From Streptomyces marianii (GTDB taxonomy: Bacteria; Actinomycetota; Actinomycetes; Streptomycetales; Streptomycetaceae), in contig NZ_VAWE01000001.1 of NCBI RefSeq assembly GCF_005795905.1, forward strand, positions 3,258,501 through 3,322,500: DNA of 64,000 nt, written 5' to 3'. Positions within the stretch are counted from its first letter, which is position 1. Every line of letters begins with the position of its first letter. The position numbers and the translations under genes were made by a program. This document shows positions 1 to 64,000 of the stretch, in pieces. A model generated the notes under the pieces. It saw only the letters and a list, made by a program, of their open reading frames with translations. It searched no databases and had not been told where the DNA came from.

Positions 1-650
1 GCGAGGCGGGCGCCGACCGGGTCGCCGGGGCCGGTGACGAGGTTGGCGACGCCGTCCGGGAGCCCGGCCTCCGACAGCAGCCGGATCAGGGCGACGGTGC
101 TCAGCGGGGTGATCTCGCTCGGCTTGACGACGAAGGTGTTGCCGGCCGCCAGGGCGGGCGCGATCTTCCAGCTCGCCTGCAGCAGCGGGTAGTTCCACGG
201 CGTGATCAGACCGCACACGCCGACCGGCTCGTGCACGACCACGCTGTGGACGTCCGGCGAGCCGGCGTCCACGACCCGGCCGTTCTCGTTGACGACGAGA
301 TCGGCGAAGTAACGGAAGGCGTCGGCGACGCAGTCGACGTCGACGCGGCCTTCCTCCACGGTCTTTCCGGCGTCGCGGCTCTCCAGACGCCCGAGTTCCT
401 CGCGGTCCCGCTCCAGCAGTCCGGCGACCCGGCGCAGCAGCGCCGCCCGCTCGGCCACCGGCGTACGGGGCCACTCCCCCTCGTCGAACGCCTGGCGCGC
501 GGCGGCGATCGCGGCGTCGGTGTCCTCGGCCCCGCCTTCCGCCACGACCGCGAAGGGCGTGGCGTCAGCGGGGTCGAGGATCTCGCGCGTGGCGCCGGAG
601 ACGGCTTTGCGCCATTCCCCGGCCACGTGGATGGTCAGTTGTGCCGACAC
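1..650 (-). CDS. Aldehyde dehydrogenase, N-terminal part (cut by window edge)
   Basis: NAD(P)-dependent aldehyde dehydrogenase, probably of the betaine-aldehyde dehydrogenase type. About 216 N-terminal residues are present. Visible family features are the Rossmann-side motif PWNYP followed by ASWKIAPALAAGN and KPSEITP, and further on the SEAGLPDGV segment seen in the cofactor-binding domain. The catalytic Glu and Cys lie beyond base 1 and cannot be checked. The start is taken as GTG at 650, with GGAAGG about 11 bases upstream; no other in-frame start has a better ribosome binding site. The substrate is inferred only from overall resemblance. Aminobutyraldehyde or another aldehyde is equally possible. 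Confidence 0.88.
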   Translation of the reverse strand, partial: MSAQLTIHVAGEWRKAVSGATREILDPADATPFAVVAEGGAEDTDAAIAAARQAFDEGEWPRTPVAERAALLRRVAGLLERDREELGRLESRDAGKTVEEGRVDVDCVADAFRYFADLVVNENGRVVDAGSPDVHSVVVHEPVGVCGLITPWNYPLLQASWKIAPALAAGNTFVVKPSEITPLSTVALIRLLSEAGLPDGVANLVTGPGDPVGARL

Positions 651-1227
651 GTCGCGTTTGGCCTTCCATTCCCGTTATGTCTCTCACCAGCAAGGACTGG
701 CGAGCGGATCGCCTGCCCCGGAGGGGGGAAAGCATGCGTGACGGGTGGCCGGAAGTAACGCGTGTCACTCTCCGGGGCAGATCTCCGTCCGGCTCGTCAC
801 GGACGGTGAGCCGGGGTACCGGGAGGGCATCGCCCGGTGGACGCACCCCCGCGCCCACGGACCGGGACCGCCTCCGACCACTCTTGACTTCCGTCAAATC
901 GGGAGGAAACTGTTCTTTACACCAGACAACCGCAGAGAGCCGCACTCCCTCGGAAGAGACGTCTTGCCGAAGGGCGTGACCCCCTCGGCTCTGGCTAGGC
1001 CCCCGGCGAGAAGAGCGAGGACCAGCGGGACCAGCGACGACCGGTCCGCAGGAAATCGTCCGGATCACCGGGGACTGTTCTGTTCCGGGGCTTTCTCCCG
1101 GGCCGGCTCCCGGCCACGGCTGCCGTTTCCGGATGACCGCCGGCCGCCGGCCGCCGAGCACACACTGCCGCCGCCGGACACCGCGGCCCGCTTGCGGGGC
1201 CGGTCCGGCGCGGACGGTAACGGAAAA
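651..1227. other. Intergenic region upstream of the aldehyde dehydrogenase gene
   Basis: About 580 bases between two minus-strand genes with no convincing gene. The open frames on both strands are proline/arginine-rich and lack ribosome binding sites. A less GC-rich patch at about 884-935 contains the inverted repeat TTGACTTCCGTCAA at 884-897. It could be an operator or part of the promoter for the aldehyde dehydrogenase gene, but its distance from the start codon (about 235 bases) makes this tentative. Confidence 0.5.
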
Positions 1228-1269
1228 CGCCTGTGGGGCGCCGCGCGATCGCGCGGCGCCCCACAGGCG
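1228..1269 (-). terminator. Rho-independent terminator of mdh
   Basis: A perfect 42-base palindrome (21-bp arms, centred on GATC) lies 20 bases beyond the mdh stop codon. Reading the minus strand, it is followed by GCGTTTTCC, a short T run. The length of the stem and its position make it a convincing terminator. Confidence 0.88.
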
Positions 1270-1288
1270 CTCGAACGGGTACCGGACG

Positions 1289-2572
<1,284 letters not shown>

Positions 2573-2632
2573 CTATCCGACCCGGGCCACCCGGAACCCC
2601 CGGACCCTTGTGGTGCGGCTCACTGGAGCGGG

Positions 2633-3664
2633 CTACTGCTCCGCCGTGCAGCCCTCCGTGCCGGTCGTCAGCGTGGCGCACGCGTTCGCCTCGGACTCCG
2701 CGGCCACGGCGACCATCGGGGTGTAGGCGTCCTTGTCCGCGTTGACGAGTCCGTCCTCGCTTTCCCCGCCGGCGCTTATCCGCACCTTGTCGCCCGGTGT
2801 GGCCTGGGTGATCCGCGCCCAGGCGGCACCGCAGGTCCTGCTGTAGCGCACCTCGACGACGGCGGTGCCGACGGTCGCCCGGGAAGCGGTCGTGGCGAAC
2901 TGCCCGCCGCACCCCATGTTCTCGGGGTCCTGGCCCGTGCAGTCCGCGCCTGCGCACTTCACGCCCGCGGGCAGCTCCGGCGCCTGCGTCGTCGGGGCCG
3001 CGGAGGGCGGCTTGGCCACGTCGCCGCCCGACTCGTCGCCGCCACCGCCGAGGTCGGTCAGCAGCACCGCTGCCGCGATCACCAGCAGCGCACCGACGAG
3101 CCCGGCCACGAAAACCGTCGTACCGCGCCGTCCCTTCCTCCGGCCCGGACCGCCCGGCGAGGCGGGGGCACCGGAGTACGAGGGCCCCGACGGTTTCCCG
3201 GCCCGTCCCGGCCCGCTGCCGGGCCGGGCGGGCACGTGGGGCCGGTCGCGCGGGCCGTCGCCGTCGGGCGCTGCGGTGGTCAGTCCGCCGGCGCGGCCGT
3301 CCGGGGCCGCCGGCCCGTTCGGTCCGGACTCGCCCAGCGCGGCCCGCGCCTGGGATATCCGGATGGCCTCCATCGTCATGTCGTGGCGCATCTCGGCACG
3401 GCTCCAGGCGCGCTCGGCCAGCTCCCACATGGTCGTGAGGTGTACCGGATTGGTGCCGGTCACCTCCGCGAGCGCGACGATCGCGCGCTTGGGGGCGAGC
3501 AGCCGTCCGTTGAGAAAGCGCTCCCATGACGTCTTGCTGTAGCCGGTCCGGTCAGCGACCGCTGCGATGCTCAGCCCGCTGCGGTCGACGAGCCTGCGCA
3601 GTTGGCTCGCGAACTCCCGCACCTGCGGATCGAGTTCTTCCGGTAGCGCCTTCCAACGAGGCAT
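2633..3664 (-). CDS. Membrane-anchored XRE-family protein with DUF2690-like external domain
   Basis: Predicted one-component membrane regulator of 343 residues from the chosen start. An XRE-type helix-turn-helix occupies about residues 13-65 (LSIAAVADRTGYSKTSWERF). A Pro/Gly-rich linker follows, then one transmembrane segment at about 182-205 (FVAGLVGALLVIAAAVLL) and an external domain of about 125 residues with six cysteines. The cysteine pattern (CAGADC, then GCGGQ and TCGAAW) resembles DUF2690. I start it at ATG 3664, directly behind a GGGGGAGG sequence; an upstream in-frame start at 3727 would add 21 atypical residues. Streptomyces carries many such proteins, and their DNA targets and signals are unknown. 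The function is inferred from domains only. Confidence 0.85.
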   Translation of the reverse strand: MPRWKALPEELDPQVREFASQLRRLVDRSGLSIAAVADRTGYSKTSWERFLNGRLLAPKRAIVALAEVTGTNPVHLTTMWELAERAWSRAEMRHDMTMEAIRISQARAALGESGPNGPAAPDGRAGGLTTAAPDGDGPRDRPHVPARPGSGPGRAGKPSGPSYSGAPASPGGPGRRKGRRGTTVFVAGLVGALLVIAAAVLLTDLGGGGDESGGDVAKPPSAAPTTQAPELPAGVKCAGADCTGQDPENMGCGGQFATTASRATVGTAVVEVRYSRTCGAAWARITQATPGDKVRISAGGESEDGLVNADKDAYTPMVAVAAESEANACATLTTGTEGCTAEQ

Positions 3665-4045
3665 TGCCTCCCCCTTGTCCCCCGAGTACGTGCCTGATGT
3701 GCCCCGCGCAGTGGTGCCCCCCGCCACACCTCCGGGTCCGCGTCGCGTGGACTACCCGGAGGGATGCGCGAAGCCAGGATGACAGTTCCTGGCGCCGGGG
3801 CGCACGGGGGCGTTCGGGACGATGCCGTACCCCGCGTGCGCCGCCGTTCCGAAAGCCGGCCTCAGTCTCGCATCCGTTGCTCGGCCATCACACCATGGCG
3901 GAACGGTCACTTCCGTGCCACAGGCTCCCGCGCTCCCTTGTGGCCGTTTGGCGCGTGCATGACCCTGGACCAGGCGACGGCGCCCGTCCTCCTCGGGGGA
4001 GGGGACGGCCGCCCTCGCCCACGGGGGCCGGGCCGACGGAGCCCG
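3665..4045. other. Intergenic region between DUF3017 gene and XRE membrane regulator gene
   Basis: The 380 bases hold no convincing gene. A GC-rich imperfect hairpin at 3984-4008 (CCGTCCTCC pairing with GGAGGGGACGG) lies about 40 bases beyond the DUF3017 stop and may terminate the folD-DUF3017 transcript. The remainder must contain the promoter of the downstream regulator gene; I could not pick a convincing -35/-10 pair. Confidence 0.4.
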
Positions 4046-4879
4046 CTACCGCACGGTGAAGCGGACCGCTTCCTCCAGGAACGGGATCTCCAGCCACGGC
4101 TGCGGCTGGACCATCAGGGCGAGCAGCACGATGACGGTGCCGAGGAGCCCGTACGTGACCATGTCGGTGAAGCGCGAGCGCACCGCCAGCATGCCCACGG
4201 ACGGCAGCACCCGCCGCAGTACCGTGCCGGTCAGCAGCGCGACTCCGACGAGCATCGTGCCGATCCTGAACGCCTGCTCGAACGGGTCCGTGCCGACGAT
4301 CAGCAGACCGAGCGCCGCAAGCCCGAGGACCGTCAGCAGCGGCCACTGGCGCGCGGGCGCCGGAGCGTCACCGGGGGCGGCGCGTCCGCCGCCCTCCGGA
4401 CGCGCGGTGTCCCGGGTGACGGCGGGCGGGCGACGCGACCTGCTCGTGGCCCGCCCGCCCGCGCCGGCCGGGTCCTCCGCCGGCTCCTGACGGGTGTCGT
4501 TCGACGGCCCTTCCCCGGTGGCAGCGGCCTCGCCTCCGGTCGCCGTCCGGTCCGCTCGGTCGGCGACGTCGGTCGAGCCGTTCGCAGAACCGTTCGGCGC
4601 GACCCGGTCCGCGGCAGGGGCGGAGCGGTCCGGTGCACCGCGGTCGCGCCGGACGGCGCCCTCGCCGTTCAGCGGTGCGGGCTCGCCCTCCGCTTCGGGC
4701 CGGGTGCCGTTCGAGCCGGGTGCCGACCGGTCCGTACGCTCGGCGCCGTTCGCCGGCGGGGCCGTACCGGGCGTGCCCGGGGCACCCGCCGGCTCGTCCT
4801 GCGGGCCGCGGGACGAGCCGTTCGCGCGGGCCGGCCGGCGGCCGGCCGCGGAGTCCGTCTGGTTGTCCGGGGTGTCCAT
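4046..4879 (-). CDS. DUF3017-type membrane protein
   Basis: 277-residue protein with two parts. Residues 1 to about 180 are a low-complexity cytosolic region rich in Asp, Arg, Pro, Gly and Ala. The rest is a hydrophobic domain with about three membrane segments (LLTVLGLAALGLLIVG, GTMLVGVALLTGTVL, YGLLGTVIVLLALMV), typical of the actinobacterial DUF3017 family. Its ATG (4879) is only five bases after the folD stop codon, so it is almost certainly co-transcribed and translationally coupled with folD. The function is unknown. The pairing with FolD is probably just a conserved operon habit and is not proof of a folate role. Confidence 0.88.
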   Translation of the reverse strand: MDTPDNQTDSAAGRRPARANGSSRGPQDEPAGAPGTPGTAPPANGAERTDRSAPGSNGTRPEAEGEPAPLNGEGAVRRDRGAPDRSAPAADRVAPNGSANGSTDVADRADRTATGGEAAATGEGPSNDTRQEPAEDPAGAGGRATSRSRRPPAVTRDTARPEGGGRAAPGDAPAPARQWPLLTVLGLAALGLLIVGTDPFEQAFRIGTMLVGVALLTGTVLRRVLPSVGMLAVRSRFTDMVTYGLLGTVIVLLALMVQPQPWLEIPFLEEAVRFTVR

Positions 4880-4884
4880 GGATC

Positions 4885-5742
4885 TCAGATCGCGGCTGCG
4901 AGCTCGGCCGCCTCGACGACGTTGACGAGGAGCATGGCGCGGGTCATCGGGCCGACACCGCCCGGGTTCGGCGAGAGCCAGCCGGCGACCTGCGCCACGT
5001 CCGGGTGGACGTCTCCGACGATCTTCCCGTTGCCGTCGCGGCTGACGCCGACGTCCAGCACGGCGGCGCCCGGCTTGACGTCCTCGGGACGAACCAGGTG
5101 GGCCGAGCCCGCAGCGGCCACGATGATGTCGGCCTGCCGCAGATGCGAGGAGAGGTCCCGCGTACCGGTGTGGCACTGGGTGACCGTGGAGTTCTCGGAG
5201 CGGCGGGTCAGCATCAGCGGCAGGGAACGCCCGATGGTGGTGCCGCGGCCCACGACGACGACGTGCGCGCCCTTCAGCTCCACCCCGTACCGGCGCAGCA
5301 GCCGGATCACGCCGTTCGGCGTGCACGGCAGCGGGGCGGGCTCGTTCAGCACCAGACGGCCCAGGTTCATCGGGTGCAGGCCGTCCGCGTCCTTCGACGG
5401 GTCGATCAGCTCCAGCACCCGGTTCTCGTCGATGCCCTTCGGGAGGGGCAGCTGCACGATGTAACCGGTGCACTCCGGGTTCTCGTTCAGCTCGCGGACG
5501 ACCGCCTCGATCTCCTCCTGCGTGGCGGTCTCCGGCAGTTCGCGCTGGATGGAGGCGATGCCCACCTCCGCACAGTCACGGTGCTTGCCGGCCACGTACT
5601 TCCGGCTGCCGACGTCGTCCCCGACCAGGACGGTCCCGAGGCCGGGCGTGGACCCCTTGGCCTTGAGCGCCGCCACGCGGGCGGCCAGTTCGGACTTGAT
5701 CTCGGCCGCGGTGGCCTTGCCATCGAGAATCTGGGCGGTCAT
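4885..5742 (-). CDS. folD: Bifunctional methylene-THF dehydrogenase / methenyl-THF cyclohydrolase
   Basis: FolD (285 residues, normal length) interconverts 5,10-methylene-, methenyl- and 10-formyl-tetrahydrofolate in the cytosol, using NADP. It supplies one-carbon units for purine synthesis, which suits the nearby purN and purH. The catalytic Tyr49-x-x-x-Lys53 pair (YVAGK), Gln97 in QLPLP and Asp120 in KDADG are all present. The cofactor-binding region reads [18 protein letters not shown]. The C-terminal [10 protein letters not shown] motif is intact. The start is ATG 5742, which begins [12 protein letters not shown]. An upstream extension of about 97 codons is open but has no FolD character. 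The downstream neighbour is the DUF3017 gene. Confidence 0.97.
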
Positions 5743-6095
5743 ACCCCCATCCTCGCGGATGACCCCGCCCCGGTTCCAATCAGGTTCGGCTCGGGCCGCC
5801 GTGCTCCGCCGTCCCCCGCGCCGCCGCCCCCGCTGCGGAGGAGTTCGCACCGAGGAGTTCGCACCGGCCATCCCCGGAATCCTCCCGGCATGCCGCCGCA
5901 CGGTTCGCCGAGCGGCACACGAGGTTGCACTTGCACAACACATCGGCATATCGACTGGACAAAAAGTCGACGGTAATACGACGATGAGCCGCGCAGTATC
6001 GCGGGCAGTGTCGGGGGGCAGCCGCTTAGTCACATATGACGTTCCTCCGTCAGGACCGCGTCGTCCCCGCAGAACCCCGACGGAGGAAACCCGCC
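5743..6095. other. Divergent intergenic region between folD and a small membrane-protein gene
   Basis: About 350 bases separate two divergent genes. It includes an AT-richer stretch at about 5930-6035 where promoters are likely, and GGAGGA for the plus-strand gene at 6082-6087. I see no additional gene and could not assign defined promoter elements with confidence. Confidence 0.4.
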
Positions 6096-6677
6096 ATGAG
6101 CTTCGGCGACCCGAACAACCCGTACGGCCAGCAGCAGCAGGGCCAGCCGGGCTACGGCTACCCGCAGGGCCAGCAGCAGCCCCAGCCCGGTTACGGCTAC
6201 CCCCAGGCCCCGCCCGTCCAGCCCTACGGTGGCGGTTATCCCGGCGCCCCCATGTCCATGCCCGGCCTGATGCAGACCGCCCGCGTCCTGCTCTTCATCG
6301 TCGCCGGTCTGCAGATCATCGTCGGCATCATCGCCGCCGTCGCGATCGCCGCGGCCCAGGACGTGGCCGACTCCGTGGGAGCGGGCGATCAGACCGGCCC
6401 GCTCGCCGGTCTCGGGTTCATCGTCGTCCTGATCCTCCTGGCCTTCGCGGCCTGGGCGATCGTCCTGGGTGTCAAGTTCGCCAAGGGCGGCAACGGTGTG
6501 CGGGTGACGACCATCGTCTACGCCGCGCTCTTCATCCTGGGCAGCCTCACCAACTTCGCGGGCGGCGAGACGAGCTCCGCGGTCGGCGGCGTCATCGGTC
6601 TGGCGATCGGCGGCATCATCCTCGCCGCGATGGTCAACGGCAGCGCCTCCGCGTGGTTCAACCGCCCGCGCTACTGA
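6096..6677 (+). CDS. Small integral membrane protein with Gln/Gly/Tyr/Pro-rich N-terminus
   Basis: 193-residue protein of unknown function. Residues 1 to about 55 form a low-complexity cytosolic segment with repeats such as QPGYGYPQ. The rest contains four hydrophobic segments ([69 protein letters not shown]), giving a small tetraspan protein. The start ATG 6096 has a good GGAGGA site nine bases upstream. Tails of this composition followed by four helices are common in Streptomyces membrane proteins. Nothing in the sequence indicates a substrate. It is transcribed alone, convergent with purH. Confidence 0.85.
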
Positions 6678-6734
6678 TGCCCCTCCGGTCCGGAGGACCG
6701 AACCGGTCCGTCCCGGGCGCCCGGTCTGCACCCA

Positions 6735-6778
6735 CGAAGGCCGTAACCCCCGCCGCTGAGCGGGCGTTACGGCCTTCG
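6735..6778. terminator. Bidirectional terminator between the small membrane-protein gene and purH
   Basis: A 13-bp stem pairs CGAAGGCCGTAAC (6735-6747) with GTTACGGCCTTCG (6766-6778). An inner extension pairs CCCGC with GCGGG. It lies in the gap between two convergent genes and can serve both strands. Confidence 0.85.
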
Positions 6779-6824
6779 GCCTGTCATGTCTGCGGCAGGC
6801 GAGACGGTGGGTCGCCGGGACCCC

Positions 6825-8405
6825 TCAGTGGAAGAAGTGACGCGTGCCCGTGAAGTACATCGTCACGCCGGCCTTGCGCGCCGCCTCGACGACCTGCTCG
6901 TCACGGACCGAACCGCCCGGCTGGACGACGGCCTTGACACCGGCGCCGGTCAGGATCTCCAGTCCGTCGGGGAACGGGAAGAACGCGTCGGAGGCGGCGT
7001 AGGACCCGGCCGCCCGCTCCGCGCCCGCACGCTCGACGGCGAGCTTCGCGGAGTCGACCCGGTTGACCTGGCCCATGCCGACACCCACGCTCGCGCCGTC
7101 CTTGGCGAGGAGGATCGCGTTGGACTTCACCGCGCGGCAGGCCCGCCAGGCGAAGGCGAGTTCGGCGAGCTCGTCCGCGGACAGCGCCTCGCCCGTGGCC
7201 AGGGTCCAGCCGGCCGGGTCGTCGCCGTCGGCCTGGAGCCGGTCGGCGACCTGGAGCAGCGCGCCCCCGTCGATCGGCTTGACCTCCAGCGGCGCTGACG
7301 GGGCGTCGGGGCAGCGCAGCACGCGGATGTTCTTCTTGCGGGCCAGCACCTCGAGGGCGCCGTCCTCGTAGTCCGGGGCCACGATGACCTCGGTGAAGAT
7401 GTCGGCGACCTGCTCGGCCATCGCCACCGGCACCGGGCGGTTGACCGCGATCACCCCGCCGAACGCGGACAGCGGGTCACAGGCGTGAGCCTTGCGGTGC
7501 GCCTCGGCGACGTCCGCGCCGATCGCGATGCCGCACGGGTTGGCGTGCTTGATGATGGCCACGCACGGCTCGGCGTGGTCGTACGCGGCACGGCGGGCGG
7601 CCTCCGTGTCCGTGTAGTTGTTGAACGACATCTCCTTGCCGTGCAGTTGTTCGGCCTGGGCGAGCCCGCCGCCCTCCTCGGTGACGTACAGCGCGGCGTT
7701 CTGGTGCGGGTTCTCGCCGTAGCGCAGGACGTTGGAGCGCCGGTACGCGGCGCCGAGGAAGTCGGGGAGAACGCCCGTGGCGGAACTGCCGTCGGACGCG
7801 GCGTCGGCCGGGGCGTACGACGAGGCGAACCAGGACGCGACGGCCACGTCGTAGGCGGCCGTGTGCTGGAACGCCTCGGCGGCCAGGCGCTTGCGCGCGG
7901 CGAGGTCGAAGCCGCCGGAGGCGGCCGCGGTGAGCACGTCGGCGTAGCGCGCCGGGCTGGTGACGATGGCGACCGAGGGGTGGTTCTTGGCTGCGGCGCG
8001 GACCATCGACGGGCCGCCGATGTCGATCTGTTCGACGCACTCGTCGGGGCTCGCTCCCGAGGCGACGGTCTCCCGGAACGGGTACAGGTTGACGACCACC
8101 AGGTCGAACGGCTCCACGCCGAGCTCCGCGAGCTGCTCGCGGTGTGCGTCGAGACGGAGGTCGGCGAGGATTCCGGCGTGCACGCGAGGGTGCAGCGTCT
8201 TGACGCGGCCGTCCAGACACTCGGGGAAGCCGGTCAGTTCCTCGACCTTGGTCACCGGGACCCCGGCCGCGGCGATCCTCCCCGCGGTGGAACCGGTGGA
8301 GACGAGCTCGACGCCGGCCTCGTGGAGCCCCCGGGCGAGCTCCTCCAGCCCCGTCTTGTCGTAGACACTGATCAACGCGCGACGGATGGGCTTATTCACC
8401 GACAT
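6825..8405 (-). CDS. purH: AICAR transformylase / IMP cyclohydrolase
   Basis: PurH (526 residues) carries out the last two steps of IMP synthesis in the cytosol, formylating AICAR with 10-formyl-THF and then closing the ring. The N-terminal IMP cyclohydrolase half (residues 1 to about 200) begins [14 protein letters not shown] and contains NLYPF and [15 protein letters not shown]. The C-terminal transformylase half contains KHANPCGIA with the catalytic Lys-His pair, and ends with the usual [10 protein letters not shown]. The start is ATG 8405 (MSVNKPIRR). The purN stop lies inside the first codons of purH (14-base overlap), so the two genes are translationally coupled and form a purNH operon. 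Confidence 0.97.
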
Positions 8406-9009
8406 GAACCTTTCGTCCCTCAATGCGGTAGCCGTTACGGGCCAGACGCCCCACGACCTCGGCGAGCAGCTGGCGCTCGACTTCCTTGATGCGCTCGTGC
8501 AGAGCGGCTTCGTCGTCCTCGTTGCGGACCTCGACCACGCCCTGGGCGATGATCGGCCCCGTGTCGACGCCGTCGTCGACGAAGTGGACGGTGCACCCGG
8601 TGACCTTCACCCCGTAGGCGAGCGCGTCGCGCACACCGTGGGCACCGGGAAAGCTGGGCAGCAGAGCGGGGTGCGTGTTCACGAACCGGCCGCCGAACCG
8701 GGCGAGGAAGTCCTTGCCGACGATCTTCATAAAGCCGGCCGAGACGACGAGATCGGGCTCGTACGCGGCCGTGGCCCCGGTCAGCGCGCGGTCCCACTCC
8801 TCACGGGTCGCATGGTCCTTGACCTTGCACACGAAGGTGGGAATCCCGGCCGCGCGGGCCCGCTCGAGGCCGGCGATGCCGTCCCGGTCCGCACCCACGG
8901 CGACGATCCGGGCACCGAAGCCCTCGGGATCGTCGCCGATGGCGTCGAGCAGCGCCTGGAAGTTGGTGCCGGATCCGGAGACCAGGACGACGAGGCGGGC
9001 GGCAGCCAC
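8392..9009 (-). CDS. purN: Phosphoribosylglycinamide formyltransferase
   Basis: PurN (205 residues) transfers the formyl group from 10-formyl-THF to GAR, an early step of purine synthesis. Motifs are the phosphate-binding VLVSGSGTN at the N-terminus and the catalytic block [15 protein letters not shown], which carries Asn and His. [13 protein letters not shown], with the catalytic Asp, is followed by the family C-terminus RIEGRKVHV. The start is GTG 9009; longer frames are shadow. It is the first gene of the purNH operon. A possible operator lies just upstream, at 9033-9056. Confidence 0.97.
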
Positions 9010-9032
9010 AAGGGACTCTTTTCGCGTTGCGG

Positions 9033-9056
9033 TTCGTATTTGTATGGTCGTACGAA
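9033..9056. promoter_or_regulatory. Inverted repeat upstream of purN (operator candidate)
   Basis: TTCGTA (9033-9038) and TACGAA (9051-9056) form a 6-bp inverted repeat with 12 bases between the arms. It sits in a locally AT-rich patch 24-47 bases upstream of the purN start. The position fits an operator overlapping the purNH promoter. The regulator is unknown and only the symmetry supports this call. Confidence 0.4.
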
Positions 9057-9235
9057 TGAAACGAGTCCGGCGATAGGGGAACTCTACGAAGCCGTCGACC
9101 GTCAGCAACGATACCGGCACACCGAGCGGCCCCCGCGGGACGGGGGCTGGGCCGGGAGGTAGCGTCTGGGGGCAGGGCCCGTCCCAGACGGAGTGCCCGC
9201 CTACCCAGGTACAAGAGGGGAAGACGTTCACCACC

Positions 9236-10084
9236 ATGCCGGACCGACGCCGCCGCACGGCACTCCGCCTCCCGCTCGCCGCCGAGCGGGGCTCCCTGCT
9301 GCTGCGGGATCGCCAGTCCACGGAGCCCACGGAGTCGCCCAAGGACGAGAGCAATCCGTTCGCACCTCCGCCGGAGGGCTCGCCGGACCGGCCGTGGCAG
9401 CCGCGGCACGGGGCGGGGGACGACTCCTCGGGCGGGGACGGGCACGGCCCCGATGACGAGGGCGAACGGGAGGACGGGCGTACGCCCTGGGGCAGCCAGT
9501 GGAGCAGCCGCCAGCCGGGCCGCTCCCAGGGCGGCTTCGGCGGCCGGCCGGGCAACCAGGGCGGAGGCGACGACCAGGGCGGAGGGGGCGGTCAGGGCGG
9601 CCAGGGCGGAGGGGGCGGCCCGGAAGGCGGCCCCGGCCAGGGCACCGGCCTGCGCTGGGACCCGACGGACCCGGTCCAGCGCCGCGCCCGGTACGCGCTG
9701 CTCGGCGGTATGTGGGCGTTCTTCTTCGCCCTGTTCGACTTCCCCGAGATCGCCCTCCTTCTCGGGGCCCTGGCGATCTACTGGGGCGGCAGCTCGCTGC
9801 GCTCCAAGTCCCGGCGCACGGCGCCGGGCGACGCGTCGGCCGCGACGGCCCCGTCCCCCCGGGCCCCCGGGCAGCCCGCGGGCCGGCCGCAGGTCACGGC
9901 CGCGGTGAGCGGGTTGGTGATGGCCGGGATCGCACTCACGATCGTGGCGATGACGTTCACGATGCAGCTGGTGTACCGCGACTTCTACACATGCGTTGCG
10001 GACTCTCTGACGAAGGCCGGCCAGATCTCCTGCAACGAGCGCCTTCCGGAACCGCTGCGCGGCGTCATCGGCGTCAGGGAGTAG
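9236..10084 (+). CDS. Membrane protein with Gly/Gln-rich cytosolic region
   Basis: 282-residue protein of unknown function. The N-terminal half is charged and then very rich in Gly, Gln, Asp and Pro (residues about 45-140), so probably disordered. A hydrophobic stretch at about residues 158-190 (MWAFFFALFDFPEIALLLGALAIYWGG) and a second near 220-245 (SGLVMAGIALTIVAMTFTMQLVY) give two or three membrane passes. The C-terminal tail has two cysteines (YTCVADSLTKAG, then SCNERL) and would lie outside if the N-terminus is inside. The start is ATG 9236, but the nearest purine-rich sequence is rather far upstream, so the true start could differ. The gene is divergent from purNH. Confidence 0.8.
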   Translation: MPDRRRRTALRLPLAAERGSLLLRDRQSTEPTESPKDESNPFAPPPEGSPDRPWQPRHGAGDDSSGGDGHGPDDEGEREDGRTPWGSQWSSRQPGRSQGGFGGRPGNQGGGDDQGGGGGQGGQGGGGGPEGGPGQGTGLRWDPTDPVQRRARYALLGGMWAFFFALFDFPEIALLLGALAIYWGGSSLRSKSRRTAPGDASAATAPSPRAPGQPAGRPQVTAAVSGLVMAGIALTIVAMTFTMQLVYRDFYTCVADSLTKAGQISCNERLPEPLRGVIGVRE

Positions 10085-10206
10085 CCGCCTCGGAGGCAGG
10101 GCGCGAGGGGCGCGAGCGGCGGCCCTCCCGGACGAGTGCGTACCCGCCGGCCAGGTCGTTCGTCGCCGCCCCGGCAACGGCCACGGGTCGCCGGACGGCG
10201 TCACAC

Positions 10207-10236
10207 GGCCGCCCCGCACGGGGCGTGCGGGCGGCC
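10207..10236 (+). terminator. Terminator hairpin after the Gly/Gln-rich membrane protein
   Basis: GGCCGCCCCGCAC (10207-10219) pairs with GTGCGGGCGGCC (10225-10236), with one bulged base, followed by TTCGCTCTGT. It lies about 120 bases beyond the stop codon. Confidence 0.6.
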
Positions 10237-10310
10237 TTCGCTCTGTACGGGACGTGCGGGCGGCCTTCGCTCTGTACGGGACGTGCGGGGCGGCCTTCAC
10301 TCCGTACTGG
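10231..10310. repeat. Short 29-30 bp tandem repeat
   Basis: Three consecutive copies of a unit beginning GCGGCCTTCGCTCTGTACGG start at 10231, 10260 and 10290. The third is slightly diverged (CACTCCGTACTGG). The repeat fills the space between the upstream terminator hairpin and the larger 120-bp array. Confidence 0.85.
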
Positions 10311-10321
10311 CAGCCGCGGGG

Positions 10322-10655
10322 CGGCGGCACCCTCCGGCAACCCCGGCTCGGCAGACGGATCCGACGGCACCGAACCATCGCCCCCCGCCTCCCACCACCA
10401 CCGGAAAGACCCAGCCAGCCGCCGGGAACCCGTCACGTGGCGGCGGCACCCTCCGGCAACCCCGGCTCGGCAGACGGATCCGACGGCACCGAACCATCGC
10501 CCCCCCGCCTCCCACCACCACCGGAAAGACCCAGCCGACCGCCGGGGACCCGTCACGTGGCGGCGGCACCCTCCGGCAACCCCGGCTCGGCAGACGGATC
10601 CGACGGCACCGAACCATCGCCCCCCCGCCTCCCACCACCACCGGAAAGACCCGGC
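10322..10655. repeat. Three tandem copies of a 120-bp unit over the 3' end of the DUF6350 gene
   Basis: Units start at 10322, 10441 and 10561 and are nearly identical; the first is one C shorter in a C-tract. Each contains CTCCGGCAACCCCGGCTCGG, then a GATCCGACGGCACC segment, then CCACCACCACCGGAAAGAC. On the minus strand the rightmost copy encodes the C-terminal residues of the DUF6350 protein ([13 protein letters not shown]). The boundary to the next copy contains its TGA stop at 10553. The other two copies lie beyond the stop. The one-base length difference puts the copies in different frames. Confidence 0.95.
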
Positions 10656-12631
10656 CAGCTGCCGAGTCCGCTACCGCCGACGGGACCCTCGGGACCGGGT
10701 GCGGGCGGACCTCCGGCTCCGGGCCCGCCGTCGGGGGCGGGTACGGCTCCGACGGACCCGCCCGCACCGGGGCTCAGGGCGGGCGCGCCCGGCACCGGCC
10801 CGGGGTCAGGAGCCGGCGGCCCCGGTGTGGAACCGCGTGCGACCGGCGAGGATGCGCCGGTGGATGCGGCCGGCGAGGAACCGGGAGACGACGGCCCCGG
10901 CGCGCGGGCGGCGGGTGCGGGGCCTGGCATCGCGAGCACGGGCGGCAGTTCGTCCCAGACGCCGCCGTTGATCCCGGGGCCTCCGACGGACATCGCGGGC
11001 CAGGCAAGCGGGCCCGTCCGGGCACCCGGAGGCACCTTCGTCGGTGGTCCGGCCTCGTCCGCCGCGCCGCCCGCCGCGCCGGACGGGCCCGTCCCCCCGG
11101 TCGAGGCATCGGCTCCGGGCAGGGCGCCGCCCGCCCCGGCAGCTTCGGGCGCGGACGGCTCGTCGGACATCCGTGGCGCCGCGGACGTCGGCGAGGCCGG
11201 CCCGGCCGAGGACCCCGGCGCGCCGGGGGACGGGAACGGGAACGCCGCCATCAGACCGCCCGACGCCTGTTTGATGGCCTCCCAGCGAGGGACCCTCAGC
11301 CGGCGGTCGGCGTCGCGGAAGCGCCAGGCGCGGAGGGCCAGGGCGACGGGCACACCCACGGCGGCCGTCCAGAGGAACGCGGCCGGGCCCGCGAGCCACC
11401 AGACGGGGCCGAAGGAGGCCAGGGCACCCCTGCCGAGCGCCCCGCCGGCAGCCGCCGACAGGCCGGCCATGAGAGCCCCGCACACGGCCGCCGCCAGCAC
11501 CGCGGTGAGCGCGGTCTCGCCGCGGCTCACCGGCGCCCGCCCGGCGGCTGCGCCGGTGCCGGCGTCTGGGCTGCTGCCGCCGGTGACGGGCGCGCCCGCG
11601 CCCCGGGCCTCCGCCTCCGGGGACTCGGCCGTCGGCACCGTGCACCAGGCCACCGTCAGCCCCGCCGCGACCGGCACCACCGTCGCGGCCAGGCCCAGCG
11701 GCATGCCCGCCCTGTCGAGCGGTACCGCGGCGAGCAGCGGAAAGGGCGGCAGCGCGGGCGTACCCGCGAGCCCCAGCGGCGTCGCCGCCGCGCCGGTACC
11801 GAGCACGAAACCCGGGCCCAGTCCGTAGGCAGCCGCCCAGACCGCGGCGTTCGGCATCAGCGCCAGCACGAGCAGCAGCAGCGCGAATCTGCCCTGCCAG
11901 TCGTGGGCGAGCCGCACGAACGCCTCCTGTGCCGCACCCGCGTGCACCACCAGCGAGGCGCCGACGACCAGCGCTCCGCCGCCGACCAGCACCACGACCG
12001 TGCGGCCCGCGGCCCGGAACGCCACGATCACCCACGAGCGGGCCAGCGCGATCCGCGCGGTTTCCGGGACCCAGCGGGGCAGCGGCCCGGGCGGACACCC
12101 GTACGCCGTCCACACGCCGGCCGCAGCCGTGAGCACGACCAGCGCGGGTACGTGCAGCAGCGCGCTGAGCGGTTCCGCGGCGAGTTCACCACCCCGGGAG
12201 TAGAGCACCGCGCCGACCGCCACCACCAGATATCCGCTGCTCACGCCGAGGACCGCCGTGGCCGCGGACGGCTGCCGCCCGCGCTCCGCCGCCTCGACGG
12301 CATCGCGGGCGGCCCGGTACACCAGGAACACCGGCAGTGCCGTGAGCAGCAGCGGGACGAGGCCCACCGGGGCCGGCACCTCGGAGAGCGTCTCGGATCT
12401 CATCAGCTCGGTCCCGTGGGCGAGGAGCCACATGCCGGCGGCGGCGTGGAGCGCTCCGCCTGGTCCGCTGTCCGGGTACGGGGAGCTGATCCACATCACC
12501 GTCACCAGCGCGGCGAGTGCGCCGAGCCCGAGTCCCGCTGCGATCGCCCCGCGCATCAGGGGCATCGCGTGCGCGGACCGGCCGCCCTGCACGGCCACGC
12601 GCGTGGGGCCGCGATCGGTCGTCTGGGTCAC
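10553..12631 (-). CDS. DUF6350-type polytopic membrane protein
   Basis: 692-residue integral membrane protein of unknown function, resembling the actinobacterial DUF6350 family of putative cell-division/PerM-like annotation. Residues about 25-440 contain ten or more hydrophobic segments (for example [39 protein letters not shown] and [21 protein letters not shown]). The last 230 residues are a Pro/Gly/Ala/Ser-rich hydrophilic tail that runs into the 120-bp repeat array and ends there. The GTG start at 12631 has no visible ribosome binding site. The in-frame ATG at 12565 ([11 protein letters not shown]) is an alternative that keeps every membrane segment. It is divergent from the sigma-like regulator gene. 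Confidence 0.82.
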
Positions 12632-12747
12632 GCGGCCATGCTGCCAACGACACGCGCTTTATTCGCGTAACAGGAGATTGCTCGTTGTGTCGCTAAAAAT
12701 ACGCTTATGTACTTTTCGGCCCAGTACGCCCTCCCGGAGAGGTCCTC

Positions 12748-14334
12748 ATGACGAAGAGCACCTCGGACAGCACCGAAGCGGCCGCACCTCCGTTGCCCCC
12801 GCCCAAGGAACGCCGCAGGCTGCGCGAGGGCAAGGCACTGTCCGAGGAGCAGCTCGCGGAGGCCCTGGGCGTCACCGGAGCGACGATCAGGTCCTGGGAG
12901 ACGGGCCGCAGCGACCCTCGCGGCCGCAAGCGCGAGGCGTACGCCAGACTGCTCGCCGCCTACGAGGCCGAGCTCTCGGCACTCGGGTCCGCGCCCGGGG
13001 ACGAGGGAGGGGCCCGGCCGGCCGACGGGGCGGATCGGAGAGACGAGGCGAACCGGAGAGACGAGGCGGACCGGAGGGACGGGCAGCGGTCCGGAAGCCC
13101 TTCGTCCGCACCGAATCACCGGCCCGGTGAAGGCCCGCCCACCGGACGGACGGAACCGTCCGGGAACGCCCCTGCCGGGCCGGACGCCCGCGGCACCACC
13201 TCCGGGGACGCCACCGCCGCAAGCCCCGCCACCCGCACCTCCGGCGATCCCGCCGCCGAGCACCTGGCCGGGGTCCCCGCCACCGGGCCCCGGAAGGCGC
13301 CCGCCGTCCGGCCCGGGGACACACCCCCTCCCCTCGAACCCCCGCGCCCCTATCCCGCGACGACCCCGCCCCGGGCCCCGGTCGAGCGCACCGAAGCCCC
13401 GGCGGCGGCCCGGCACGCGACCGCCGCCGGACCGGCGGGCGCGACGGAGGCCGCGGCCGGCGGCCATCCCGCAGAACCCTGCGAGCGGCCGCCCGCCCGG
13501 GACGGGGCCGCGCCGCTCACCGCTGAGCAGGCGTTCGACGAGCTGTACGCCCGCGCCGCCCCCGGTCTCGTCCGCCAGACGCTGCTGCTCACCGGTCGGC
13601 AGTCGCTCTCGCGGGAAGCCGTCGAACGTGCCTTCCACCTGGCGTGGCAGCGCTGGCCCGAGGTCGCCGTGGACCGGGACCCCGCGGGCTGGGTGCGGGC
13701 GGCGGCGTACGAGTACGCCATGTCGCCCTGGCACCGCCTACGCCGCGCCCACCGCCGCCACGACCCGGTCTCGTCGGCCCGCCCCGCCTCGGTCGCATAC
13801 CCCGGCGGGCGCACGCTCCGCGAGGCGGTGCTCGGGCTGCCGCCGTCGTACCGCCGCGCGCTGCTCCTGTACGACGGTCTGGGCCTCGACCTCCCCGAGA
13901 CGGCCGCCGAGACCGAGGCGAGCACGCCCGCCGCCGCGAACCGGCTGCTGCACGCCCGCGCGGCGGTCGCCGAGCAGATCCCCGAGCTGGCCGAACCCGA
14001 GGCGCTCCAGCACGAGCTGGGCGATCTCGTGGCGAACCTCTCCACGCCCCGGATCGCCTCGGCCCGCGACGTGCGCGGCGGCAGCGAGCGCCGTGCCGAA
14101 CTCTGGACGCGCGCCGCGATCGGACTGACCGTCCTGATCCTCGGTGCCGCCGCCGTGACCACGGCCGTCACCGAGGACCACTACGAGCCGCCGCAGGCGC
14201 CCGGCGAGCGGGTCGGCGGGGTGCCTCCGCGGAGCGGTCCGGAGCCGTGGTCGAAGGAGGACTACCGCCTCCGCGTCCAGCTCCACTCCCACCCCGGCGC
14301 CGGGCCGGCGCGCCTCGTCCCCCTGGCCCGCTGA
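12748..14334 (+). CDS. XRE helix-turn-helix / sigma-factor-like / membrane fusion protein
   Basis: 528-residue protein with an unusual domain order. An XRE-type helix-turn-helix covers about residues 25-70 (LSEEQLAEALGVTGATIRSW). A Pro/Ala/Gly/Arg linker runs to about residue 255. Next is a region resembling an ECF sigma factor: a region-2-like part (LTAEQAFDELYARAAPGL, then WVRAAAYEYAMSPWHRLRR), then a region-4-like part (LREAVLGLPPSYRRALLLYDG). One membrane segment follows at about 457-475 (IGLTVLILGAAAVTTAV), with a short external tail. The start ATG 12748 follows GGAGAGGTCCTC. It may be a membrane-tethered transcription regulator. Whether the sigma-like part binds RNA polymerase cannot be judged. 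It is transcribed alone. Confidence 0.85.
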   Translation: MTKSTSDSTEAAAPPLPPPKERRRLREGKALSEEQLAEALGVTGATIRSWETGRSDPRGRKREAYARLLAAYEAELSALGSAPGDEGGARPADGADRRDEANRRDEADRRDGQRSGSPSSAPNHRPGEGPPTGRTEPSGNAPAGPDARGTTSGDATAASPATRTSGDPAAEHLAGVPATGPRKAPAVRPGDTPPPLEPPRPYPATTPPRAPVERTEAPAAARHATAAGPAGATEAAAGGHPAEPCERPPARDGAAPLTAEQAFDELYARAAPGLVRQTLLLTGRQSLSREAVERAFHLAWQRWPEVAVDRDPAGWVRAAAYEYAMSPWHRLRRAHRRHDPVSSARPASVAYPGGRTLREAVLGLPPSYRRALLLYDGLGLDLPETAAETEASTPAAANRLLHARAAVAEQIPELAEPEALQHELGDLVANLSTPRIASARDVRGGSERRAELWTRAAIGLTVLILGAAAVTTAVTEDHYEPPQAPGERVGGVPPRSGPEPWSKEDYRLRVQLHSHPGAGPARLVPLAR

Positions 14335-14364
14335 TCCCCGCCGCACGTGCCCCGGAACGCCGAC

Positions 14365-14400
14365 CGGGCCCGCACCCCGGAAGTCCGGGGTGCGGGCCCG
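14365..14400. terminator. Bidirectional terminator between the sigma-like fusion gene and sucD
   Basis: A perfect 16-bp stem pairs CGGGCCCGCACCCCGG (14365-14380) with CCGGGGTGCGGGCCCG (14385-14400), with an AAGT loop. It sits between convergent genes. Confidence 0.9.
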
Positions 14401-14447
14401 ATCGCATGCTCATCCGCAGCGGCGGCCGTCGTGGCCGCGACAGGGGA

Positions 14448-15332
14448 TCAGCCGAGCAGGATCTCCCGCGCCAGCTCGGCGGTCTCGGTCGGCGTCTTGC
14501 CGACCTTCACGCCGGCGGCCTCCAGGGCCTCCTTCTTGGCCTGTGCGGTGCCGGAGGAGCCGGAGACGATCGCGCCGGCGTGGCCCATGGTCTTGCCCTC
14601 GGGCGCGGTGAAGCCGGCGACGTAACCGACCACCGGCTTGGTGACGTTGGCCTTGATGAAGTCGGCCGCACGCTCCTCGGCGTCCCCGCCGATCTCGCCG
14701 ATCATCACGATCAGGTCGGTGTCCGGGTCCGCCTCGAAGGCGGCCAGGGCGTCGATGTGGGTGGTGCCGATGACCGGGTCGCCGCCGATGCCGACGCAGG
14801 AGCTGAAACCGATGTCGCGCAGCTCGTACATCATCTGGTAGGTCAGCGTGCCGGACTTGGACACGAGACCGATGCGGCCGGGCTTGGTGATGTCGGCCGG
14901 GATGATGCCGGCGTTCGACTGGCCGGGAGTGATCAGACCGGGGCAGTTCGGGCCGATGATCCGGGTCTTGTTGCCCTTGGCACCGGCGTACGCCCAGAAC
15001 TGCGCGGTGTCGTGGACCGCGACGCCCTCGGTGATCACGACGGCGAGACCGATCTCGGCGTCGATCGCCTCGATGACCGCGTCCTTGGTGAACTTCTCCG
15101 GCACGAAGATGACGGTGACGTCGGCGCCGGTCTTCTCGACGGCCTCCTCGACCGATCCGAAGACCGGGATCTCGGAGCCGTCGAAGTCGACGGTCGTGCC
15201 CGCCTTGCGCGGGTTCACGCCACCGACGACGTTCGTGCCGGAGGCCAGCATGCGCCTGGTGTGCTTCTGGCCCTCGGAGCCGGTCATGCCCTGGACGATG
15301 ACCTTGGATTCCTTGGTGAGGAAGATAGCCAT
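14448..15332 (-). CDS. sucD: Succinyl-CoA synthetase alpha subunit
   Basis: SucD (294 residues) with SucC converts succinyl-CoA, ADP (or GDP) and phosphate to succinate and ATP (GTP) in the TCA cycle. Typical features are the N-terminal CoA-binding fold ([21 protein letters not shown]), [21 protein letters not shown] and the active-site His loop GHAGAIVSG. The length is normal. The start ATG 15332 has GAGGGAC upstream. It follows sucC after a 20-base gap in a two-gene operon and is closed by the terminator at 14365-14400. Confidence 0.97.
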
Positions 15333-15352
15333 GGTGTGGTGTCCCTCGTCCC

Positions 15353-16528
15353 TTACTTCGCAGCCAGCTCGGCGGCCTTGTCGGCCGCGCCGTCCATGGT
15401 GTCCACGCGCTCGACGAGCGGGTGGTTGCGGTCCGCGAGGATCTGGCGACCCAGCTCCGCGTTGTTGCCGTCGAGGCGCACGACCAGCGGCTTCGTCACG
15501 GCCTCGCCCTTGGCCTCGAGGAGCTCCAGGGCCTGCACGATGCCGTTGGCGACCGCGTCGCACGCGGTGATGCCGCCGAAGACGTTGACGAAGACGGACT
15601 TGACGTCCGGGTCGCCGAGGATGATCTCCAGGCCGTTCGCCATGACCTCGGCGGAGGCACCGCCGCCGATGTCGAGGAAGTTGGCGGGCTTGACGCCGTT
15701 GTGCTTCTCACCGGCGTACGCGACGACGTCCAGGGTCGACATGACCAGACCCGCGCCGTTGCCGATGATGCCGACCTCGCCGTCGAGCTTGACGTAGTTG
15801 AGGCCCTTGGCCTTGGCAGCGGCCTCGAGCGGGTTGGCCGATGCCTTGTCCTCGAGCTCGGCGTGCGAGGGCTGGCGGAACTCGGCGTTGGCGTCCAGCG
15901 ACACCTTGCCGTCCAGGGCCAGGACCCGGCCGTCGGCGACCTTGGCGAGCGGGTTGACCTCGACGAGGAGCGCGTCCTCGGCGACGAAGGTCTTCCACAG
16001 GGTCACCAGGATCTCGGCGATCTGCTCGGCGACCTCGGCCGGGAACTTCGCGGCCTCGACGATCTCGCGGGCCTTCTCGGCGGTGACGCCCTCGTTGGCG
16101 TCGACCGGGACCTTGGCGAGCTTCTCGGGGGTCGTCGCGGCGACCTCCTCGATGTCCATGCCGCCCGCGACCGAGGCCATGGCGAGGAAGGTGCGGTTGG
16201 TGCGGTCGAGGAGGTAGGAGACGTAGTACTCCTCGGCGATCTCGGGAGCCGTCTCGGCGATCATCACCTTGTGGACCGTGTGGCCCTTGATGTCCATGCC
16301 GAGGATGTCCGTCGCACGGGCGACGGCCTCGTCCGGCGTGGCGGCCAGCTTGACGCCGCCGGCCTTGCCTCGACCGCCGACCTTCACCTGCGCCTTGACG
16401 ACCGAACGGCCGCCCAGTCGCTCGGTCGCCTCGCGCGCCGCCTCAGGCGTGTCGATGACTTCACCGGCCAGCACCGGTACACCGTGCTTGGCGAAGAGGT
16501 CCCTCGCCTGGTACTCGAACAGGTCCAC
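15353..16528 (-). CDS. sucC: Succinyl-CoA synthetase beta subunit
   Basis: SucC (391 residues) is the ATP-grasp and nucleotide-binding subunit of succinyl-CoA synthetase. It starts with the family signature [19 protein letters not shown]. Further motifs are [17 protein letters not shown] (ATP-grasp lysines and glycine loop), [15 protein letters not shown] and the C-terminal [17 protein letters not shown] and [12 protein letters not shown]. It is the first gene of sucCD. A 16-bp palindrome 82 bases upstream of the start may be a regulatory site. Confidence 0.97.
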
Positions 16529-16998
16529 GCGCGTCCGTCCCTTTGCTTCTAATCGTCGCAGTAGTGATCCGCGGTTCGTTGTCTGCGTGGGCGTGCCGCG
16601 AAGGGCAACGTGACTGCGCAGTCACTAGGGAGGCGTACACGGTGTCCGGGCACGCGGCATGTCCGCCTCGCAGGTTATCCCCGTGGGCCGTGGGTCCCTA
16701 AATCGCAGATCACAACCGAGCGGTGATACCGGTCACAGATCGCGCGCACCGCGGAACCCCCGGTCACGGGACGGCCACGGGCCGGGCACGGTCCGGCACC
16801 GAGCGCTCACGACCCCCGCGGAGCGCACGGGCACGGTGCTCGAGGACGCCCACGGGCGCGGCAGGCCGGGCCCGTCCCGCACGCCCCGCCGCCCGTCCCC
16901 GCGTCCGCACCCGGACACGGGGACGGGCGGCCCCCACCCCAATGGAGACCGCCCGCCGAAGCACGTGACCCGCCGGTCACCGGTGTGCGTTTCGCCGT
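16529..16998. other. Intergenic region upstream of sucC
   Basis: 470 bases between two minus-strand genes. The part nearest sucC (16529-16720) is less GC-rich and should contain the sucCD promoter; it includes the palindrome at 16610-16625. The rest (16720-16998) is very GC-rich. Its open frames are Arg/Pro-rich and look like chance, so I see no gene. Confidence 0.5.
16610..16625. promoter_or_regulatory. Perfect 16-bp palindrome upstream of sucCD
   Basis: GTGACTGCGCAGTCAC is a perfect inverted repeat centred about 90 bases upstream of the sucC start codon. Its symmetry and position suit a dimeric regulator of the TCA-cycle operon. No regulator can be named from the sequence. Confidence 0.5.
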
Positions 16999-17964
16999 TC
17001 AGAAGCCCTGCGTCGCGTAGCGGCCGAGGGAGTCGGCGTAGCCCGGGGTGATCGTGTCCGCCGCGCCCTGCACACCGGCGGCGGCGTTGCCGACGGCCGG
17101 GGAAGCGGCGACCGTGCCGTACACGTCCTGCGTGAACGGCCGCACCCCGGACGCCACGCCGCCGGCGAACGGCGTCACGTCGCCCACGACACCGTGGGCG
17201 AGGTCGCCGGCGCTGCCGCCGACCCCGTGGGTGACCGGCTGGACGTGGTCCACGACGGTCTCGACGAGCGGCTGAACGGATCCGACGACGCCCCCGGCGA
17301 AGGGCTGGACCTCGCCGGCGACGTTGCCCGCGAAGGGCTGGACCCCGGAGAGCACGCCGCCGGCGAAGGGCTCGACATCGGCGACGACGCCGGCGGCCAG
17401 ACCGCCGGCGTCTCCGACCGCCTGGCCGGCCACCGGGAGCACACCGTCGGCCGCGCGGCCGGCGATGGGGGGCAGGACGTCCTGCGCCGCCTCCTCGGCG
17501 ACGGGGGTGGCGTGGGCGACCGCGCCTCGGGCGTGGCCCTGGACGGTGGCCGGGGCCCGGTCCACCAGTTCCGGCGCGAAGGAGGACAGCGGGCCGAAGA
17601 GGTAGTCGATCTCGTCGCCGGCTTCGGCCACCTCGCTCTCGGCGTACTGACGGGCCTGGTCCGCGGTGGTGCGGACCGAGGCCTGGGCGCCCTCCCGCAC
17701 GGCGCCCTCCGCCTGTCCGGCGGTGGCGGTGGTGGTGGCGGCGGTGGCGGTGGCGGTGGCCGCCGCGGCCTTGCCCTTGCCTGCGGCTGCGGCTGGTGCC
17801 TCGGTGACCTCGGCGGCCGTGTCCTCGACGGAGTCTGCGGCCTTGTCGGCGGTGGAGAGGGAGAGCGAGGGGAGTTCGTCGGCGGACGCGGTGGCGGTGC
17901 CGACGGCCCACATGCCCGCGGCGCCGGCGGCGACGGCTATGGAGCGGCGGATGTTCTTGTTCAT
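16999..17964 (-). CDS. Secreted protein with GxVxPFAG repeats
   Basis: 321-residue exported protein of unknown function. An N-terminal signal peptide (MNKNIRRSIAVAAGAAGMWA, then ending near ATASA) is followed by an Ala/Thr-rich segment with an uninterrupted run of AT dipeptides at about residues 72-85. From about 190 to 300 it has imperfect repeats of about 13 residues, built on V-x-P-F-A-G-G-V-x-x-G-V, at least six times. There are no cysteines, catalytic motifs or anchors. The pattern suggests an elongated repetitive surface or spore-envelope-like protein, but that is inference. It lies downstream of the second secreted-protein gene on the same strand. Confidence 0.82.
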   Translation of the reverse strand: MNKNIRRSIAVAAGAAGMWAVGTATASADELPSLSLSTADKAADSVEDTAAEVTEAPAAAAGKGKAAAATATATAATTTATAGQAEGAVREGAQASVRTTADQARQYAESEVAEAGDEIDYLFGPLSSFAPELVDRAPATVQGHARGAVAHATPVAEEAAQDVLPPIAGRAADGVLPVAGQAVGDAGGLAAGVVADVEPFAGGVLSGVQPFAGNVAGEVQPFAGGVVGSVQPLVETVVDHVQPVTHGVGGSAGDLAHGVVGDVTPFAGGVASGVRPFTQDVYGTVAASPAVGNAAAGVQGAADTITPGYADSLGRYATQGF

Positions 17965-18052
17965 GATCGGGAGAGTCCTTCGAGTTCCGAGGGATAGGGC
18001 AGACCTGCTCCGCCCCCGCGCGGCAGGTCAAGGGCAGGGGGAACGGCCTGCC

Positions 18053-18919
18053 CTATCCGGGGAACTCGGGAATCCCGTGCCGGCGGTCGGGCACACCGGA
18101 AGCGGCCTCGGACTGCCCGGAACCGGGCAGGAGCGCGGACGCCGGTGCGTCCTGGAACCAGGCTGCGGGCTGGTCACCGGGGCGGGGCGGGTGGCTGTCG
18201 CCGGCGGTCTGCAGCACGGCGGCGCCGTGCGGTGCGGCCGGGGAACGGCCCGGGTACCGCGGGAACGGGCCATCGCCGGGGCCGCCGGCCAGGATCGGCG
18301 AGCGGTCGTCGCGGGTGGCGCCGGTGAGTGCACGGGCGTCGTGGAGGGGACCGAACTGCTGGAGGCCCTCGGGACCCGAGCAGCGCGCGGTGGCGGCGGA
18401 CCGCTCGCTTCCGGGCGTTTCCACCAGGGCGGCGCCGGGCCGGGGACCGGCCGGGAATCCGGTCTGCGGGCCGTACTGCGCACCGCCTCCGGTCAGGTCG
18501 AGTCCGGGGAGGGGCCGGGAGCCCTCGCCGGGCAATCCGGGCGCCGGGGCGGACAACGGCCGTGCGGCCGCGCCTTCCACGACCTCGCCGACCACGTCGC
18601 CGACGGGCTCCGCCGCCTCGGTGACCGCATCGTCGACGGTCTCCGCGACGGGGCGGACGACCTGCTCCACCACGGGCTCGGCGACCGGCCGCACCACATC
18701 GCGCGCGGTGCGCTCGGTGACCGGACGCAGCGTCCCGTCCACCGCTTCCCCGGCAACCGACCGGGCGGCGTCGTTCAGTTGGCGCACCGGACCGCCGGAG
18801 CCTGCCGACGGCACCCCTGCGGGCACCCCGGGCCGCTCCGCCGAGTGAGCCTGGCCACCGAGGACGAACCCCAGCACCACGAGCCCGCCCAGAAAGAGCA
18901 ACGCCTTTGCGGCGCGCAC
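18053..18919 (-). CDS. Hypothetical secreted protein
   Basis: 288-residue exported protein of unknown function, beginning with a hydrophobic segment (ALLFLGGLVVLGFVLGG) and a possible signal-peptidase site after GQAHSA. Residues about 45-110 form a Val-Pro-Glu-rich repeat (VRPVAEPVVEQVVRPVAETV) reminiscent of the neighbouring repeat protein. The remainder is Pro/Gly-rich. The GTG at 18919 lacks a ribosome binding site. The frame stays open upstream to an ATT codon at 18991 that has GGGAGGG nine bases before it and would begin (M)STATAAETPAAG, a more natural N-terminus, so the real start may be that rare codon. Confidence 0.7.
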   Translation of the reverse strand: MRAAKALLFLGGLVVLGFVLGGQAHSAERPGVPAGVPSAGSGGPVRQLNDAARSVAGEAVDGTLRPVTERTARDVVRPVAEPVVEQVVRPVAETVDDAVTEAAEPVGDVVGEVVEGAAARPLSAPAPGLPGEGSRPLPGLDLTGGGAQYGPQTGFPAGPRPGAALVETPGSERSAATARCSGPEGLQQFGPLHDARALTGATRDDRSPILAGGPGDGPFPRYPGRSPAAPHGAAVLQTAGDSHPPRPGDQPAAWFQDAPASALLPGSGQSEAASGVPDRRHGIPEFPG

Positions 18920-18968
18920 CGCATGACGCCCGGCCGCGCGGCGCGCAAGGCGCCCGGCGGCAGGGGTC

Positions 18969-19019
18969 TCAGCAGCGGTGGCAGTCGAAATGGGGCGAGC
19001 CCTCCCAGTCGCGGAACAT
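18969..19019 (-). CDS. Putative 16-residue leader peptide upstream of the secreted-protein gene
   Basis: ATG 19019 preceded by a strong CCGGAGGGGC site opens a short frame encoding MFRDWEGSPHFDCHRC and ending in TGA at 18969-18971. It overlaps, in another frame, the possible upstream start region of the secreted-protein gene and ends about 50 bases before the GTG 18919. It could be a regulatory upstream ORF coupled to the next gene. Only the ribosome binding site and the position support it. Confidence 0.3.
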   Translation of the reverse strand: MFRDWEGSPHFDCHRC

Positions 19020-19131
19020 GCCCCTCCGGGGCAACGGTGACGATGCTCGCACGAGGCTCCCGGGGTGACGCAAGTCCCTTGTTACCGATGAGTCGCCTTG
19101 TCCGGTATGCACGGTGACCTGGTGTCCGCTG

Positions 19132-20322
19132 TCATATGCCGGCCGGCACCGGCAGCGGCCGCTTCTCGATCGCGGCCGCCATGACCTCGGGGAAGAGGTC
19201 GGGCGTGCACGCGAACGCCGGGGCACCCAGGGCCGCCAGAGCCGCCGCGTGGTCATGGTCGTACGCGGGTGCTCCCTCGTCGGAGAGGGCGAGCAGGGCG
19301 ACGAACTGCACCCCCGACGCCTTCATCGACGCCACTCGCTTCAGCATCTCGTCTCGGATACCGCCCTCGTAGAGATCGCTGATCAGCACGACGACGGTGT
19401 CGGCGGGGCGGGTTATCCGCGACTGGCAGTACGCCAGCGCGCGGTTGATGTCCGTACCGCCGCCGAGCCGGGTGCCGAACAGGACGTCCACCGGATCGTC
19501 CAGCTGGTCCGTCAGGTCGACGACCGCGGTGTCGAAGACGACGAGCCGGGTCGCGATCGACCGCATCGAGGCCAGCACCGCGCCGAAGACCGCGGCGTGG
19601 ACGACGGACGCCGCCATCGACCCGGACTGGTCGATGCACAGGACGACGTCCTTCTTCAGCGACCTCGAGACACGGCCGTGACCGATGAGCCGCTCGGGCA
19701 CCACCGTGCCGTGCTCTGGCAGATAGTTCGCGAGGTTCGCCCGGATCGTGCGGTCCCAGTCGATGTCCCGGTACCGCGGCCGGCTGGTGCGCGCACTGCG
19801 GTCGAGCGCGCCCGTGAGGGTCGCCCTGGTGCACGTCGCCAGCCGCTTCTCCAGGTCCTCGACTACCTTCCGGACGACCATGCGGGCGGTCTCCTTGGTC
19901 GTCTCCGGCATCGCCTTGTCGAGCGAGAGGAGCGTGCCGACGAGGTGGACGTCCGCCTCGACGGCCTCCAGCATCTCCGGCTCCAGCAGCAGCGTGGACA
20001 GTCCGAGCCGGTCGATGGCGTCCCGTTGCATGACCTGGACCACGGAGTTCGGAAAGTACGTACGGATGTCTCCGAGCCAGCGTGCGACGGAAGGCGCGGA
20101 GCCCTCCAGTCCGGCCGAACGCCTGTCGGCGCGCCGCTCCTTGCCGTCGCCGACTCCGTAGAGCGCGGACAGCGCACCGTCCATGGCAGCGTCCGTGCCC
20201 GTCAGGGCGCGGCCCGTGCCGTCCGCCGGTCCCCCGCCGAGCACCAGCCGCCAGCGCCGCAGCCTCTCGTCGGACGCCCTCCCCGCCACCGCGGAGTCCG
20301 CCGTCGCGTCCGTCGCGCTCAT
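19132..20322 (-). CDS. VWA-domain protein of the MoxR/DUF5682 module
   Basis: 396-residue cytosolic protein with a C-terminal von Willebrand factor A domain. The metal-site (MIDAS) motif DxSxS is present as DQSGS in VVLCIDQSGSMAASVV, followed by the expected Thr in RLGGGTDINRAL and the Asp in VVVLISDLYEGG. The N-terminal 180 residues are mostly helical and uncharacterised (CoxE/YehP-like arrangement). VWA proteins next to MoxR ATPases usually act with them in remodelling a target complex. The ATG 20322 overlaps the upstream TGA by four bases (ATGA), so it is coupled to the DUF5682 gene. It is the last gene of the three-gene minus-strand operon. Confidence 0.92.
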   Translation of the reverse strand: MSATDATADSAVAGRASDERLRRWRLVLGGGPADGTGRALTGTDAAMDGALSALYGVGDGKERRADRRSAGLEGSAPSVARWLGDIRTYFPNSVVQVMQRDAIDRLGLSTLLLEPEMLEAVEADVHLVGTLLSLDKAMPETTKETARMVVRKVVEDLEKRLATCTRATLTGALDRSARTSRPRYRDIDWDRTIRANLANYLPEHGTVVPERLIGHGRVSRSLKKDVVLCIDQSGSMAASVVHAAVFGAVLASMRSIATRLVVFDTAVVDLTDQLDDPVDVLFGTRLGGGTDINRALAYCQSRITRPADTVVVLISDLYEGGIRDEMLKRVASMKASGVQFVALLALSDEGAPAYDHDHAAALAALGAPAFACTPDLFPEVMAAAIEKRPLPVPAGI

Positions 20323-22706
20323 ACCCGCTCCCCCTCCAGAATCAGCCGCAGCACGGGCAGCACCGCGTCGGCGCGCCGCTCGTCGGCACCGGCCCCGAAC
20401 CCCGGCACCCCGGTTTCCGTGCGCACCGGACCCCCGGCGGTCCGCCCCCGCCGCGCCAGCTCGCCGAGAGTGCGGCGCACACCCGGCTCGTAGGCCGAGA
20501 ACGTGCGGCGCAGCAGCGGGAGAACGTCCGTGAAGGCGTCGGCCGGGACCGACGTCAGCCAGGCGTCGACGAGACCGAGGAGGCGCTCGTCGTGGACGAG
20601 GAGCATCCCGCCCCCCGACGCACCACCGACGAAGCCCTCGATCCAGGCGGCCGCTTCGGTGGGCGCGGTACCCCGCGACAGGGCGAGACCCATCAGCCGT
20701 GCCGCCTCCCCTTCGGCGAGACGGCCGTCGTCCAGCAGCAGCCGGGCCGCACGCCCCCGTATCAGCCCGGGCACGGTGTCCCGCAGGACGAGCCCGCGCA
20801 GCACGTCCACCCACCGGCCGCCCAGCTCCCGGGACTGCGGAAGCAGTCCGATCGCGGAGTGCACCGCGTCGAGTCGGCCGCGCATCCCGGCTGCGGCGTC
20901 GGCGTCGAGTCCGGTGCACGCGGGCGGCAGCACGACGCAGATGCGCTCGGCGAGTCCGGCTGCCACCCCGCCGAGTGCGGCGGTGTCCGTCGCACGCACG
21001 TCCCCGTACCGCAGCGAGCGGGCGAGCGCCGGCAGGGCGTCCGCGAGACGGCCCACGTCCGCGTCGAGCGCGGCCCGGTCCGCGAGTGCCCTCATCACCA
21101 CCGGCAGCGCGTCGGGGAGTTCGGCGAGAAGGCAGCGCTCGGCGAGGGACGTGACCTCGGCCAGTGCCGTCGTCGAGACCGCCTCCGACTCGGCCTTGGC
21201 GGTGGCCGCGGAGAGCACCGTGGTGCCCCAGACGCCCGCCTCCGCGACCCTGACATGCAGTTCGGGTTCCCAGCGCAGCCGCCAGGTCTCGCGAAAGGTG
21301 CCGGTCGAACCGCGGCCCGCCTCCGGGCGTCCCCAACCCACGCCGAGGAGCCGCAGCCGGTGCAGCAGCCGGCTGCGCGCCGCGTCGTTGTCCTTGCGGA
21401 GATCGAGCTCCAGCTCCCGCTCGGCCGGTTCCGGTCTGAGCCGCAGACCGCGCTGGAGGCGGGCCAGGTCGCGCTGCAGCGGCACCGCGGGCGCGGTGTC
21501 CGGGACCTCGCCGAGGACGTCCCCGACGACCAGCCTGTCCCGGACCAGCGCCAGGGGCACGTCCGAGCCGTCGCACATCACGGCCCGGACCGCGTCGGTC
21601 GTCTCGCCCAGTCCCGCCAGCGGACGGTCGCGCACGGCCGCGAGCGTCCCGGCGAGCCGGACCGCCTCGATGACATGGGCGGAGGACACCATCCGGCCCT
21701 CCTCCCTGAGCAGCCCGGCCACCTTGGTCATCCAGCGCTCGACAGGCCGGTCCGGGGCGCCGAAGAGATGGGCGTACCAGCCGGGCGATTCGACGCCCGC
21801 GCCGTACCCTCCCCCGGAGCCTCGCCCGGGGGGTGCCCCCAGGCGGGCGAGCCTGCGGTGGGTCCAGGGCACCCAGGTCGTCTCGGTCCTGACCTTCGGC
21901 AGGCCCTTCAGGAGGGCGCGGTCCGCGGTGGCGGTCGACCGGGCCGTCAGCGCCGGCACGTGCCAGGCACCGCAGACGACGGCCACCTCGTCCCCGAACT
22001 CCTTGCGCGCCGCCCGCAACCGGATCCGCATATGGGCCTCACGGAGGAGGTCGCGGGGGTGCCCCCCGTGTCCGTACCGCTCACGGAGGGCGGCCATGGC
22101 CTCGCCGATGGCGGCGAACGGCGCGAGAACGCCGTCCGGCGGACCCGCGCGGCCCCTCGGGTCCGGCTCACCGCGGTGCTCGACGACGTCCTCCCACCAG
22201 CGCTCCGGGTCGTCGTACCCGGCGGCTTCGGCGAGCGCTCCGATCGGGTCGACGCGGAGGGTCGGCTCCTCGCCGGCCACGACGTCCTCCTCGTCGCCCC
22301 ACGAGGGGTCGGCGGCCGCGGCCAGGGAGTACGCGGCGGGCAGGTCGATGAACCGCACGGTCGCGTCGTGCGCCAGCGCCCAGCGGATAGCCACCCACTC
22401 CGGGGAGAACTCGGCGAACGGCCAGAACGCGGCGCGTCCCGGATCGTCCACGGCGTGGGCGAGGAGGGCCACGGGCGGCACCATGGCCTCGTCGGCGGCG
22501 AGCGGCAGCAACGCGTCTCCTTCCGGAGGTCCTTCGATCAGCACGGCTCGCGGCTCCGCCGCGTCCAGCGCGGCCAGCACCGCCCTGGCGGACCCCGGGC
22601 CGTGGTGCCGCACGCCGAGCACCATCGGCCCCGCGCCGGGCCGCACCCGGTCCGGTCGGCGGGAGTCCGCGGCCGCCCGGGGCGGGTGCGCCGTCGGCGT
22701 CGTCAT
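20319..22706 (-). CDS. DUF5682 family protein
   Basis: About 795-residue protein of unknown biochemical function, recognisable as DUF5682 by its N-terminal block (LGVRHHGPGSARAVLAALDA, then LIEGPPEGDALLPLAA), the VRFIDLPAAY segment, and EVAVVCGAWHVPAL. The conserved His, Glu, Asp and Cys residues in the first 300 residues resemble an enzyme-like core (TraB/ChaN-like by pattern, inference only). The C-terminal two thirds are Leu/Ala/Arg-rich helices. It starts at ATG 22706 with GAGAGGTGA upstream; an earlier in-frame start would add only six residues. It overlaps the MoxR stop and the VWA start by four bases each. Confidence 0.88.
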   Translation of the reverse strand: MTTPTAHPPRAAADSRRPDRVRPGAGPMVLGVRHHGPGSARAVLAALDAAEPRAVLIEGPPEGDALLPLAADEAMVPPVALLAHAVDDPGRAAFWPFAEFSPEWVAIRWALAHDATVRFIDLPAAYSLAAAADPSWGDEEDVVAGEEPTLRVDPIGALAEAAGYDDPERWWEDVVEHRGEPDPRGRAGPPDGVLAPFAAIGEAMAALRERYGHGGHPRDLLREAHMRIRLRAARKEFGDEVAVVCGAWHVPALTARSTATADRALLKGLPKVRTETTWVPWTHRRLARLGAPPGRGSGGGYGAGVESPGWYAHLFGAPDRPVERWMTKVAGLLREEGRMVSSAHVIEAVRLAGTLAAVRDRPLAGLGETTDAVRAVMCDGSDVPLALVRDRLVVGDVLGEVPDTAPAVPLQRDLARLQRGLRLRPEPAERELELDLRKDNDAARSRLLHRLRLLGVGWGRPEAGRGSTGTFRETWRLRWEPELHVRVAEAGVWGTTVLSAATAKAESEAVSTTALAEVTSLAERCLLAELPDALPVVMRALADRAALDADVGRLADALPALARSLRYGDVRATDTAALGGVAAGLAERICVVLPPACTGLDADAAAGMRGRLDAVHSAIGLLPQSRELGGRWVDVLRGLVLRDTVPGLIRGRAARLLLDDGRLAEGEAARLMGLALSRGTAPTEAAAWIEGFVGGASGGGMLLVHDERLLGLVDAWLTSVPADAFTDVLPLLRRTFSAYEPGVRRTLGELARRGRTAGGPVRTETGVPGFGAGADERRADAVLPVLRLILEGERV

Positions 22707-23815
22707 GCGCTCACCTCTCGGCATGCCCGGTAGAAGTCCTTCCAGCCGTCCCGCTCGCGGACGACCGTCTCCAGGTACTCCTGCCAGACCGTCCGGTCCG
22801 CTGCCGGGTCGCGGACGACGGCCCCGAGTATCCCGGCGGCCACGTCACCGGGCCGCAGCACGCCGTCGCCGAAGTGTGCGGCCAGGGCCAGCCCGTTGGT
22901 GACGACGGAGATCGCCTCCGCGGTGGAGAGCGTCCCCGAGGGGGACTTGAGCTTGGTGCGCCCGTCCGCCGTGACGCCCTCCCGAAGTTCGCGGAAGACC
23001 GTGACGACCCGGCGGATCTCGTCGACTCCCTCGGGCGCCGCCGGCAGATCCAGCGAACGACCCATCTGGTCCACGCGCCGGGACACGATGTCGACCTCCG
23101 CCTCGGCGGTGGCGGGCAGCGGCAGGACCACGGTGTTGAACCGACGGCGCAGCGCGCTCGACAGGTCGTTGACGCCGCGGTCGCGGTCGTTGGCGGTGGC
23201 GACGAGGTTGAACCCGCGAACCGCCTGCACCTCCTCCCCCAGCTCCGGGATCGGAAGGGTCTTCTCCGACAGGATCGTGATGAGAGTGTCCTGCACGTCC
23301 GCGGGGATGCGGGTGAGCTCCTCGACCCGCGCGGTCATGCCGTCGGCCATCGCCCGCATCACCGGGCTGGGCACGAGGGCGTCGCGGCTCGGGCCGTGGG
23401 CGAGCAGCCGGGCGTAGTTCCACCCGTACCGGACCGCTTCCTCCGGCGTGCCGGCCGTGCCCTGCACCAGCAGCGTGGAGTCCCCGCTCACCGCCGCGGC
23501 CAGGTGCTCGGACACCCAGGTCTTGGCCGTGCCGGGCACACCGAGGAGGAGCAGCGCCCGGTCGGTGGCGAGCGTCGCGACGGCGACCTCGACGATCCGG
23601 CGCGGGCCCACGTACTTCGGGGTGATCACCGTGCCGTCGGACAGCGTGCCGCCGAGCAGATAGGTGGCCACGGCCCACGGCGAGAGCCGCCAGCGGGCCG
23701 GACGCGGCCGGTCGTCCGCCGCGGTCAGTGCCGCGAGCTCGTCGGCGAACGCGGCCTCGGCGTGCGGGCGCAGGGCCGAGGCGCCGGACGCCTCGGCGGT
23801 TTCGGGCACGGTCAT
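22703..23815 (-). CDS. MoxR-type AAA+ ATPase
   Basis: 370-residue AAA+ ATPase. Walker A is GVPGTAKT at residues 92-99. The Walker B region reads RVEELTRIP, with Glu-Glu where most MoxR proteins have Asp-Glu. Sensor 1 is LVATANDRDRG and the arginine-finger region is SSALRRRFNTVVLPLP. MoxR ATPases act with VWA partners as chaperone-like remodelling machines. Here the partner genes follow directly, each joined by an ATGA overlap. It is the first gene of the operon, after a 110-base gap behind the lipoprotein gene. The substrate of the machine is unknown. Confidence 0.94.
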   Translation of the reverse strand: MTVPETAEASGASALRPHAEAAFADELAALTAADDRPRPARWRLSPWAVATYLLGGTLSDGTVITPKYVGPRRIVEVAVATLATDRALLLLGVPGTAKTWVSEHLAAAVSGDSTLLVQGTAGTPEEAVRYGWNYARLLAHGPSRDALVPSPVMRAMADGMTARVEELTRIPADVQDTLITILSEKTLPIPELGEEVQAVRGFNLVATANDRDRGVNDLSSALRRRFNTVVLPLPATAEAEVDIVSRRVDQMGRSLDLPAAPEGVDEIRRVVTVFRELREGVTADGRTKLKSPSGTLSTAEAISVVTNGLALAAHFGDGVLRPGDVAAGILGAVVRDPAADRTVWQEYLETVVRERDGWKDFYRACREVSA

Positions 23816-23925
23816 GGATCCCCCTCCAGATCGTTCGACCGGGTGTGGGATCCACCGTGCACCACGCCACTGACATCGGCCCGTTTCCGCAGGCGGAGGC
23901 CGAAGTCAGCGGCTTGTGAGCGGTG

Positions 23926-24348
23926 TTACCGGGCGATCGGCGAGACCGCGACACAGCCGCCGGCGGTCGCGATCCCCTCGCCCTTCGACTCCTCGATGAC
24001 CTCGCCCTTGTACGTGATGGAGCAGGTGACCTCCGCGCCCGCGGCGTCCACCGCGACCGGCATGACGGCGGGCGGCATGACGCCCTTCAGCGTCACGGTC
24101 TTCCTCCACGGAAGCTCGGGCTTCCGAACGGTCTCGATCTCGGGCTCCATCGCCGTGCCACCGTCGGCGTGGTAGTCGATCGAGTCGACGGCCTTGCCCG
24201 TGACCTCGTACGTGACCTCGTACGTCTCGCTCACCGCCTTGTCGACCTGGTCGACGGCCTTTTCCGCGGCCCCGGAACAGGCGGTGAGGCCGACGGCGAG
24301 GCCGGCTGCGGCGAGTGCGGACACGGCGGTACGGACGCTTCTGTTCAT
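23926..24348 (-). CDS. MmpS-like lipoprotein
   Basis: 140-residue lipoprotein. The signal peptide ends in the lipobox LTAC with the lipidated Cys at residue 24. The mature part resembles the MmpS transport-accessory fold: YEVTYEVTGKA, a central ELPWRKTV, then AEVTCSITYKGEVI and a final GGC, giving two cysteines that could form a disulphide. The start ATG 24348 follows AGGGGGATCC. It lies at the head of the MoxR operon strand, divergent from the SWIM gene. Whether it belongs to the module or was placed there by chance cannot be told; no MmpL-type partner is nearby. Confidence 0.82.
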   Translation of the reverse strand: MNRSVRTAVSALAAAGLAVGLTACSGAAEKAVDQVDKAVSETYEVTYEVTGKAVDSIDYHADGGTAMEPEIETVRKPELPWRKTVTLKGVMPPAVMPVAVDAAGAEVTCSITYKGEVIEESKGEGIATAGGCVAVSPIAR

Positions 24349-24465
24349 GCGGATCCCCCTGGATCGTCGGCTGGCGATTCGCAGCGAATCGCAAGGAGAC
24401 GGCAAGGTCAAGTCGGCGTCGACGCCGTGAATCACCAGGTCAGGGCGACTGTCAGTGCCACCCCC

Positions 24466-24471
24466 TAGCGT
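24466..24471 (+). promoter_or_regulatory. Possible -10 element for a leaderless SWIM-gene transcript
   Basis: TAGCGT lies seven bases before the ATG at 24479 and there is no Shine-Dalgarno sequence. This is the spacing of a leaderless Streptomyces promoter, with transcription starting at the A of the start codon. No clear -35 element is seen. Confidence 0.45.
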
Positions 24472-24478
24472 CGTCCCC

Positions 24479-25828
24479 ATGAATCAGCAGGGGGTGCGCT
24501 GGACGGCGGAACAGGTGCTGGCCCTGGCTCCTGACGCCGCATCACGCAAGGCCGGCGGCGAACTCGGCGCGGCCGCACCGTGGTCCGGCACGGGCAGCAG
24601 CGGCACCGGTGCCGTCTGGGGTCTGTGCAAGGGCAGCGGCGGCAAGCCGTACCAGACGGTCGTGGACACGACCGGCCCGGCGTACAAGTGCAGCTGCCCG
24701 AGCCGTAAGTTCCCGTGCAAGCACGCGCTGGGGCTGCTGCTGCTCTGGGCCGGCGGCGCGAAAGCCGTCGGGGACGTCGAGGTGCCGGGCTGGGCCGGTG
24801 AGTGGCTCACGGACCGCCGCAGGCGGGCGGCGGCGGAGGAGGAGCGCGGTGCCGCGGAGGACCGGCCCGCGAGGGCGGCCGACCCGGAGGCCGCCAGACG
24901 CAGGGCGGAGCGCAGGGCTGCCCGGATCACCGCCGGCGCGACGGAGCTGGAGCAGCGGCTCGCGGACCTGCTGCGGGGCGGGCTGGCCTCCGCGGAGCGG
25001 CCCGGGTACGGCCTGTGGGAGGAGACCGCCGCACGCATGGTCGACGCCCAGGCCCCCGGACTGGCCGCGCGAGTGAGGGAATTGGGTGCCATACCCGGAT
25101 CCGGTCGGGGTTGGCCGGTGCGGTTGCTGGAGGAGGCCGCGCTGGTACACCTCCTCGACCGCGCATGGCTCGAGATGGACCGGCTTCCGGAGCCGCTCGC
25201 CGCCACCGTGCGCGCCCGGGTCGGCCTGACCGCGCCCGCGGAGGGCCCGGCGGTCCGGGACGGCTGGCTGGTCCTCGCGCAGTACGACTCCGCGGACGCC
25301 AGACTGACCACCCGCCGGGTCTGGCTGCACGGCCGGGAGACGGGACGCACGGCCCTGCTCCTCTCCTTCGGCGCGGCCGGGCGGGCACCGCAGCTCGCCC
25401 TGCCCCCGGGGCTCGTGATCGACGCCGAGATCGTGCCGCACGGAGGCGCGGGACAGCTGCGGGCCGAACTGCGCGAGCGGTTCGGTACCCCGGTGCCCCT
25501 CAAGGCACCACCACCGGGCGGCTCCGCGGCGGACGCACTCGCCGCGTACGGGCAGGCGCTGCGCGACGACCCCTGGCTGGACTCGTGGCCGGTCACTCTG
25601 GAGGACGTCGTGCCGGTGCCCTCGGACGACGGCTGGCAACTGGCCGACGCCGGAGGGCCGCAGGCACTGCCGCTCACACCGGCAGCACGTTCCCGGCCCG
25701 GGTTGTGGAGGCTCGTCGCGCTCTCCGGTGGCGGCCCGGTCACGGTCTTCGGCGAGTGCGGCCACCGCGGCTTCGCACCGCTGGCCGCCTGGTCCGGCGA
25801 CAGCCCCGAGACGGTCACCCTCACCTGA
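24479..25828 (+). CDS. SWIM zinc-finger protein
   Basis: 449-residue cytosolic protein. The SWIM finger C-x-C-x(6)-C-x-H is exact: Cys71, Cys73, Cys80 and His82 (YKCSCPSRKFPCKHALGLLL). It is preceded by a short domain with GLCKGSGGKPYQT. The rest is an uncharacterised Arg/Glu-rich helical and then mixed region. SWIM fingers bind DNA or protein, and the partner is unknown. The start MNQQGVRWTAEQV is chosen because the upstream eight codons lack character; translation is probably leaderless. A 19-base gap and GGAGG lead to the DUF5691 gene, so they form an operon, divergent from MoxR-DUF5682-VWA. Confidence 0.9.
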   Translation: MNQQGVRWTAEQVLALAPDAASRKAGGELGAAAPWSGTGSSGTGAVWGLCKGSGGKPYQTVVDTTGPAYKCSCPSRKFPCKHALGLLLLWAGGAKAVGDVEVPGWAGEWLTDRRRRAAAEEERGAAEDRPARAADPEAARRRAERRAARITAGATELEQRLADLLRGGLASAERPGYGLWEETAARMVDAQAPGLAARVRELGAIPGSGRGWPVRLLEEAALVHLLDRAWLEMDRLPEPLAATVRARVGLTAPAEGPAVRDGWLVLAQYDSADARLTTRRVWLHGRETGRTALLLSFGAAGRAPQLALPPGLVIDAEIVPHGGAGQLRAELRERFGTPVPLKAPPPGGSAADALAAYGQALRDDPWLDSWPVTLEDVVPVPSDDGWQLADAGGPQALPLTPAARSRPGLWRLVALSGGGPVTVFGECGHRGFAPLAAWSGDSPETVTLT

Positions 25829-25847
25829 AACGCCCCCGGAGGCCCCG

Positions 25848-27461
25848 ATGTCCAGCATCCGCACGAACGCCTGGGACGAACTCGTCACCTCCGCGCTGCT
25901 CGGCACCGACCGGCGCAGCCCGCCGGCCGACGTCCTGGCGCCCGGCCGCGAGGCGCCCGTCGCGCTGCTCGACGCCGCCGCGGTGCACACGGTACGACGG
26001 CGAGCCGGACTGCGGCCCGCTGCGGCCCGGCCCCGGCCGGAGCCCGCGCCGCCGGACGACCGGCGGGAGCTGCCCGAACCGGCCCGCCGGCGGCTGGCCG
26101 TACTGCTCGCGGACCGGGCCGCCCCCGCGGGCTCCGGAGGGCGGCGGGGGGCCGCGCCGGATCTGACGGAGCTCCTGCCGCAGTGGCTCGCCGCCGCCAA
26201 CGAGCGCGGCTACCGCGCCCCGGCGTCCGCGTTGCCCGCGCTGCTGGACGCCGCCCGCGCCCGCACCGATCTACGGGCCCCGGCGCTGCGCTTCGCCGGC
26301 CCGCGCGGTACCTGGCTCGCCGGCCTCAACCCCGAGTGGAAGTTCGCCCTCCGCGGCACGGCCGCCGGCACCGCCCCGCCGGCGCCGGGGGACGGCCGGG
26401 CCGTCCGCCGGCTGTGGGAGGAGGGCCTGTTCGCGGAACGGGTCTCGTTGCTCGGGTCGCTGCGCGCCCACGACCCGGCAGCCGCGGTGGCACTGCTGGC
26501 GGAGACCTGGCCCACCGAGCGCGCGGAGGACCGGCTGCTGTTCCTGGATTCGCTGCGCACCGGACTTTCCGGCGCGGACGAGCCCTTCCTGGACCTGGCC
26601 CTGTCCGACCGCAGCCGCAACGTCCGGGCGACGGCCGCCGAGCTGCTGTCCGCTCTGCCGGGTTCCGCGCTCGCCGGGCGGATGGCGGCGCGCGCGGCGT
26701 GCTGCGTCGGCCTGGACCGCACGGCGGCCGTCGCGGCGATCGCCGTCGAGGCCCCGCACGAGTGCGACGCCGGGATGGAGCGTGACGGGGTCGTCCCGAC
26801 CGCCCCCTCCGGACGCGGCGAACGGTCCTGGTGGCTCGGGCAGCTGGTGGAGGGGGCCCCGCTCGCCACCTGGCCGGAGCGGCTGGGCGGGCGGACGCCG
26901 GAGGAGATCGTCGCGCTGCCGGTCGCCGACGGCTGGGGCGACGAGCTGCACGCCGCCTGGTGCCGGGCCGCTGTGCGGCAACATGACGCGCAGTGGGCCC
27001 GGGCACTGCTGGGAGCACCCTCCCAGCCGCCCGCGACCGGCCCCGGGACGTCCTCGCTCGGCGAGCGGGCCAAGCTTCTCGCGACGCTCCGGGCGGAGGA
27101 GCGAGCCGGGTGGGTCGCCGGGTTCATCTCCGCGCACGGACTGTCCGAGGCGTTCCAGCTGCTCGGTGTCTGCGCGGTGCCGTGGGCGGAGCCGCTCGGC
27201 CGCGCCGTCGTCGACGCGCTGGACATCGCACGGGACGCGGGGAGCTACCCGTGGAGCTTCAGCGGCGTCATGGGCCTCGCCGAGCGCTGCCTCGATCCGG
27301 TCGAGGCGGGCCGGCTGGAACTCCTCACCGCCATCCCCGACGAGCCCGAAGGTGCGTCACCGGGGGCCGGCAGCTACTGGTCCGAAGCCTTCCGGCGACT
27401 GGTCTCGACGCTCAGGCTCCGCGCGGAGATGCACGCCGAGCTCTCGGCGCAGCCGCGCTGA
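25848..27461 (+). CDS. DUF5691 family protein
   Basis: 537-residue protein of unknown function, recognised as DUF5691 by its N-terminus (WDELVTSALLGTDRR), the ALRFAGPRGTWLAGLNPEW segment and its co-occurrence with a SWIM protein. Much of residues 170-480 is made of Leu/Ala-rich helices (LLAETWPTERAEDRLLFLD, then NVRATAAELLSALPG), consistent with a HEAT-like scaffold. The start ATG 25848 has GGAGG five bases upstream. It is the second gene of the plus-strand arm of the MoxR module. A structural or adaptor role is inference. Confidence 0.88.
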   Translation: MSSIRTNAWDELVTSALLGTDRRSPPADVLAPGREAPVALLDAAAVHTVRRRAGLRPAAARPRPEPAPPDDRRELPEPARRRLAVLLADRAAPAGSGGRRGAAPDLTELLPQWLAAANERGYRAPASALPALLDAARARTDLRAPALRFAGPRGTWLAGLNPEWKFALRGTAAGTAPPAPGDGRAVRRLWEEGLFAERVSLLGSLRAHDPAAAVALLAETWPTERAEDRLLFLDSLRTGLSGADEPFLDLALSDRSRNVRATAAELLSALPGSALAGRMAARAACCVGLDRTAAVAAIAVEAPHECDAGMERDGVVPTAPSGRGERSWWLGQLVEGAPLATWPERLGGRTPEEIVALPVADGWGDELHAAWCRAAVRQHDAQWARALLGAPSQPPATGPGTSSLGERAKLLATLRAEERAGWVAGFISAHGLSEAFQLLGVCAVPWAEPLGRAVVDALDIARDAGSYPWSFSGVMGLAERCLDPVEAGRLELLTAIPDEPEGASPGAGSYWSEAFRRLVSTLRLRAEMHAELSAQPR

Positions 27462-27842
27462 TCGCGGGGGGCGCGGTCGCGCTTCGCCCGCGGCGCCCGG
27501 GCGCCGTCCTTCCGGGAAGGGGCGCCGCGACCGCCGCCTCCCCGTGGGCGGTACCCGGGGCCTCGTTCCACGCGCGGCGGCCACGCGCCGCGCTTCCGTG
27601 GGCGCACCTCCGTACCGGGCGAGGCACCCGGCCCCTCGCCGAAGTGGTCCAGCGCGGACGACGGCCGGCCCAGGGCGGCGGCGGGCTTCCGCTGCCCCAC
27701 GGCCGGAACCGACCGACACTCGTCACGGCGGAAGGCCAAGGGCACGGCCACGTCGCCGCCCCCAGGTGCGGAGGAGCATCCGCCGGACCGAAGGGCAGCG
27801 GAAGGGCCGGCCCCGCGGAAGCCGCCGTCCCGCCGTGCGCGC
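27462..27842. other. Intergenic region with GC palindromes between convergent genes
   Basis: 380 bases between the convergent DUF5691 and mutase-subunit genes. Palindromes CGGCGCCCGGGCGCCG (27491-27506) and CCTTCCGGGAAGG (27509-27521) lie 30-60 bases past the DUF5691 stop and probably form a terminator. The rest is Arg/Pro-coding in every frame and contains no gene I can support. Confidence 0.5.
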
Positions 27843-28250
27843 CTACGCCGCCTGGCGGACGTTGGCGTTGACCCAGTCGACGATCGACGCCGTGGTCGCT
27901 CCCGGAGTGAAGATCTCCGCGACGCCCTTCTCCTTGAGCGGAGGGATGTCCGCCTCGGGGATGATCCCGCCGCCGAAGACCTTGATGTCCTCCGCGTCCC
28001 GTTCCCTGAGCAGTTCGAGCACCTTCGCGAAGAGCGTGTTGTGCGCGCCGGAGAGGATGGAGAGGCCGATCGCGTCGGCGTCCTCCTGGATCGCGGTGTC
28101 GACGATCTGCTCGGGGGTCTGGTGCAGCCCGGTGTAGATGACCTCCATACCGGCGTCCCGCAGGGCTCGTGCGATCACCTTCGCGCCGCGATCGTGGCCG
28201 TCGAGACCCGGCTTGGCCACCACCACGCGGATCGGACCGGTCACACCCAT
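27843..28250 (-). CDS. B12-binding small subunit of an acyl-CoA mutase (isobutyryl- or methylmalonyl-CoA type)
   Basis: 135-residue stand-alone cobalamin-binding domain. The motif D-x-H-x-x-G is present as Asp17, His19 and Gly22 ([13 protein letters not shown]), then the SILSGAHN and FGGGIIP motifs that hold the nucleotide tail of B12. With a separate large subunit such a protein forms isobutyryl-CoA mutase (IcmB type) or a related mutase. No large subunit is encoded in this window, so the partner is elsewhere. The start ATG 28250 has GGAGG five bases upstream. Confidence 0.92.
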
Positions 28251-28659
28251 CACTGCCTCCACATACCGACTGTGCCGCCATGGGCACGGTGCCCTCATTG
28301 GCACCCAGCCGCGCCGATCGACGCGCTGTGTGCCGTCCTGACACGGATCCCGTGCCGCGCCCGTGCCGACGCGGGCCCGGGAGGTGAACGAACGTTATCT
28401 ACAGATCTACAGCATCCCGCAAGCAGTCGTTTCGCGGTGGACGGCGAGGGGGAAATCACACATGGGACATATTCGCTACGCGCCGTACCCGCCGGAGGAC
28501 CTCGGGCCGCGGTCGGGACGCCGCGAGGGAGCCGCTGTTCGGTGGCCGTGATCACCGTGCCGCCAGCCGCGCGGCCCGGCGGTCGGCGCCGTGGGCAGCC
28601 CCATGAGGGCACACGGGGGACGGAGCCGCGATCCCGTGCGCCAGTCGGGAGGTCGGGCC
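28251..28659. other. Divergent intergenic region between mutase subunit and lipase
   Basis: About 400 bases with an AT-richer centre (28385-28475) where promoters are likely; CTACAG occurs twice at 28398-28412. A short frame 28462-28551 (MGHIRYAPYPPEDLGPRSGR...) has GGGGGA upstream and could encode a 29-residue peptide, but nothing else supports it. Confidence 0.4.
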
Positions 28660-29592
28660 ATGGGGTTCCTGCCGCTCTTGCCGATGAGGATGTCGGTCAC
28701 CCTGCTGCGCGCCACGGCCCTGGAGCTGGCCATCCTCACCGCGCGCGTGATCGTTTACCCCTCGGGCCTGTTTCCGGAGCGTCGCTCCCCCGGACCCGCC
28801 GCGGGACCACCGCACCCCGACGGACCATCGCACCTCGGCACAACCCCGCACCCCGATGGGCCAACGCTCCCCGACTCCCCTGACGCCGGGACACCCGACG
28901 ACCCATCGGACCTCCCGGGCTCCCCCGCACTTCCGGCGCTCCCCGCGCAGTCGTCCCCGTATCCGCCGGCCGTGCTGCTCCACGGCTTCGTGGACAACCG
29001 GTCCGTGTTCGTCCTGCTGCGGCGGTGCCTGGTACGCCAGGGCGGGCGCCATGTGGAGTCGCTCAACTACTCACCGCTGACATGCGACATCCGGACCGCC
29101 GCCGAGCTGCTGGGCCGCCATGTCGAGGAGATCTGCGCACGCACCGGCCGGCAACGGGTCGACATCGTCGGCCACAGCCTCGGCGGCCTCATCGCGCGGT
29201 ACTACGTCCAGCGGCTCGGCGGCGACCGGCGGGTCCGGACGCTCGTCACCCTCGGCACGCCCCACGCGGGCACGCGCGTCGCCCCGCTCGCCAGCGCGCA
29301 CCCCATCGTGCGCCAGATGCGCCCGGACTCCGCCGTGATCGAGGAACTGCAGGCGCCCGCGCCTGGCTGCCGGACCAGGTTCGTCAGCTTCTGGAGTGAT
29401 CTGGACCAGATCATGGTGCCGCTGGAGACCGCACGGCTGGAGCATCCGGACCTGATCGTGCGGAATGTCCACGTGAGCGGCATCGGTCATCTGGCGCTCC
29501 CGGTCCATCCGGCGGTCGCGGCGGGCATCCGCGAGGCACTCGATGCGCCCGAAACGGAATCCGAGTCGCCCGGCGCCGTTTCCGTGGCGTGA
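28660..29592 (+). CDS. Alpha/beta-hydrolase, lipase-like
   Basis: 310-residue predicted secreted or membrane-associated lipase/esterase. The nucleophile elbow GHSLGG places the catalytic Ser at residue 173. The oxyanion region is AVLLHGFVDN, a candidate Asp lies in FWSDLDQIM, and the His is in SGIGHLALPVHP. The N-terminus (FLPLLPMRMSVTLL, then ELAILTARVIVYP) is hydrophobic and may be a signal anchor. A low-complexity stretch at about 45-95 is full of Pro, His, Asp and Gly repeats of the type PHPDGP. The start ATG 28660 has GGGAGG seven bases upstream. Confidence 0.88.
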   Translation: MGFLPLLPMRMSVTLLRATALELAILTARVIVYPSGLFPERRSPGPAAGPPHPDGPSHLGTTPHPDGPTLPDSPDAGTPDDPSDLPGSPALPALPAQSSPYPPAVLLHGFVDNRSVFVLLRRCLVRQGGRHVESLNYSPLTCDIRTAAELLGRHVEEICARTGRQRVDIVGHSLGGLIARYYVQRLGGDRRVRTLVTLGTPHAGTRVAPLASAHPIVRQMRPDSAVIEELQAPAPGCRTRFVSFWSDLDQIMVPLETARLEHPDLIVRNVHVSGIGHLALPVHPAVAAGIREALDAPETESESPGAVSVA

Positions 29593-29690
29593 AGTCGAAC
29601 AACGATCGAACGTAAGGCCAAAGCTCTGCCCGCACTCCGCCGAAACACGGCCGAATGCCCGTTTCCCGCTTCCCCAAAACCTTCCGAAGA

Positions 29691-29720
29691 TTGTCGACGT
29701 CGCATACCGCCGGGTACAGT
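29691..29720 (+). promoter_or_regulatory. Promoter of the M23 peptidase gene
   Basis: TTGTCG at 29691-29696 and TACAGT at 29715-29720 are separated by 18 bases and match a housekeeping-type Streptomyces promoter. This leaves a leader of about 80 bases containing a CTGGG/CCCAG stem. Confidence 0.6.
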
Positions 29721-29806
29721 CGCGCCACTGCGTTGCCTCTGGGACCCCCTTCCGTTCGGGGCGGCCCCCAGACCCTGGTCCTGCTGCCGAGGCGAGAGAG
29801 AAGTTG

Positions 29807-31453
29807 GTGAACGACCAGCACCCCCACGCCGGGTACGACGCGTACGCCACCGGCAGCTTCGACACCGACCCGCTCTTCGGCGCCATGCCGGGCGGTTACG
29901 AGGACGGTCACCTCACCCACGGCGGTCAGTACGACAGCGGTCAGTACGACGCGACGCAGTGGTCCTCCGGCTCCCCCGCGGGCCACGAGGTCTACGGCGA
30001 CCCCCAGCATGCGTACGGGCAGCAGTACGACGCAACGCATTTCGACGGCGCGCAGTACGACGCCACCGGCCAGTGGGACGCCAACGCCTGGAACGAGGCG
30101 GGGCAGTTCACGGCGACGCAGTTCGAGAGCGCGACGCAGACCTACGACACGGGCGGCCAGTGGGCCACGGCCGGCTACGGCGCGGCGACGTCGTACGAGA
30201 CCGGCGCCTACGATGCCACCGCGTGGAACTCGGCCGGCGCTGACGCCACCGCCGTTCACCCGCAGTACGGCGACCACACCGGGCAGCTGTCCGGAACCGG
30301 GCACTCCGAGTACCCGGCATACGGGGAGCAGCACGACCCAGCCGGGACCTTCGCCCACGAACAGCTCACCCCCGCAGCAGAGTTCGGCACCTCTCACGAG
30401 ACGCAGCCCGGCACCGCGTCCGGCTACGAAACCGAAACCGGGCACGATACCGAGCCCGGCTTCGGCGGCGAGGCCGCGACCGACTCCGCGGCGGAGCACT
30501 CCGACCACTCCGATCACTCGGAACATTCTGGATACGAGCCGGAGCGGCCGACCGCATCGGACGCGTACGACGGGGAGCCGGAGTCCGGCCACGGCCACGG
30601 CCACGGCCACGAAGCCGAACTGATCGCCGACGCGGCCACCGTCGCGGCACCCGCCGTCACCCTCCCCTCCGCCGCCTCGGCCCGCCCGGTGCGCAGGGCC
30701 GGCGGCGCCCGCGGCCGCCGCCGCACCCCCGCCAAGCGTTCAGCACTCCTCACCGTGGCCGTTCCTTCCGTCTGCGTGATGGGGGTCGCCGGTGTCGCGG
30801 CGGCCTCGGTCGGCGGACTCACCGACGGCGAGCAGCAGAAGGACGACAACACCGCGGTCACGGCCGCCGATCCGTCGTCCGTGAAGCCGGTCGCCGCGAA
30901 CAACGCCCTCGACACCCAGCTCGCCGCGCTCAACGCCGACGTCCGCGACTTCGGCGACCGCGCGAGCCGGACCCAGGAACGCATCGACCTCAAGGCGCGG
31001 CAGGAGGCGGAACGCAAGAAGCGCGAGGAGGAAGCCGCCCTCCGCGAGCGGCTGCGCCCCAAGTTCGCCCTCCCCGTCGCCCAGCACGGCCTCAGCGCCT
31101 ACTACGGCCAGGCCGGTGTCAACTGGATGTCCATGCACACCGGAATCGACTTCCCCGTCTCGTACGGGACGCCGGTGATGGCCGCGACCGACGGCACCGT
31201 GCGGACGCAGTGGAACAGCGCGTACGGAAACATGGCCATCGTCACCGCCGCCGACGGCACGGAGACCTGGTACTGCCATCTGAGCAGCACCAAGATCCGC
31301 TCCGGCAAGGTCAAGGCCGGTGAAGTCATCGCCTATTCGGGTAACTCGGGCAACTCGACCGGTCCGCATCTGCACTTCGAGGTACGGCCCGGCGGAGGGT
31401 CCGCGATCGACCCGCTGTCGTGGCTGCGCAGCCACGGCCTCAGCCCGACCTGA
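29807..31453 (+). CDS. M23 metallopeptidase with single membrane anchor
   Basis: 548-residue cell-wall endopeptidase candidate. The first 340 residues are low-complexity and rich in Gln, Tyr, Thr, Asp, Gly, Glu and His (repeats such as QYDATQW and ATQFES). A transmembrane segment (LLTVAVPSVCVMGVAGVAAA) and a short coiled coil (QERIDLKARQEAERKKREEE) follow. The C-terminal M23 domain has zinc ligands HTGIDFP and HLHFEV with intact YCHLSS. The start is GTG 29807, with TTG 29804 as an adjacent alternative behind GAGAGAGAAG. The peptidase domain faces outside if the long N-terminus is cytosolic, an unusual layout. Function in peptidoglycan turnover is by family. Confidence 0.9.
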   Translation: MNDQHPHAGYDAYATGSFDTDPLFGAMPGGYEDGHLTHGGQYDSGQYDATQWSSGSPAGHEVYGDPQHAYGQQYDATHFDGAQYDATGQWDANAWNEAGQFTATQFESATQTYDTGGQWATAGYGAATSYETGAYDATAWNSAGADATAVHPQYGDHTGQLSGTGHSEYPAYGEQHDPAGTFAHEQLTPAAEFGTSHETQPGTASGYETETGHDTEPGFGGEAATDSAAEHSDHSDHSEHSGYEPERPTASDAYDGEPESGHGHGHGHEAELIADAATVAAPAVTLPSAASARPVRRAGGARGRRRTPAKRSALLTVAVPSVCVMGVAGVAAASVGGLTDGEQQKDDNTAVTAADPSSVKPVAANNALDTQLAALNADVRDFGDRASRTQERIDLKARQEAERKKREEEAALRERLRPKFALPVAQHGLSAYYGQAGVNWMSMHTGIDFPVSYGTPVMAATDGTVRTQWNSAYGNMAIVTAADGTETWYCHLSSTKIRSGKVKAGEVIAYSGNSGNSTGPHLHFEVRPGGGSAIDPLSWLRSHGLSPT

Positions 31454-31824
31454 TCCGGCGGACGCCCGTGCGTACGACCCGGCCCGAACCACCCGGCCCG
31501 TGGTGCGCTTTCTGCGACCGCACCTGAGTCCTCGGCCCGCGCCCGCACCGGCACACCGCCGGCCCCGCGCGAGCCGTCGGCCACGCCCGCAGACCTCAGG
31601 GCCTGCCGAGCCCGCCGGTTCACTCCGTGCCCCGGGCCGCCCGCACCCGTCGGGTCGCCCCGACGCCGCCCATCCCACCTGCGCACGTTGCGGTGGGCCA
31701 CGGTGCACCGGCCCCCTCAGGCGCTCCGCAGGCGAACGCCGCAGAGCCCCACGACACCCCGCGGCACCCCGCGGCACCCCGTGCTCTCCGCGGATCCTCC
31801 GGATTCCGACCGGTTCTCAGCCCG
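31454..31824. other. Intergenic region between the M23 peptidase gene and pcrA
   Basis: 370 very GC-rich bases between convergent genes. ACCCCGCGGC occurs in tandem at about 31756-31785 and the inverted CGCGGATCC/GGATTCCG pair at 31796-31810 may help termination. No gene is apparent. Confidence 0.4.
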
Positions 31825-34290
31825 TCAGAGCTTCTCCACCGGCGCGTACCGCAGCAGCAGCCGCTTCGGCTTGGTGTCGCCGAAGTCGATCGTCGCCTGG
31901 GCGTCAGCGCCCGAGCCCGTCACCGCCATCACGGTCCCCAGTCCGAACTGGTCGTGGGTGACGCGGTCCCCGACGGCCAGGGCGATCACGGGCTTGTCCG
32001 TCGTCCGCCGCGTGGCGAAGCCCGAGGGGCCGGAGCGGGACCGGGACGACGAGAGCGCCGAGGCGATGCCGGACGTCGGCCCCGCAGGCGCCGCCATCGG
32101 GCCCGTCCGCTTCCACTGCAGATGCGCGTCCGGGATCTCCTCGAGGAAGCGCGAGGGCGGGTTGTAGGCGGGCTGGCCCCAGGCGCTGCGCATCGAGGAA
32201 CGCGTCAGGTAGAGGCGCTCACGGGCACGGGTGATCCCCACATACGCCAGACGGCGTTCCTCCTCCAGCTCCTTGGTCTGGCCGAGTGCCCGCATGTGCG
32301 GGAAGACGCCGTCCTCCATGCCGGTGAGGAACACGACGGGGAACTCCAGGCCCTTCGCCGTGTGCAGCGTCATCAGCGTGATGACGCCGCTGCCCTCCTC
32401 GTCCTCGTCGGGGATCTGGTCGGAGTCGGCGACGAGCGCGACCTGCTCCAGGAACTCGGCGAGCGTACCCGCCCCCTCCTCGGCGCCGCGCTCCTGCTCG
32501 AACTCCAGGGCCACCGCCGCGAGTTCCTGGAGGTTCTCGATACGGGTCTCGTCCTGGGGGTCGGTGGAGGCCTGCAGCTCGGCGAGATAGCCGGTCCGCT
32601 CCAGCACGGCCTCCAGCACCACCGCGGGGCCCGCGCCCGAGTCGACGATCGTGCGCAGCTCCTCCATGAGCGTGTTGAAGCGCTTCACGGCGTTGGCGGA
32701 GCGGGCTGCCATGCCGTACGCCTCGTCGACGCGGCGCAGCGCCTGCGGGAACGTGATCCTCTCCCGCAGGGCGAGCGCGTCGATCATCGCCTCGGCGCGC
32801 TCGCCGATGCCGCGCTTCGGGACGTTCAGGATCCGCCGCAGTGGCACGTTGTCCTCGGGGTTGGCGAGGACGCGGAGGTATGCCAGGACGTCCCGGACCT
32901 CCTTGCGCTCGTAGAAACGCACACCGCCGACGACCTTGTACGGCAGGCCGACGCGGATGAAGATCTCCTCGAAGACACGGGACTGGGCGTTGGTCCGGTA
33001 GAAGACCGCCACGTCGCCGGCCTTGGCTCCGCCCGCGTCCGTCAGCCGGTCGATCTCGTCGGCGACGAACTGGGCCTCGTCGTGCTCGGTGTCCGCGACG
33101 TAGCCGGTGATCTGCGCTCCGGCGCCCGCGTTCGTCCACAGGTTCTTGGGACGGCGGCTCTCGTTGCGCTCGATCACGGCGTTGGCCGCGGAGAGGATCG
33201 TCTGGGACGAGCGGTAGTTCTGCTCGAGCAGGATCGTGGTCGCGTCCGGGTAGTCCTCCTCGAACTGGAGGATGTTGCGGATCGTGGCACCGCGGAACGC
33301 GTAGATCGACTGGTCGGCGTCGCCCACCACGCACAGTTCGGCGGGGCCGAGGTCGTCGTGGCCCGTGCCGACCAGTTCGCGCACGAGTGTGTACTGGGCG
33401 TGGTTGGTGTCCTGGTACTCGTCGACCAGGACGTGGCGGAACCGGCGCCGGTAGTGCTCGGCGACGTCCGGGAACGCCTGGAGCAGATGGACCGTCGTCA
33501 TGATGATGTCGTCGAAGTCCAGCGCGTTGGCCTCGCGCAGGCGGGCCTGGTACATCCGGTACGCCTCGGCCAGCGTCTTCTCGAAGCCTCCGGCCTGGGC
33601 GTCACCCCCGCCTGCCTGGTCGGCGAAGGCCTCCTCGTCGATCAGCTCGTTCTTCAGGTTCGAGATCTTGGCGCTGAACGACTTCGGCGGGTACCGCTTC
33701 GGGTCGAGGTCCAGATCGCGGCAGACCAGTGCCATCAGCCGCTTGGAGTCGGCGGCGTCGTAGATCGAGAAGGACGACGTGAAGCCGAGCCTCTTGCTCT
33801 CGCGGCGCAGTATGCGGACACACGCGCTGTGGAAGGTGGAGACCCACATGGCGCGGGCGCGCGGGCCGACGAGCTGCTCGACGCGCTCCTTCATCTCGCC
33901 CGCGGCCTTGTTGGTGAACGTGATGGCCAGTATCTGGCCGGGGTGGACGTCGCGGGTCGCCAGCAGATGGGCGATCCGGTGGGTCAGCACCCGGGTCTTG
34001 CCGGAGCCGGCGCCGGCGACGATGAGCAGCGGCGATCCCGTGTGGACGACGGCGGCGCGCTGCTGTTCGTTCAGCCCGTCGAGCAGGGCCGCCGGGTCGA
34101 TGACGGGCCGCGGGGCACCGTTGCGGTAGTGGACGTCCCCGGACGGGGGCAGGTCGAACCTGCCCTCGAAGAGGTCGTGCGGGACCTCGTCCGCGGGCGG
34201 GTGCTCGTCGTCCTCCGGTGGCGGGGGCTCCTCCGGGGCCGCGGTGCGCTGGAGGTCCGCCAGGAAACTGTCGTCAAAGAGGCTGCTCAT
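31825..34290 (-). CDS. pcrA: UvrD/PcrA-type ATP-dependent DNA helicase
   Basis: 821-residue superfamily 1A 3'-5' DNA helicase for repair and clearing of replication obstacles. The Q motif LNEQQRAA is at 73-80 and Walker A GAGSGKT at 93-99. Later motifs are TFTNKAAGEM, the Walker B region VLVDEYQDTNHAQ, GDADQSIYAFRGA, the TLHTAKGLEFPVVFL block, and YVGITRARERLYLTRSS. It ends in a short PcrA tail with TVMAVTGSG and TIDFGD, the RNA-polymerase-interacting type. An Asp/Glu/Pro-rich N-terminal extension of about 60 residues precedes the core. It is a single-gene unit. Confidence 0.97.
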   Translation of the reverse strand: MSSLFDDSFLADLQRTAAPEEPPPPEDDEHPPADEVPHDLFEGRFDLPPSGDVHYRNGAPRPVIDPAALLDGLNEQQRAAVVHTGSPLLIVAGAGSGKTRVLTHRIAHLLATRDVHPGQILAITFTNKAAGEMKERVEQLVGPRARAMWVSTFHSACVRILRRESKRLGFTSSFSIYDAADSKRLMALVCRDLDLDPKRYPPKSFSAKISNLKNELIDEEAFADQAGGGDAQAGGFEKTLAEAYRMYQARLREANALDFDDIIMTTVHLLQAFPDVAEHYRRRFRHVLVDEYQDTNHAQYTLVRELVGTGHDDLGPAELCVVGDADQSIYAFRGATIRNILQFEEDYPDATTILLEQNYRSSQTILSAANAVIERNESRRPKNLWTNAGAGAQITGYVADTEHDEAQFVADEIDRLTDAGGAKAGDVAVFYRTNAQSRVFEEIFIRVGLPYKVVGGVRFYERKEVRDVLAYLRVLANPEDNVPLRRILNVPKRGIGERAEAMIDALALRERITFPQALRRVDEAYGMAARSANAVKRFNTLMEELRTIVDSGAGPAVVLEAVLERTGYLAELQASTDPQDETRIENLQELAAVALEFEQERGAEEGAGTLAEFLEQVALVADSDQIPDEDEEGSGVITLMTLHTAKGLEFPVVFLTGMEDGVFPHMRALGQTKELEEERRLAYVGITRARERLYLTRSSMRSAWGQPAYNPPSRFLEEIPDAHLQWKRTGPMAAPAGPTSGIASALSSSRSRSGPSGFATRRTTDKPVIALAVGDRVTHDQFGLGTVMAVTGSGADAQATIDFGDTKPKRLLLRYAPVEKL

Positions 34291-34426
34291 CGCTCTCCGA
34301 GTCTAGGCGGCCCCGCCGACAGCCCGTTGCCGCCTTCGCGGGAATCACCATCGGACACCTCCAGTCATGACACGGACACATAGCGCCAAGGTAACGGAAA
34401 TGTATCGGGCATATCGACCACTCTCC

Positions 34427-34456
34427 TTCACAGCAGCACCACACTTTGGCTAGCGT
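34427..34456 (+). promoter_or_regulatory. Promoter of the riboswitch-controlled NlpC/P60 gene
   Basis: TTCACA (34427-34432) and TAGCGT (34451-34456) are spaced by 18 bases. Transcription would start at about 34463, shortly before the predicted c-di-AMP riboswitch. Confidence 0.7.
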
Positions 34457-34492
34457 GCTCGCCCAGGCAGCCCGTACCCCCTTCGGCGAACC

Positions 34493-34651
34493 ACGCCGGC
34501 CGGGCAGCCGCGCCGAATCCGTGCCCCTCGCAGAGGAGTTCGGAACCGGGGACCCACTCAAGCACAACCGGGGTGAATCGGGCCTGGTTTCACCTGGCCC
34601 GTAGGGCAACCTTCCGTTCCGTCCGAACCCGACAGCTAACCCGGTAGGCGT
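34493..34651 (+). ncRNA. ydaO-type (c-di-AMP) riboswitch
   Basis: The leader contains the conserved elements of the actinobacterial ydaO/yuaA motif in the right order. They are CGGAACCGGGGACCCA, then CCGGGGTGAATCGGGCC, then the GGCCCGTAGGGCAACC segment and finally CCCGACAGCTAACCCGGTAG. The ends can pair (ACGCC at 34493-34497 with GGCGT at 34647-34651). In Streptomyces this element controls cell-wall hydrolase genes and shuts expression off when c-di-AMP is high. The NlpC/P60 gene starts about 20 bases downstream, which fits. Confidence 0.93.
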
Positions 34652-34673
34652 TCCACGGAAGGAGATGCCGGCC

Positions 34674-35837
34674 TTGGCGTCGCACCGCAAGCCGCGCAGC
34701 CGCACACGTACGAACACACCTGCCGTCGGGATCACGACGGCCGCCATAGCGGGGGTCTCGCTCCTCTCGGCACAGAATGCGACAGCCGACCCGAAGCCCA
34801 GCATCGAGGAAGTCCAGAAGAAGGTCGACGACCTCTACCGCCAGGCTGGTTCATCGACCCAGGAGTACAACAAGGCGAAGGAGTCCACCGAGCAGCAGCG
34901 CCGCAAGGTGGACCGTGCCCTCGACGAGGCCGCCGAGCGCACGGAGGCCCTCAACGAGTCCCGGCGTGCCCTCGGTTCGTACGCGGCCGCCCAGTACCGC
35001 ACCGGCGCCGTCACCCCGACCGCCGCACTGCTCTTCGCCGACAACCCTCAGTCCTACGCCGACCAGACACAACTGATGGACCGGCTGACCGAGCAGCAGC
35101 GCGGAGCCGTCGCCGACCACGAGACCCAGCGGGCCGAGGCTGCGAAGCAACGCGCCCAGGCCACCAGGAGCCTGGAGACGCTCACGGACTCTCAGGATTC
35201 GCTGCGCGCCAGGAAGCAGGCCGTCCAGAAGAAGCTCGCCGAGGCGCGGGAGCTGCTGTCGCAGCTGACCGCCGAGGAGCGCGCGCGGCTCGCCGAACTC
35301 GAGCGCAAGAAGGAGGAGGAAGCCCGCCGGAAGGCCGAGGCGAGGGCCAAGGCCGAGGCGGAGGCCGAGGCCGAGGCCGAGCGGCAGCTCCAGGAGCGTG
35401 AGCAGCGGGAGCGGGAACAGGCGGGCACGGACACCGGCACCGGCACCGGCACCGGGGCGGCTTCCGGAACAACCGGCGGCACGTACGCGGCCAAGGCCGA
35501 GAAGGTGCTCTCCTTCGCGCGGGCTCAGATCGGCAAGCCGTACGTCTGGGGCGCGACGGGCCCTAGCTCGTACGACTGCTCCGGGCTCACCCAGGCCGCC
35601 TGGCGCGCGGCGGGCGTCGACCTGCCCCGGACCACCTGGGACCAGGTGAAGGCCGGACAGAGTGTGGCGACGGCCGACCTGCTCCCGGGTGACCTGGTCT
35701 TCTTCTACGACGACATCAGCCACGTCGGGATCTACATCGGCGACGGCAAGATGATCCACGCCCCCAAGCCGGGCGCGAACGTCCGCGAGGAGTCGATCTA
35801 CTACATGCCGATCCACAGCAGCATCCGGCCCGCGTAG
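34674..35837 (+). CDS. NlpC/P60 peptidoglycan hydrolase under a c-di-AMP riboswitch
   Basis: Secreted endopeptidase of 387 residues from the chosen start. It has a signal peptide (ending near NATADP) and a long coiled-coil region (about 45-250, with a Lys/Glu/Ala-rich stretch). A short Gly/Thr linker precedes the C-terminal NlpC/P60 domain, with catalytic Cys in SYDCSGLTQAAW, His in SHVGIYIG and the third polar residue in MIHAP. The ribosome binding site decides the start. GGAAGGAG ends directly at the ATG 34665, which is too close, but lies nine bases from TTG 34674. That TTG gives MASHRKPRSR, parallel to the paralogue at 36671. Confidence 0.93.
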   Translation: MASHRKPRSRTRTNTPAVGITTAAIAGVSLLSAQNATADPKPSIEEVQKKVDDLYRQAGSSTQEYNKAKESTEQQRRKVDRALDEAAERTEALNESRRALGSYAAAQYRTGAVTPTAALLFADNPQSYADQTQLMDRLTEQQRGAVADHETQRAEAAKQRAQATRSLETLTDSQDSLRARKQAVQKKLAEARELLSQLTAEERARLAELERKKEEEARRKAEARAKAEAEAEAEAERQLQEREQREREQAGTDTGTGTGTGAASGTTGGTYAAKAEKVLSFARAQIGKPYVWGATGPSSYDCSGLTQAAWRAAGVDLPRTTWDQVKAGQSVATADLLPGDLVFFYDDISHVGIYIGDGKMIHAPKPGANVREESIYYMPIHSSIRPA

Positions 35838-35887
35838 CGTTCACGCGGGCCGGAGGCCCGTGACCGCCGCACTCGCGGAGTCACGGA

Positions 35888-35930
35888 CTCGCGCCGCAAC
35901 GCCCTTCGGAAGAGGGGGTTGCGGCGCGAG
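35888..35930. terminator. Terminator after the riboswitch-controlled NlpC/P60 gene
   Basis: CTCGCGCCGCAAC (35888-35900) pairs perfectly with GTTGCGGCGCGAG (35918-35930). A second inverted repeat, CCGTGAC with GTCACGG, lies just before it. It separates two convergent genes. Confidence 0.75.
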
Positions 35931-36066
35931 CCGTATACGGGAGGGGCCGGCGGTGCGGCGGGAACCGGGCCCGGGGCCCGCTCCGCCGCGGAGGCTCCCG
36001 GGCGGCTCAGGGCCGCGCGGCCGTGATGCCGCCGCCGCGGGCGGACGCCCGGGGGCTTCGGACCAC

Positions 36067-36420
36067 TCAGGTCCAGAGGGTCGCGATGAGGACGTTCGCC
36101 AGGGTCAGGCCGCCGACCGCCCCGAACACCCCCTTGTCCACGGTCTCCTCGTCCCGCTTGACGTAGACCAGTGCAATGATCACCACGAGCACGGCGAGCT
36201 TGATGCCGATCTTGAGGTTGTTCACGGGCTGGTCGTCCGCCTGGTTCAGTCCGACCAGCGCCACGCCCGTCACCAGCATGGTCAGCGCGCCGTGCAACAT
36301 CCCGGGGGTGAAGCGCGCGGTCCCCGCCCCCATCGCCTTCATCTGGGTGAGGAAGCCGCCGAGCAGCGCCGCGATACCGATGATGTGCAGGGCGACGAAG
36401 ACATTGATGAGTACGTCCAT
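36067..36420 (-). CDS. Small four-helix membrane protein
   Basis: 117-residue integral membrane protein of unknown function. Four hydrophobic segments cover nearly the whole chain (NVFVALHIIGIAALLGGFL, LTMLVTGVALVGL, IGIKLAVLVVIIALVYV, GGLTLANVLIATLW). His at residue 12 in the first helix and the fold pattern are shared with uncharacterised DUF-type haem-copper-like small membrane proteins. I cannot assign one. The start is ATG 36420; an upstream in-frame ATG at 36489 would add 23 charged residues. It lies between two NlpC/P60 genes on the opposite strand. Confidence 0.82.
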   Translation of the reverse strand: MDVLINVFVALHIIGIAALLGGFLTQMKAMGAGTARFTPGMLHGALTMLVTGVALVGLNQADDQPVNNLKIGIKLAVLVVIIALVYVKRDEETVDKGVFGAVGGLTLANVLIATLWT

Positions 36421-36624
36421 GGCACCGGAGCCTAGCCGGACGGTCCCAAAGCGAACCCGGACGGTCCTTCTCATGCCAATTCCGTTCATGGCGCCACTTC
36501 TTCGTGACCGACAGCTCTAGCGTCCTCACCCAGGTGGCCGGCTCCACCACCGTCCGTACCCGGACGGCTGCCGACCGCCCCCGCCGGAAGAGCCGGTGGC
36601 GGGCCGCTCCCCCTGTGCGGTCCG

Positions 36625-36646
36625 CCGCCGGTACCCGTACCGGCGG
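36625..36646 (+). promoter_or_regulatory. Leader hairpin before the second NlpC/P60 gene
   Basis: CCGCCGGTAC (36625-36634) and GTACCGGCGG (36637-36646) form a nearly uninterrupted stem only eight bases before the GGAAGG ribosome site. It might act on translation or RNA stability. A TAGCGT -10-like sequence lies upstream at 36518-36523. No riboswitch consensus is present, unlike the paralogue at 34674. Confidence 0.4.
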
Positions 36647-36670
36647 GCCCCTACGGAAGGACGGGCCCTC

Positions 36671-37720
36671 GTGGCAGCGCACCGCAAGCCCAGGCAGCGC
36701 ACGCTTCCCGGCACCGCCGCACGCCTCTCCGCCACTCTCGCGCTCGCCGGTGCGGCCACCGCCACCGCCTTCGAGGGCGCCGGGCACGCCGAGCCGTTGC
36801 CCGGTCCGGACGAGGTCCGGGCCGGGGCGGACCGGCTCTACCAGGAGGCGGAGGCCGAGACCGAGAAGTACAACGGGGCGAAGGAGAAGGCCGATACGGC
36901 ACGGAGGGAGGCCGGGGAACTCCGCGACGAGGCCGCCCGGCGCACGCAGCGCCTGAACGCCTCCCGCGACGCGCTGGGTTCCTTCGCGACGGCGCAGTAC
37001 CGGGCGGGCGGCCTCGATCCCGCCCTGCGGCTCGTCCTCCACTCCGACCCGGCGCGATACCTCGCGGGCGCCGAGCTGACCGAGCGGGTCGGTGACCGCC
37101 AGGCCGCGGCCCTCGCCGCGGTGCGGCGGCAGATGAGGGAGCTCGAGCAGGTGCGCGCCGAGGCCGGTGAGCGGCTCGCCGAGCTCGAGGAGCAGCGGGC
37201 GCACGTGGCCCACCACCGCGCGGAGGTACGGAAGAAGCTGGCCGCGGCCGAGGCCCTGCTGGCACGCCTCACCCCCGAGCAGCGCGCCGCCTACGCCGGC
37301 CGGGACGGCGCCGCCACGGGCCGTGCGGACCGCGACACGGTCCGCACCGCTCCCGCCGCCGACGCGCCCAACCCCCGTGCCGCACAAGCCGTCGCCTATG
37401 CCTACGGGGCACTCGGCAAGCCCTACGTCTGGGGCGCGACGGGGCCGTCCGCCTTCGACTGCTCGGGGCTGACCCAGGCCGCCTGGCGCTCCGCCGGGGT
37501 CGCGCTGCCGCGTACCACGTACACCCAGATCAACGCGGGACAGCGGGTGCCGCGGTCCCGACTCGCGCCGGGAGACCTGGTGTTCTTCTACTCCGGCGTC
37601 TCGCACGTGGGGCTGTACATCGGCGGTGGCCGGATGATCCACGCCCCTCGCCCGGGAGCCCCCGTACGGATCGCGCCGATCGACCAGATGCCCTACGCGG
37701 GAGCGACGCGGATCGCCTGA
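36671..37720 (+). CDS. NlpC/P60 peptidoglycan hydrolase (second paralogue)
   Basis: 349-residue secreted endopeptidase, a paralogue of the gene at 34674. It has a signal peptide (LSATLALAGAATATA), a coiled coil (about 40-200), a short linker and an NlpC/P60 domain with Cys in AFDCSGLTQAAW, His in SHVGLYIG and MIHAP. The start is GTG 36671 (VAAHRKPRQRTL) behind GGAAGGAC. The two genes are separated only by a small membrane-protein gene on the other strand, so they look like an old tandem duplication. This copy has lost or never had the c-di-AMP riboswitch. Confidence 0.93.
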   Translation: MAAHRKPRQRTLPGTAARLSATLALAGAATATAFEGAGHAEPLPGPDEVRAGADRLYQEAEAETEKYNGAKEKADTARREAGELRDEAARRTQRLNASRDALGSFATAQYRAGGLDPALRLVLHSDPARYLAGAELTERVGDRQAAALAAVRRQMRELEQVRAEAGERLAELEEQRAHVAHHRAEVRKKLAAAEALLARLTPEQRAAYAGRDGAATGRADRDTVRTAPAADAPNPRAAQAVAYAYGALGKPYVWGATGPSAFDCSGLTQAAWRSAGVALPRTTYTQINAGQRVPRSRLAPGDLVFFYSGVSHVGLYIGGGRMIHAPRPGAPVRIAPIDQMPYAGATRIA

Positions 37721-38117
37721 GGGCTGTCCCGCAATCCCCGGCCAGCCCCCGACTCGCCCCGGTGTACGGCACGGCCGTGCGCGGCAGCTCGGTCGACCGG
37801 GAGCGCTGCGTGGGGACTTCGAGTACGGGTGGGAACGGCAGGACCAACCGCCCGACTACCCAGCGGTAACCTCAAATTTCACACAGCTTCTCGACGTCGC
37901 TGGACGCGGCAGAAGTGCCCCACCTACGCTTCTTGGTGTCCCAACGGGCTTTCCATATACCCGAGTTGAGATGTCCCTGGGGTCGGCCAGTCGTGAACAT
38001 GCATATGCCTTGACCCTCGCGCACAGCAGACATCGTCGGGACTGAGAAACACCCCACAAGTGCCGTGCCTGCGACACGCGCACGCGCGGCTGCAAGGTGA
38101 GACGAAAGGAGACTCTC
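37721..38117. other. Intergenic region with a GC drop before the TTA-containing gene
   Basis: 397 bases. From about 37855 the base composition shifts to a visibly lower GC content that continues through the next gene. A minus-strand frame, 37872-38033, could encode 53 residues (MSAVREGQGICMFTTGRPQG...) and does not look like a shadow of anything, but it has no ribosome binding site. AAAGGAGA for the plus-strand gene lies at 38105-38112. Confidence 0.4.
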
Positions 38118-38849
38118 GTGCCGATCGTGGTCCAAGGAGTCGAACTGCAAGGCGGCAACATCAGCACGGCATCCCAGAATGTGTACGACGCCGTGATTGG
38201 CATGGAGGCGGAGAAAGGGTGGGACAAGAAGGAGGCTGTCAGCAAAGCTCAACTAGCGAAAGGAAAGGTGGGGAAGTTCTTCGGGCAGCACGGGCAGAAA
38301 GACTTAGAGTTCACCTCGTGGAAAACGTTCGCCGAAAGACTCTTGCAGGAGCTGCAAGTCGGCGCGAACGTCAAGGCCGGTGGCAGTGACATGGAGGATG
38401 CCGCCGCCGCCGCGATCAACGGACATCGAGCCGACTCCGGGTCGATGCCGGACTGGGTCGGGAAGAAGTTCAGCAAGACCTTCGCAGACCGCGATCCCGA
38501 CATATACGCCAAGACCAGCGGCGGGGAGAAGGACGAATCAGCCACAGTCAAGGCCGACGTGTTGTCCGACAACGGCCTCGGAGTGGTTGGACCTCCAAGC
38601 AAGTTCGACAAAAAAGCGCACACCATCGGCATCTTCAAGCTGCTCGGCGTTGTAGCGAAGTCCCACGGAAAGACAGGTCACTCCTTCATCTACCGGGGAG
38701 CGAAGTACACCGAGTCCGACATCGAAAAGGTCGTGGCGCTGACAGGGTGGGCCTGTGATGCCGGCCTTACGGCGTGGGTCGAGGACGACAGCGGCAAATT
38801 CGTTGTGGCGGACAAAGACGAGAAACTGTTGAGGCAGCAACTGCAATAA
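38118..38849 (+). CDS. Hypothetical protein, lower GC, with a TTA codon (accessory gene)
   Basis: 243-residue soluble protein that I do not recognise. It is Lys-, Asp- and Gly-rich, with no signal peptide or membrane segment. Lys clusters (KGWDKKEAVSKAQLAKGKVGKFF) and a C-terminal part (GHSFIYRGAKYTESDIEKVV) suggest a compact alpha/beta protein. The start GTG 38118 has GAAAGGAGA five bases upstream, a strong site. Codon 63 is TTA (38304-38306), the rare leucine codon needing the bldA tRNA. The GC content is clearly below that of its neighbours. Both point to horizontal acquisition and developmentally conditioned expression. A strong terminator follows. Confidence 0.85.
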   Translation: MPIVVQGVELQGGNISTASQNVYDAVIGMEAEKGWDKKEAVSKAQLAKGKVGKFFGQHGQKDLEFTSWKTFAERLLQELQVGANVKAGGSDMEDAAAAAINGHRADSGSMPDWVGKKFSKTFADRDPDIYAKTSGGEKDESATVKADVLSDNGLGVVGPPSKFDKKAHTIGIFKLLGVVAKSHGKTGHSFIYRGAKYTESDIEKVVALTGWACDAGLTAWVEDDSGKFVVADKDEKLLRQQLQ

Positions 38850-38869
38850 GGGGTGCCGCATCGGCCGAC

Positions 38870-38918
38870 CCTCGACTCCAGCGACATCTTCACGTGATCG
38901 CTGTCGCTGGAGTTGAGG
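38870..38918 (+). terminator. Terminator of the TTA-containing gene
   Basis: A 17-bp stem (one G-T pair) pairs CCTCGACTCCAGCGACA (38870-38886) with TGTCGCTGGAGTTGAGG (38902-38918), about 20 bases after the stop codon. Confidence 0.88.
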
Positions 38919-39092
38919 TGGGGGCGCCCAGAGGGAGGCGCGGGCACGCGTCCCGCCGCCCGTACGGCTCGCCGACCGGTCGTCTCGTCCGGCGGACCGC
39001 GACGATCCCGTCCCGGCCCGGCGGTCCTCGCCCGCCCGTCGTACCCGGCCGGGTCCTCACCTGCCGCGTGGCGCCCGCCGGGGCTCGCGGGA

Positions 39093-39788
39093 TCAGACCA
39101 GCCGGCGTGCCGTCGCCCAGCGCGTCAGCTCGTGCCGGTTCGACAGCTGCAGCTTCCTCAGCACCGCCGAGACATGCGACTCCACCGTCTTCACCGAGAT
39201 GAAGAGCTGCTTGGCGATCTCCTTGTACGCGTAGCCCCGGGCGATCAGCCGCAGCACCTCGCGCTCGCGCTGGGTGAGCCGGTCCAGGTCCTCATCCACG
39301 GGAGGCGCGTCCGTCGAGGCGAAGGCGTCGAGGACGAATCCGGCCAGCCGCGGCGAGAACACCGCGTCGCCCTCCTGGACCCGGAAGATCGAGTCGACCA
39401 GATCGGCACCGGTGATCGTCTTGGTCACATAGCCGCGTGCGCCGCCGCGGATCACGCCGATGACGTCCTCGGCGGCGTCCGACACGGACAGCGCCAGGAA
39501 GCGGACGGGGCGCTCGGCCGCCGCTGCCAGTCCCGCGCAGCGGCGCAGCACCTCCACGCCGCCGCCACCGGGCAGATGAACGTCGAGGAGCACCACCTCG
39601 GGACGGGTGGCAGTGATCACGGTGACGGCCTGGTCGACGTCGGCGGCCTCGCCGACGACCTCGACGCCCGTCTCCTCCGTCCTGCCGATCTCGGCCTGCA
39701 CACCCGCGCGGAACATCCGGTGGTCGTCGACGAGCACGACCCGTACCCGGCGCTCCGTCCCCTCGGCTGCGTCGGTCTGCTCGGTCAT
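39093..39788 (-). CDS. NarL/LuxR-type response regulator
   Basis: 231-residue response regulator. The receiver domain has acidic pocket Asp21-Asp22 (VLVDDHRMF), phospho-acceptor Asp69 (VVLLDVHLP) and Lys in YVTKTI. The LuxR helix-turn-helix DNA-binding domain is at about 165-225 (LTQREREVLRLIARGYAYKE, then SVKTVESHVSAVLRKLQL). It receives phosphate from the PspC-domain histidine kinase encoded just upstream; the start ATG overlaps that gene's stop (ATGA). The likely role is in envelope stress, by the company of PspC proteins. Confidence 0.94.
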   Translation of the reverse strand: MTEQTDAAEGTERRVRVVLVDDHRMFRAGVQAEIGRTEETGVEVVGEAADVDQAVTVITATRPEVVLLDVHLPGGGGVEVLRRCAGLAAAAERPVRFLALSVSDAAEDVIGVIRGGARGYVTKTITGADLVDSIFRVQEGDAVFSPRLAGFVLDAFASTDAPPVDEDLDRLTQREREVLRLIARGYAYKEIAKQLFISVKTVESHVSAVLRKLQLSNRHELTRWATARRLV

Positions 39789-41059
39789 CCGTCCGCCCTC
39801 TCCATCTCCAGCTCCACTTCGGTGCCTCCACCGGGCACCGACCGCAGGCGCGCCGTCCCTCCGTTGCGCTGCATACGGCCGACGATCGATTCTCGTACGC
39901 CCATGCGGTCCTCCGGTACCGCGTCGGGGTCGAACCCCGGCCCCCGGTCACGCACCGAGACGAACACCGTACGGCCCTCCACCTCCGCGTACACCTGTAC
40001 GGGTCCGCCCTCGCCACCGTACTTCGCCGCGTTGACCATCGCTTCGCGCGCGGCCTGCATCTGCGCCGTCAGCTTCTCGTCGAGCGGGCAGTCACCGACG
40101 ACGACGACCTCCAGCGGAACGCCGTGCTTGTCCTCGACCTCCGCCGCGGCGCGCTTCACCGCGTCCGCGAGCATGGTGGGCTCCTCGTCCTCCTCCTTGC
40201 CGGTGCCCTCCGGCCGGTACAGCCAGTTGCGCAGCTCGCGCTCCTGGGCGCGGGCGAGCCGGCGCACCTCCCCCGCGTCGTCCGCGTTCCGCTGGATCAG
40301 GGTGAGGGTGTGCAGCACGGAGTCGTGGACATGGGCGGCGACCTCGGCGCGCTCCTGGGCGCGGATGCGCATGAGGCGCTCCTCGGAGAGGTCCTGGGTC
40401 ATCCGCACCAGCCACGGGCCGGCCAGCAGGGCCACACCGGCGATCACGGCCAGGGCGGCGGTCAGGACGTTGCCGAGCTGCGCGGCGGAGCCCCGGACGA
40501 CCACGAAGACGGTGAGCCCCATGCCGACCAGCGCGACGCCCGCCAGGCCACGCGCGAGCTGCAGCAGTCCGCGGCGCCGGCCGTCGCCGGTCCACTGCGC
40601 CCGACGGGCGTTGTCCGCCTGCCGCCACACCAGCACGACACCGGCGCCCGTCAGCAGCACCGGCCAGACGTAGCGGTTCGCGGGGCCGCCGAGGTCGATG
40701 TTGGCGACGAACACGACCGCGCCGATCAGCAGGGCGACCAGCGCGAACAGCTGCCCCTTGTCGGGCTTGCGCAGCCGTCGCCTGCCGTCGGGTGCCGTCT
40801 CGAAGACGGGCTTGGGCTCGGCCGACCTGCCGCCGACACCGAGCGGCACCGCGATCCAGAACACCGCGTAGAGCAGCGCGCCGAGGCCGTCCGCCATGAA
40901 GAGCCCGAGGAAGACGAGCCGGACCCAGATCACCGGCAGGCCGAGGTGCCCCGCCAGCCCGCGCGCCACACCGCCCAGCCAACGGCCCTCCGCGCTGCGG
41001 TACAGCCTGCGGGCGGCGGGCTCTTCGGCCTCGGGCGGACGGGCGGTGGCGACGGGCAT
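39785..41059 (-). CDS. PspC-domain sensor histidine kinase
   Basis: 424-residue membrane kinase. The N-terminal PspC domain is at about 18-75 (RLYRSAEGRWLGGVARGLAG, then a hydrophobic hairpin). Further membrane segments run between about 105 and 215 (FALVALLIGAVVFVANI, YVWPVLLTGAGVVLV, LARGLAGVALVGMGLTVFVVV, LTAALAVIAGVALLAGP). The HisKA_3-type dimerisation domain has His245 (AAHVHDSVLHTL). The ATPase domain has the N-box REAMVNAAKYGG and G-box DRGPGFDPDAV. The start ATG 41059 is chosen because the upstream extension is Pro-rich and lacks a ribosome site. It forms a two-gene operon with the response regulator and is divergent from a PspC/LiaF-like protein. Confidence 0.93.
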   Translation of the reverse strand: MPVATARPPEAEEPAARRLYRSAEGRWLGGVARGLAGHLGLPVIWVRLVFLGLFMADGLGALLYAVFWIAVPLGVGGRSAEPKPVFETAPDGRRRLRKPDKGQLFALVALLIGAVVFVANIDLGGPANRYVWPVLLTGAGVVLVWRQADNARRAQWTGDGRRRGLLQLARGLAGVALVGMGLTVFVVVRGSAAQLGNVLTAALAVIAGVALLAGPWLVRMTQDLSEERLMRIRAQERAEVAAHVHDSVLHTLTLIQRNADDAGEVRRLARAQERELRNWLYRPEGTGKEEDEEPTMLADAVKRAAAEVEDKHGVPLEVVVVGDCPLDEKLTAQMQAAREAMVNAAKYGGEGGPVQVYAEVEGRTVFVSVRDRGPGFDPDAVPEDRMGVRESIVGRMQRNGGTARLRSVPGGGTEVELEMERADG

Positions 41060-41219
41060 GCCCCGATGGTCACACGGGCCCGGCGGTGGGGACATCAGGG
41101 CCGTCCCTGAGAGAGACCCTGAGCATCGGGACCCGCGCCGGGCCCCGGGGTGCGAAATCAGGGAAGGGCCAGGGTCGGGACGGCTGCCGCCCGCCGTGGC
41201 GGACCGTCACCATGGAGAC

Positions 41220-42515
41220 ATGACTCAGCCGACCGCCCCGCCCGCCGCGCCGCCGGAGCCGCGGCTCCCGCCCGTGCTGCTGCGCCGGACCGCGCGGCAC
41301 AAGGCCGTCGGCGGGGTCTGCGGGGGGCTCGGCCGGTACTGCGACGTCGACCCGGTGGTCTTCCGTATCGCCACGGGTGTGCTTGCGGCGACCGGCGGCA
41401 TCGGTCTGATCTTCTACGGCTTCGCCTGGCTGCTGATCCCGCTGGAGGGCGAGGAGGAGAACGAGGCGCGGCGCGCCCTGTCCGGCCGGGTCGACGGGGC
41501 CGCCCTGGTCGCCGTGCTGCTGGCGCTGCTCGGCTGCGGGCTGTTCCTGTCGATGCTGGGCAACGACGGGACGCTCGCGTTCTCCGCGCTGCTGTCGCTC
41601 GCCGTCGCGGGCGCCGCCGTGTGGTCGCGGCGGCGCACCACCGCCGCCCCGGAGGGGGGACCGCTGGACGCGACGACCGCGCACGCCGTGTCGGAGGCCC
41701 CGCCGGAGGCCAAGGCGCCCCCGACACCCGACAGCCCGTCCTGGTGGCGGGACCCGATCGTCAAGGACGGCACCACGGGGCCGGTGGCGACGGGCTACCT
41801 GTGGGGGCCGGCCGACTCCGCGCCGGGCGCCGCCGCGCTCCCCCGCGAGCGGCGCCGCGACACCCCGTCACCGCGCCCGCGCGGGCCCCGCGGCATCGCC
41901 GGAATCGTCTTCCTGCTCGCTCTGGTGGCGGGTGGTCTCGGTACGGGTCTGTCCTGGGAGTCGCAGCCGCTGGGCACCAGCCTGCAGACCGGGCTCGCCT
42001 GCGCGCTCGCCGTGTTCGGATTCGGCCTGGTCGTCGGCAGCCTCCTCGGCCGGATCGGCGGCGGCACGGTCCTGCTGACCGTGGTCACGGCCGTGCTCCT
42101 GACGGGTGCCTCCGTCCTGCCCGAGGAGATCAGCACCCAGTGGACGCGGACTGACTGGCGGCCCGCGACGGCCGCCGCCGTCGCTCCGCGGTACCAGCTG
42201 GGCTCGGGCACGGCCACGCTCGACCTGAGCCGGGTGGCGGTGCCGCCGGAGGGGACGGTGAGCACCGTCGCGGAGGTCGGCGCGGGCCGGCTGAGGGTCG
42301 TGCTGCCCCCGGACGCCACGGTGCGGATCCGGACCCGCGTCGGCGTCGGTGACGTCCGGCTGCCCGGGGATCCGGTGAACGACGTGGACGTCGCCCCGGA
42401 CAGGGACCGCACGGACACGCTCGCTCCGCCCGCCGGTGCGGGGCCCGCGGGCACGCTCGACCTCGATCTGACGGTCGCGCTCGGACAGGTGGAGGTCATC
42501 CGTGCCGCTTCATGA
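41220..42515 (+). CDS. PspC-domain membrane protein with LiaF-like C-terminus
   Basis: 431-residue membrane protein. The PspC domain is at about 23-80 (LLRRTARHKAVGGVCGGLGR, then YGFAWLLIPLEGE). Membrane segments lie near 92-125 and 230-305. The external C-terminal domain (LGSGTATLDLSRVAVPPEGT, then VGAGRLRVVLPPD and VGVGDVRLPG) resembles the beta-structured domain of LiaF-type envelope-stress proteins. It is divergent from the PspC-kinase operon, with a 160-base shared promoter region. The start ATG 41220 has GGAGAC just upstream. A membrane-stress partner for the two-component system is a reasonable inference. Confidence 0.9.
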   Translation: MTQPTAPPAAPPEPRLPPVLLRRTARHKAVGGVCGGLGRYCDVDPVVFRIATGVLAATGGIGLIFYGFAWLLIPLEGEEENEARRALSGRVDGAALVAVLLALLGCGLFLSMLGNDGTLAFSALLSLAVAGAAVWSRRRTTAAPEGGPLDATTAHAVSEAPPEAKAPPTPDSPSWWRDPIVKDGTTGPVATGYLWGPADSAPGAAALPRERRRDTPSPRPRGPRGIAGIVFLLALVAGGLGTGLSWESQPLGTSLQTGLACALAVFGFGLVVGSLLGRIGGGTVLLTVVTAVLLTGASVLPEEISTQWTRTDWRPATAAAVAPRYQLGSGTATLDLSRVAVPPEGTVSTVAEVGAGRLRVVLPPDATVRIRTRVGVGDVRLPGDPVNDVDVAPDRDRTDTLAPPAGAGPAGTLDLDLTVALGQVEVIRAAS

Positions 42516-42765
42516 GTTCCGTCCGGGCAGGCTGATCGCGGGCACCGCGGCCCTGGGGACCGCCGCGGCCTATCTCGGTGACGCGACCGGGGCGTGGCAG
42601 GCCCCGTGGTTCACGGCCCTTCCGGTGATGTCCGGCGGCCTCTTCCTCGCCGCCGTCGCCACCTTCGTCCACTACCGGCTGCGTCGGCGCCGTTCCGCGA
42701 TCGCCGCGTCCAGGGAGAACACGGAGGCGCCGGCGAGCACCAGCGGCAGCCAGGCAACCAGGTAG
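42502..42765 (+). CDS. Small membrane protein overlapping its neighbours
   Basis: 87-residue protein of unknown function. Two short hydrophobic segments (LIAGTAALGTAAAYLG and ALPVMSGGLFLAAVATFVHY) are followed by a basic stretch RLRRRRSAIAASR. The start GTG 42502 lies inside the end of the PspC/LiaF-like gene (14-base overlap) and has GGAGG six bases upstream, a strong sign of coupled translation. Its last 31 codons overlap, on the opposite strand, the end of the DoxX gene. Confidence 0.75.
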   Translation: MPLHEFRPGRLIAGTAALGTAAAYLGDATGAWQAPWFTALPVMSGGLFLAAVATFVHYRLRRRRSAIAASRENTEAPASTSGSQATR

Positions 42766-43190
42766 GCCAGATCGTTCCCGTAGTAGTACGGCTCGGTCTG
42801 CCAGCTGACGGTCAGCCACAGGCTCAGCGAGATCAGCGCCCCGCCCAGGGCGGCCAGCCGCGCGAACAGCCCCAGCAGGGTGCCGATGCCGACGGCCAGT
42901 TCGCCGAAGGCCATCGCGTAGCCGAAGCCCTCGGGGCTCTTCAGGGCCATGTCCACGAGCGCGGGTACGGCGGAGCTGTTCCGCACGGTGGCCATCAGCT
43001 CGCCGATGGAGCCGGTGCCGCTCGCGGAGATGAACGCGCTGTCGAGGAGCTTGTCCAGTCCCGCGTAGACGAAGGTCACTCCGAGGAACAGCCGCAGCGG
43101 CAGCAGGGAGTAGCGCGCCGCGCGTCCCTTCCAGTCGGTGCCCACGTCGTCGGTCGCGTACGTCGCCGTCGTCCGGTACACATGCGTCAT
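42672..43190 (-). CDS. DoxX family membrane protein
   Basis: 172-residue membrane protein of the DoxX family. Four hydrophobic segments include LLPLRLFLGVTFVYAGLDKL (family signature), FGYAMAFGELAVGIGTLLGL and LGGALISLSLWLTV. A short charged tail ERRRRSR follows. DoxX proteins are linked to redox and thiol stress, but the reaction is not established. The start ATG 43190 has GGAGG five bases upstream. The 3' end overlaps the small membrane-protein gene on the other strand by 94 bases. Confidence 0.92.
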   Translation of the reverse strand: MTHVYRTTATYATDDVGTDWKGRAARYSLLPLRLFLGVTFVYAGLDKLLDSAFISASGTGSIGELMATVRNSSAVPALVDMALKSPEGFGYAMAFGELAVGIGTLLGLFARLAALGGALISLSLWLTVSWQTEPYYYGNDLAYLVAWLPLVLAGASVFSLDAAIAERRRRSR

Positions 43191-43280
43191 CGTCGCCTCC
43201 GTGTCTCACCCGGCTGGGACGATTGTCCCCACGGCCCGCCCCCGTGAATACGGGGGCGACGGCCGTACGGCTCAGCCCGG

Positions 43281-44522
43281 TCAGTCCACGACGTCGACGG
43301 CCATCCGGTTCGACTCGGCGCCCGCGGCCGTCACGACCTGCACCTCGACCCTTCCGGGCTCGACCTCGGCCGGCACCGGGACCGTGATGCTCGTATCACT
43401 GGGGCTGGTGAATCCGCCAAGGACCGGGACCAGCGGCACATGGACGTGGACCGCGCCGATCCGGACGGTCATCAGCGCGAGCCGGTCGGGGTTCCCGGCG
43501 CCCGGCGGCACGAACCCGGCACCCCGGATCTCGATGTCGTCACCGATGCGGACGGGGCCGTCGAGGCCGCCGGGCTCCCTGGCGCGGACGACGGACAGGA
43601 CGACCGGGCGGCCGCCCTCCGCGTACTTCCCGGCGAGGTAGACCCCCGCCGAGACCAGGACCAGCACGGTCAGGCCCCACGGCAGCTCCGGCAGCCGGTC
43701 GGGCCGGCGTGCCAGCAGCACCGTCGCGCAGACGAGGGCGACCCCGCCGACGAGGACGTACTGGGCGTCCGGGAAGCTGCCGCGACCCGCGTCGTCGCAG
43801 ACCAGGTCCGCGGGCCGGGGCCGGTCCGCCTCCACCTTCTGCAGCCGCTGCGTGATGATGCGCACGGTGACGACACGGCGCACGACGACGGCGATCAGGG
43901 AGACGGCGGCCGTGATCGTGAGCAGTCCGGCGCCCTGGGCGAGGCCGAGTCCGGCGGGGGCCGACGCGGCGAGCCGGAACGCCAGGAACAGCACGGTGTA
44001 GGCGGCGAACAGCATCCACGCGGCGGCCACCGCCCGCGAGGTCGACAGCCGGTTGTCCTCGCCGACGAGCGGTGCGAGGAGTCCACCGTGCGTCCGGTGG
44101 AGCCGGGCCGCCCCGGTGAGCAGCCCGGCCAGACCGACGGCGGCGGCGAGGCAGGCGGTGCGGGCCACGGTCCAGCCGGAGCCGATCGCGGTCACGGCCT
44201 GCACCAGGAGGAGCAGGACGACCCAGCCCCACAGCACCAGCAGGGTGCGCCGCCAGACGCGGGTGAGCCACGACTCCCCGGCGGCGCGGCTGCGCTCGGC
44301 GACCGCACGGGCGGACTCGGTCAGCTCGTCGGAGATCCACTGACGGGTGCCGCCCGCGGAGGAGGCGACCTGGGCGGGCAGCCCGCGTCCCCCGGCGAGT
44401 TCGTCGCGCCTGGCCAGGAACCGGGCGACGGCCCTCCGGTGTCCCTCACGTCTGCCGTGCGGGCAGTCGCCACAGGTACAGCCCCCGCCGTGCACGCTCT
44501 GTCCCGCTTCCTGCACCGCCAC
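43281..44522 (-). CDS. Membrane protein with Cys-rich N-terminus and Ig-like C-terminal domain
   Basis: About 413-residue protein of unknown function. The N-terminus has CTCGDCPHGRREGHRR, a compact Cys/His cluster that could bind a metal. Six or so membrane segments follow (for example LLVLWGWVVLLLLVQAVTAI, LLTITAAVSLIAVVV, LVGGVALVCATVLLARR). The last 120 residues look like a beta-sandwich (DDIEIRGAGFVPPG, then STITV-type strands) of the IPT/TIG kind. Start choice is uncertain: GTG 44522 has GGGGAAGGG upstream, TTG 44558 is an in-frame alternative. No neighbour suggests a role. Confidence 0.78.
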   Translation of the reverse strand: MAVQEAGQSVHGGGCTCGDCPHGRREGHRRAVARFLARRDELAGGRGLPAQVASSAGGTRQWISDELTESARAVAERSRAAGESWLTRVWRRTLLVLWGWVVLLLLVQAVTAIGSGWTVARTACLAAAVGLAGLLTGAARLHRTHGGLLAPLVGEDNRLSTSRAVAAAWMLFAAYTVLFLAFRLAASAPAGLGLAQGAGLLTITAAVSLIAVVVRRVVTVRIITQRLQKVEADRPRPADLVCDDAGRGSFPDAQYVLVGGVALVCATVLLARRPDRLPELPWGLTVLVLVSAGVYLAGKYAEGGRPVVLSVVRAREPGGLDGPVRIGDDIEIRGAGFVPPGAGNPDRLALMTVRIGAVHVHVPLVPVLGGFTSPSDTSITVPVPAEVEPGRVEVQVVTAAGAESNRMAVDVVD

Positions 44523-44656
44523 GGCGACGCACCCTTCCCCGGTAGGCAGCTTCGGCAACTACCCCGTGATTCCAAGGAATTGTGCCGTACGGACGAGGCC
44601 ACGCGCGCCTCGGAAAGCCGGCGCGAGGGTGATTTCCGCACGATCGAATTGACGTA

Positions 44657-45445
44657 CTACGACATGAGTTCGGGTTCTTCGGCGGCGATCCGACGCCACA
44701 GGGGCTGGTAGCTGATCCATGCGACGAGATCGCCGCCGAGCTGCTCACGGGTGGCGAGTGCGTCGCGGTGGTCGATGGGCACCGGCTTCCCGGCGGCCCG
44801 GGCGCTCAGCTGCACCTGCGCGCAGCGCTCCATGGAGACGAACCACCAGGCCGCCGCGTCGACGGAGTCCCCAACCGTGAGGAGCCCGTGGTTGCGCAGG
44901 ATGACCGCCTTGTACGGGCCGAGGGCGGCCGCGACGCGCCTGCCCTCCGCCGCGTCGACGGTGACGCCCGTGTAGGCGTCGTACAGTGCGTGGTCCTGGT
45001 AGAAGGCGCACGCCTCCTGGGAGATCGGGTCCAGCAGTTCACCGAGCGCGGCCAGCGCCCGGCCGTGGACGGAGTGGCTGTGCACGACGGCGACGGTCTC
45101 GGGCCGGGCCCGGTGCACCGCGGAGTGCACGGCGAACGCGGCCTGGTTGACGTGCCGGGTGCCGAGGACGACCTGTCCGTCCCCGTTGACCAGGATCAGC
45201 CTGCCTGCCGTCATCGTGGCGAACGGCTCCCCGAACGGGTTGACCCAGAAGCAGTCCGGCGCCTCCGGGTCGCGCACGCTGATGTGCCCGGCGACGCCCT
45301 CCTCGTACCCGAACCGGGCGAACAGCCGCAGCGCGCCGGCCAGCCGCTGCTTCCGGTATGCACGTTCATCCGCCACGGACTCGTGCACGGGCGGCATGGC
45401 GAAGTGCAGCCGCTCGGCGGGTATCGGCTCCGGCATGTCGGTCAT
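44657..45445 (-). CDS. Class II aldolase/adducin family protein
   Basis: 262-residue cytosolic enzyme of the fuculose-1-phosphate aldolase-like family. The zinc-binding signature is complete: VVHSHSVHGRALAALG supplies two histidines and VILRNHGLLTVGD the third. The upstream Gly-rich loop is VAGHISVRDP. Members act as aldolases, epimerases or dehydratases; the substrate cannot be deduced. The start ATG 45445 (MTDMPEPIPAERL) is preferred to longer frames, although the ribosome site is weak. It lies downstream of guaA on the same strand, 160 bases away, so it is probably separate. Confidence 0.9.
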   Translation of the reverse strand: MTDMPEPIPAERLHFAMPPVHESVADERAYRKQRLAGALRLFARFGYEEGVAGHISVRDPEAPDCFWVNPFGEPFATMTAGRLILVNGDGQVVLGTRHVNQAAFAVHSAVHRARPETVAVVHSHSVHGRALAALGELLDPISQEACAFYQDHALYDAYTGVTVDAAEGRRVAAALGPYKAVILRNHGLLTVGDSVDAAAWWFVSMERCAQVQLSARAAGKPVPIDHRDALATREQLGGDLVAWISYQPLWRRIAAEEPELMS

Positions 45446-45605
45446 GGCGCGGAAGGTACCTCCGGGTGCGCCAACTGGCCATATGCGGCGCGCGCCTTGT
45501 GCGGGACCGGAGGTGCGCGGCCGCACGCGGGAGGTGGGGGGGGACGGGTCGCCGCCGCTCAGACGAATGAGCGACGGCGTCGGTGTCGACCTGGGGAGCG
45601 GGGGG

Positions 45606-47213
<1,608 letters not shown>

Positions 47214-47308
47214 TACGGCGGCCTTCCGGCGGTGGATGGAGGGGGGCTCTGTCAGTCGATTCTACCGGCGCCGCCGTACCGCTCTTCGTCTCACCATCCG
47301 AACCCGCG

Positions 47309-47339
47309 TTGGCCCCGGCGGGGGCCGGGGGGTCATACT
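47309..47339 (+). promoter_or_regulatory. Promoter for a leaderless attenuator transcript
   Basis: TTGGCC (47309-47314) and CATACT (47334-47339) are 19 bases apart. The -10 is seven bases before the ATG of the leader peptide, as in leaderless Streptomyces transcripts; no ribosome binding site precedes that ATG. GGGGGTCA/TGACCCCC (47328-47346) also forms a perfect inverted repeat over the same site. Confidence 0.55.
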
Positions 47340-47346
47340 GACCCCC

Positions 47347-47418
47347 ATGCGCAAGCACTCGACCTTCGTCTTTACCTATGGCACCCGGCCCGCCGGCTGC
47401 CATGGTCGTGCTGCTTGA
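47347..47418 (+). CDS. Phe/Tyr-containing leader peptide of the chorismate mutase gene
   Basis: A 23-residue frame, MRKHSTFVFTYGTRPAGCHG then RAA and TGA. It holds two Phe and one Tyr within five residues (TFVFTY). It is followed after 24 bases by a terminator hairpin and then by the chorismate mutase gene. This is the classical layout of ribosome-mediated transcription attenuation for an aromatic amino-acid gene. Stalling at the Phe/Tyr codons during starvation would favour read-through. Confidence 0.75.
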   Translation: MRKHSTFVFTYGTRPAGCHGRAA

Positions 47419-47442
47419 GCAACTGACAAGCGACTTCCCAGG

Positions 47443-47469
47443 CGCCCCGGGCCGACAAGGCCCGGGGCG
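47443..47469 (+). terminator. Attenuator hairpin before chorismate mutase
   Basis: CGCCCCGGGCC (47443-47453) pairs perfectly with GGCCCGGGGCG (47459-47469) around a GACAA loop. It is followed by TCCTGTCGTTTCC. The sequence AAGCGAC upstream can pair with GTCGTTT after the stem, offering a competing structure. Confidence 0.75.
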
Positions 47470-47522
47470 TCCTGTCGTTTCCGGGCCCGGTCGGTACGGG
47501 GCCCGCACCCAAGGAGCCCCCT

Positions 47523-47819
47523 GTGCCCGCCACCGACACCGCAGCCCGTCCCGACACCGGCGCCCGCACCGACGAGGCCGCGGACCTGATCAACGGCGCC
47601 CGCGACCGCATCGACTCCCTCGACGACCGGATCATCGGGCTGATCCAGGAACGGATGGCCGTCTCGGCCGTCATCCAGGAGGCCCGGATCACGTCCGGGG
47701 GCCGCCGGGTGAACCTCTCGCGCGAGATGGAGGTGCTCGGTCACTACAGGGAGGCGCTCGGCAGGCCGGGGACGGCGCTGGCGATGACGTTGCTGGAGCT
47801 GTGCCGCGGCCGCGTCTGA
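47523..47819 (+). CDS. aroQ: Chorismate mutase (AroQ type)
   Basis: 98-residue all-helical chorismate mutase that converts chorismate to prephenate for Phe and Tyr synthesis. The AroQ pattern is clear: ARDRIDSLDDRIIGLIQERM in the first helix, then QEARITSGGRRVNLSREMEVL with active-site arginines and Glu. It ends in LELCRGRV. The start GTG 47523 has AAGGAG six bases upstream. It is controlled by the leader peptide and attenuator just upstream. The product matches the Phe/Tyr codons of the leader. Confidence 0.93.
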   Translation: MPATDTAARPDTGARTDEAADLINGARDRIDSLDDRIIGLIQERMAVSAVIQEARITSGGRRVNLSREMEVLGHYREALGRPGTALAMTLLELCRGRV

Positions 47820-48270
47820 ACGGTACGCCGTGCGCCGTGTCCGCAGGGTGCGCGCGGCTCCCGCCCGGAGGGTGCGCGTTGCCCGGTGGGGCGCGCCGGA
47901 TGTGCGCGGCCGCCGCGTCGGCGCGGATTCCCGCCGCACGTTGTACGCACATCCGTACGGGCGCGCTCTCACTCGTACGGCCCGTGACCGGTCCCGGAGC
48001 GCTTCGTTGGTACCGATGTCCGTGCCAGCCAGGGGCGGGCCCCGAAGGAAAGATCCACGCGTGGCTCCGCCGGGGCGTGTGACGTACCGCAGGTACGTCG
48101 TGGGACCTCGACCCGGCGAGCGTGACCGGTCGGCAGGGGACAGCAGCCCGGTCACCCCACGGCGGCCGGTTCCGGGGACGCCCGGAACCGGCCGCATCCG
48201 GCCCATCCGGCCGAAGCGTTCGTACGGTCGCGCGAACCGCCCGCCACGAACCGGCCCCTGGCGGACCGCA
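47820..48270. other. Intergenic region after chorismate mutase
   Basis: 450 bases with no convincing gene. GTACG- and CGGCC-rich sequence is open in several frames but without codon character or ribosome sites. The region probably contains the chorismate mutase terminator, which I could not place. Confidence 0.4.
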
Positions 48271-48549
48271 TCACAGCTGCGCGCGACGCCCCTCCGCAGG
48301 ACCGAGCCCCGCACCGTCGGGCCGTTGCCGGACCGGGGGCGGCTCCGGGCCATCCGGTCCGGCGGCGCCCCACCCCGGCCGCGCGCCGCCTCTCGGTACC
48401 GACCCGGCCCTGACACCGGCACCGACAGCAAGGGCCCGACCTCGGTGGATGAAGTCCTCGATGTAGGCGTGCTCGGCGGCCTTGACCGTGAGCGGCCGGA
48501 ACAGCTCGTACACCTCGCCGGGTTCGAAGGTGCCCTCGAAGGCGATCAT
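48271..48549 (-). pseudogene. Possible small gene or decayed gene fragment
   Basis: A minus-strand frame from ATG 48549 gives about 35 residues with good coding character (MIAFEGTFEPGEVYELFRPL, then TVKAAEHAYIEDFIHRGR). After that the sequence becomes Gly/Arg/Pro-rich and looks like shadow. It may be the intact start of a gene whose end has been lost or frameshifted, or a short real protein. I do not recognise it, and it has no ribosome binding site. Confidence 0.35.
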
Positions 48550-48648
48550 GCACAGATCATGAATCGGGAACGCCGCGCGGAGCGGGCGCCTCGACCGACA
48601 TATGCCCGCGGCACTGTGTCGGGCGTCACATAAATTCTGTGTGAGTTT

Positions 48649-48668
48649 CTGTGCAACCAATTGCACAG
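48649..48668. promoter_or_regulatory. 20-bp operator-like palindrome upstream of the LAXTG protein gene
   Basis: CTGTGCAA and TTGCACAG form a perfect 8-bp inverted repeat around CCAA, in an AT-rich patch 113-132 bases before the start codon. Related CTGTG and CACAG motifs flank it (48637-48641 and 48671-48675). It fits a promoter-proximal operator. No regulator can be named. Confidence 0.55.
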
Positions 48669-48780
48669 GTCACAGGTCATGCATGCGGAACCAACGGCCA
48701 CACCCGTGCCCCGTTAGCCGGGAGGGCCCCACAAACTCCGTGCCGCGTGACGCGGCACGCCGGACTTCACTGAGGTCTTG

Positions 48781-49902
48781 ATGAAGCTTCGCCGCGCTAT
48801 GGCCGTCGCTGCCGCGACCGCCGTCATAGCCCCTGCCGCCTTCCTGGCGGCGCCGGCCGCCTATGCGACCGACGGCACCACCAGCACGACCTCCACCGCC
48901 GGCTCAACTGGTGACACGGAGACCCCGACAACGGAGGACGACGCGGCGAAGACCGAGACGCCCTCCGCTGAGGACGACGCGAACAACGCCGAGAACCCGG
49001 CCGCGGAAGAGGACACGGCCAAGGACGACGCCACCGAGGAGGACACCTCCGAGGACGACGCGGCCAAGGACGACGCGGCCAAGGACGACGCCTCCGAGGA
49101 CGACGCGGCCAAGGACGACGCCGGCAAGGACGACGCGGCGAAGGACGAGAACGCCGACGAGCAGCCGGGCGACGACGAGGAGTTCCTGCCGTACTGCGAG
49201 GAGGTCGACGAGAACTTCGAGGAGAGGGCTCTCGACGTCCAGATCTCCGGCCTGCCCGGCAAGATCGTCGCGGGCAGCGCCCCCGAGGAGTTCAACCTCA
49301 CCATCACGAACAGGTCGGAGACCGACCTCAAGCAGGTCGCTTTCTACGCCGAGGTTGAGAACTACGAGTACGAGGACGCGGACAAGTTCCTCAGCAAGTA
49401 CGTCGACCTGGAGTTCAAGCTTCCCGGCACCAACGAATGGGTTGGCATCGGGAACGAGGAGCGGGCCGGCGACTACTTCTGGGGCGTCGAGACCATGAAG
49501 TCCCAGGACTTCGTGAAGATCGACCTGCGTCTCACCATCGACAAGAACGCTCCGGCAGGCGACAGCTACTCCTTCGGCTCGGGCGGCTACCTCGGTGACG
49601 TCAAGGGCCAGGAGTGCATCGCCGAGAACGCGGGCCAGGTCGTGGACTTCGTCGTCCTGAAGCCGGGCTCCTCGAACGAGAACCCGGGCGAGGCCAAGCC
49701 GGGCGACCAGAAGCCCGGGGACAAGGGTCCCGACACCAAGCCGCAGGGTGAGATCAAGGAGATCCCCGTCACCGGCAGCCTCGCCGAGACCGGTTCCTCC
49801 TCCGTGCTCCCGGCCATCGGCATCGCCGGCGGTATCGCCGTCGCCGCCGGCGCCGGTGTCGTCTTCGCGATGAAGCGCCGCAAGGGCGACGCCATCGCGT
49901 AA
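48781..49902 (+). CDS. LAXTG-anchored surface protein with Asp/Lys repeats
   Basis: 373-residue surface protein. A signal peptide (AMAVAAATAVIAPAAFLAAP, cleavage near AAYA) is followed at about residues 35-135 by a highly acidic repeat region (AAKDDAAKDDASEDD). A folded domain of about 170 residues with two cysteines (LPYCEEV, then GQECIAE) and beta-strand-like segments comes next. It ends with a Pro/Lys-rich spacer and a sorting signal: LAETG, a hydrophobic helix (VLPAIGIAGGIAVAAGAGVV) and the basic tail KRRKGDAIA. The LAXTG motif is that of class E sortases. The start ATG 48781 has GAGG five bases upstream. The repeats probably form an extended stalk. Confidence 0.92.
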   Translation: MKLRRAMAVAAATAVIAPAAFLAAPAAYATDGTTSTTSTAGSTGDTETPTTEDDAAKTETPSAEDDANNAENPAAEEDTAKDDATEEDTSEDDAAKDDAAKDDASEDDAAKDDAGKDDAAKDENADEQPGDDEEFLPYCEEVDENFEERALDVQISGLPGKIVAGSAPEEFNLTITNRSETDLKQVAFYAEVENYEYEDADKFLSKYVDLEFKLPGTNEWVGIGNEERAGDYFWGVETMKSQDFVKIDLRLTIDKNAPAGDSYSFGSGGYLGDVKGQECIAENAGQVVDFVVLKPGSSNENPGEAKPGDQKPGDKGPDTKPQGEIKEIPVTGSLAETGSSSVLPAIGIAGGIAVAAGAGVVFAMKRRKGDAIA

Positions 49903-49919
49903 CGCACCGCACCGAGCAG

Positions 49920-49957
49920 GAGAGGCGCTGCACTCGGAGGGGGGTGCAGCGCCTCTC
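49920..49957. terminator. Terminator after the surface protein gene
   Basis: GAGAGGCGCTGCAC (49920-49933) pairs perfectly with GTGCAGCGCCTCTC (49944-49957), then GTCTGTTC. It lies between convergent genes and probably serves both. Confidence 0.92.
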
Positions 49958-49973
49958 GTCTGTTCGGGGGCGG

Positions 49974-51812
49974 TCAGGACGACTTCGGCGGGACCGCCGG
50001 CATGCCGAGGAACGGCAGGTTCAGGGCTCCGAAGGCGTCCGCCGGGACGGCGGGGGCCTTGGGCGCGACCGGAGCCAGGCGTTCGTAGGCGACGCCCTGT
50101 TCGGGGCGCGGGTCGGACTCGCCCTTGTTGGGCCAGAAGGACATCGCTCGCTCGGCCTGGGCCGTGATCGTCAGGGACGGGTTCACACCCAGGTTCGCGG
50201 ACACCGAGGCGCCGTCGACGACCGAGATGCCGGGGTGGCCGTACAGGCGGTGGTACGGGTCGATGACGCCGGTCTCCGCACTGGCGCCGATGGGGCAGCC
50301 GCCGAGGAAGTGGGCGGTGAGCGGGGTGCCGATCAGTTCGCCGATGTTGGATCCGGCGAAGCCGTTGATCTCCTCGGCGAGGAGCGTCGCGGCGCGCGTG
50401 GCCTCGGGGATCTGGCCGGGGTTCGGGGCTCCGTGCCCCTGGCGGGCGGTGAGCAGGCCCTTGCCGACGCCCTTGGGCTTGCGGTACGTCGTCAGCGAGT
50501 TGTCCAGGGACTGCATCACGAGTCCGATGATGGACCGCTCCGCCCAGCGGCGGTTGGAGAGCGCCCGGACGGTGCGCCACGGGTGCCGGGCGCAGTTGGC
50601 GAGCCAGGCCAGGACGGGCCGGGAGCTGTACGGAACCTGGAGGACGGTCATGACGCCCATCGCGTTCGAGCCCTTGCCGTAGCGGACCGGCTCGATGTGG
50701 GTGCTGGCGTCCGGGTGGATCGAGGACGTGATCGCGACGCCCCGGGTGAAGTCCACCCTGTCCTTGCCGTGGCGCTTGCGGTAGCGCCGGTTGTCGGTCT
50801 GGGCCCCGACGATGGCCTCGGAGTTGGTGCGGGTCAGTTCGCCCAGCCGGGCGGAGAGGCGCGGCAGCAGCCCGTCGTCCTTCATCCGGTGCAGGAGGGT
50901 CTGGGTGCCGTACGTGCCGGCCGCGACGACGACCCGCCGGGCCGTGAACGTACGGCCGCCGCCCTTGCGCCGGCCGTCGCTGGGGACGGTGCCGACCTCG
51001 AAGCCGCCGCGGGAGTCCTCACGCACCGTGACCACCGACGTCATGGGGTGGATGACGGCTCCCGCCCTCTCGGCGAGGTGCAGGTAGTTCTCGTTCAGCG
51101 TGTTCTTGGCGCCGTGGCGGCAGCCCGTCATGCACTCGCCGCACTCCGTGCAGGCGCGGCGCGAGGGCCCGGCCCCGCCGAAGTACGGGTCCGGGACCTC
51201 GGCCCCGGGCTCGGCCTTCGGCGTGCCGGTGCCGTCCTCGCCGACCGCGTCCCTGCCGTCGCCGAAGAAGACGCCGACGGGGGCCATGTGGAAGGTGTCG
51301 CCGACGCCCATCGCCTGTGCGGTGGCCTTCAGATGGACGTCCGACGGGGTCATGGTCGGGTTGAGCCGTACCCCGAGCATGCGCTTGGCCTGGTCGTAGT
51401 AGGGCTTCAGCTCGTCCTGCCAGTCCGTGATGTCCTTCCACTGCGGATCGTCGAAGAACGGCGCGGGCGGCACGTAGAGCGTGTTGGCGTAGTTCAACGA
51501 GCCGCCACCGACTCCGGCGCCGGCCAGCACCATCACATTGCCCAGCAGATGGATGCGCTGGATGCCGAAGAGGCCGAGCGCCGGAGCCCAGAGGTAGTTG
51601 CGCAGGTCCCAGGAGTTCTTCGGCAGGGTCTCCCGGGTGAAGCGGCGGCCCGCCTCCAGGACGCCGACGCGGTAGCCCTTCTCGGTGAGACGCAGCGCGG
51701 AGACCGAGCCGCCGAAGCCCGAGCCGACGACGACGACGTCGTAGTCGTACGCGGAATCCGCGTCGCTCTCGCCCCGGTCACCCGGTTCGTGGGCAGGGAA
51801 GTCCTCGGACAT
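49974..51812 (-). CDS. GMC-family FAD oxidoreductase (cholesterol-oxidase-like)
   Basis: 612-residue flavoprotein. The FAD-binding loop is VVVGSGFGGSVSALRL near the N-terminus. GAGVGGGSLNYAN is the second FAD motif. A four-Cys segment, CTECGECMTGCRHGAKN, matches the actinobacterial ChoD-like branch of the GMC family. The C-terminal GMC signature includes GGCPIGASAETGVID and NLGVNPSLTITAQAERA with the conserved Asn and His-equivalent region. The substrate may be a sterol or other alcohol and is not determined by the sequence. The start ATG 51812 has GAGGAGAG upstream. It is 99 bases downstream of the aldehyde dehydrogenase gene on the same strand. Confidence 0.92.
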   Translation of the reverse strand: MSEDFPAHEPGDRGESDADSAYDYDVVVVGSGFGGSVSALRLTEKGYRVGVLEAGRRFTRETLPKNSWDLRNYLWAPALGLFGIQRIHLLGNVMVLAGAGVGGGSLNYANTLYVPPAPFFDDPQWKDITDWQDELKPYYDQAKRMLGVRLNPTMTPSDVHLKATAQAMGVGDTFHMAPVGVFFGDGRDAVGEDGTGTPKAEPGAEVPDPYFGGAGPSRRACTECGECMTGCRHGAKNTLNENYLHLAERAGAVIHPMTSVVTVREDSRGGFEVGTVPSDGRRKGGGRTFTARRVVVAAGTYGTQTLLHRMKDDGLLPRLSARLGELTRTNSEAIVGAQTDNRRYRKRHGKDRVDFTRGVAITSSIHPDASTHIEPVRYGKGSNAMGVMTVLQVPYSSRPVLAWLANCARHPWRTVRALSNRRWAERSIIGLVMQSLDNSLTTYRKPKGVGKGLLTARQGHGAPNPGQIPEATRAATLLAEEINGFAGSNIGELIGTPLTAHFLGGCPIGASAETGVIDPYHRLYGHPGISVVDGASVSANLGVNPSLTITAQAERAMSFWPNKGESDPRPEQGVAYERLAPVAPKAPAVPADAFGALNLPFLGMPAVPPKSS

Positions 51813-51911
51813 GGCTCTCCTCGTGGAAAACGTGCGGGTGCCGGCGGCACCGGGGCGTGTGGCGAAAGTCCCTCCCAGCCTGGGCGGACGACGGGACTTT
51901 CGAAACACGCC

Positions 51912-53540
51912 CTAGCGCAGCCGCAGGGCCTTCATCACCTTCAGCGACGTGCTCATGAACGCCGCGTACTTCTCGTCGTCCATGCCGAAGGACGGGGCGA
52001 GCGGGATCAGCCGCTGCTGCGCCACGGTCTGGGCCTCGGTGTACTTGAGGATGCCCTCGGAGCCGTGACGCCGGCTCAGACCGGAGTCCTTCATGCCGCC
52101 CATCGGCGACTGCACGCTGCCGTAGGCGGGCGCATAACCCTCGTTGATGTTGACGGTGCCCGTGCGCAACCGGGCGGCGACCGCGTGGCCTCGCCTGCCG
52201 TCCCTGGTCCAGACGCTGGAGTTGAGGCCGTACGGGGTGGCGTTGGCCTGCTCGACGACGTCGTCCTCGTCCGTGAACCGGTAGACCGAGACGACGGGGC
52301 CGAAGGTCTCCTCGGTGCAGACGGACATCGGCGCCTCGACCCCGTCGAGGATGGTCGGCTCGTAGAACAGCGGGCCGATGTCGGTGCGGTGGACGCCGCC
52401 CGCGACGAGGGTGGCGCCCTTGGCGACGGCCTCCTCGACATGCCGCTTGACCGTCTCCAGCTGGCGCTCGCCGACCAGGGACCCCATGTCGGCGCCGTAC
52501 GCGAGGGCACTGCCCAGCCGCATGGCCTTCGTTCGGGCCGCGAAGCGCTCCACGAACGCGTCGGCGACCGACTCGTGCACGTACAGCCGCTCGATGGAGA
52601 TGCAGAGCTGCCCGGCGGAGGAGAAACAGGCCCGGACGGCGCCGGCCGCGGCCTTGTCGATGTCGGCGTCGTGCAGCACCAGCATGGCGTTCTTGCCGCC
52701 GAGTTCGAGGGAGACGCCGACGAGACGGGCTGCGGCGCCCTGGGCGACCTCCCGGCCGGTGCGGGTGGATCCCGTGAACGAGACGTAGTCGGCGTGCCTC
52801 ACGACCTCGGGGCCGACGACCGGTCCCTCGCCGAGGACGACCTGGAAGACACCTGCCGGGAGCCCTGCCTCGATCAGCAGGTCACGGGCCCAGAGCGCGG
52901 TGAGCGCGGTCTCGGTGTCGGGCTTCATCACGACGGCGTTGCCGGAGACGAACGCGGGGAGCGCGTCGCCGACCGACAGCTCCAGGGGGTAGTTCCAGGG
53001 GGCGATCTGGCCGACCACCCCGCGCGGCTGGCGCAGTTCGGTGGTCTTGGTGAGGACGGGAACGACACCGGCGTGCCGCTTGGGCCTCAGATAGGAAGGC
53101 GCTTTCCGGCCGTAGTGGCGGGCGGCCACGGCGACGGCCAGGACCTCCTCGTGGGCGTGCAGACGGGCCTTGCCGGTCTCCAGCTGGATGAGGTCCAGCA
53201 CCTCGGCCTGACGCTCCAGGACCAGGTCGTGGAAGCGCAGCAGCACGGCGGCGCGGGCGCGCGGGGAGGTCGCGGCCCAGGCGGACTGGGCGGCCCGGGC
53301 GCGGGCGAAGGCCTCGGCCACGTCCTCGGGCGTGGACTCGGGCAGATCTGCCAGCTTCTCCCCGGTGAACGGGGTGTGGTTGGCGGTGCGGCCGGAACCG
53401 ACGACGCCCCGGGTGAGCTGGGCGACCACCTCGGGGGTGACCACGTCGGCGGCGGTGCGCGCGCCGGCCGGGGCGGCGGCGGTGGGGTTGGTGCCGAGGG
53501 CGCCGGTGTGCTGGGCGGCGGGGGCCTGCGAGTCCGTCAT
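51912..53540 (-). CDS. Succinic-semialdehyde dehydrogenase-like aldehyde dehydrogenase
   Basis: 542-residue NAD(P)-dependent aldehyde dehydrogenase. Substrate-binding and cofactor motifs include IAPWNYPLELSVGDALPA, VSFTGSTRTGREVA, the catalytic Glu in SLELGGKNAML and the catalytic Cys in SSAGQLCISIERLYV. The AGQLC-ISIER pattern points to the succinic-semialdehyde/GabD2-like branch. The start is ATG 53540 (MTDSQAPAAQH), with no ribosome site visible and a CATACT sequence close by, so it may be leaderless. Followed by the GMC oxidoreductase gene, it could oxidise the aldehyde that enzyme makes; that link is inference. Confidence 0.93.
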   Translation of the reverse strand: MTDSQAPAAQHTGALGTNPTAAAPAGARTAADVVTPEVVAQLTRGVVGSGRTANHTPFTGEKLADLPESTPEDVAEAFARARAAQSAWAATSPRARAAVLLRFHDLVLERQAEVLDLIQLETGKARLHAHEEVLAVAVAARHYGRKAPSYLRPKRHAGVVPVLTKTTELRQPRGVVGQIAPWNYPLELSVGDALPAFVSGNAVVMKPDTETALTALWARDLLIEAGLPAGVFQVVLGEGPVVGPEVVRHADYVSFTGSTRTGREVAQGAAARLVGVSLELGGKNAMLVLHDADIDKAAAGAVRACFSSAGQLCISIERLYVHESVADAFVERFAARTKAMRLGSALAYGADMGSLVGERQLETVKRHVEEAVAKGATLVAGGVHRTDIGPLFYEPTILDGVEAPMSVCTEETFGPVVSVYRFTDEDDVVEQANATPYGLNSSVWTRDGRRGHAVAARLRTGTVNINEGYAPAYGSVQSPMGGMKDSGLSRRHGSEGILKYTEAQTVAQQRLIPLAPSFGMDDEKYAAFMSTSLKVMKALRLR

Positions 53541-53614
53541 GGGGGCGAGAGTATGACGCAATCAAGACTTTGGGTACCCGTCGGTAACAGCTTTTCGCCA
53601 GGTCCACACATCGC

Positions 53615-53653
53615 GCCAGTGATCACTGGCAGATAAGCCCTGATCAGGGGCTT
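53615..53653. promoter_or_regulatory. Two adjacent GATC-centred palindromes upstream of the dehydrogenase gene
   Basis: GCCAGTGATCACTGGC (53615-53630) is a perfect 16-bp palindrome. Four bases later AAGCCCTGATCAGGGGCTT (53635-53653) is a near-perfect one. They lie 75-113 bases upstream of the dehydrogenase start and could be operators, or the second could help end the kinase transcript from the right. Confidence 0.5.
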
Positions 53654-53807
53654 GTGACGTCCCGCACCGTCCCCGTCGCCACATTTCCGGGTTCGACTCG
53701 CTCCCCCGCGCCCGGGAGGAGGACCGACCGCGCCGGCCGCCTCCGGCCGTCGTCCGGCGGGGATCCGCTCCCCGCGGATCCCCGCCCCCTCGCTCGGGCC
53801 GGCCGGC

Positions 53808-55484
53808 TCACAGACCCTGGATCTGCAGGTGCTTCACGACATTCGTGAAGATCTGCTCCCCGTCCTGCCGGGCGGCTCCCTCCGAGGGCATCTGGACCCT
53901 CAGCCGCCAGTGCACCTCGTCCTTTCCGGGCACGACCAGTTCGTGCCAGCGGTAGCGGACGGCGTCCTCCTCGCTGTCCCCGTAGAACAGGAAGTCGACC
54001 GTGGTCTCGAAGGACTTCGCGCCCTGGTGTGTGACGTCCCTGGTGCCGACGTCGGCGTCCTTGATCTCCCTGCCGTTCTCGCCGCCCTTCGCGTACCAGT
54101 CCTTCCACACCTCCTTCCTGGGCTCGAGGACCTCCACGGTGGTGTCCTCGTCTCCGGCCCCGACGCGCTCCAGGTAGACCGAGAACACCCCGCTGGGGTC
54201 GCGGTAGTTGACGGCGAAGCCGCCGTCGAACTCGGTCCGTTCGTACTCCTCCGGCACGGCCACGTCCGCCGCGAGGATCTCGCTCTCCGGGCGCACCTTC
54301 CAGCCCTCCGGCAGTTCGTCGCCGCCGAAGGGGTCGACGACGACGGCGGTGGCGGCGAGCGCGACCGCGAGGAGGCCGCCGAGGAGTCCCCACTGCGCCG
54401 GGCGGTTGCGGTGCAGGACCGGCGGCACCCAGCGGGAGCCGCCGCTCCCGGCCGCGGTCCCGGTGCCGTACGCACGGGTCGCGTCGAGGGAGGGCTGGGG
54501 CGGGCGGGCCACGGCCTCCAGCGTGGAGCGGATCTCCGCAGCGGTCGGCCGGGCCGCCGGGTCCTTGCGCAGCAACTGCATCACCAGCGTGCCGAAGGCG
54601 CCGGAAGCACGCGCCGGGACCTGGGGTTCCGCGGAGAGTACGGCCTGAAGCGTGGCAGGGGTGTGCGAGCGCCGGTACGGGGACATGCCCTCGACGGCCG
54701 CGTACAGCACCACGCCGAGCGACCACAGGTCCGACTCCGGGCCCGGCCGCTGGCCCAGCACCCGCTCCGGGGCGATGTACTCGGGCGAGCCGACGAACGC
54801 GCCGGTCTCGGTGAGACCCTGCTCGCCCTCGACCTGGGCGATGCCGAAGTCGGTGAGCACGACCCGGTCACCGCGCCCCAGCAGGACGTTGTCGGGCTTC
54901 ACGTCGCGGTGCAGCACGCCCGCCTCGTGCGCGGCGGACAGCGCGCCGAGGACGGCGAGGCCGATCCTCGCGGCCTCGCGCACGTCCAGCGTTCCCTCCT
55001 GCAGCCGGTCGCCGAGGGACTGACCGCGCACCAGCTCCATGACGATCCACGGCTTGCCGTCCTCCATGACGACGTCGTGCATGGTGACGACCGAGGGGTG
55101 GTCGATCCGGGCGGCGGCGCGGGCCTCGCGTTGCATGCGCAGATGGACGTTCTCGCGCTCCCGCTCGCCCAAGTGCTCGGGGAGACGCGGCTCCTTGACC
55201 GCGACGTCCCGGTCGACGACCTCATCGTGCGCGCGCCAGACGGTGCCCATGCCGCCGTGCCCGAGGCGGGAGACAAGCCGGTAGCGCCCGCCGATGACAC
55301 GTCCGGTCTCCGGGTCGGCAGGCGCCGCCGGTGTGCCGGTCACCTGCTGGGTCGGCACCCGATACGGCGTACCGGGACCGGACTGCCGCGGTCCGGACTG
55401 CGGCGGCCCGGCAGGCTGCGGCGCCTGCGGCGGGCGGAGTGCGTAACTGGTGGGCTCGTTCGCCCGTCCCCCGTCGTTCGTCAT
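53808..55484 (-). CDS. Membrane Ser/Thr protein kinase
   Basis: 558-residue PknB-type receptor kinase. A Pro/Gln-rich N-terminus of about 60 residues precedes the kinase domain. The glycine loop is RLGHGGMGTVWRA, Lys is in VAVKEPRL, the catalytic loop HRDVKPDN, the metal motif LTDFGIAQ and IAPERV closes the activation segment. One membrane segment (GLLGGLLAVALAATAVVV) and an external domain of about 190 residues follow. The start ATG 55484 has AGGAT seven bases upstream; the ATG six bases earlier is too close to it. It is the last of four consecutive kinase-family genes, with a 70-base gap to the preceding one. Confidence 0.95.
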   Translation of the reverse strand: MTNDGGRANEPTSYALRPPQAPQPAGPPQSGPRQSGPGTPYRVPTQQVTGTPAAPADPETGRVIGGRYRLVSRLGHGGMGTVWRAHDEVVDRDVAVKEPRLPEHLGERERENVHLRMQREARAAARIDHPSVVTMHDVVMEDGKPWIVMELVRGQSLGDRLQEGTLDVREAARIGLAVLGALSAAHEAGVLHRDVKPDNVLLGRGDRVVLTDFGIAQVEGEQGLTETGAFVGSPEYIAPERVLGQRPGPESDLWSLGVVLYAAVEGMSPYRRSHTPATLQAVLSAEPQVPARASGAFGTLVMQLLRKDPAARPTAAEIRSTLEAVARPPQPSLDATRAYGTGTAAGSGGSRWVPPVLHRNRPAQWGLLGGLLAVALAATAVVVDPFGGDELPEGWKVRPESEILAADVAVPEEYERTEFDGGFAVNYRDPSGVFSVYLERVGAGDEDTTVEVLEPRKEVWKDWYAKGGENGREIKDADVGTRDVTHQGAKSFETTVDFLFYGDSEEDAVRYRWHELVVPGKDEVHWRLRVQMPSEGAARQDGEQIFTNVVKHLQIQGL

Positions 55485-55554
55485 GCTCATATCCTGGCGA
55501 AGAGCGTTTGCCATCGCCACTGCCGGGGTTGAGAGATGCAGAGCCGTGACAGAG

Positions 55555-57138
55555 TCAACCCGCCGAGGGCGCGAAGCTCTGCACCATTCTGTCGAAGTGC
55601 TGCCGGGTCGTGGCCCACTCCTCCGCCGGGCTGGACATGTAGAGCGCGTACTCGGTGCCGTCGTCGCCGTAGTAGACCTGGTCGATGGCGCGCCGCTCCC
55701 CCGCGTTGTTCTTGGTCTCGGTCCAGGTGAACTCCCACAGGGCGGAGTTCTCCTGGTCCCGGAAGGTGTTCTGGTCGAGCCGCACCCGCTCGTACTCCGG
55801 CAGTCGCTTCCTGACGGTCTTCTCGACGTCGAGCATGTGCATGTACGGGTTCTCGAAATCGGGCGTCGCGTCGATGCTGATGCGGATGAGCCGGCGGCCG
55901 TTGTCGGGCGTGTAGTCGATCTGGTCGCCGTTCCGCTGGCGCGCCCAGCCCTCTGGTACGAGCAGGCTGAAGCCCTCGGGGTCCCGTACCCGCCGCCACT
56001 TCTCCCCGTCCGCGGGCTTCGGAGTGGAGCCCGCGGACGGGGCGGAGAATCCGGCGTCGTCGGTGGTGGGGCTCCCGCCACCGGTTCCGTACCGCAGGGC
56101 GAGGAATCCGGCGCCGCCGCCCGCCACGGCGGCGAGGACCGCCACGAGCAGCGCCCGGCGCCAGACGCCGGAACGTTTCGGCGCGGAGGTCGCGGGGACG
56201 GGTGCGGGCGTCGGCCCGGTGAGCGGCGCGGTCGCCGCCCACCGGGCCTCCGGTTCCACCGCCCGTGTCGGCACATACGCCTGCGCCGCTCGGGGCCGGC
56301 GCCCCTCCACCGCCTCCAGCAGCATCCGCTCGGCCTCGTCGGCCGGCGGCCGGTGCTCGGGCTCCTTGCGCAGCAGCGCGGAGATGACGGGTTCCAGCGC
56401 TCCGGCGTGCGGGGCGGGCGGGTGTTCCTCGGTCACCACGGCCTGCATCGTGGACAGCGGCGACGTGCGCCGGAACGGCGAGTTCCCCTCCACCGCCGAG
56501 TAGAGGGTGGCGCCCAGGGACCACAGGTCGGAGGCCGGCCCGGGATCGCTGCCCCGGACCCGCTCGGGGGCCAGGTAGTCGATGGAGCCGACGAGTTCGC
56601 CCGTCCTGGTGATGGTCGAGTCGCCCTCGATCGCGGCGATGCCGAAGTCGGTGAGGAGGACCCGCCCGTCGGAGGCGAGCAGCACGTTGCCGGGCTTGAC
56701 GTCGCGGTGCAGCACCCCGGCGGCGTGCGCGGCGCGCAGGGCCCCGAGGACGTGCAGCCCGATCCGGGCTGCCTCGGCCGGCTGGATACGGCCGGACTCC
56801 TTGGCCGCGTCGGCGAGTGACGGCCCGTCGACGTACTGCATCACGATCCACGGCCGGCCGTCGTACTCCAGTACGTCGTGGACGGTGACAACGTTGGGGT
56901 GGCTGATCCGGGCGGCGGCGCGGGCCTCCTTCTGCGTGCGCGCGTGCAGCACCGTGCGGTCCGCCTCGGACACGTACAGACCGGCGGTCAGTTCCTTGAC
57001 GGCGACCGTCCGGTGGAGGACTTCATCCTGCGCGCGCCAGACCTTGCCCATGCCTCCGCGACCGATGCTCTCGGTCAGTCGGTACCGGCCTGCCAGCAGA
57101 AGTCCCGCTGCCGTACCCGCGCTCTGTGCGTGTTCCAC
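55555..57138 (-). CDS. Membrane Ser/Thr protein kinase
   Basis: 527-residue PknB-type kinase. The kinase domain covers about 18-275, with ESIGRGGMGKVWRA, VAVKELTAG, HRDVKPGN, LTDFGIAA and LAPERV all intact. A Pro/Ala linker, one membrane segment (LLVAVLAAVAGGGAGFLAL) and an external domain (residues about 375-527) begin with FSLLVPEGWARQ. That is a PsbP-like pattern also present in the neighbouring kinases. The start is GTG 57138. It is third in the kinase cluster, 145 bases after the pseudokinase gene. Confidence 0.95.
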   Translation of the reverse strand: MEHAQSAGTAAGLLLAGRYRLTESIGRGGMGKVWRAQDEVLHRTVAVKELTAGLYVSEADRTVLHARTQKEARAAARISHPNVVTVHDVLEYDGRPWIVMQYVDGPSLADAAKESGRIQPAEAARIGLHVLGALRAAHAAGVLHRDVKPGNVLLASDGRVLLTDFGIAAIEGDSTITRTGELVGSIDYLAPERVRGSDPGPASDLWSLGATLYSAVEGNSPFRRTSPLSTMQAVVTEEHPPAPHAGALEPVISALLRKEPEHRPPADEAERMLLEAVEGRRPRAAQAYVPTRAVEPEARWAATAPLTGPTPAPVPATSAPKRSGVWRRALLVAVLAAVAGGGAGFLALRYGTGGGSPTTDDAGFSAPSAGSTPKPADGEKWRRVRDPEGFSLLVPEGWARQRNGDQIDYTPDNGRRLIRISIDATPDFENPYMHMLDVEKTVRKRLPEYERVRLDQNTFRDQENSALWEFTWTETKNNAGERRAIDQVYYGDDGTEYALYMSSPAEEWATTRQHFDRMVQSFAPSAG

Positions 57139-57283
57139 GTGTTCCGCCCCGTTCCTTGGATTCCCAGGTTACGGAGGGGAGGTACGTGCACGGAACCTGG
57201 GGCGGCTCAGTAACTCGCACCGTGATGTGGCGGTTGCGGCGCGCGGTCGGGAGCGGAAATACGGCGGGACCGACCCTCCGGGG

Positions 57284-60200
57284 TCAACTCCGGGCGCGGT
57301 AGGCCGTCATGGCCTGCTGGTAGATCTCGGTGACCTTGTCCCGCTGGCCCTCGGGGCCGATCACCTGCAGCACGTGGTACCTGTCGCCGACGATCATGGC
57401 GAGATTGCGGACGTACACCTCGCGTCCGGTGCTATCCTGCCAGGTGAACTGGCCCTCCGCCATGGCCTGCTTGCCCACGTCGATCCGGCGCAGCCCGGAA
57501 GCCGTGGACCAGGACGAGTCGCGGAAGGGCTGGAGCTCCCGCTCCTTGTCGCGCTGGTACGCCATCGGGTCGGATCCGTTCGCCCCGACGGTGTCCCGGC
57601 CGGGGACGACGATGAGCGTGAAGTCCCCGCCGACGTAGCGGACCTGGCCGCTGTCGTTGACCGGGTTGCGCTGCCAGGTCTTGTCGACGCCGATCCGGAA
57701 GCCCTCGGGGTCCACGCGCACGACGTAGCCTTCGGCGAGGTCCACGGCGGGCGCGGAGGTCTGCGGCCCCTTCCCGTCCGGCGACGGGTCACCGCCGGCC
57801 TCGCCGTCCGGGCCCCCGGGCCGGTCCGGCCCCTGGGACGAGGACGAGGCCGGCTGGGATGACGGCGCGGCCCCGGGGCCGGTCCTGGGCATGAACAGCA
57901 CGGCGTAGGCGATGGCGGCGGCGAGCGCGAGCAGGATCAGGAGGAGCAGCGTCCGGCCCAGCGCGCGCGGGCTGCGCGCCGGCCGCTCGCGGGGCTCCCT
58001 GGGCGGCCTGGGCTCCCTGGGCTTCTTGTGGCGGTGCCGGCCCCGGAGTTCGGCGGAGCCGCCGCGGCGCCTGCGGACCAGCTCGCCCCTGCGCCGCACG
58101 ACGGGGAGGCGGGTGCCGTCGACGGAGGGCAGCGGGACCACCTCGGTGCCCGCGTCGGGTTCCGGGGCGGAGCGGACGAGCGAACGCAGCCAGCCGCGCA
58201 GCTCCTCGAAGTCCGGTCTCTCGGTGGCGTCCTGACGCAGCAGCGACTCCACCACCGGACGCAGCGGGCCGCACTCCTCGGCGAACGCCGGCGGTTCCGC
58301 GCAGACGAGCTGGACCAGCTCGGCCGGGTGCTCCTCCGGGTACGGGGCATGGCCCTGCACCGCGCGGTAGAGCAGAGCACCGAGCGCCCACAGGTCGGTG
58401 GCCGGGCCGATCGGCGGTGCCAACTGCCAGTTCTCGTGGACCGGGCCCGCCTGCTCCGGTGCCCAGCGCTCGGTGACGGCTCCGACGACCGCGATCCGGG
58501 TCTGGCGGGCGCGCTCGGCGGCGAGGGGCGTCGTGGGACCCCGGTAGGGCTCCGGGGTCGCTCCGGCGGCGACGACCTCGTCCCAGCGGCCTGCGGGGAC
58601 GGGCCGCGCACCGGCGTCCGCGTCGGTCCCCCGCCGGGCGTCGGCGCGCAGGGCGTCGCGGGCGCTGCCGCCGTACGCGGCCGCGCTGCCACCGGCCGGG
58701 ACCGGGGCGGCGCCGTCCGAGGTGGGGCCGTCGCGCCAGATGCCGGCGAGCCGGACCCGGCGGGGGCCGCCGTCCGGGTCCTCGTGCGGACCGTCGTGGG
58801 GGCCGCCGTCCGGGTCGTCGTGCTCGTCGGCGTCATCGGCCGCTTCGGCGTCCGCGGGCCGCGACCACCACTGCGGGGCGGGCGACCCGGCGCGGGGAGC
58901 GGGCAGGGCCGGACGGGGCCGGAGCGGAGGCACCGCGGTGCCGGGGGGCGTCCCGGATCCCTCGGGCGCGTCCCACTCGTCCCTCACGCCGGGGTGGTGC
59001 AGCCGCCCGATGCCGTCCGTCGCACGACCCGCGGGCGGCAGCGCGCCACCGCCGACGCGGTCGCCGTGGCCGTGCGCGCCGGTCGGGTCGTCGCCGCCGG
59101 GCGGGCGGCCGGTGCCGTCGGGCCCACCGGGGGAGGGGCCGGCCGCGGCGCGGCCGGGGAACCGGACGGCCTCGCCTGCGCCGTGGGCGCCCTCGTCGTC
59201 CGCGGCCTGCCACCGGCGGCCCTCGGGATCGGCCGTGGGTCCGTCGCCATCAGCGCCGAAGGGAGCACCGTACTCGGCGGCACTCCGCTCGCCGCCCCCG
59301 GTGCCGTCCCCGGAACGAGGGCTCCTGGAGCCGGGGTCACCGCCGCCGGGCAGGGCCCATCGGCTGTCGCCGGGCAGACAGGCGCCCGGACCGCCGTCGC
59401 CGACCCGGTCCTGGTCGCGGTCGTCGCGAGCCGGCCCCTGCCGGCTCTCCTCGCTGAGCCGGGAGGCGGCACGCGCCCCGGCCCGGTAGGCGGCGATCGC
59501 ACCGGCCCGCGCGGCGCGTGCGTCGTCCGGGCCGCCGCCGATTCCGTGGCCGTACGCGGGAGGGGCGTACCGGTCCACCGCGCCGCCGGGGCCGGGCACC
59601 CGGTCCGGCAGGGCAGGAGGTGCGGGCAGCCGCTCGGGGGACGGTCGAACCCGGTAGGCCTCCGTCGCGTCCGTCCCCGGGCCCGGGGGCTCCTGACCGC
59701 CGGGCCCCAGCGGAGCCGGCCCCGTCGCGTAGGGCGGCGCGTAGGGCGGGCACGGCGCCCCGAACGGTGGCTCCGCCGGCTCGGCCTCCTCGACGCCGGC
59801 GGCCGGTTCCGGGACCGGCGCGTACCCGCACAGGGCCTCCTCCGCCGCGCCCGCCGCGAGTCCCGTCAGCACGACACGGCCGTCGTCGCACACGAGCACC
59901 GTGCGGACGGTGATGTTCCGGTGGGTCCAGCCGTGCGCGTGGAGGGCACGCAGGGCCGTCAGCACGTCCGAGCCGATCTCCGCCGCCCGGTACGGGTTCA
60001 GCGGCCTCTCGGCCAGCAGCGCGGCGAGCGGTCGTGCGGCGACCAGCTCACTGACGATCCACAGCGACCCGTCCTCGGCGAACACGTCGAAGACCTGGTC
60101 GAGCCGCGGATGGTCGGGGATCTGCGCGGCGGCCTGCGCCGCCTCGACGGCCCGCCGCACCGCCGGGTCGGTCGGCCGGCGGGTGGTGCGCCCCGCGGCC

Positions 60201-60403
60201 CGGCGCGGCGGGGGAACGCCGGCGCCACCCCGGTCGTCGAGCACCTCCGCCTCGACGACCTCGGGCAGCGGGACCTGCCGGACGAGGACTTCCTGGCCGC
60301 TGTAGGTGTCGAAGGCACGCGTCTCGACGAGTTCGTACTCGTCGGAAGGCGGCAGGGGGAGCCGATAGCGGTCGGCCAGCACCCTTCCCGCGTAGTCGTC
60401 CAC
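57284..60403 (-). CDS. Membrane pseudokinase with large activation-segment insertion
   Basis: 1039-residue protein of the kinase family that has lost the catalytic residues. There is no glycine loop. The usual Lys is Arg42 (VLVRQVPL). The catalytic loop HRDxKPxN reads HRNITVRT (residues 161-168) and DFG reads GLA (LTGLAAG, 181-183). The fold continues after about 450 inserted residues, rich in Gly, Asp, Pro, Arg and Ala: RWAPEQAG marks the APE motif near 647, and ATDLWALGALLYRAVQGHAP follows. One membrane segment at about 816-838 and an external domain with FRIGVDKTWQRNP follow. The start GTG 60403 has GGGGAGG four bases upstream. It is a candidate regulatory partner of the adjacent kinases. 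Confidence 0.92.
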   Translation of the reverse strand: MDDYAGRVLADRYRLPLPPSDEYELVETRAFDTYSGQEVLVRQVPLPEVVEAEVLDDRGGAGVPPPRRAAGRTTRRPTDPAVRRAVEAAQAAAQIPDHPRLDQVFDVFAEDGSLWIVSELVAARPLAALLAERPLNPYRAAEIGSDVLTALRALHAHGWTHRNITVRTVLVCDDGRVVLTGLAAGAAEEALCGYAPVPEPAAGVEEAEPAEPPFGAPCPPYAPPYATGPAPLGPGGQEPPGPGTDATEAYRVRPSPERLPAPPALPDRVPGPGGAVDRYAPPAYGHGIGGGPDDARAARAGAIAAYRAGARAASRLSEESRQGPARDDRDQDRVGDGGPGACLPGDSRWALPGGGDPGSRSPRSGDGTGGGERSAAEYGAPFGADGDGPTADPEGRRWQAADDEGAHGAGEAVRFPGRAAAGPSPGGPDGTGRPPGGDDPTGAHGHGDRVGGGALPPAGRATDGIGRLHHPGVRDEWDAPEGSGTPPGTAVPPLRPRPALPAPRAGSPAPQWWSRPADAEAADDADEHDDPDGGPHDGPHEDPDGGPRRVRLAGIWRDGPTSDGAAPVPAGGSAAAYGGSARDALRADARRGTDADAGARPVPAGRWDEVVAAGATPEPYRGPTTPLAAERARQTRIAVVGAVTERWAPEQAGPVHENWQLAPPIGPATDLWALGALLYRAVQGHAPYPEEHPAELVQLVCAEPPAFAEECGPLRPVVESLLRQDATERPDFEELRGWLRSLVRSAPEPDAGTEVVPLPSVDGTRLPVVRRRGELVRRRRGGSAELRGRHRHKKPREPRPPREPRERPARSPRALGRTLLLLILLALAAAIAYAVLFMPRTGPGAAPSSQPASSSSQGPDRPGGPDGEAGGDPSPDGKGPQTSAPAVDLAEGYVVRVDPEGFRIGVDKTWQRNPVNDSGQVRYVGGDFTLIVVPGRDTVGANGSDPMAYQRDKERELQPFRDSSWSTASGLRRIDVGKQAMAEGQFTWQDSTGREVYVRNLAMIVGDRYHVLQVIGPEGQRDKVTEIYQQAMTAYRARS

Positions 60404-60655
60404 GACGCCTCCCCACCAGCGTGCAGCTTTCCCGGCCCGGTTGTCCCCCAGCCCGTCGGTGGGGTTCCCCACCGGGCGTGCTCGAACCGGTGCCGCGGTC
60501 GGTCGTGTGCGCGGCCCTGGTCGTCAGAGCCCCGCCCCCGGTCCCGGGGACCGCACGGCACCATCAATTCCGGTCACTCACCGGGCTCTTGCGGCTGCGT
60601 ACGGTCCACGACCTCTCACGATACGGGGCCTGCCCAGTCCTTGGGGGCGAACCTC

Positions 60656-63235
60656 TCAGTCCTTCGGGGCGAACGTGGCGAACGCCGTCTTGCGCAGCGT
60701 GCTGCACTCCGCGCCGTCCCATTCGCTCGCCTTGCAGCTGATCATGATCGAGTAGCCGCGGCGGGCGTCGACCTTGAAGCCGCGGTTGAGCACGCGCACC
60801 CGCTGGCCGCCCTGGTTCCGCTCGAAGCTCCAGTCGGCGACGGTCGGATAGCCCTTGTACTCGACGGGCTTGATCCCGAGGTGCTCGTAACCGCTGCTGC
60901 TGCCGCTCACCGCGGACCACGCGGCCTTCCAGGCGGCCGCGGCGTCGCCCTTGGGGCTGTCGGTGAAGTCGACCTGGACGCGCGGGAAACCGCCGTCCGC
61001 ACTGAAGATCGCACCCGAGTTCTGGCCGGCGGTACCGGTGCGGCGGAACGACTTCGGCATCGCCATGGTGAAGTGGAACTGATCGTTCGACACCATCGCG
61101 TACCCGGCGGGGAGTGCGTTCCCCGCGGGGGCTCCGGGGTCCGTGCCGCCGGACGGCTGTGCCCCGCCCGTGTCCGTGCCCCCGTTGCCCTCGCCGGCGT
61201 CACCCGTGGGCCGGCCGTCGCCCTCGCCCTGCTCGTTCCGGCCGCTGTCGCCGGTGGCACCGCCGTCGTCCTCGGCGTCGCCGCCCGCGGTGCTCCCGGC
61301 GGAGGTGGTGTCGCTCTTCGGCTTGTTCTGCTCGCCCTTGTCCCCGTCCCCGCCCAGCAGGACGACGAGCACGGTGGACAGGATCGCGAGCGCGGCGACG
61401 ACCGCGACGATCACCAGTGTGCGGCGGGGCACCACATCGGTGAGCGGCGCCCGCACGGGAGTCGTCCGGGTGGCCGCGGGCGCCGTCGGTGGCTTGGCGG
61501 CGCCGTCCTTGCCCTCGGTCTGCCCAACATCGCTCTTCGCCGCGTTCCGGACCGAGCGCAGCGCTCCGCGGACTCGCTCGGCCGCGTCCGCGGTGTCCCT
61601 GGCCCGGTCCCGGGTGGGGACGGCCGACTCGGGCGGGACGGGCAGGGCCACGACGCGGGTCGCCTCCGGCGAGGGCTCCGGCTCCGCCGGGCGCTCGGGG
61701 GTGTCGACCACGTTCCGCAGCAGCGCGCGGGCACCGGCGTCGTCGAGCCGCTGCGCCGGGTCCTTGGCCAGCAGGCCGTAGATGACCTCCTCCAGCGGCC
61801 CGGCGTTCTTCGGCGGATCGAGCGGCTCGGTCATCACGGCGGTCAGCGTCGCGATGGCCGAACCCTTGTCGTACGGGGGGCAGCCCTCCACGCTCGCGTA
61901 CAGCAGTCCGCCCAGCGACCAGAGGTCGGCGGCCGGACCGGGCTTGTGGCCCCGGGCGCGCTCCGGGGAGATGTACGAGGGCGCGCCGACGAGCATGCCG
62001 GTGGAGGTGATCGAGGGATCGCCCTCGACCTGGGCGATGCCGAAGTCGGTGAGCACGACCCGGCCGTCCGACGAGATGAGGACGTTGGACGGTTTCACGT
62101 CGCGGTGCAGGATGCCCTCGCGGTGCGCGGAGCGCAGGACGTCGAGGACGGCGAGACCGACCTCGGCGGCCCGCCGGGGCGTCAGGAGGCCGTCCTCCCG
62201 GATGGCCTCGGCGAGAGACTTGCCCTCGACGAGCTCCATCACGATCCACGGGCGGTCGTCCTCGTCGACGACGTCGTAGACCGTGACGGCGCCGGTGTTG
62301 CGGATCCGGGCGATCGCCTTCGCCTCGCGCAGGGTCCGGGTGATGAGGCGGCGCTTCTCGTCCTCGTCGATGCTGTTCGGGAAGCGCAGTTCCTTCACGG
62401 CGACCGTGCGGCCGAGCGTCTCGTCGTCGGCCCGCCAGACGGTGCCCATGCCGCCGCGCCCGAGAACGCCTCCCAGCCGGTACCGGCCGGCCAACAGCCG
62501 TCCCTCCGTGGTCGGTCCGCGTCGCGACGAGGATCCCGCGGCCTTCGCGTCACCGGCCCGACCGGACGGGCCGGAGCCCGCCTCCGCGGCCTTCGCGTCA
62601 CCGCGCCCGGGAGCCGTCCGGCCCGCCGGTTCCTTCGCCGGGCCGTGCGTGCCCCCGCCCTCGGCGTCCTCGGCACCGGAACGCCGCGGGTCGGCCTCGG
62701 CGTCCTCGGGAGCGCCCGCCCCGGGACCGCGGTCCGGGCCCCGTGATCCGCCGTCACCGGTCGCGTCCCGCGCCGCGCCACGCTTCGCCGGGTCCGGCCG
62801 CCGGTCCGTGCTCTGTGACCCACCGTCCTTCATCAGGTTCGCCTGCCCCGCAGCCGGTTTCGCACGCGTACCGGCCTCGGTTGCGGGCGCGTTCGCGCCA
62901 TCGGAGCCGGGCCCGTCACCGGACTCGGGACCGGCCGCGGCCCGCCCGGTCTCCGGCCCCGCGTCCCCGGCCGCGTCCACCGAACCGGTGCCACCGTCCC
63001 GCCCGCCCCGGCCTGCGCCGTCGTCCGACGCACCGCGCGCGGAGTCCCGCGCCGTGCCCTTGTCCGCGGTCCCACCCGAACCGCCGTCACGGGAGCCGGA
63101 GCCCGCATCCGGATGCTCGGACCGCTCCGCGGCCGAACTCGCCGCGGGATCCGCGCCGGTGGCGTGTCCGCCCTCCGGCTGCGCGTCCCGAAGGGGTTCC
63201 CGTGTCGTGTCCCGCGACTGCTCCGCCTCCGACAT
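60656..63235 (-). CDS. Membrane Ser/Thr protein kinase with long N-terminal extension
   Basis: 859-residue PknB-type kinase. The first 240 residues are a low-complexity region rich in Gly, Asp, Ala, Ser and Pro. The kinase domain (about 248-510) is complete: GVLGRGGMGTVWRA, VAVKELRF, HRDVKPSN, LTDFGIAQ and ISPERA. A linker, one membrane segment (TLVIVAVVAALAILSTVLVVLL), a Gly/Asp/Thr-rich spacer and an external domain of about 150 residues (FHFTMAMPKSFRRTG) follow. The start ATG 63235 has GAGGGG four bases upstream. It is the first gene of the four-gene kinase run. A copy of about 18 bases of its 3' end (CAGTCCTT-GGGGCGAAC) recurs 22 bases downstream. Confidence 0.95.
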   Translation of the reverse strand: MSEAEQSRDTTREPLRDAQPEGGHATGADPAASSAAERSEHPDAGSGSRDGGSGGTADKGTARDSARGASDDGAGRGGRDGGTGSVDAAGDAGPETGRAAAGPESGDGPGSDGANAPATEAGTRAKPAAGQANLMKDGGSQSTDRRPDPAKRGAARDATGDGGSRGPDRGPGAGAPEDAEADPRRSGAEDAEGGGTHGPAKEPAGRTAPGRGDAKAAEAGSGPSGRAGDAKAAGSSSRRGPTTEGRLLAGRYRLGGVLGRGGMGTVWRADDETLGRTVAVKELRFPNSIDEDEKRRLITRTLREAKAIARIRNTGAVTVYDVVDEDDRPWIVMELVEGKSLAEAIREDGLLTPRRAAEVGLAVLDVLRSAHREGILHRDVKPSNVLISSDGRVVLTDFGIAQVEGDPSITSTGMLVGAPSYISPERARGHKPGPAADLWSLGGLLYASVEGCPPYDKGSAIATLTAVMTEPLDPPKNAGPLEEVIYGLLAKDPAQRLDDAGARALLRNVVDTPERPAEPEPSPEATRVVALPVPPESAVPTRDRARDTADAAERVRGALRSVRNAAKSDVGQTEGKDGAAKPPTAPAATRTTPVRAPLTDVVPRRTLVIVAVVAALAILSTVLVVLLGGDGDKGEQNKPKSDTTSAGSTAGGDAEDDGGATGDSGRNEQGEGDGRPTGDAGEGNGGTDTGGAQPSGGTDPGAPAGNALPAGYAMVSNDQFHFTMAMPKSFRRTGTAGQNSGAIFSADGGFPRVQVDFTDSPKGDAAAAWKAAWSAVSGSSSGYEHLGIKPVEYKGYPTVADWSFERNQGGQRVRVLNRGFKVDARRGYSIMISCKASEWDGAECSTLRKTAFATFAPKD

Positions 63236-63398
63236 GCGTCCCCTCTGCGATCCCTGATCCTCGCCCGCGCCCGCCGCTCCCGCGCGATGCGGTAACCCGC
63301 CCTGGAAGAGCCCCCATTCTCTCTCACTCCGGGACTGGTGAAGCTCCCGGGTCCACCGAGCGTCAGGAAGGCTCCGGAGAAGGGGATTCCGCAGGATC

Positions 63399-64000
63399 CT
63401 AGATCGGGACGATGTCCGGCGCTCCCAGCCGCGCCGCGTCGGCCGTCAGGTCGTCCGGCTGCCGCTGCGACTCCCGCTCGGCCTCCACCCGCTTCTCGTA
63501 GTGCTCGACTTCCTTCTCGATCTGCTCCTTGTCCCAGCCGAGCACCGGGGCCATCAGCTCGGCGCACTCCCGCGCGCAGCGCGTGCCCCGGTCGAAGGTC
63601 TCGATGGAGATGCGGGTCCGCCGGGTGAGCACGTCGTCGAGGTGCCGTGCCCCCTCGTGGGAGGCGGCGTAGACGACTTCGGCCCGCAGGTAGTCGTCCG
63701 CCCCGGACAGCGGCCGGCCGAGCCCAGGATCGGCCGTGACGAGCTCCAGCAGTTCCTCGGTCATGGACCCGTACCGGTTCAGCAGGTGCTCGACGCGGGC
63801 GACGTGGAGGCCCGTCCTCTCCGCGATCCTCGCCCGTGCGTTCCACAGGGCGCGGTAGCCCTCGGCTCCCAGCAGCGGCACATCCTCGGTGACGCATTCC
63901 GCCACCCGGCGGTCCAGCCCGTGCACCGCCTCGTCCACGGCGTCCTTCGCCATCACCCGGTACGTCGTGTACTTTCCGCCGGCGACGACGACCAGCCCTG
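63399..64000 (-). CDS. glpD: Glycerol-3-phosphate dehydrogenase, C-terminal part (cut by window edge)
   Basis: About 200 C-terminal residues of an FAD-dependent, membrane-associated glycerol-3-phosphate dehydrogenase that feeds electrons to the quinone pool. The fragment opens in VVVAGGKYTTYRVMAKDAVD, the family motif before the C-terminal cap domain. It continues with a DUF-type helical domain (DDYLRAEVVYAASHEGARHL, then DVLTRRTRISIETFDRG). The FAD-binding N-terminus lies beyond base 64000. It is transcribed toward the kinase cluster, 163 bases before the first kinase start, so it is possibly separate. Confidence 0.93.
   Translation of the reverse strand, partial: GLVVVAGGKYTTYRVMAKDAVDEAVHGLDRRVAECVTEDVPLLGAEGYRALWNARARIAERTGLHVARVEHLLNRYGSMTEELLELVTADPGLGRPLSGADDYLRAEVVYAASHEGARHLDDVLTRRTRISIETFDRGTRCARECAELMAPVLGWDKEQIEKEVEHYEKRVEAERESQRQPDDLTADAARLGAPDIVPI

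Follow-up and report, generated by a model that had tools for sequence, protein, structure and literature searches.

A five-gene MoxR/DUF5682/VWA and SWIM/DUF5691 module of Streptomyces marianii with candidate PafBC-type promoter motifs on both arms

Introduction

Pairs of a protein with MoxR motifs and a MIDAS-bearing VWA partner are known from NorQ/NorD, RavA/ViaA and CoxD/CoxE. NorQD is described as required for the insertion of iron into its client, and NorQ has been proposed to twist NorD (PMC13036017). A large third component accompanies MoxR and VWA in the MoxR-vWA ternary conflict systems, for which Kaur et al. 2020 (PMC7159879) name VMAP, iSTAND, FtsH or beta-propeller proteins as third component and an effector domain located C-terminal to the vWA. 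YehL represents a named subfamily of MoxR ATPases, and the yehL-yehM-yehP genes of Escherichia coli K-12 have the order MoxR-DUF5682-VWA, with a SWIM finger protein (yehQ) also in the set; yehL-yehM-yehP-yehQ follow yehF (WGR) and yehH/yehI (DUF4132). The sources searched assign no function to yehLMPQ or to the DUF5682 family, and the open literature searched contained no paper on DUF5682, DUF5691 or VWA_CoxE. Two further points of reference are the RecA-NDp/PafBC promoter consensus tTGTCRgtg-8nt-TannnT (PMC5656591), reported in an article whose table also includes MoxR1, MoxR2 and a von Willebrand factor protein among those lower in a pafBC deletion of Mycobacterium smegmatis, and the TIKI superfamily, which is defined by a 2His/2Glu site (PMC6254334). 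The current study concerns a related locus in a 64,000-nucleotide stretch of the S. marianii genome, the whole of which is referred to as the window.

Results and discussion

All five families were confirmed at the locus, every Pfam score lying above the curated cut-off, and the five genes in two divergent arms proposed in the initial annotation were borne out by Pfam and by refined start positions (Table 1). The MoxR gene had been said to come with three ATGA-coupled genes; instead, two ATGA junctions, at 22706-22703 (MoxR/DUF5682) and 20322-20319 (DUF5682/VWA), link three genes. On the opposite strand, the SWIM and DUF5691 genes are separated by 19 bases.

Table 1. Features of the five-gene locus, in positions of the window
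Feature	Positions	Strand	Details
VWA protein (VWA_CoxE, YehP-like)	19132..20322	-	396 aa; Pfam PF05762 6.7e-60
DUF5682 protein (YehM family)	20319..22706	-	795 aa; PF18934 1.3e-288
MoxR AAA+ ATPase, YehL type	22703..23815	-	370 aa; AAA_5 2e-36
Candidate PafBC/RecA-NDp-type promoter motif, MoxR arm	23854..23875	-	TGTCAGTG-N8-CACGGT
Small lipoprotein-like gene between the arms	about 23926..24348	-	PF05423 3.5e-5 on longer reading frame
Candidate PafBC/RecA-NDp-type promoter motif, SWIM arm	24450..24471	+	TGTCAGTG-N8-TAGCGT; 7 bases 5' of start codon
SWIM zinc-finger protein	24479..25828	+	449 aa; PF04434 6.9e-6
DUF5691 protein	25848..27461	+	537 aa; PF18944 4.7e-173

The MoxR protein is 40% identical to E. 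coli YehL (5.7e-76) and matches RavA with an E value of 0.57, in a comparison limited to these two subfamilies, while the VWA protein is 37% identical to YehP (3e-75) and distant from ViaA (E 2e-5). Because MoxR-DUF5682-VWA is the yehL-yehM-yehP set of E. coli, the module is of a known though uncharacterized kind, and its designation as an undescribed system was too strong, the more so as yehLMPQ also includes a SWIM protein. The two SWIM proteins have only the finger in common, to which the 33 columns aligned by hhalign were confined (probability of 1.5%). DUF5691, which was not found in E. coli (the control genome of the family search), and the PafBC-type motifs distinguish the Streptomyces module from yehLMPQ. 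Neither WGR nor DUF4132 turned up in a scan of 16 frames of the window around the locus; DUF4132 is present in the variant loci L093, L099, L194, L096, and L098. As judged from the sequences, the SWIM/DUF5691 arrangement is a variant of the known yeh-type set.

The catalytic motifs of the MoxR ATPase are retained in 13/13 sequences, and the MIDAS residues of the VWA protein (D-x-S-x-S and the late D) in 38/38 aligned sequences, the T being replaced by N in four of them. These intact ATPase and MIDAS residues are compatible with a role of the pair as a remodeller, as initially suggested. The finger of the SWIM protein (CxC...CxH) is likewise complete, with C71, C73, C80, and H82 invariant in all 13 rows of alignment A4. 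For DUF5691, the AlphaFold2 model (mean pLDDT of 83.7) predicts a HEAT/ARM-like solenoid, a fold compatible with the earlier proposal of a scaffold. In comparison to the MoxR-VWA chaperones, the module comprises three extra proteins, one of them with a possible hydrolase domain.

This domain is located in the DUF5682 protein, whose AlphaFold2 model (mean pLDDT of 84.1) consists of a confident alpha/beta N-terminal domain followed by a helical solenoid. The alignment of the DUF5682 profile with a TraB profile, made from YbaP of E. coli plus five proteins from plasmids, reached an hhalign score of 31.8, but a probability of 19%; none of 200 column shuffles attained this score (maximum of 19.3), and the four other families of the module scored 14.5 to 20.1. 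Pfam searches with 24 DUF5682 members gave marginal matches to ChaN in three and to TraB in two (best E about 0.007), the sole families marginally matching more than one member, and to the unrelated CBM46 in one (0.0046). A TraB protein was the top hit among the 50 matches listed in a BFVD fold search with a probability of 0.98, yet with an E value of 0.12. The GxxH, E, and GxxH motifs of DUF5682 align with those of TraB, shuffled and unrelated controls being far lower. Residues H40, H41, E64, and H255 are invariant in alignments A1 and A8, as are E109, D127, R228, and E229, with more than one candidate for the second catalytic Glu. PDB fold searches with the model listed helical-repeat proteins, mostly matching residues 446-798, and no TIKI structure among them; since solenoid matches filled the lists, the N-terminal domain was barely probed. 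A PDB sequence search with this domain yielded nothing credible (best E of 0.52), and phmmer found no PDB match for DUF5682 and DUF5691 (best E about 0.95). NCBIfam gave no family for the DUF5682, SWIM, or DUF5691 proteins. No TraB relative was found among 31 genomes of relatives, and no ChaN relative among 60 from the phylum.

Overall, the N-terminal domain of DUF5682 weakly resembles the TIKI/TraB/ChaN hydrolases, and the protein is a probable hydrolase. The effector role that had been assigned to it is supported in kind by this weak TIKI/TraB-like signal. In contrast to the TIKI/TraB/ChaN/erythromycin-esterase superfamily, the domain is joined to a solenoid and linked genetically with an AAA+ pair.

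A putative PafBC-type promoter motif is present on both arms and complete on the SWIM side, where core and -10 are exact and the weakly conserved first t of the consensus is c in this genome. On the MoxR side, core and spacing fit the consensus, but the -10 hexamer CACGGT departs from TAnnnT. The complete SWIM-side motif was detected in 75 of the 77 intergenic regions from Streptomycetaceae, extended for this count by 60 bases past the domain-based limit, and the MoxR-side core in 76 of 77; the MoxR-side -10 reads CA...T in 76/77 regions and TA...T in none. The LexA box GAACN4GTTC was found in 0/73 Streptomycetaceae regions. With the -10 relaxed to YA...T, an upstream motif also occurs in other DUF5682 operon types (2/2 DUF4132/YehQ, 6/7 fusion, and 4/5 VWA-first operons); it is absent from the related operons L192 and L196 and from L093. 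Outside Streptomycetaceae, none of eight five-gene loci (the ninth, L191, was left out) has the exact motif within 300 bases of the SWIM gene, the best motif showing one mismatch in one locus, two in four, and at least three in three. The E. coli yeh region contains eight one-mismatch LexA-box matches versus 7.55 expected, none above chance.

Within the S. marianii genome, 10 of the 23 genes scanned behind the motif are of the repair type and 13 are not repair genes. The ten comprise recA and dnaX, a RadA-like and an AlkZ-like gene, and genes encoding an O6-methylguanine methyltransferase, a protein of the UvrB type, a polymerase of the DnaE type, and nucleases. Tandem WYL genes, a pafBC candidate, are located at C1:6974587 and 6975549 downstream of the Pup ligase gene. 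Motif, spacing, and a pafBC-like pair are shared with the PafBC (RecA-NDp) regulon of actinobacteria, from which the MoxR-side -10 deviates. The module is unmentioned in the PafBC literature searched, and the open-access literature covered yielded no paper linking the two.

The combination of damage-type motifs on both arms and a probable hydrolase indicates that the module is possibly an unrecognized part of the response to damaged DNA. We regard a DNA-damage-inducible, YehL-type AAA+ remodelling machine with DUF5682 as hydrolase subunit as the most likely interpretation and hold it with moderate confidence. Damage-made single-stranded DNA would activate PafBC, which would fire both arms at once; the SWIM protein, anchored on the DUF5691 solenoid, might then dock a nucleic acid or nucleoprotein target, and the MIDAS of the VWA protein might grip either this target or DUF5682. 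The MoxR hexamer would twist the VWA protein, as proposed for NorQ acting on NorD, and the catalytic domain of DUF5682 would hydrolyse a bond, in a protein or a modification, of the remodelled target. New elements are the candidate damage-type motifs, which suggest DNA damage as the stimulus and PafBC as the regulator, and the weak TIKI/TraB/ChaN likeness of the DUF5682 N-terminal domain, which names a candidate activity with specific residues.

More tentatively, the ATP-driven hydrolase might be an unrecognized arm of the actinobacterial PafBC response, in which MoxR-VWA feeds or opens nucleoprotein tethered by SWIM/DUF5691 for the TIKI-type domain, e.g., for clearing DNA-stuck proteins or a damage-induced modification, and all DUF5682-MoxR-VWA variants, including E. 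coli yehLMPQ, might be versions of a single machine for genotoxic stress whose target-recognition parts are exchangeable. If true, MoxR-VWA chaperones would be tied to DNA repair, and the actinobacterial damage response would gain an AAA+-coupled hydrolase.

A maturation chaperone comparable to NorQD or CoxDE, with MoxR and VWA opening a client enzyme for the entry of a cofactor or metal, DUF5682 as client or passive non-catalytic adaptor, and SWIM and DUF5691 as assembly factors, appears rather unlikely. The fully intact MoxR and VWA motifs, the assignment of the VWA protein to the CoxE Pfam family, and the need for NorQD in iron insertion into its client (PMC13036017) are in line with such a function, but no metalloenzyme gene was seen travelling with the module among the nine window genes tested against five-gene loci outside Streptomycetaceae, and DUF5682 retains His, Glu, Asp, and Arg residues without variation across divergent types.

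Still less probable is a function in conflict or phage defence akin to the MoxR-vWA ternary systems, with the SWIM protein sensing foreign nucleic acid and MoxR-VWA freeing DUF5682 as a hydrolytic effector. The module was detected in 24 of 396 genomes and is sporadic outside Streptomyces, several DUF5682 variants exist side by side in single genomes, and DNA-damage promoters could respond to infection, too. However, 12 of the 24 genomes, that of S. marianii included, belong to its genus, which is not represented among the non-matching genomes listed for this search, and the locus is conserved in Streptomyces, e.g., with B12-binding and M23 peptidase neighbours in 62/62 long Streptomycetaceae loci. 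No variable effector is fused to the VWA domain, which spans residues 155-374 of 390 in the form scanned by Pfam, with no further family matched; for the third component, Pfam matched DUF5682 alone, and the bpMoxR profile scored below its cut-off on the MoxR protein. None of the five proteins matched PADLOC-DB at E 0.01, and the phage and metal phenotypes that had been envisaged give way to DNA damage, to which the promoter motif points instead.

The SWIM protein is encoded beside DUF5682 in 16 of the 17 DUF5682-bearing genomes among 198 sampled from the phylum, and all five genes are present in 69 of 80 named Streptomycetaceae loci. Ten others run into a contig edge, and in the single incomplete locus without one (L121), tblastn found no VWA gene in the 1.7 kb after DUF5682. 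The five genes are co-directional in all nine loci from outside Streptomycetaceae; SWIM and DUF5691 form one frame in two genomes outside this family (Pfam checked on one), and DUF5682 and VWA do so in a paralogous operon type. The homologue sample stems mostly from the phylum of S. marianii, with E. coli K-12 and, as a control match only, Deinobacterium beyond it; other phyla are thinly covered because homologues were drawn from genome and related-locus searches. The arms were not independent in most genomes examined, and the five genes, as their co-occurrence, complete loci, and co-directional runs indicate, form one unit, as had been postulated. That two unrelated operons are adjacent by chance in Streptomyces is close to refuted: the arms are divergent there and split by the lipoprotein gene in the window, E. 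coli lacks DUF5691, and in one genome (G124) neither SWIM nor DUF5691 accompanies the MoxR arm, but co-directional five-gene runs with different flanks in other families, the fusions, and the identical promoter motif type on both arms speak against it.

With respect to the surroundings, the nine flanking or inserted genes of the window that were tested are all absent from the five-gene loci outside Streptomycetaceae. The B12-binding neighbour, which resembles the C-terminal domain of methylmalonyl-CoA mutase, was dropped as a candidate partner, as it is absent from the other actinobacterial loci tested. The lipoprotein-like gene between the arms had been overlooked in the initial annotation; since a relative is present in just 6 of the 80 named Streptomycetaceae loci, it most plausibly represents an insertion outside the module.

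Gene organization and unity of the module

The five genes that the initial annotation had grouped into two divergent arms are all present, with small corrections to coordinates and junctions. MoxR, DUF5682, and VWA are joined by two ATGA overlaps, and a gap of 19 bases separates SWIM from DUF5691. A small lipoprotein-like gene between the arms, with relatives in 6 of 80 named loci, parts the back-to-back promoter motifs in this genome.

Features of the module and neighboring genes in the window
Feature	Position	Strand	Remark
MoxR	23815-22703	-	
DUF5682	22706-20319	-	
VWA	20322-19132	-	
SWIM	24479-25828	+	
DUF5691	25848-27461	+	
Lipoprotein-like	23926-24348	-	between the arms
B12-binding protein	27843-28304	-	methylmalonyl-CoA mutase C-terminal domain; adjoins DUF5691
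SigE-like protein	12748-14334	+	N-terminal helix-turn-helix (weak match to telomere protein Tap), SigE-like sigma region 4

The five genes in two arms are one module. A single set of 198 genomes of the phylum was searched four times, once each with DUF5682, VWA, SWIM, and DUF5691 (counts here and for the named loci are uncorrected for kinship). DUF5682 was detected in 17 genomes, VWA in the same 17, and the SWIM protein in 17, 16 of them DUF5682 genomes and the seventeenth (G074) giving a weak match of 69 residues. DUF5691 was detected in 19 genomes: the match was full-length or nearly so in 11, confined to about 150 to 210 N-terminal positions in five, all from one family, and below the cut-off in three, where DUF5682 is absent. 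One genome, G124, carries DUF5682 but neither SWIM nor DUF5691; a DUF4132 gene takes their place. In a separate scan, which retained the top 80 among 575 confirmed relatives (78 with Streptomyces in the title and two from neighboring genera, together termed Streptomycetaceae here), the divergent five-gene arrangement was complete in 69 loci. Ten others are truncated by a contig end where the missing gene would lie, and in one, L121, VWA was not found in the 1.7 kb between DUF5682 and the contig end.

At the type A (five-gene) loci outside Streptomycetaceae (L085-L092 and L191), the order is SWIM-DUF5691-MoxR-DUF5682-VWA on a single strand, and of nine window genes tested, flanking the module or inserted in it, not one recurs at these loci. 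L085 and L191 have SWIM and DUF5691 in a single open frame (Pfam confirmation was run on L085).

Several minor observations concern these loci. A shortened DUF5691, of which the first 150 to 210 of 491 positions match, lies between SWIM and MoxR in L088-L092, all from one actinobacterial family; two VWA matches of the same family (G031:C1:3499773-3500900 and G113:C1:3283526-3284605) contain one in-frame TGA each. All 62 long Streptomycetaceae loci contain a relative of the B12-binding protein, and no other locus tested does; 55 of the 62 have a relative of the SigE-like protein near the module.

Related arrangements and conserved residues

Besides type A, three arrangements combine MoxR, VWA, and DUF5682: type B (WGR and/or DUF4132, MoxR, DUF5682, VWA, YehQ-like; L099, L194, and L003 of Escherichia coli), type C (MoxR followed by a DUF5682-VWA fusion; L094-L098, L192, and L193), and type D (VWA, MoxR, partial DUF5682; L100-L102, L195, and L196). 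The type C fusion argues for a direct partnership of DUF5682 and VWA; a DUF4132 gene lies upstream in both type C loci tested (L096 and L098). The genome of the window holds types A and D. Its second, divergent DUF5682 locus (G000:C1:7677914-7679662; L002, L102) reads VWA-MoxR-DUF5682 and also has a PafBC-type site upstream.

In MoxR, Walker A, the E-E of Walker B, the sensor 1 Asn, and two Arg at arginine-finger positions are invariant in 13 of 13 aligned rows, E-E (RxEExTR) replacing the usual D-E. CxC and CxH of the SWIM protein are likewise invariant (13/13). D-x-S-x-S and the late Asp of the VWA MIDAS are conserved in all 38 aligned sequences, with Thr changed to Asn in four. Among E. coli K-12 proteins, MoxR matches YehL (40%, 5.7e-76; RavA, E of 0.57) and VWA matches YehP (37%, 3e-75; ViaA, 2e-5); YehL is a named MoxR subfamily (PMC3893208).

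The module is a variant of the same kind as E. coli yehLMPQ, but differs in its SWIM protein, which has the finger alone in common with YehQ, in DUF5691, and in its promoters. It may be likened in action to NorQD through the proposed twisting of the VWA partner (PMC13036017), although it is not classed in the NorQD family. We infer the steps that would lead from PafBC activation to target hydrolysis. Neither a function for the module's families nor a link to PafBC was found in the one open library of papers that was searched.

PafBC-type promoter motifs between the arms

The divergent region of Streptomycetaceae relatives contains a conserved inverted repeat, CCACTGACAA...TTGTCAGTGG, whose ten-mers CCACTGACAA and TTGTCAGTGG occur in 62 and 60 of 73 regions, respectively. 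When either half is read outward, it gives the core of the PafBC/RecA-NDp promoter (consensus tTGTCRgtg-8nt-TannnT; PMC5656591), through which PafBC works (PMC6789036) and of which a Streptomyces example has been reported (PMC5087735). Of 77 regions, obtained with a looser length limit, 75 have a core oriented toward SWIM, 76 have one oriented toward MoxR, and 75 have both. With 60 bases of the SWIM frame included, the SWIM side shows the complete motif in 75 of 77, a count that drops to 45 of 77 if the region stops at the domain start. The MoxR side has a complete motif in 0 of 77, its -10 being CA...T in 76. No match to the motif arose in 200 base shuffles of the 77-region set. The window has two sites with at most one mismatch versus 0.04 expected, and 7 bases separate the motif end from the ATG of SWIM, a leaderless layout. 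These promoter sequences strongly suggest PafBC-type regulation of the module in Streptomycetaceae and weakly suggest it elsewhere: within 300 bases of SWIM, the best match at the eight other type A loci placed (L191 excluded) had one mismatch at L085, two at L086, L087, L088, and L091, and at least three at L089, L090, and L092.

The other types were scored upstream on the same strand with the -10 relaxed to YA...T. This motif was found in both actinobacterial type B loci (55 bases ahead of the DUF4132 gene), in 6 of 7 type C loci, and in 4 of 5 type D loci; none was found upstream at locus L093. The type C candidate site lies just upstream of a short gene, DUF4132 in the two loci tested, about 6 kb before MoxR, with which that gene may be co-transcribed. 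DUF4132 and WGR are the partner families of type B, and a protein of each increases in Deinococcus upon depletion of the damage-response repressor DdrO (PMC8533742).

The motif across the genome

There are 38 exact occurrences of the motif (with R) in the 9.01-Mb genome of the window and none of its reversed pattern. Thirty occurrences were turned into loci, the downstream frame being picked by length and base composition; a coding-like frame begins 6 to 8 bases past the -10 in 15. Proteins were scanned in 23 of the 30 loci. Ten of them fall under repair, replication, or nuclease functions: RecA, a RadA-like ATPase, DnaX, an AlkZ-like protein, O6-methylguanine methyltransferase, a UvrB-type protein, a DnaE-type polymerase, a PD-(D/E)XK nuclease, an RNase_T exonuclease, and an HNH nuclease. 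Among the remaining 13 are transporters, arginine deiminase, a TetR regulator, a lipoprotein, a formyltransferase, and proteins that matched nothing. The same genome also has a pafA-pafB-pafC-like locus.
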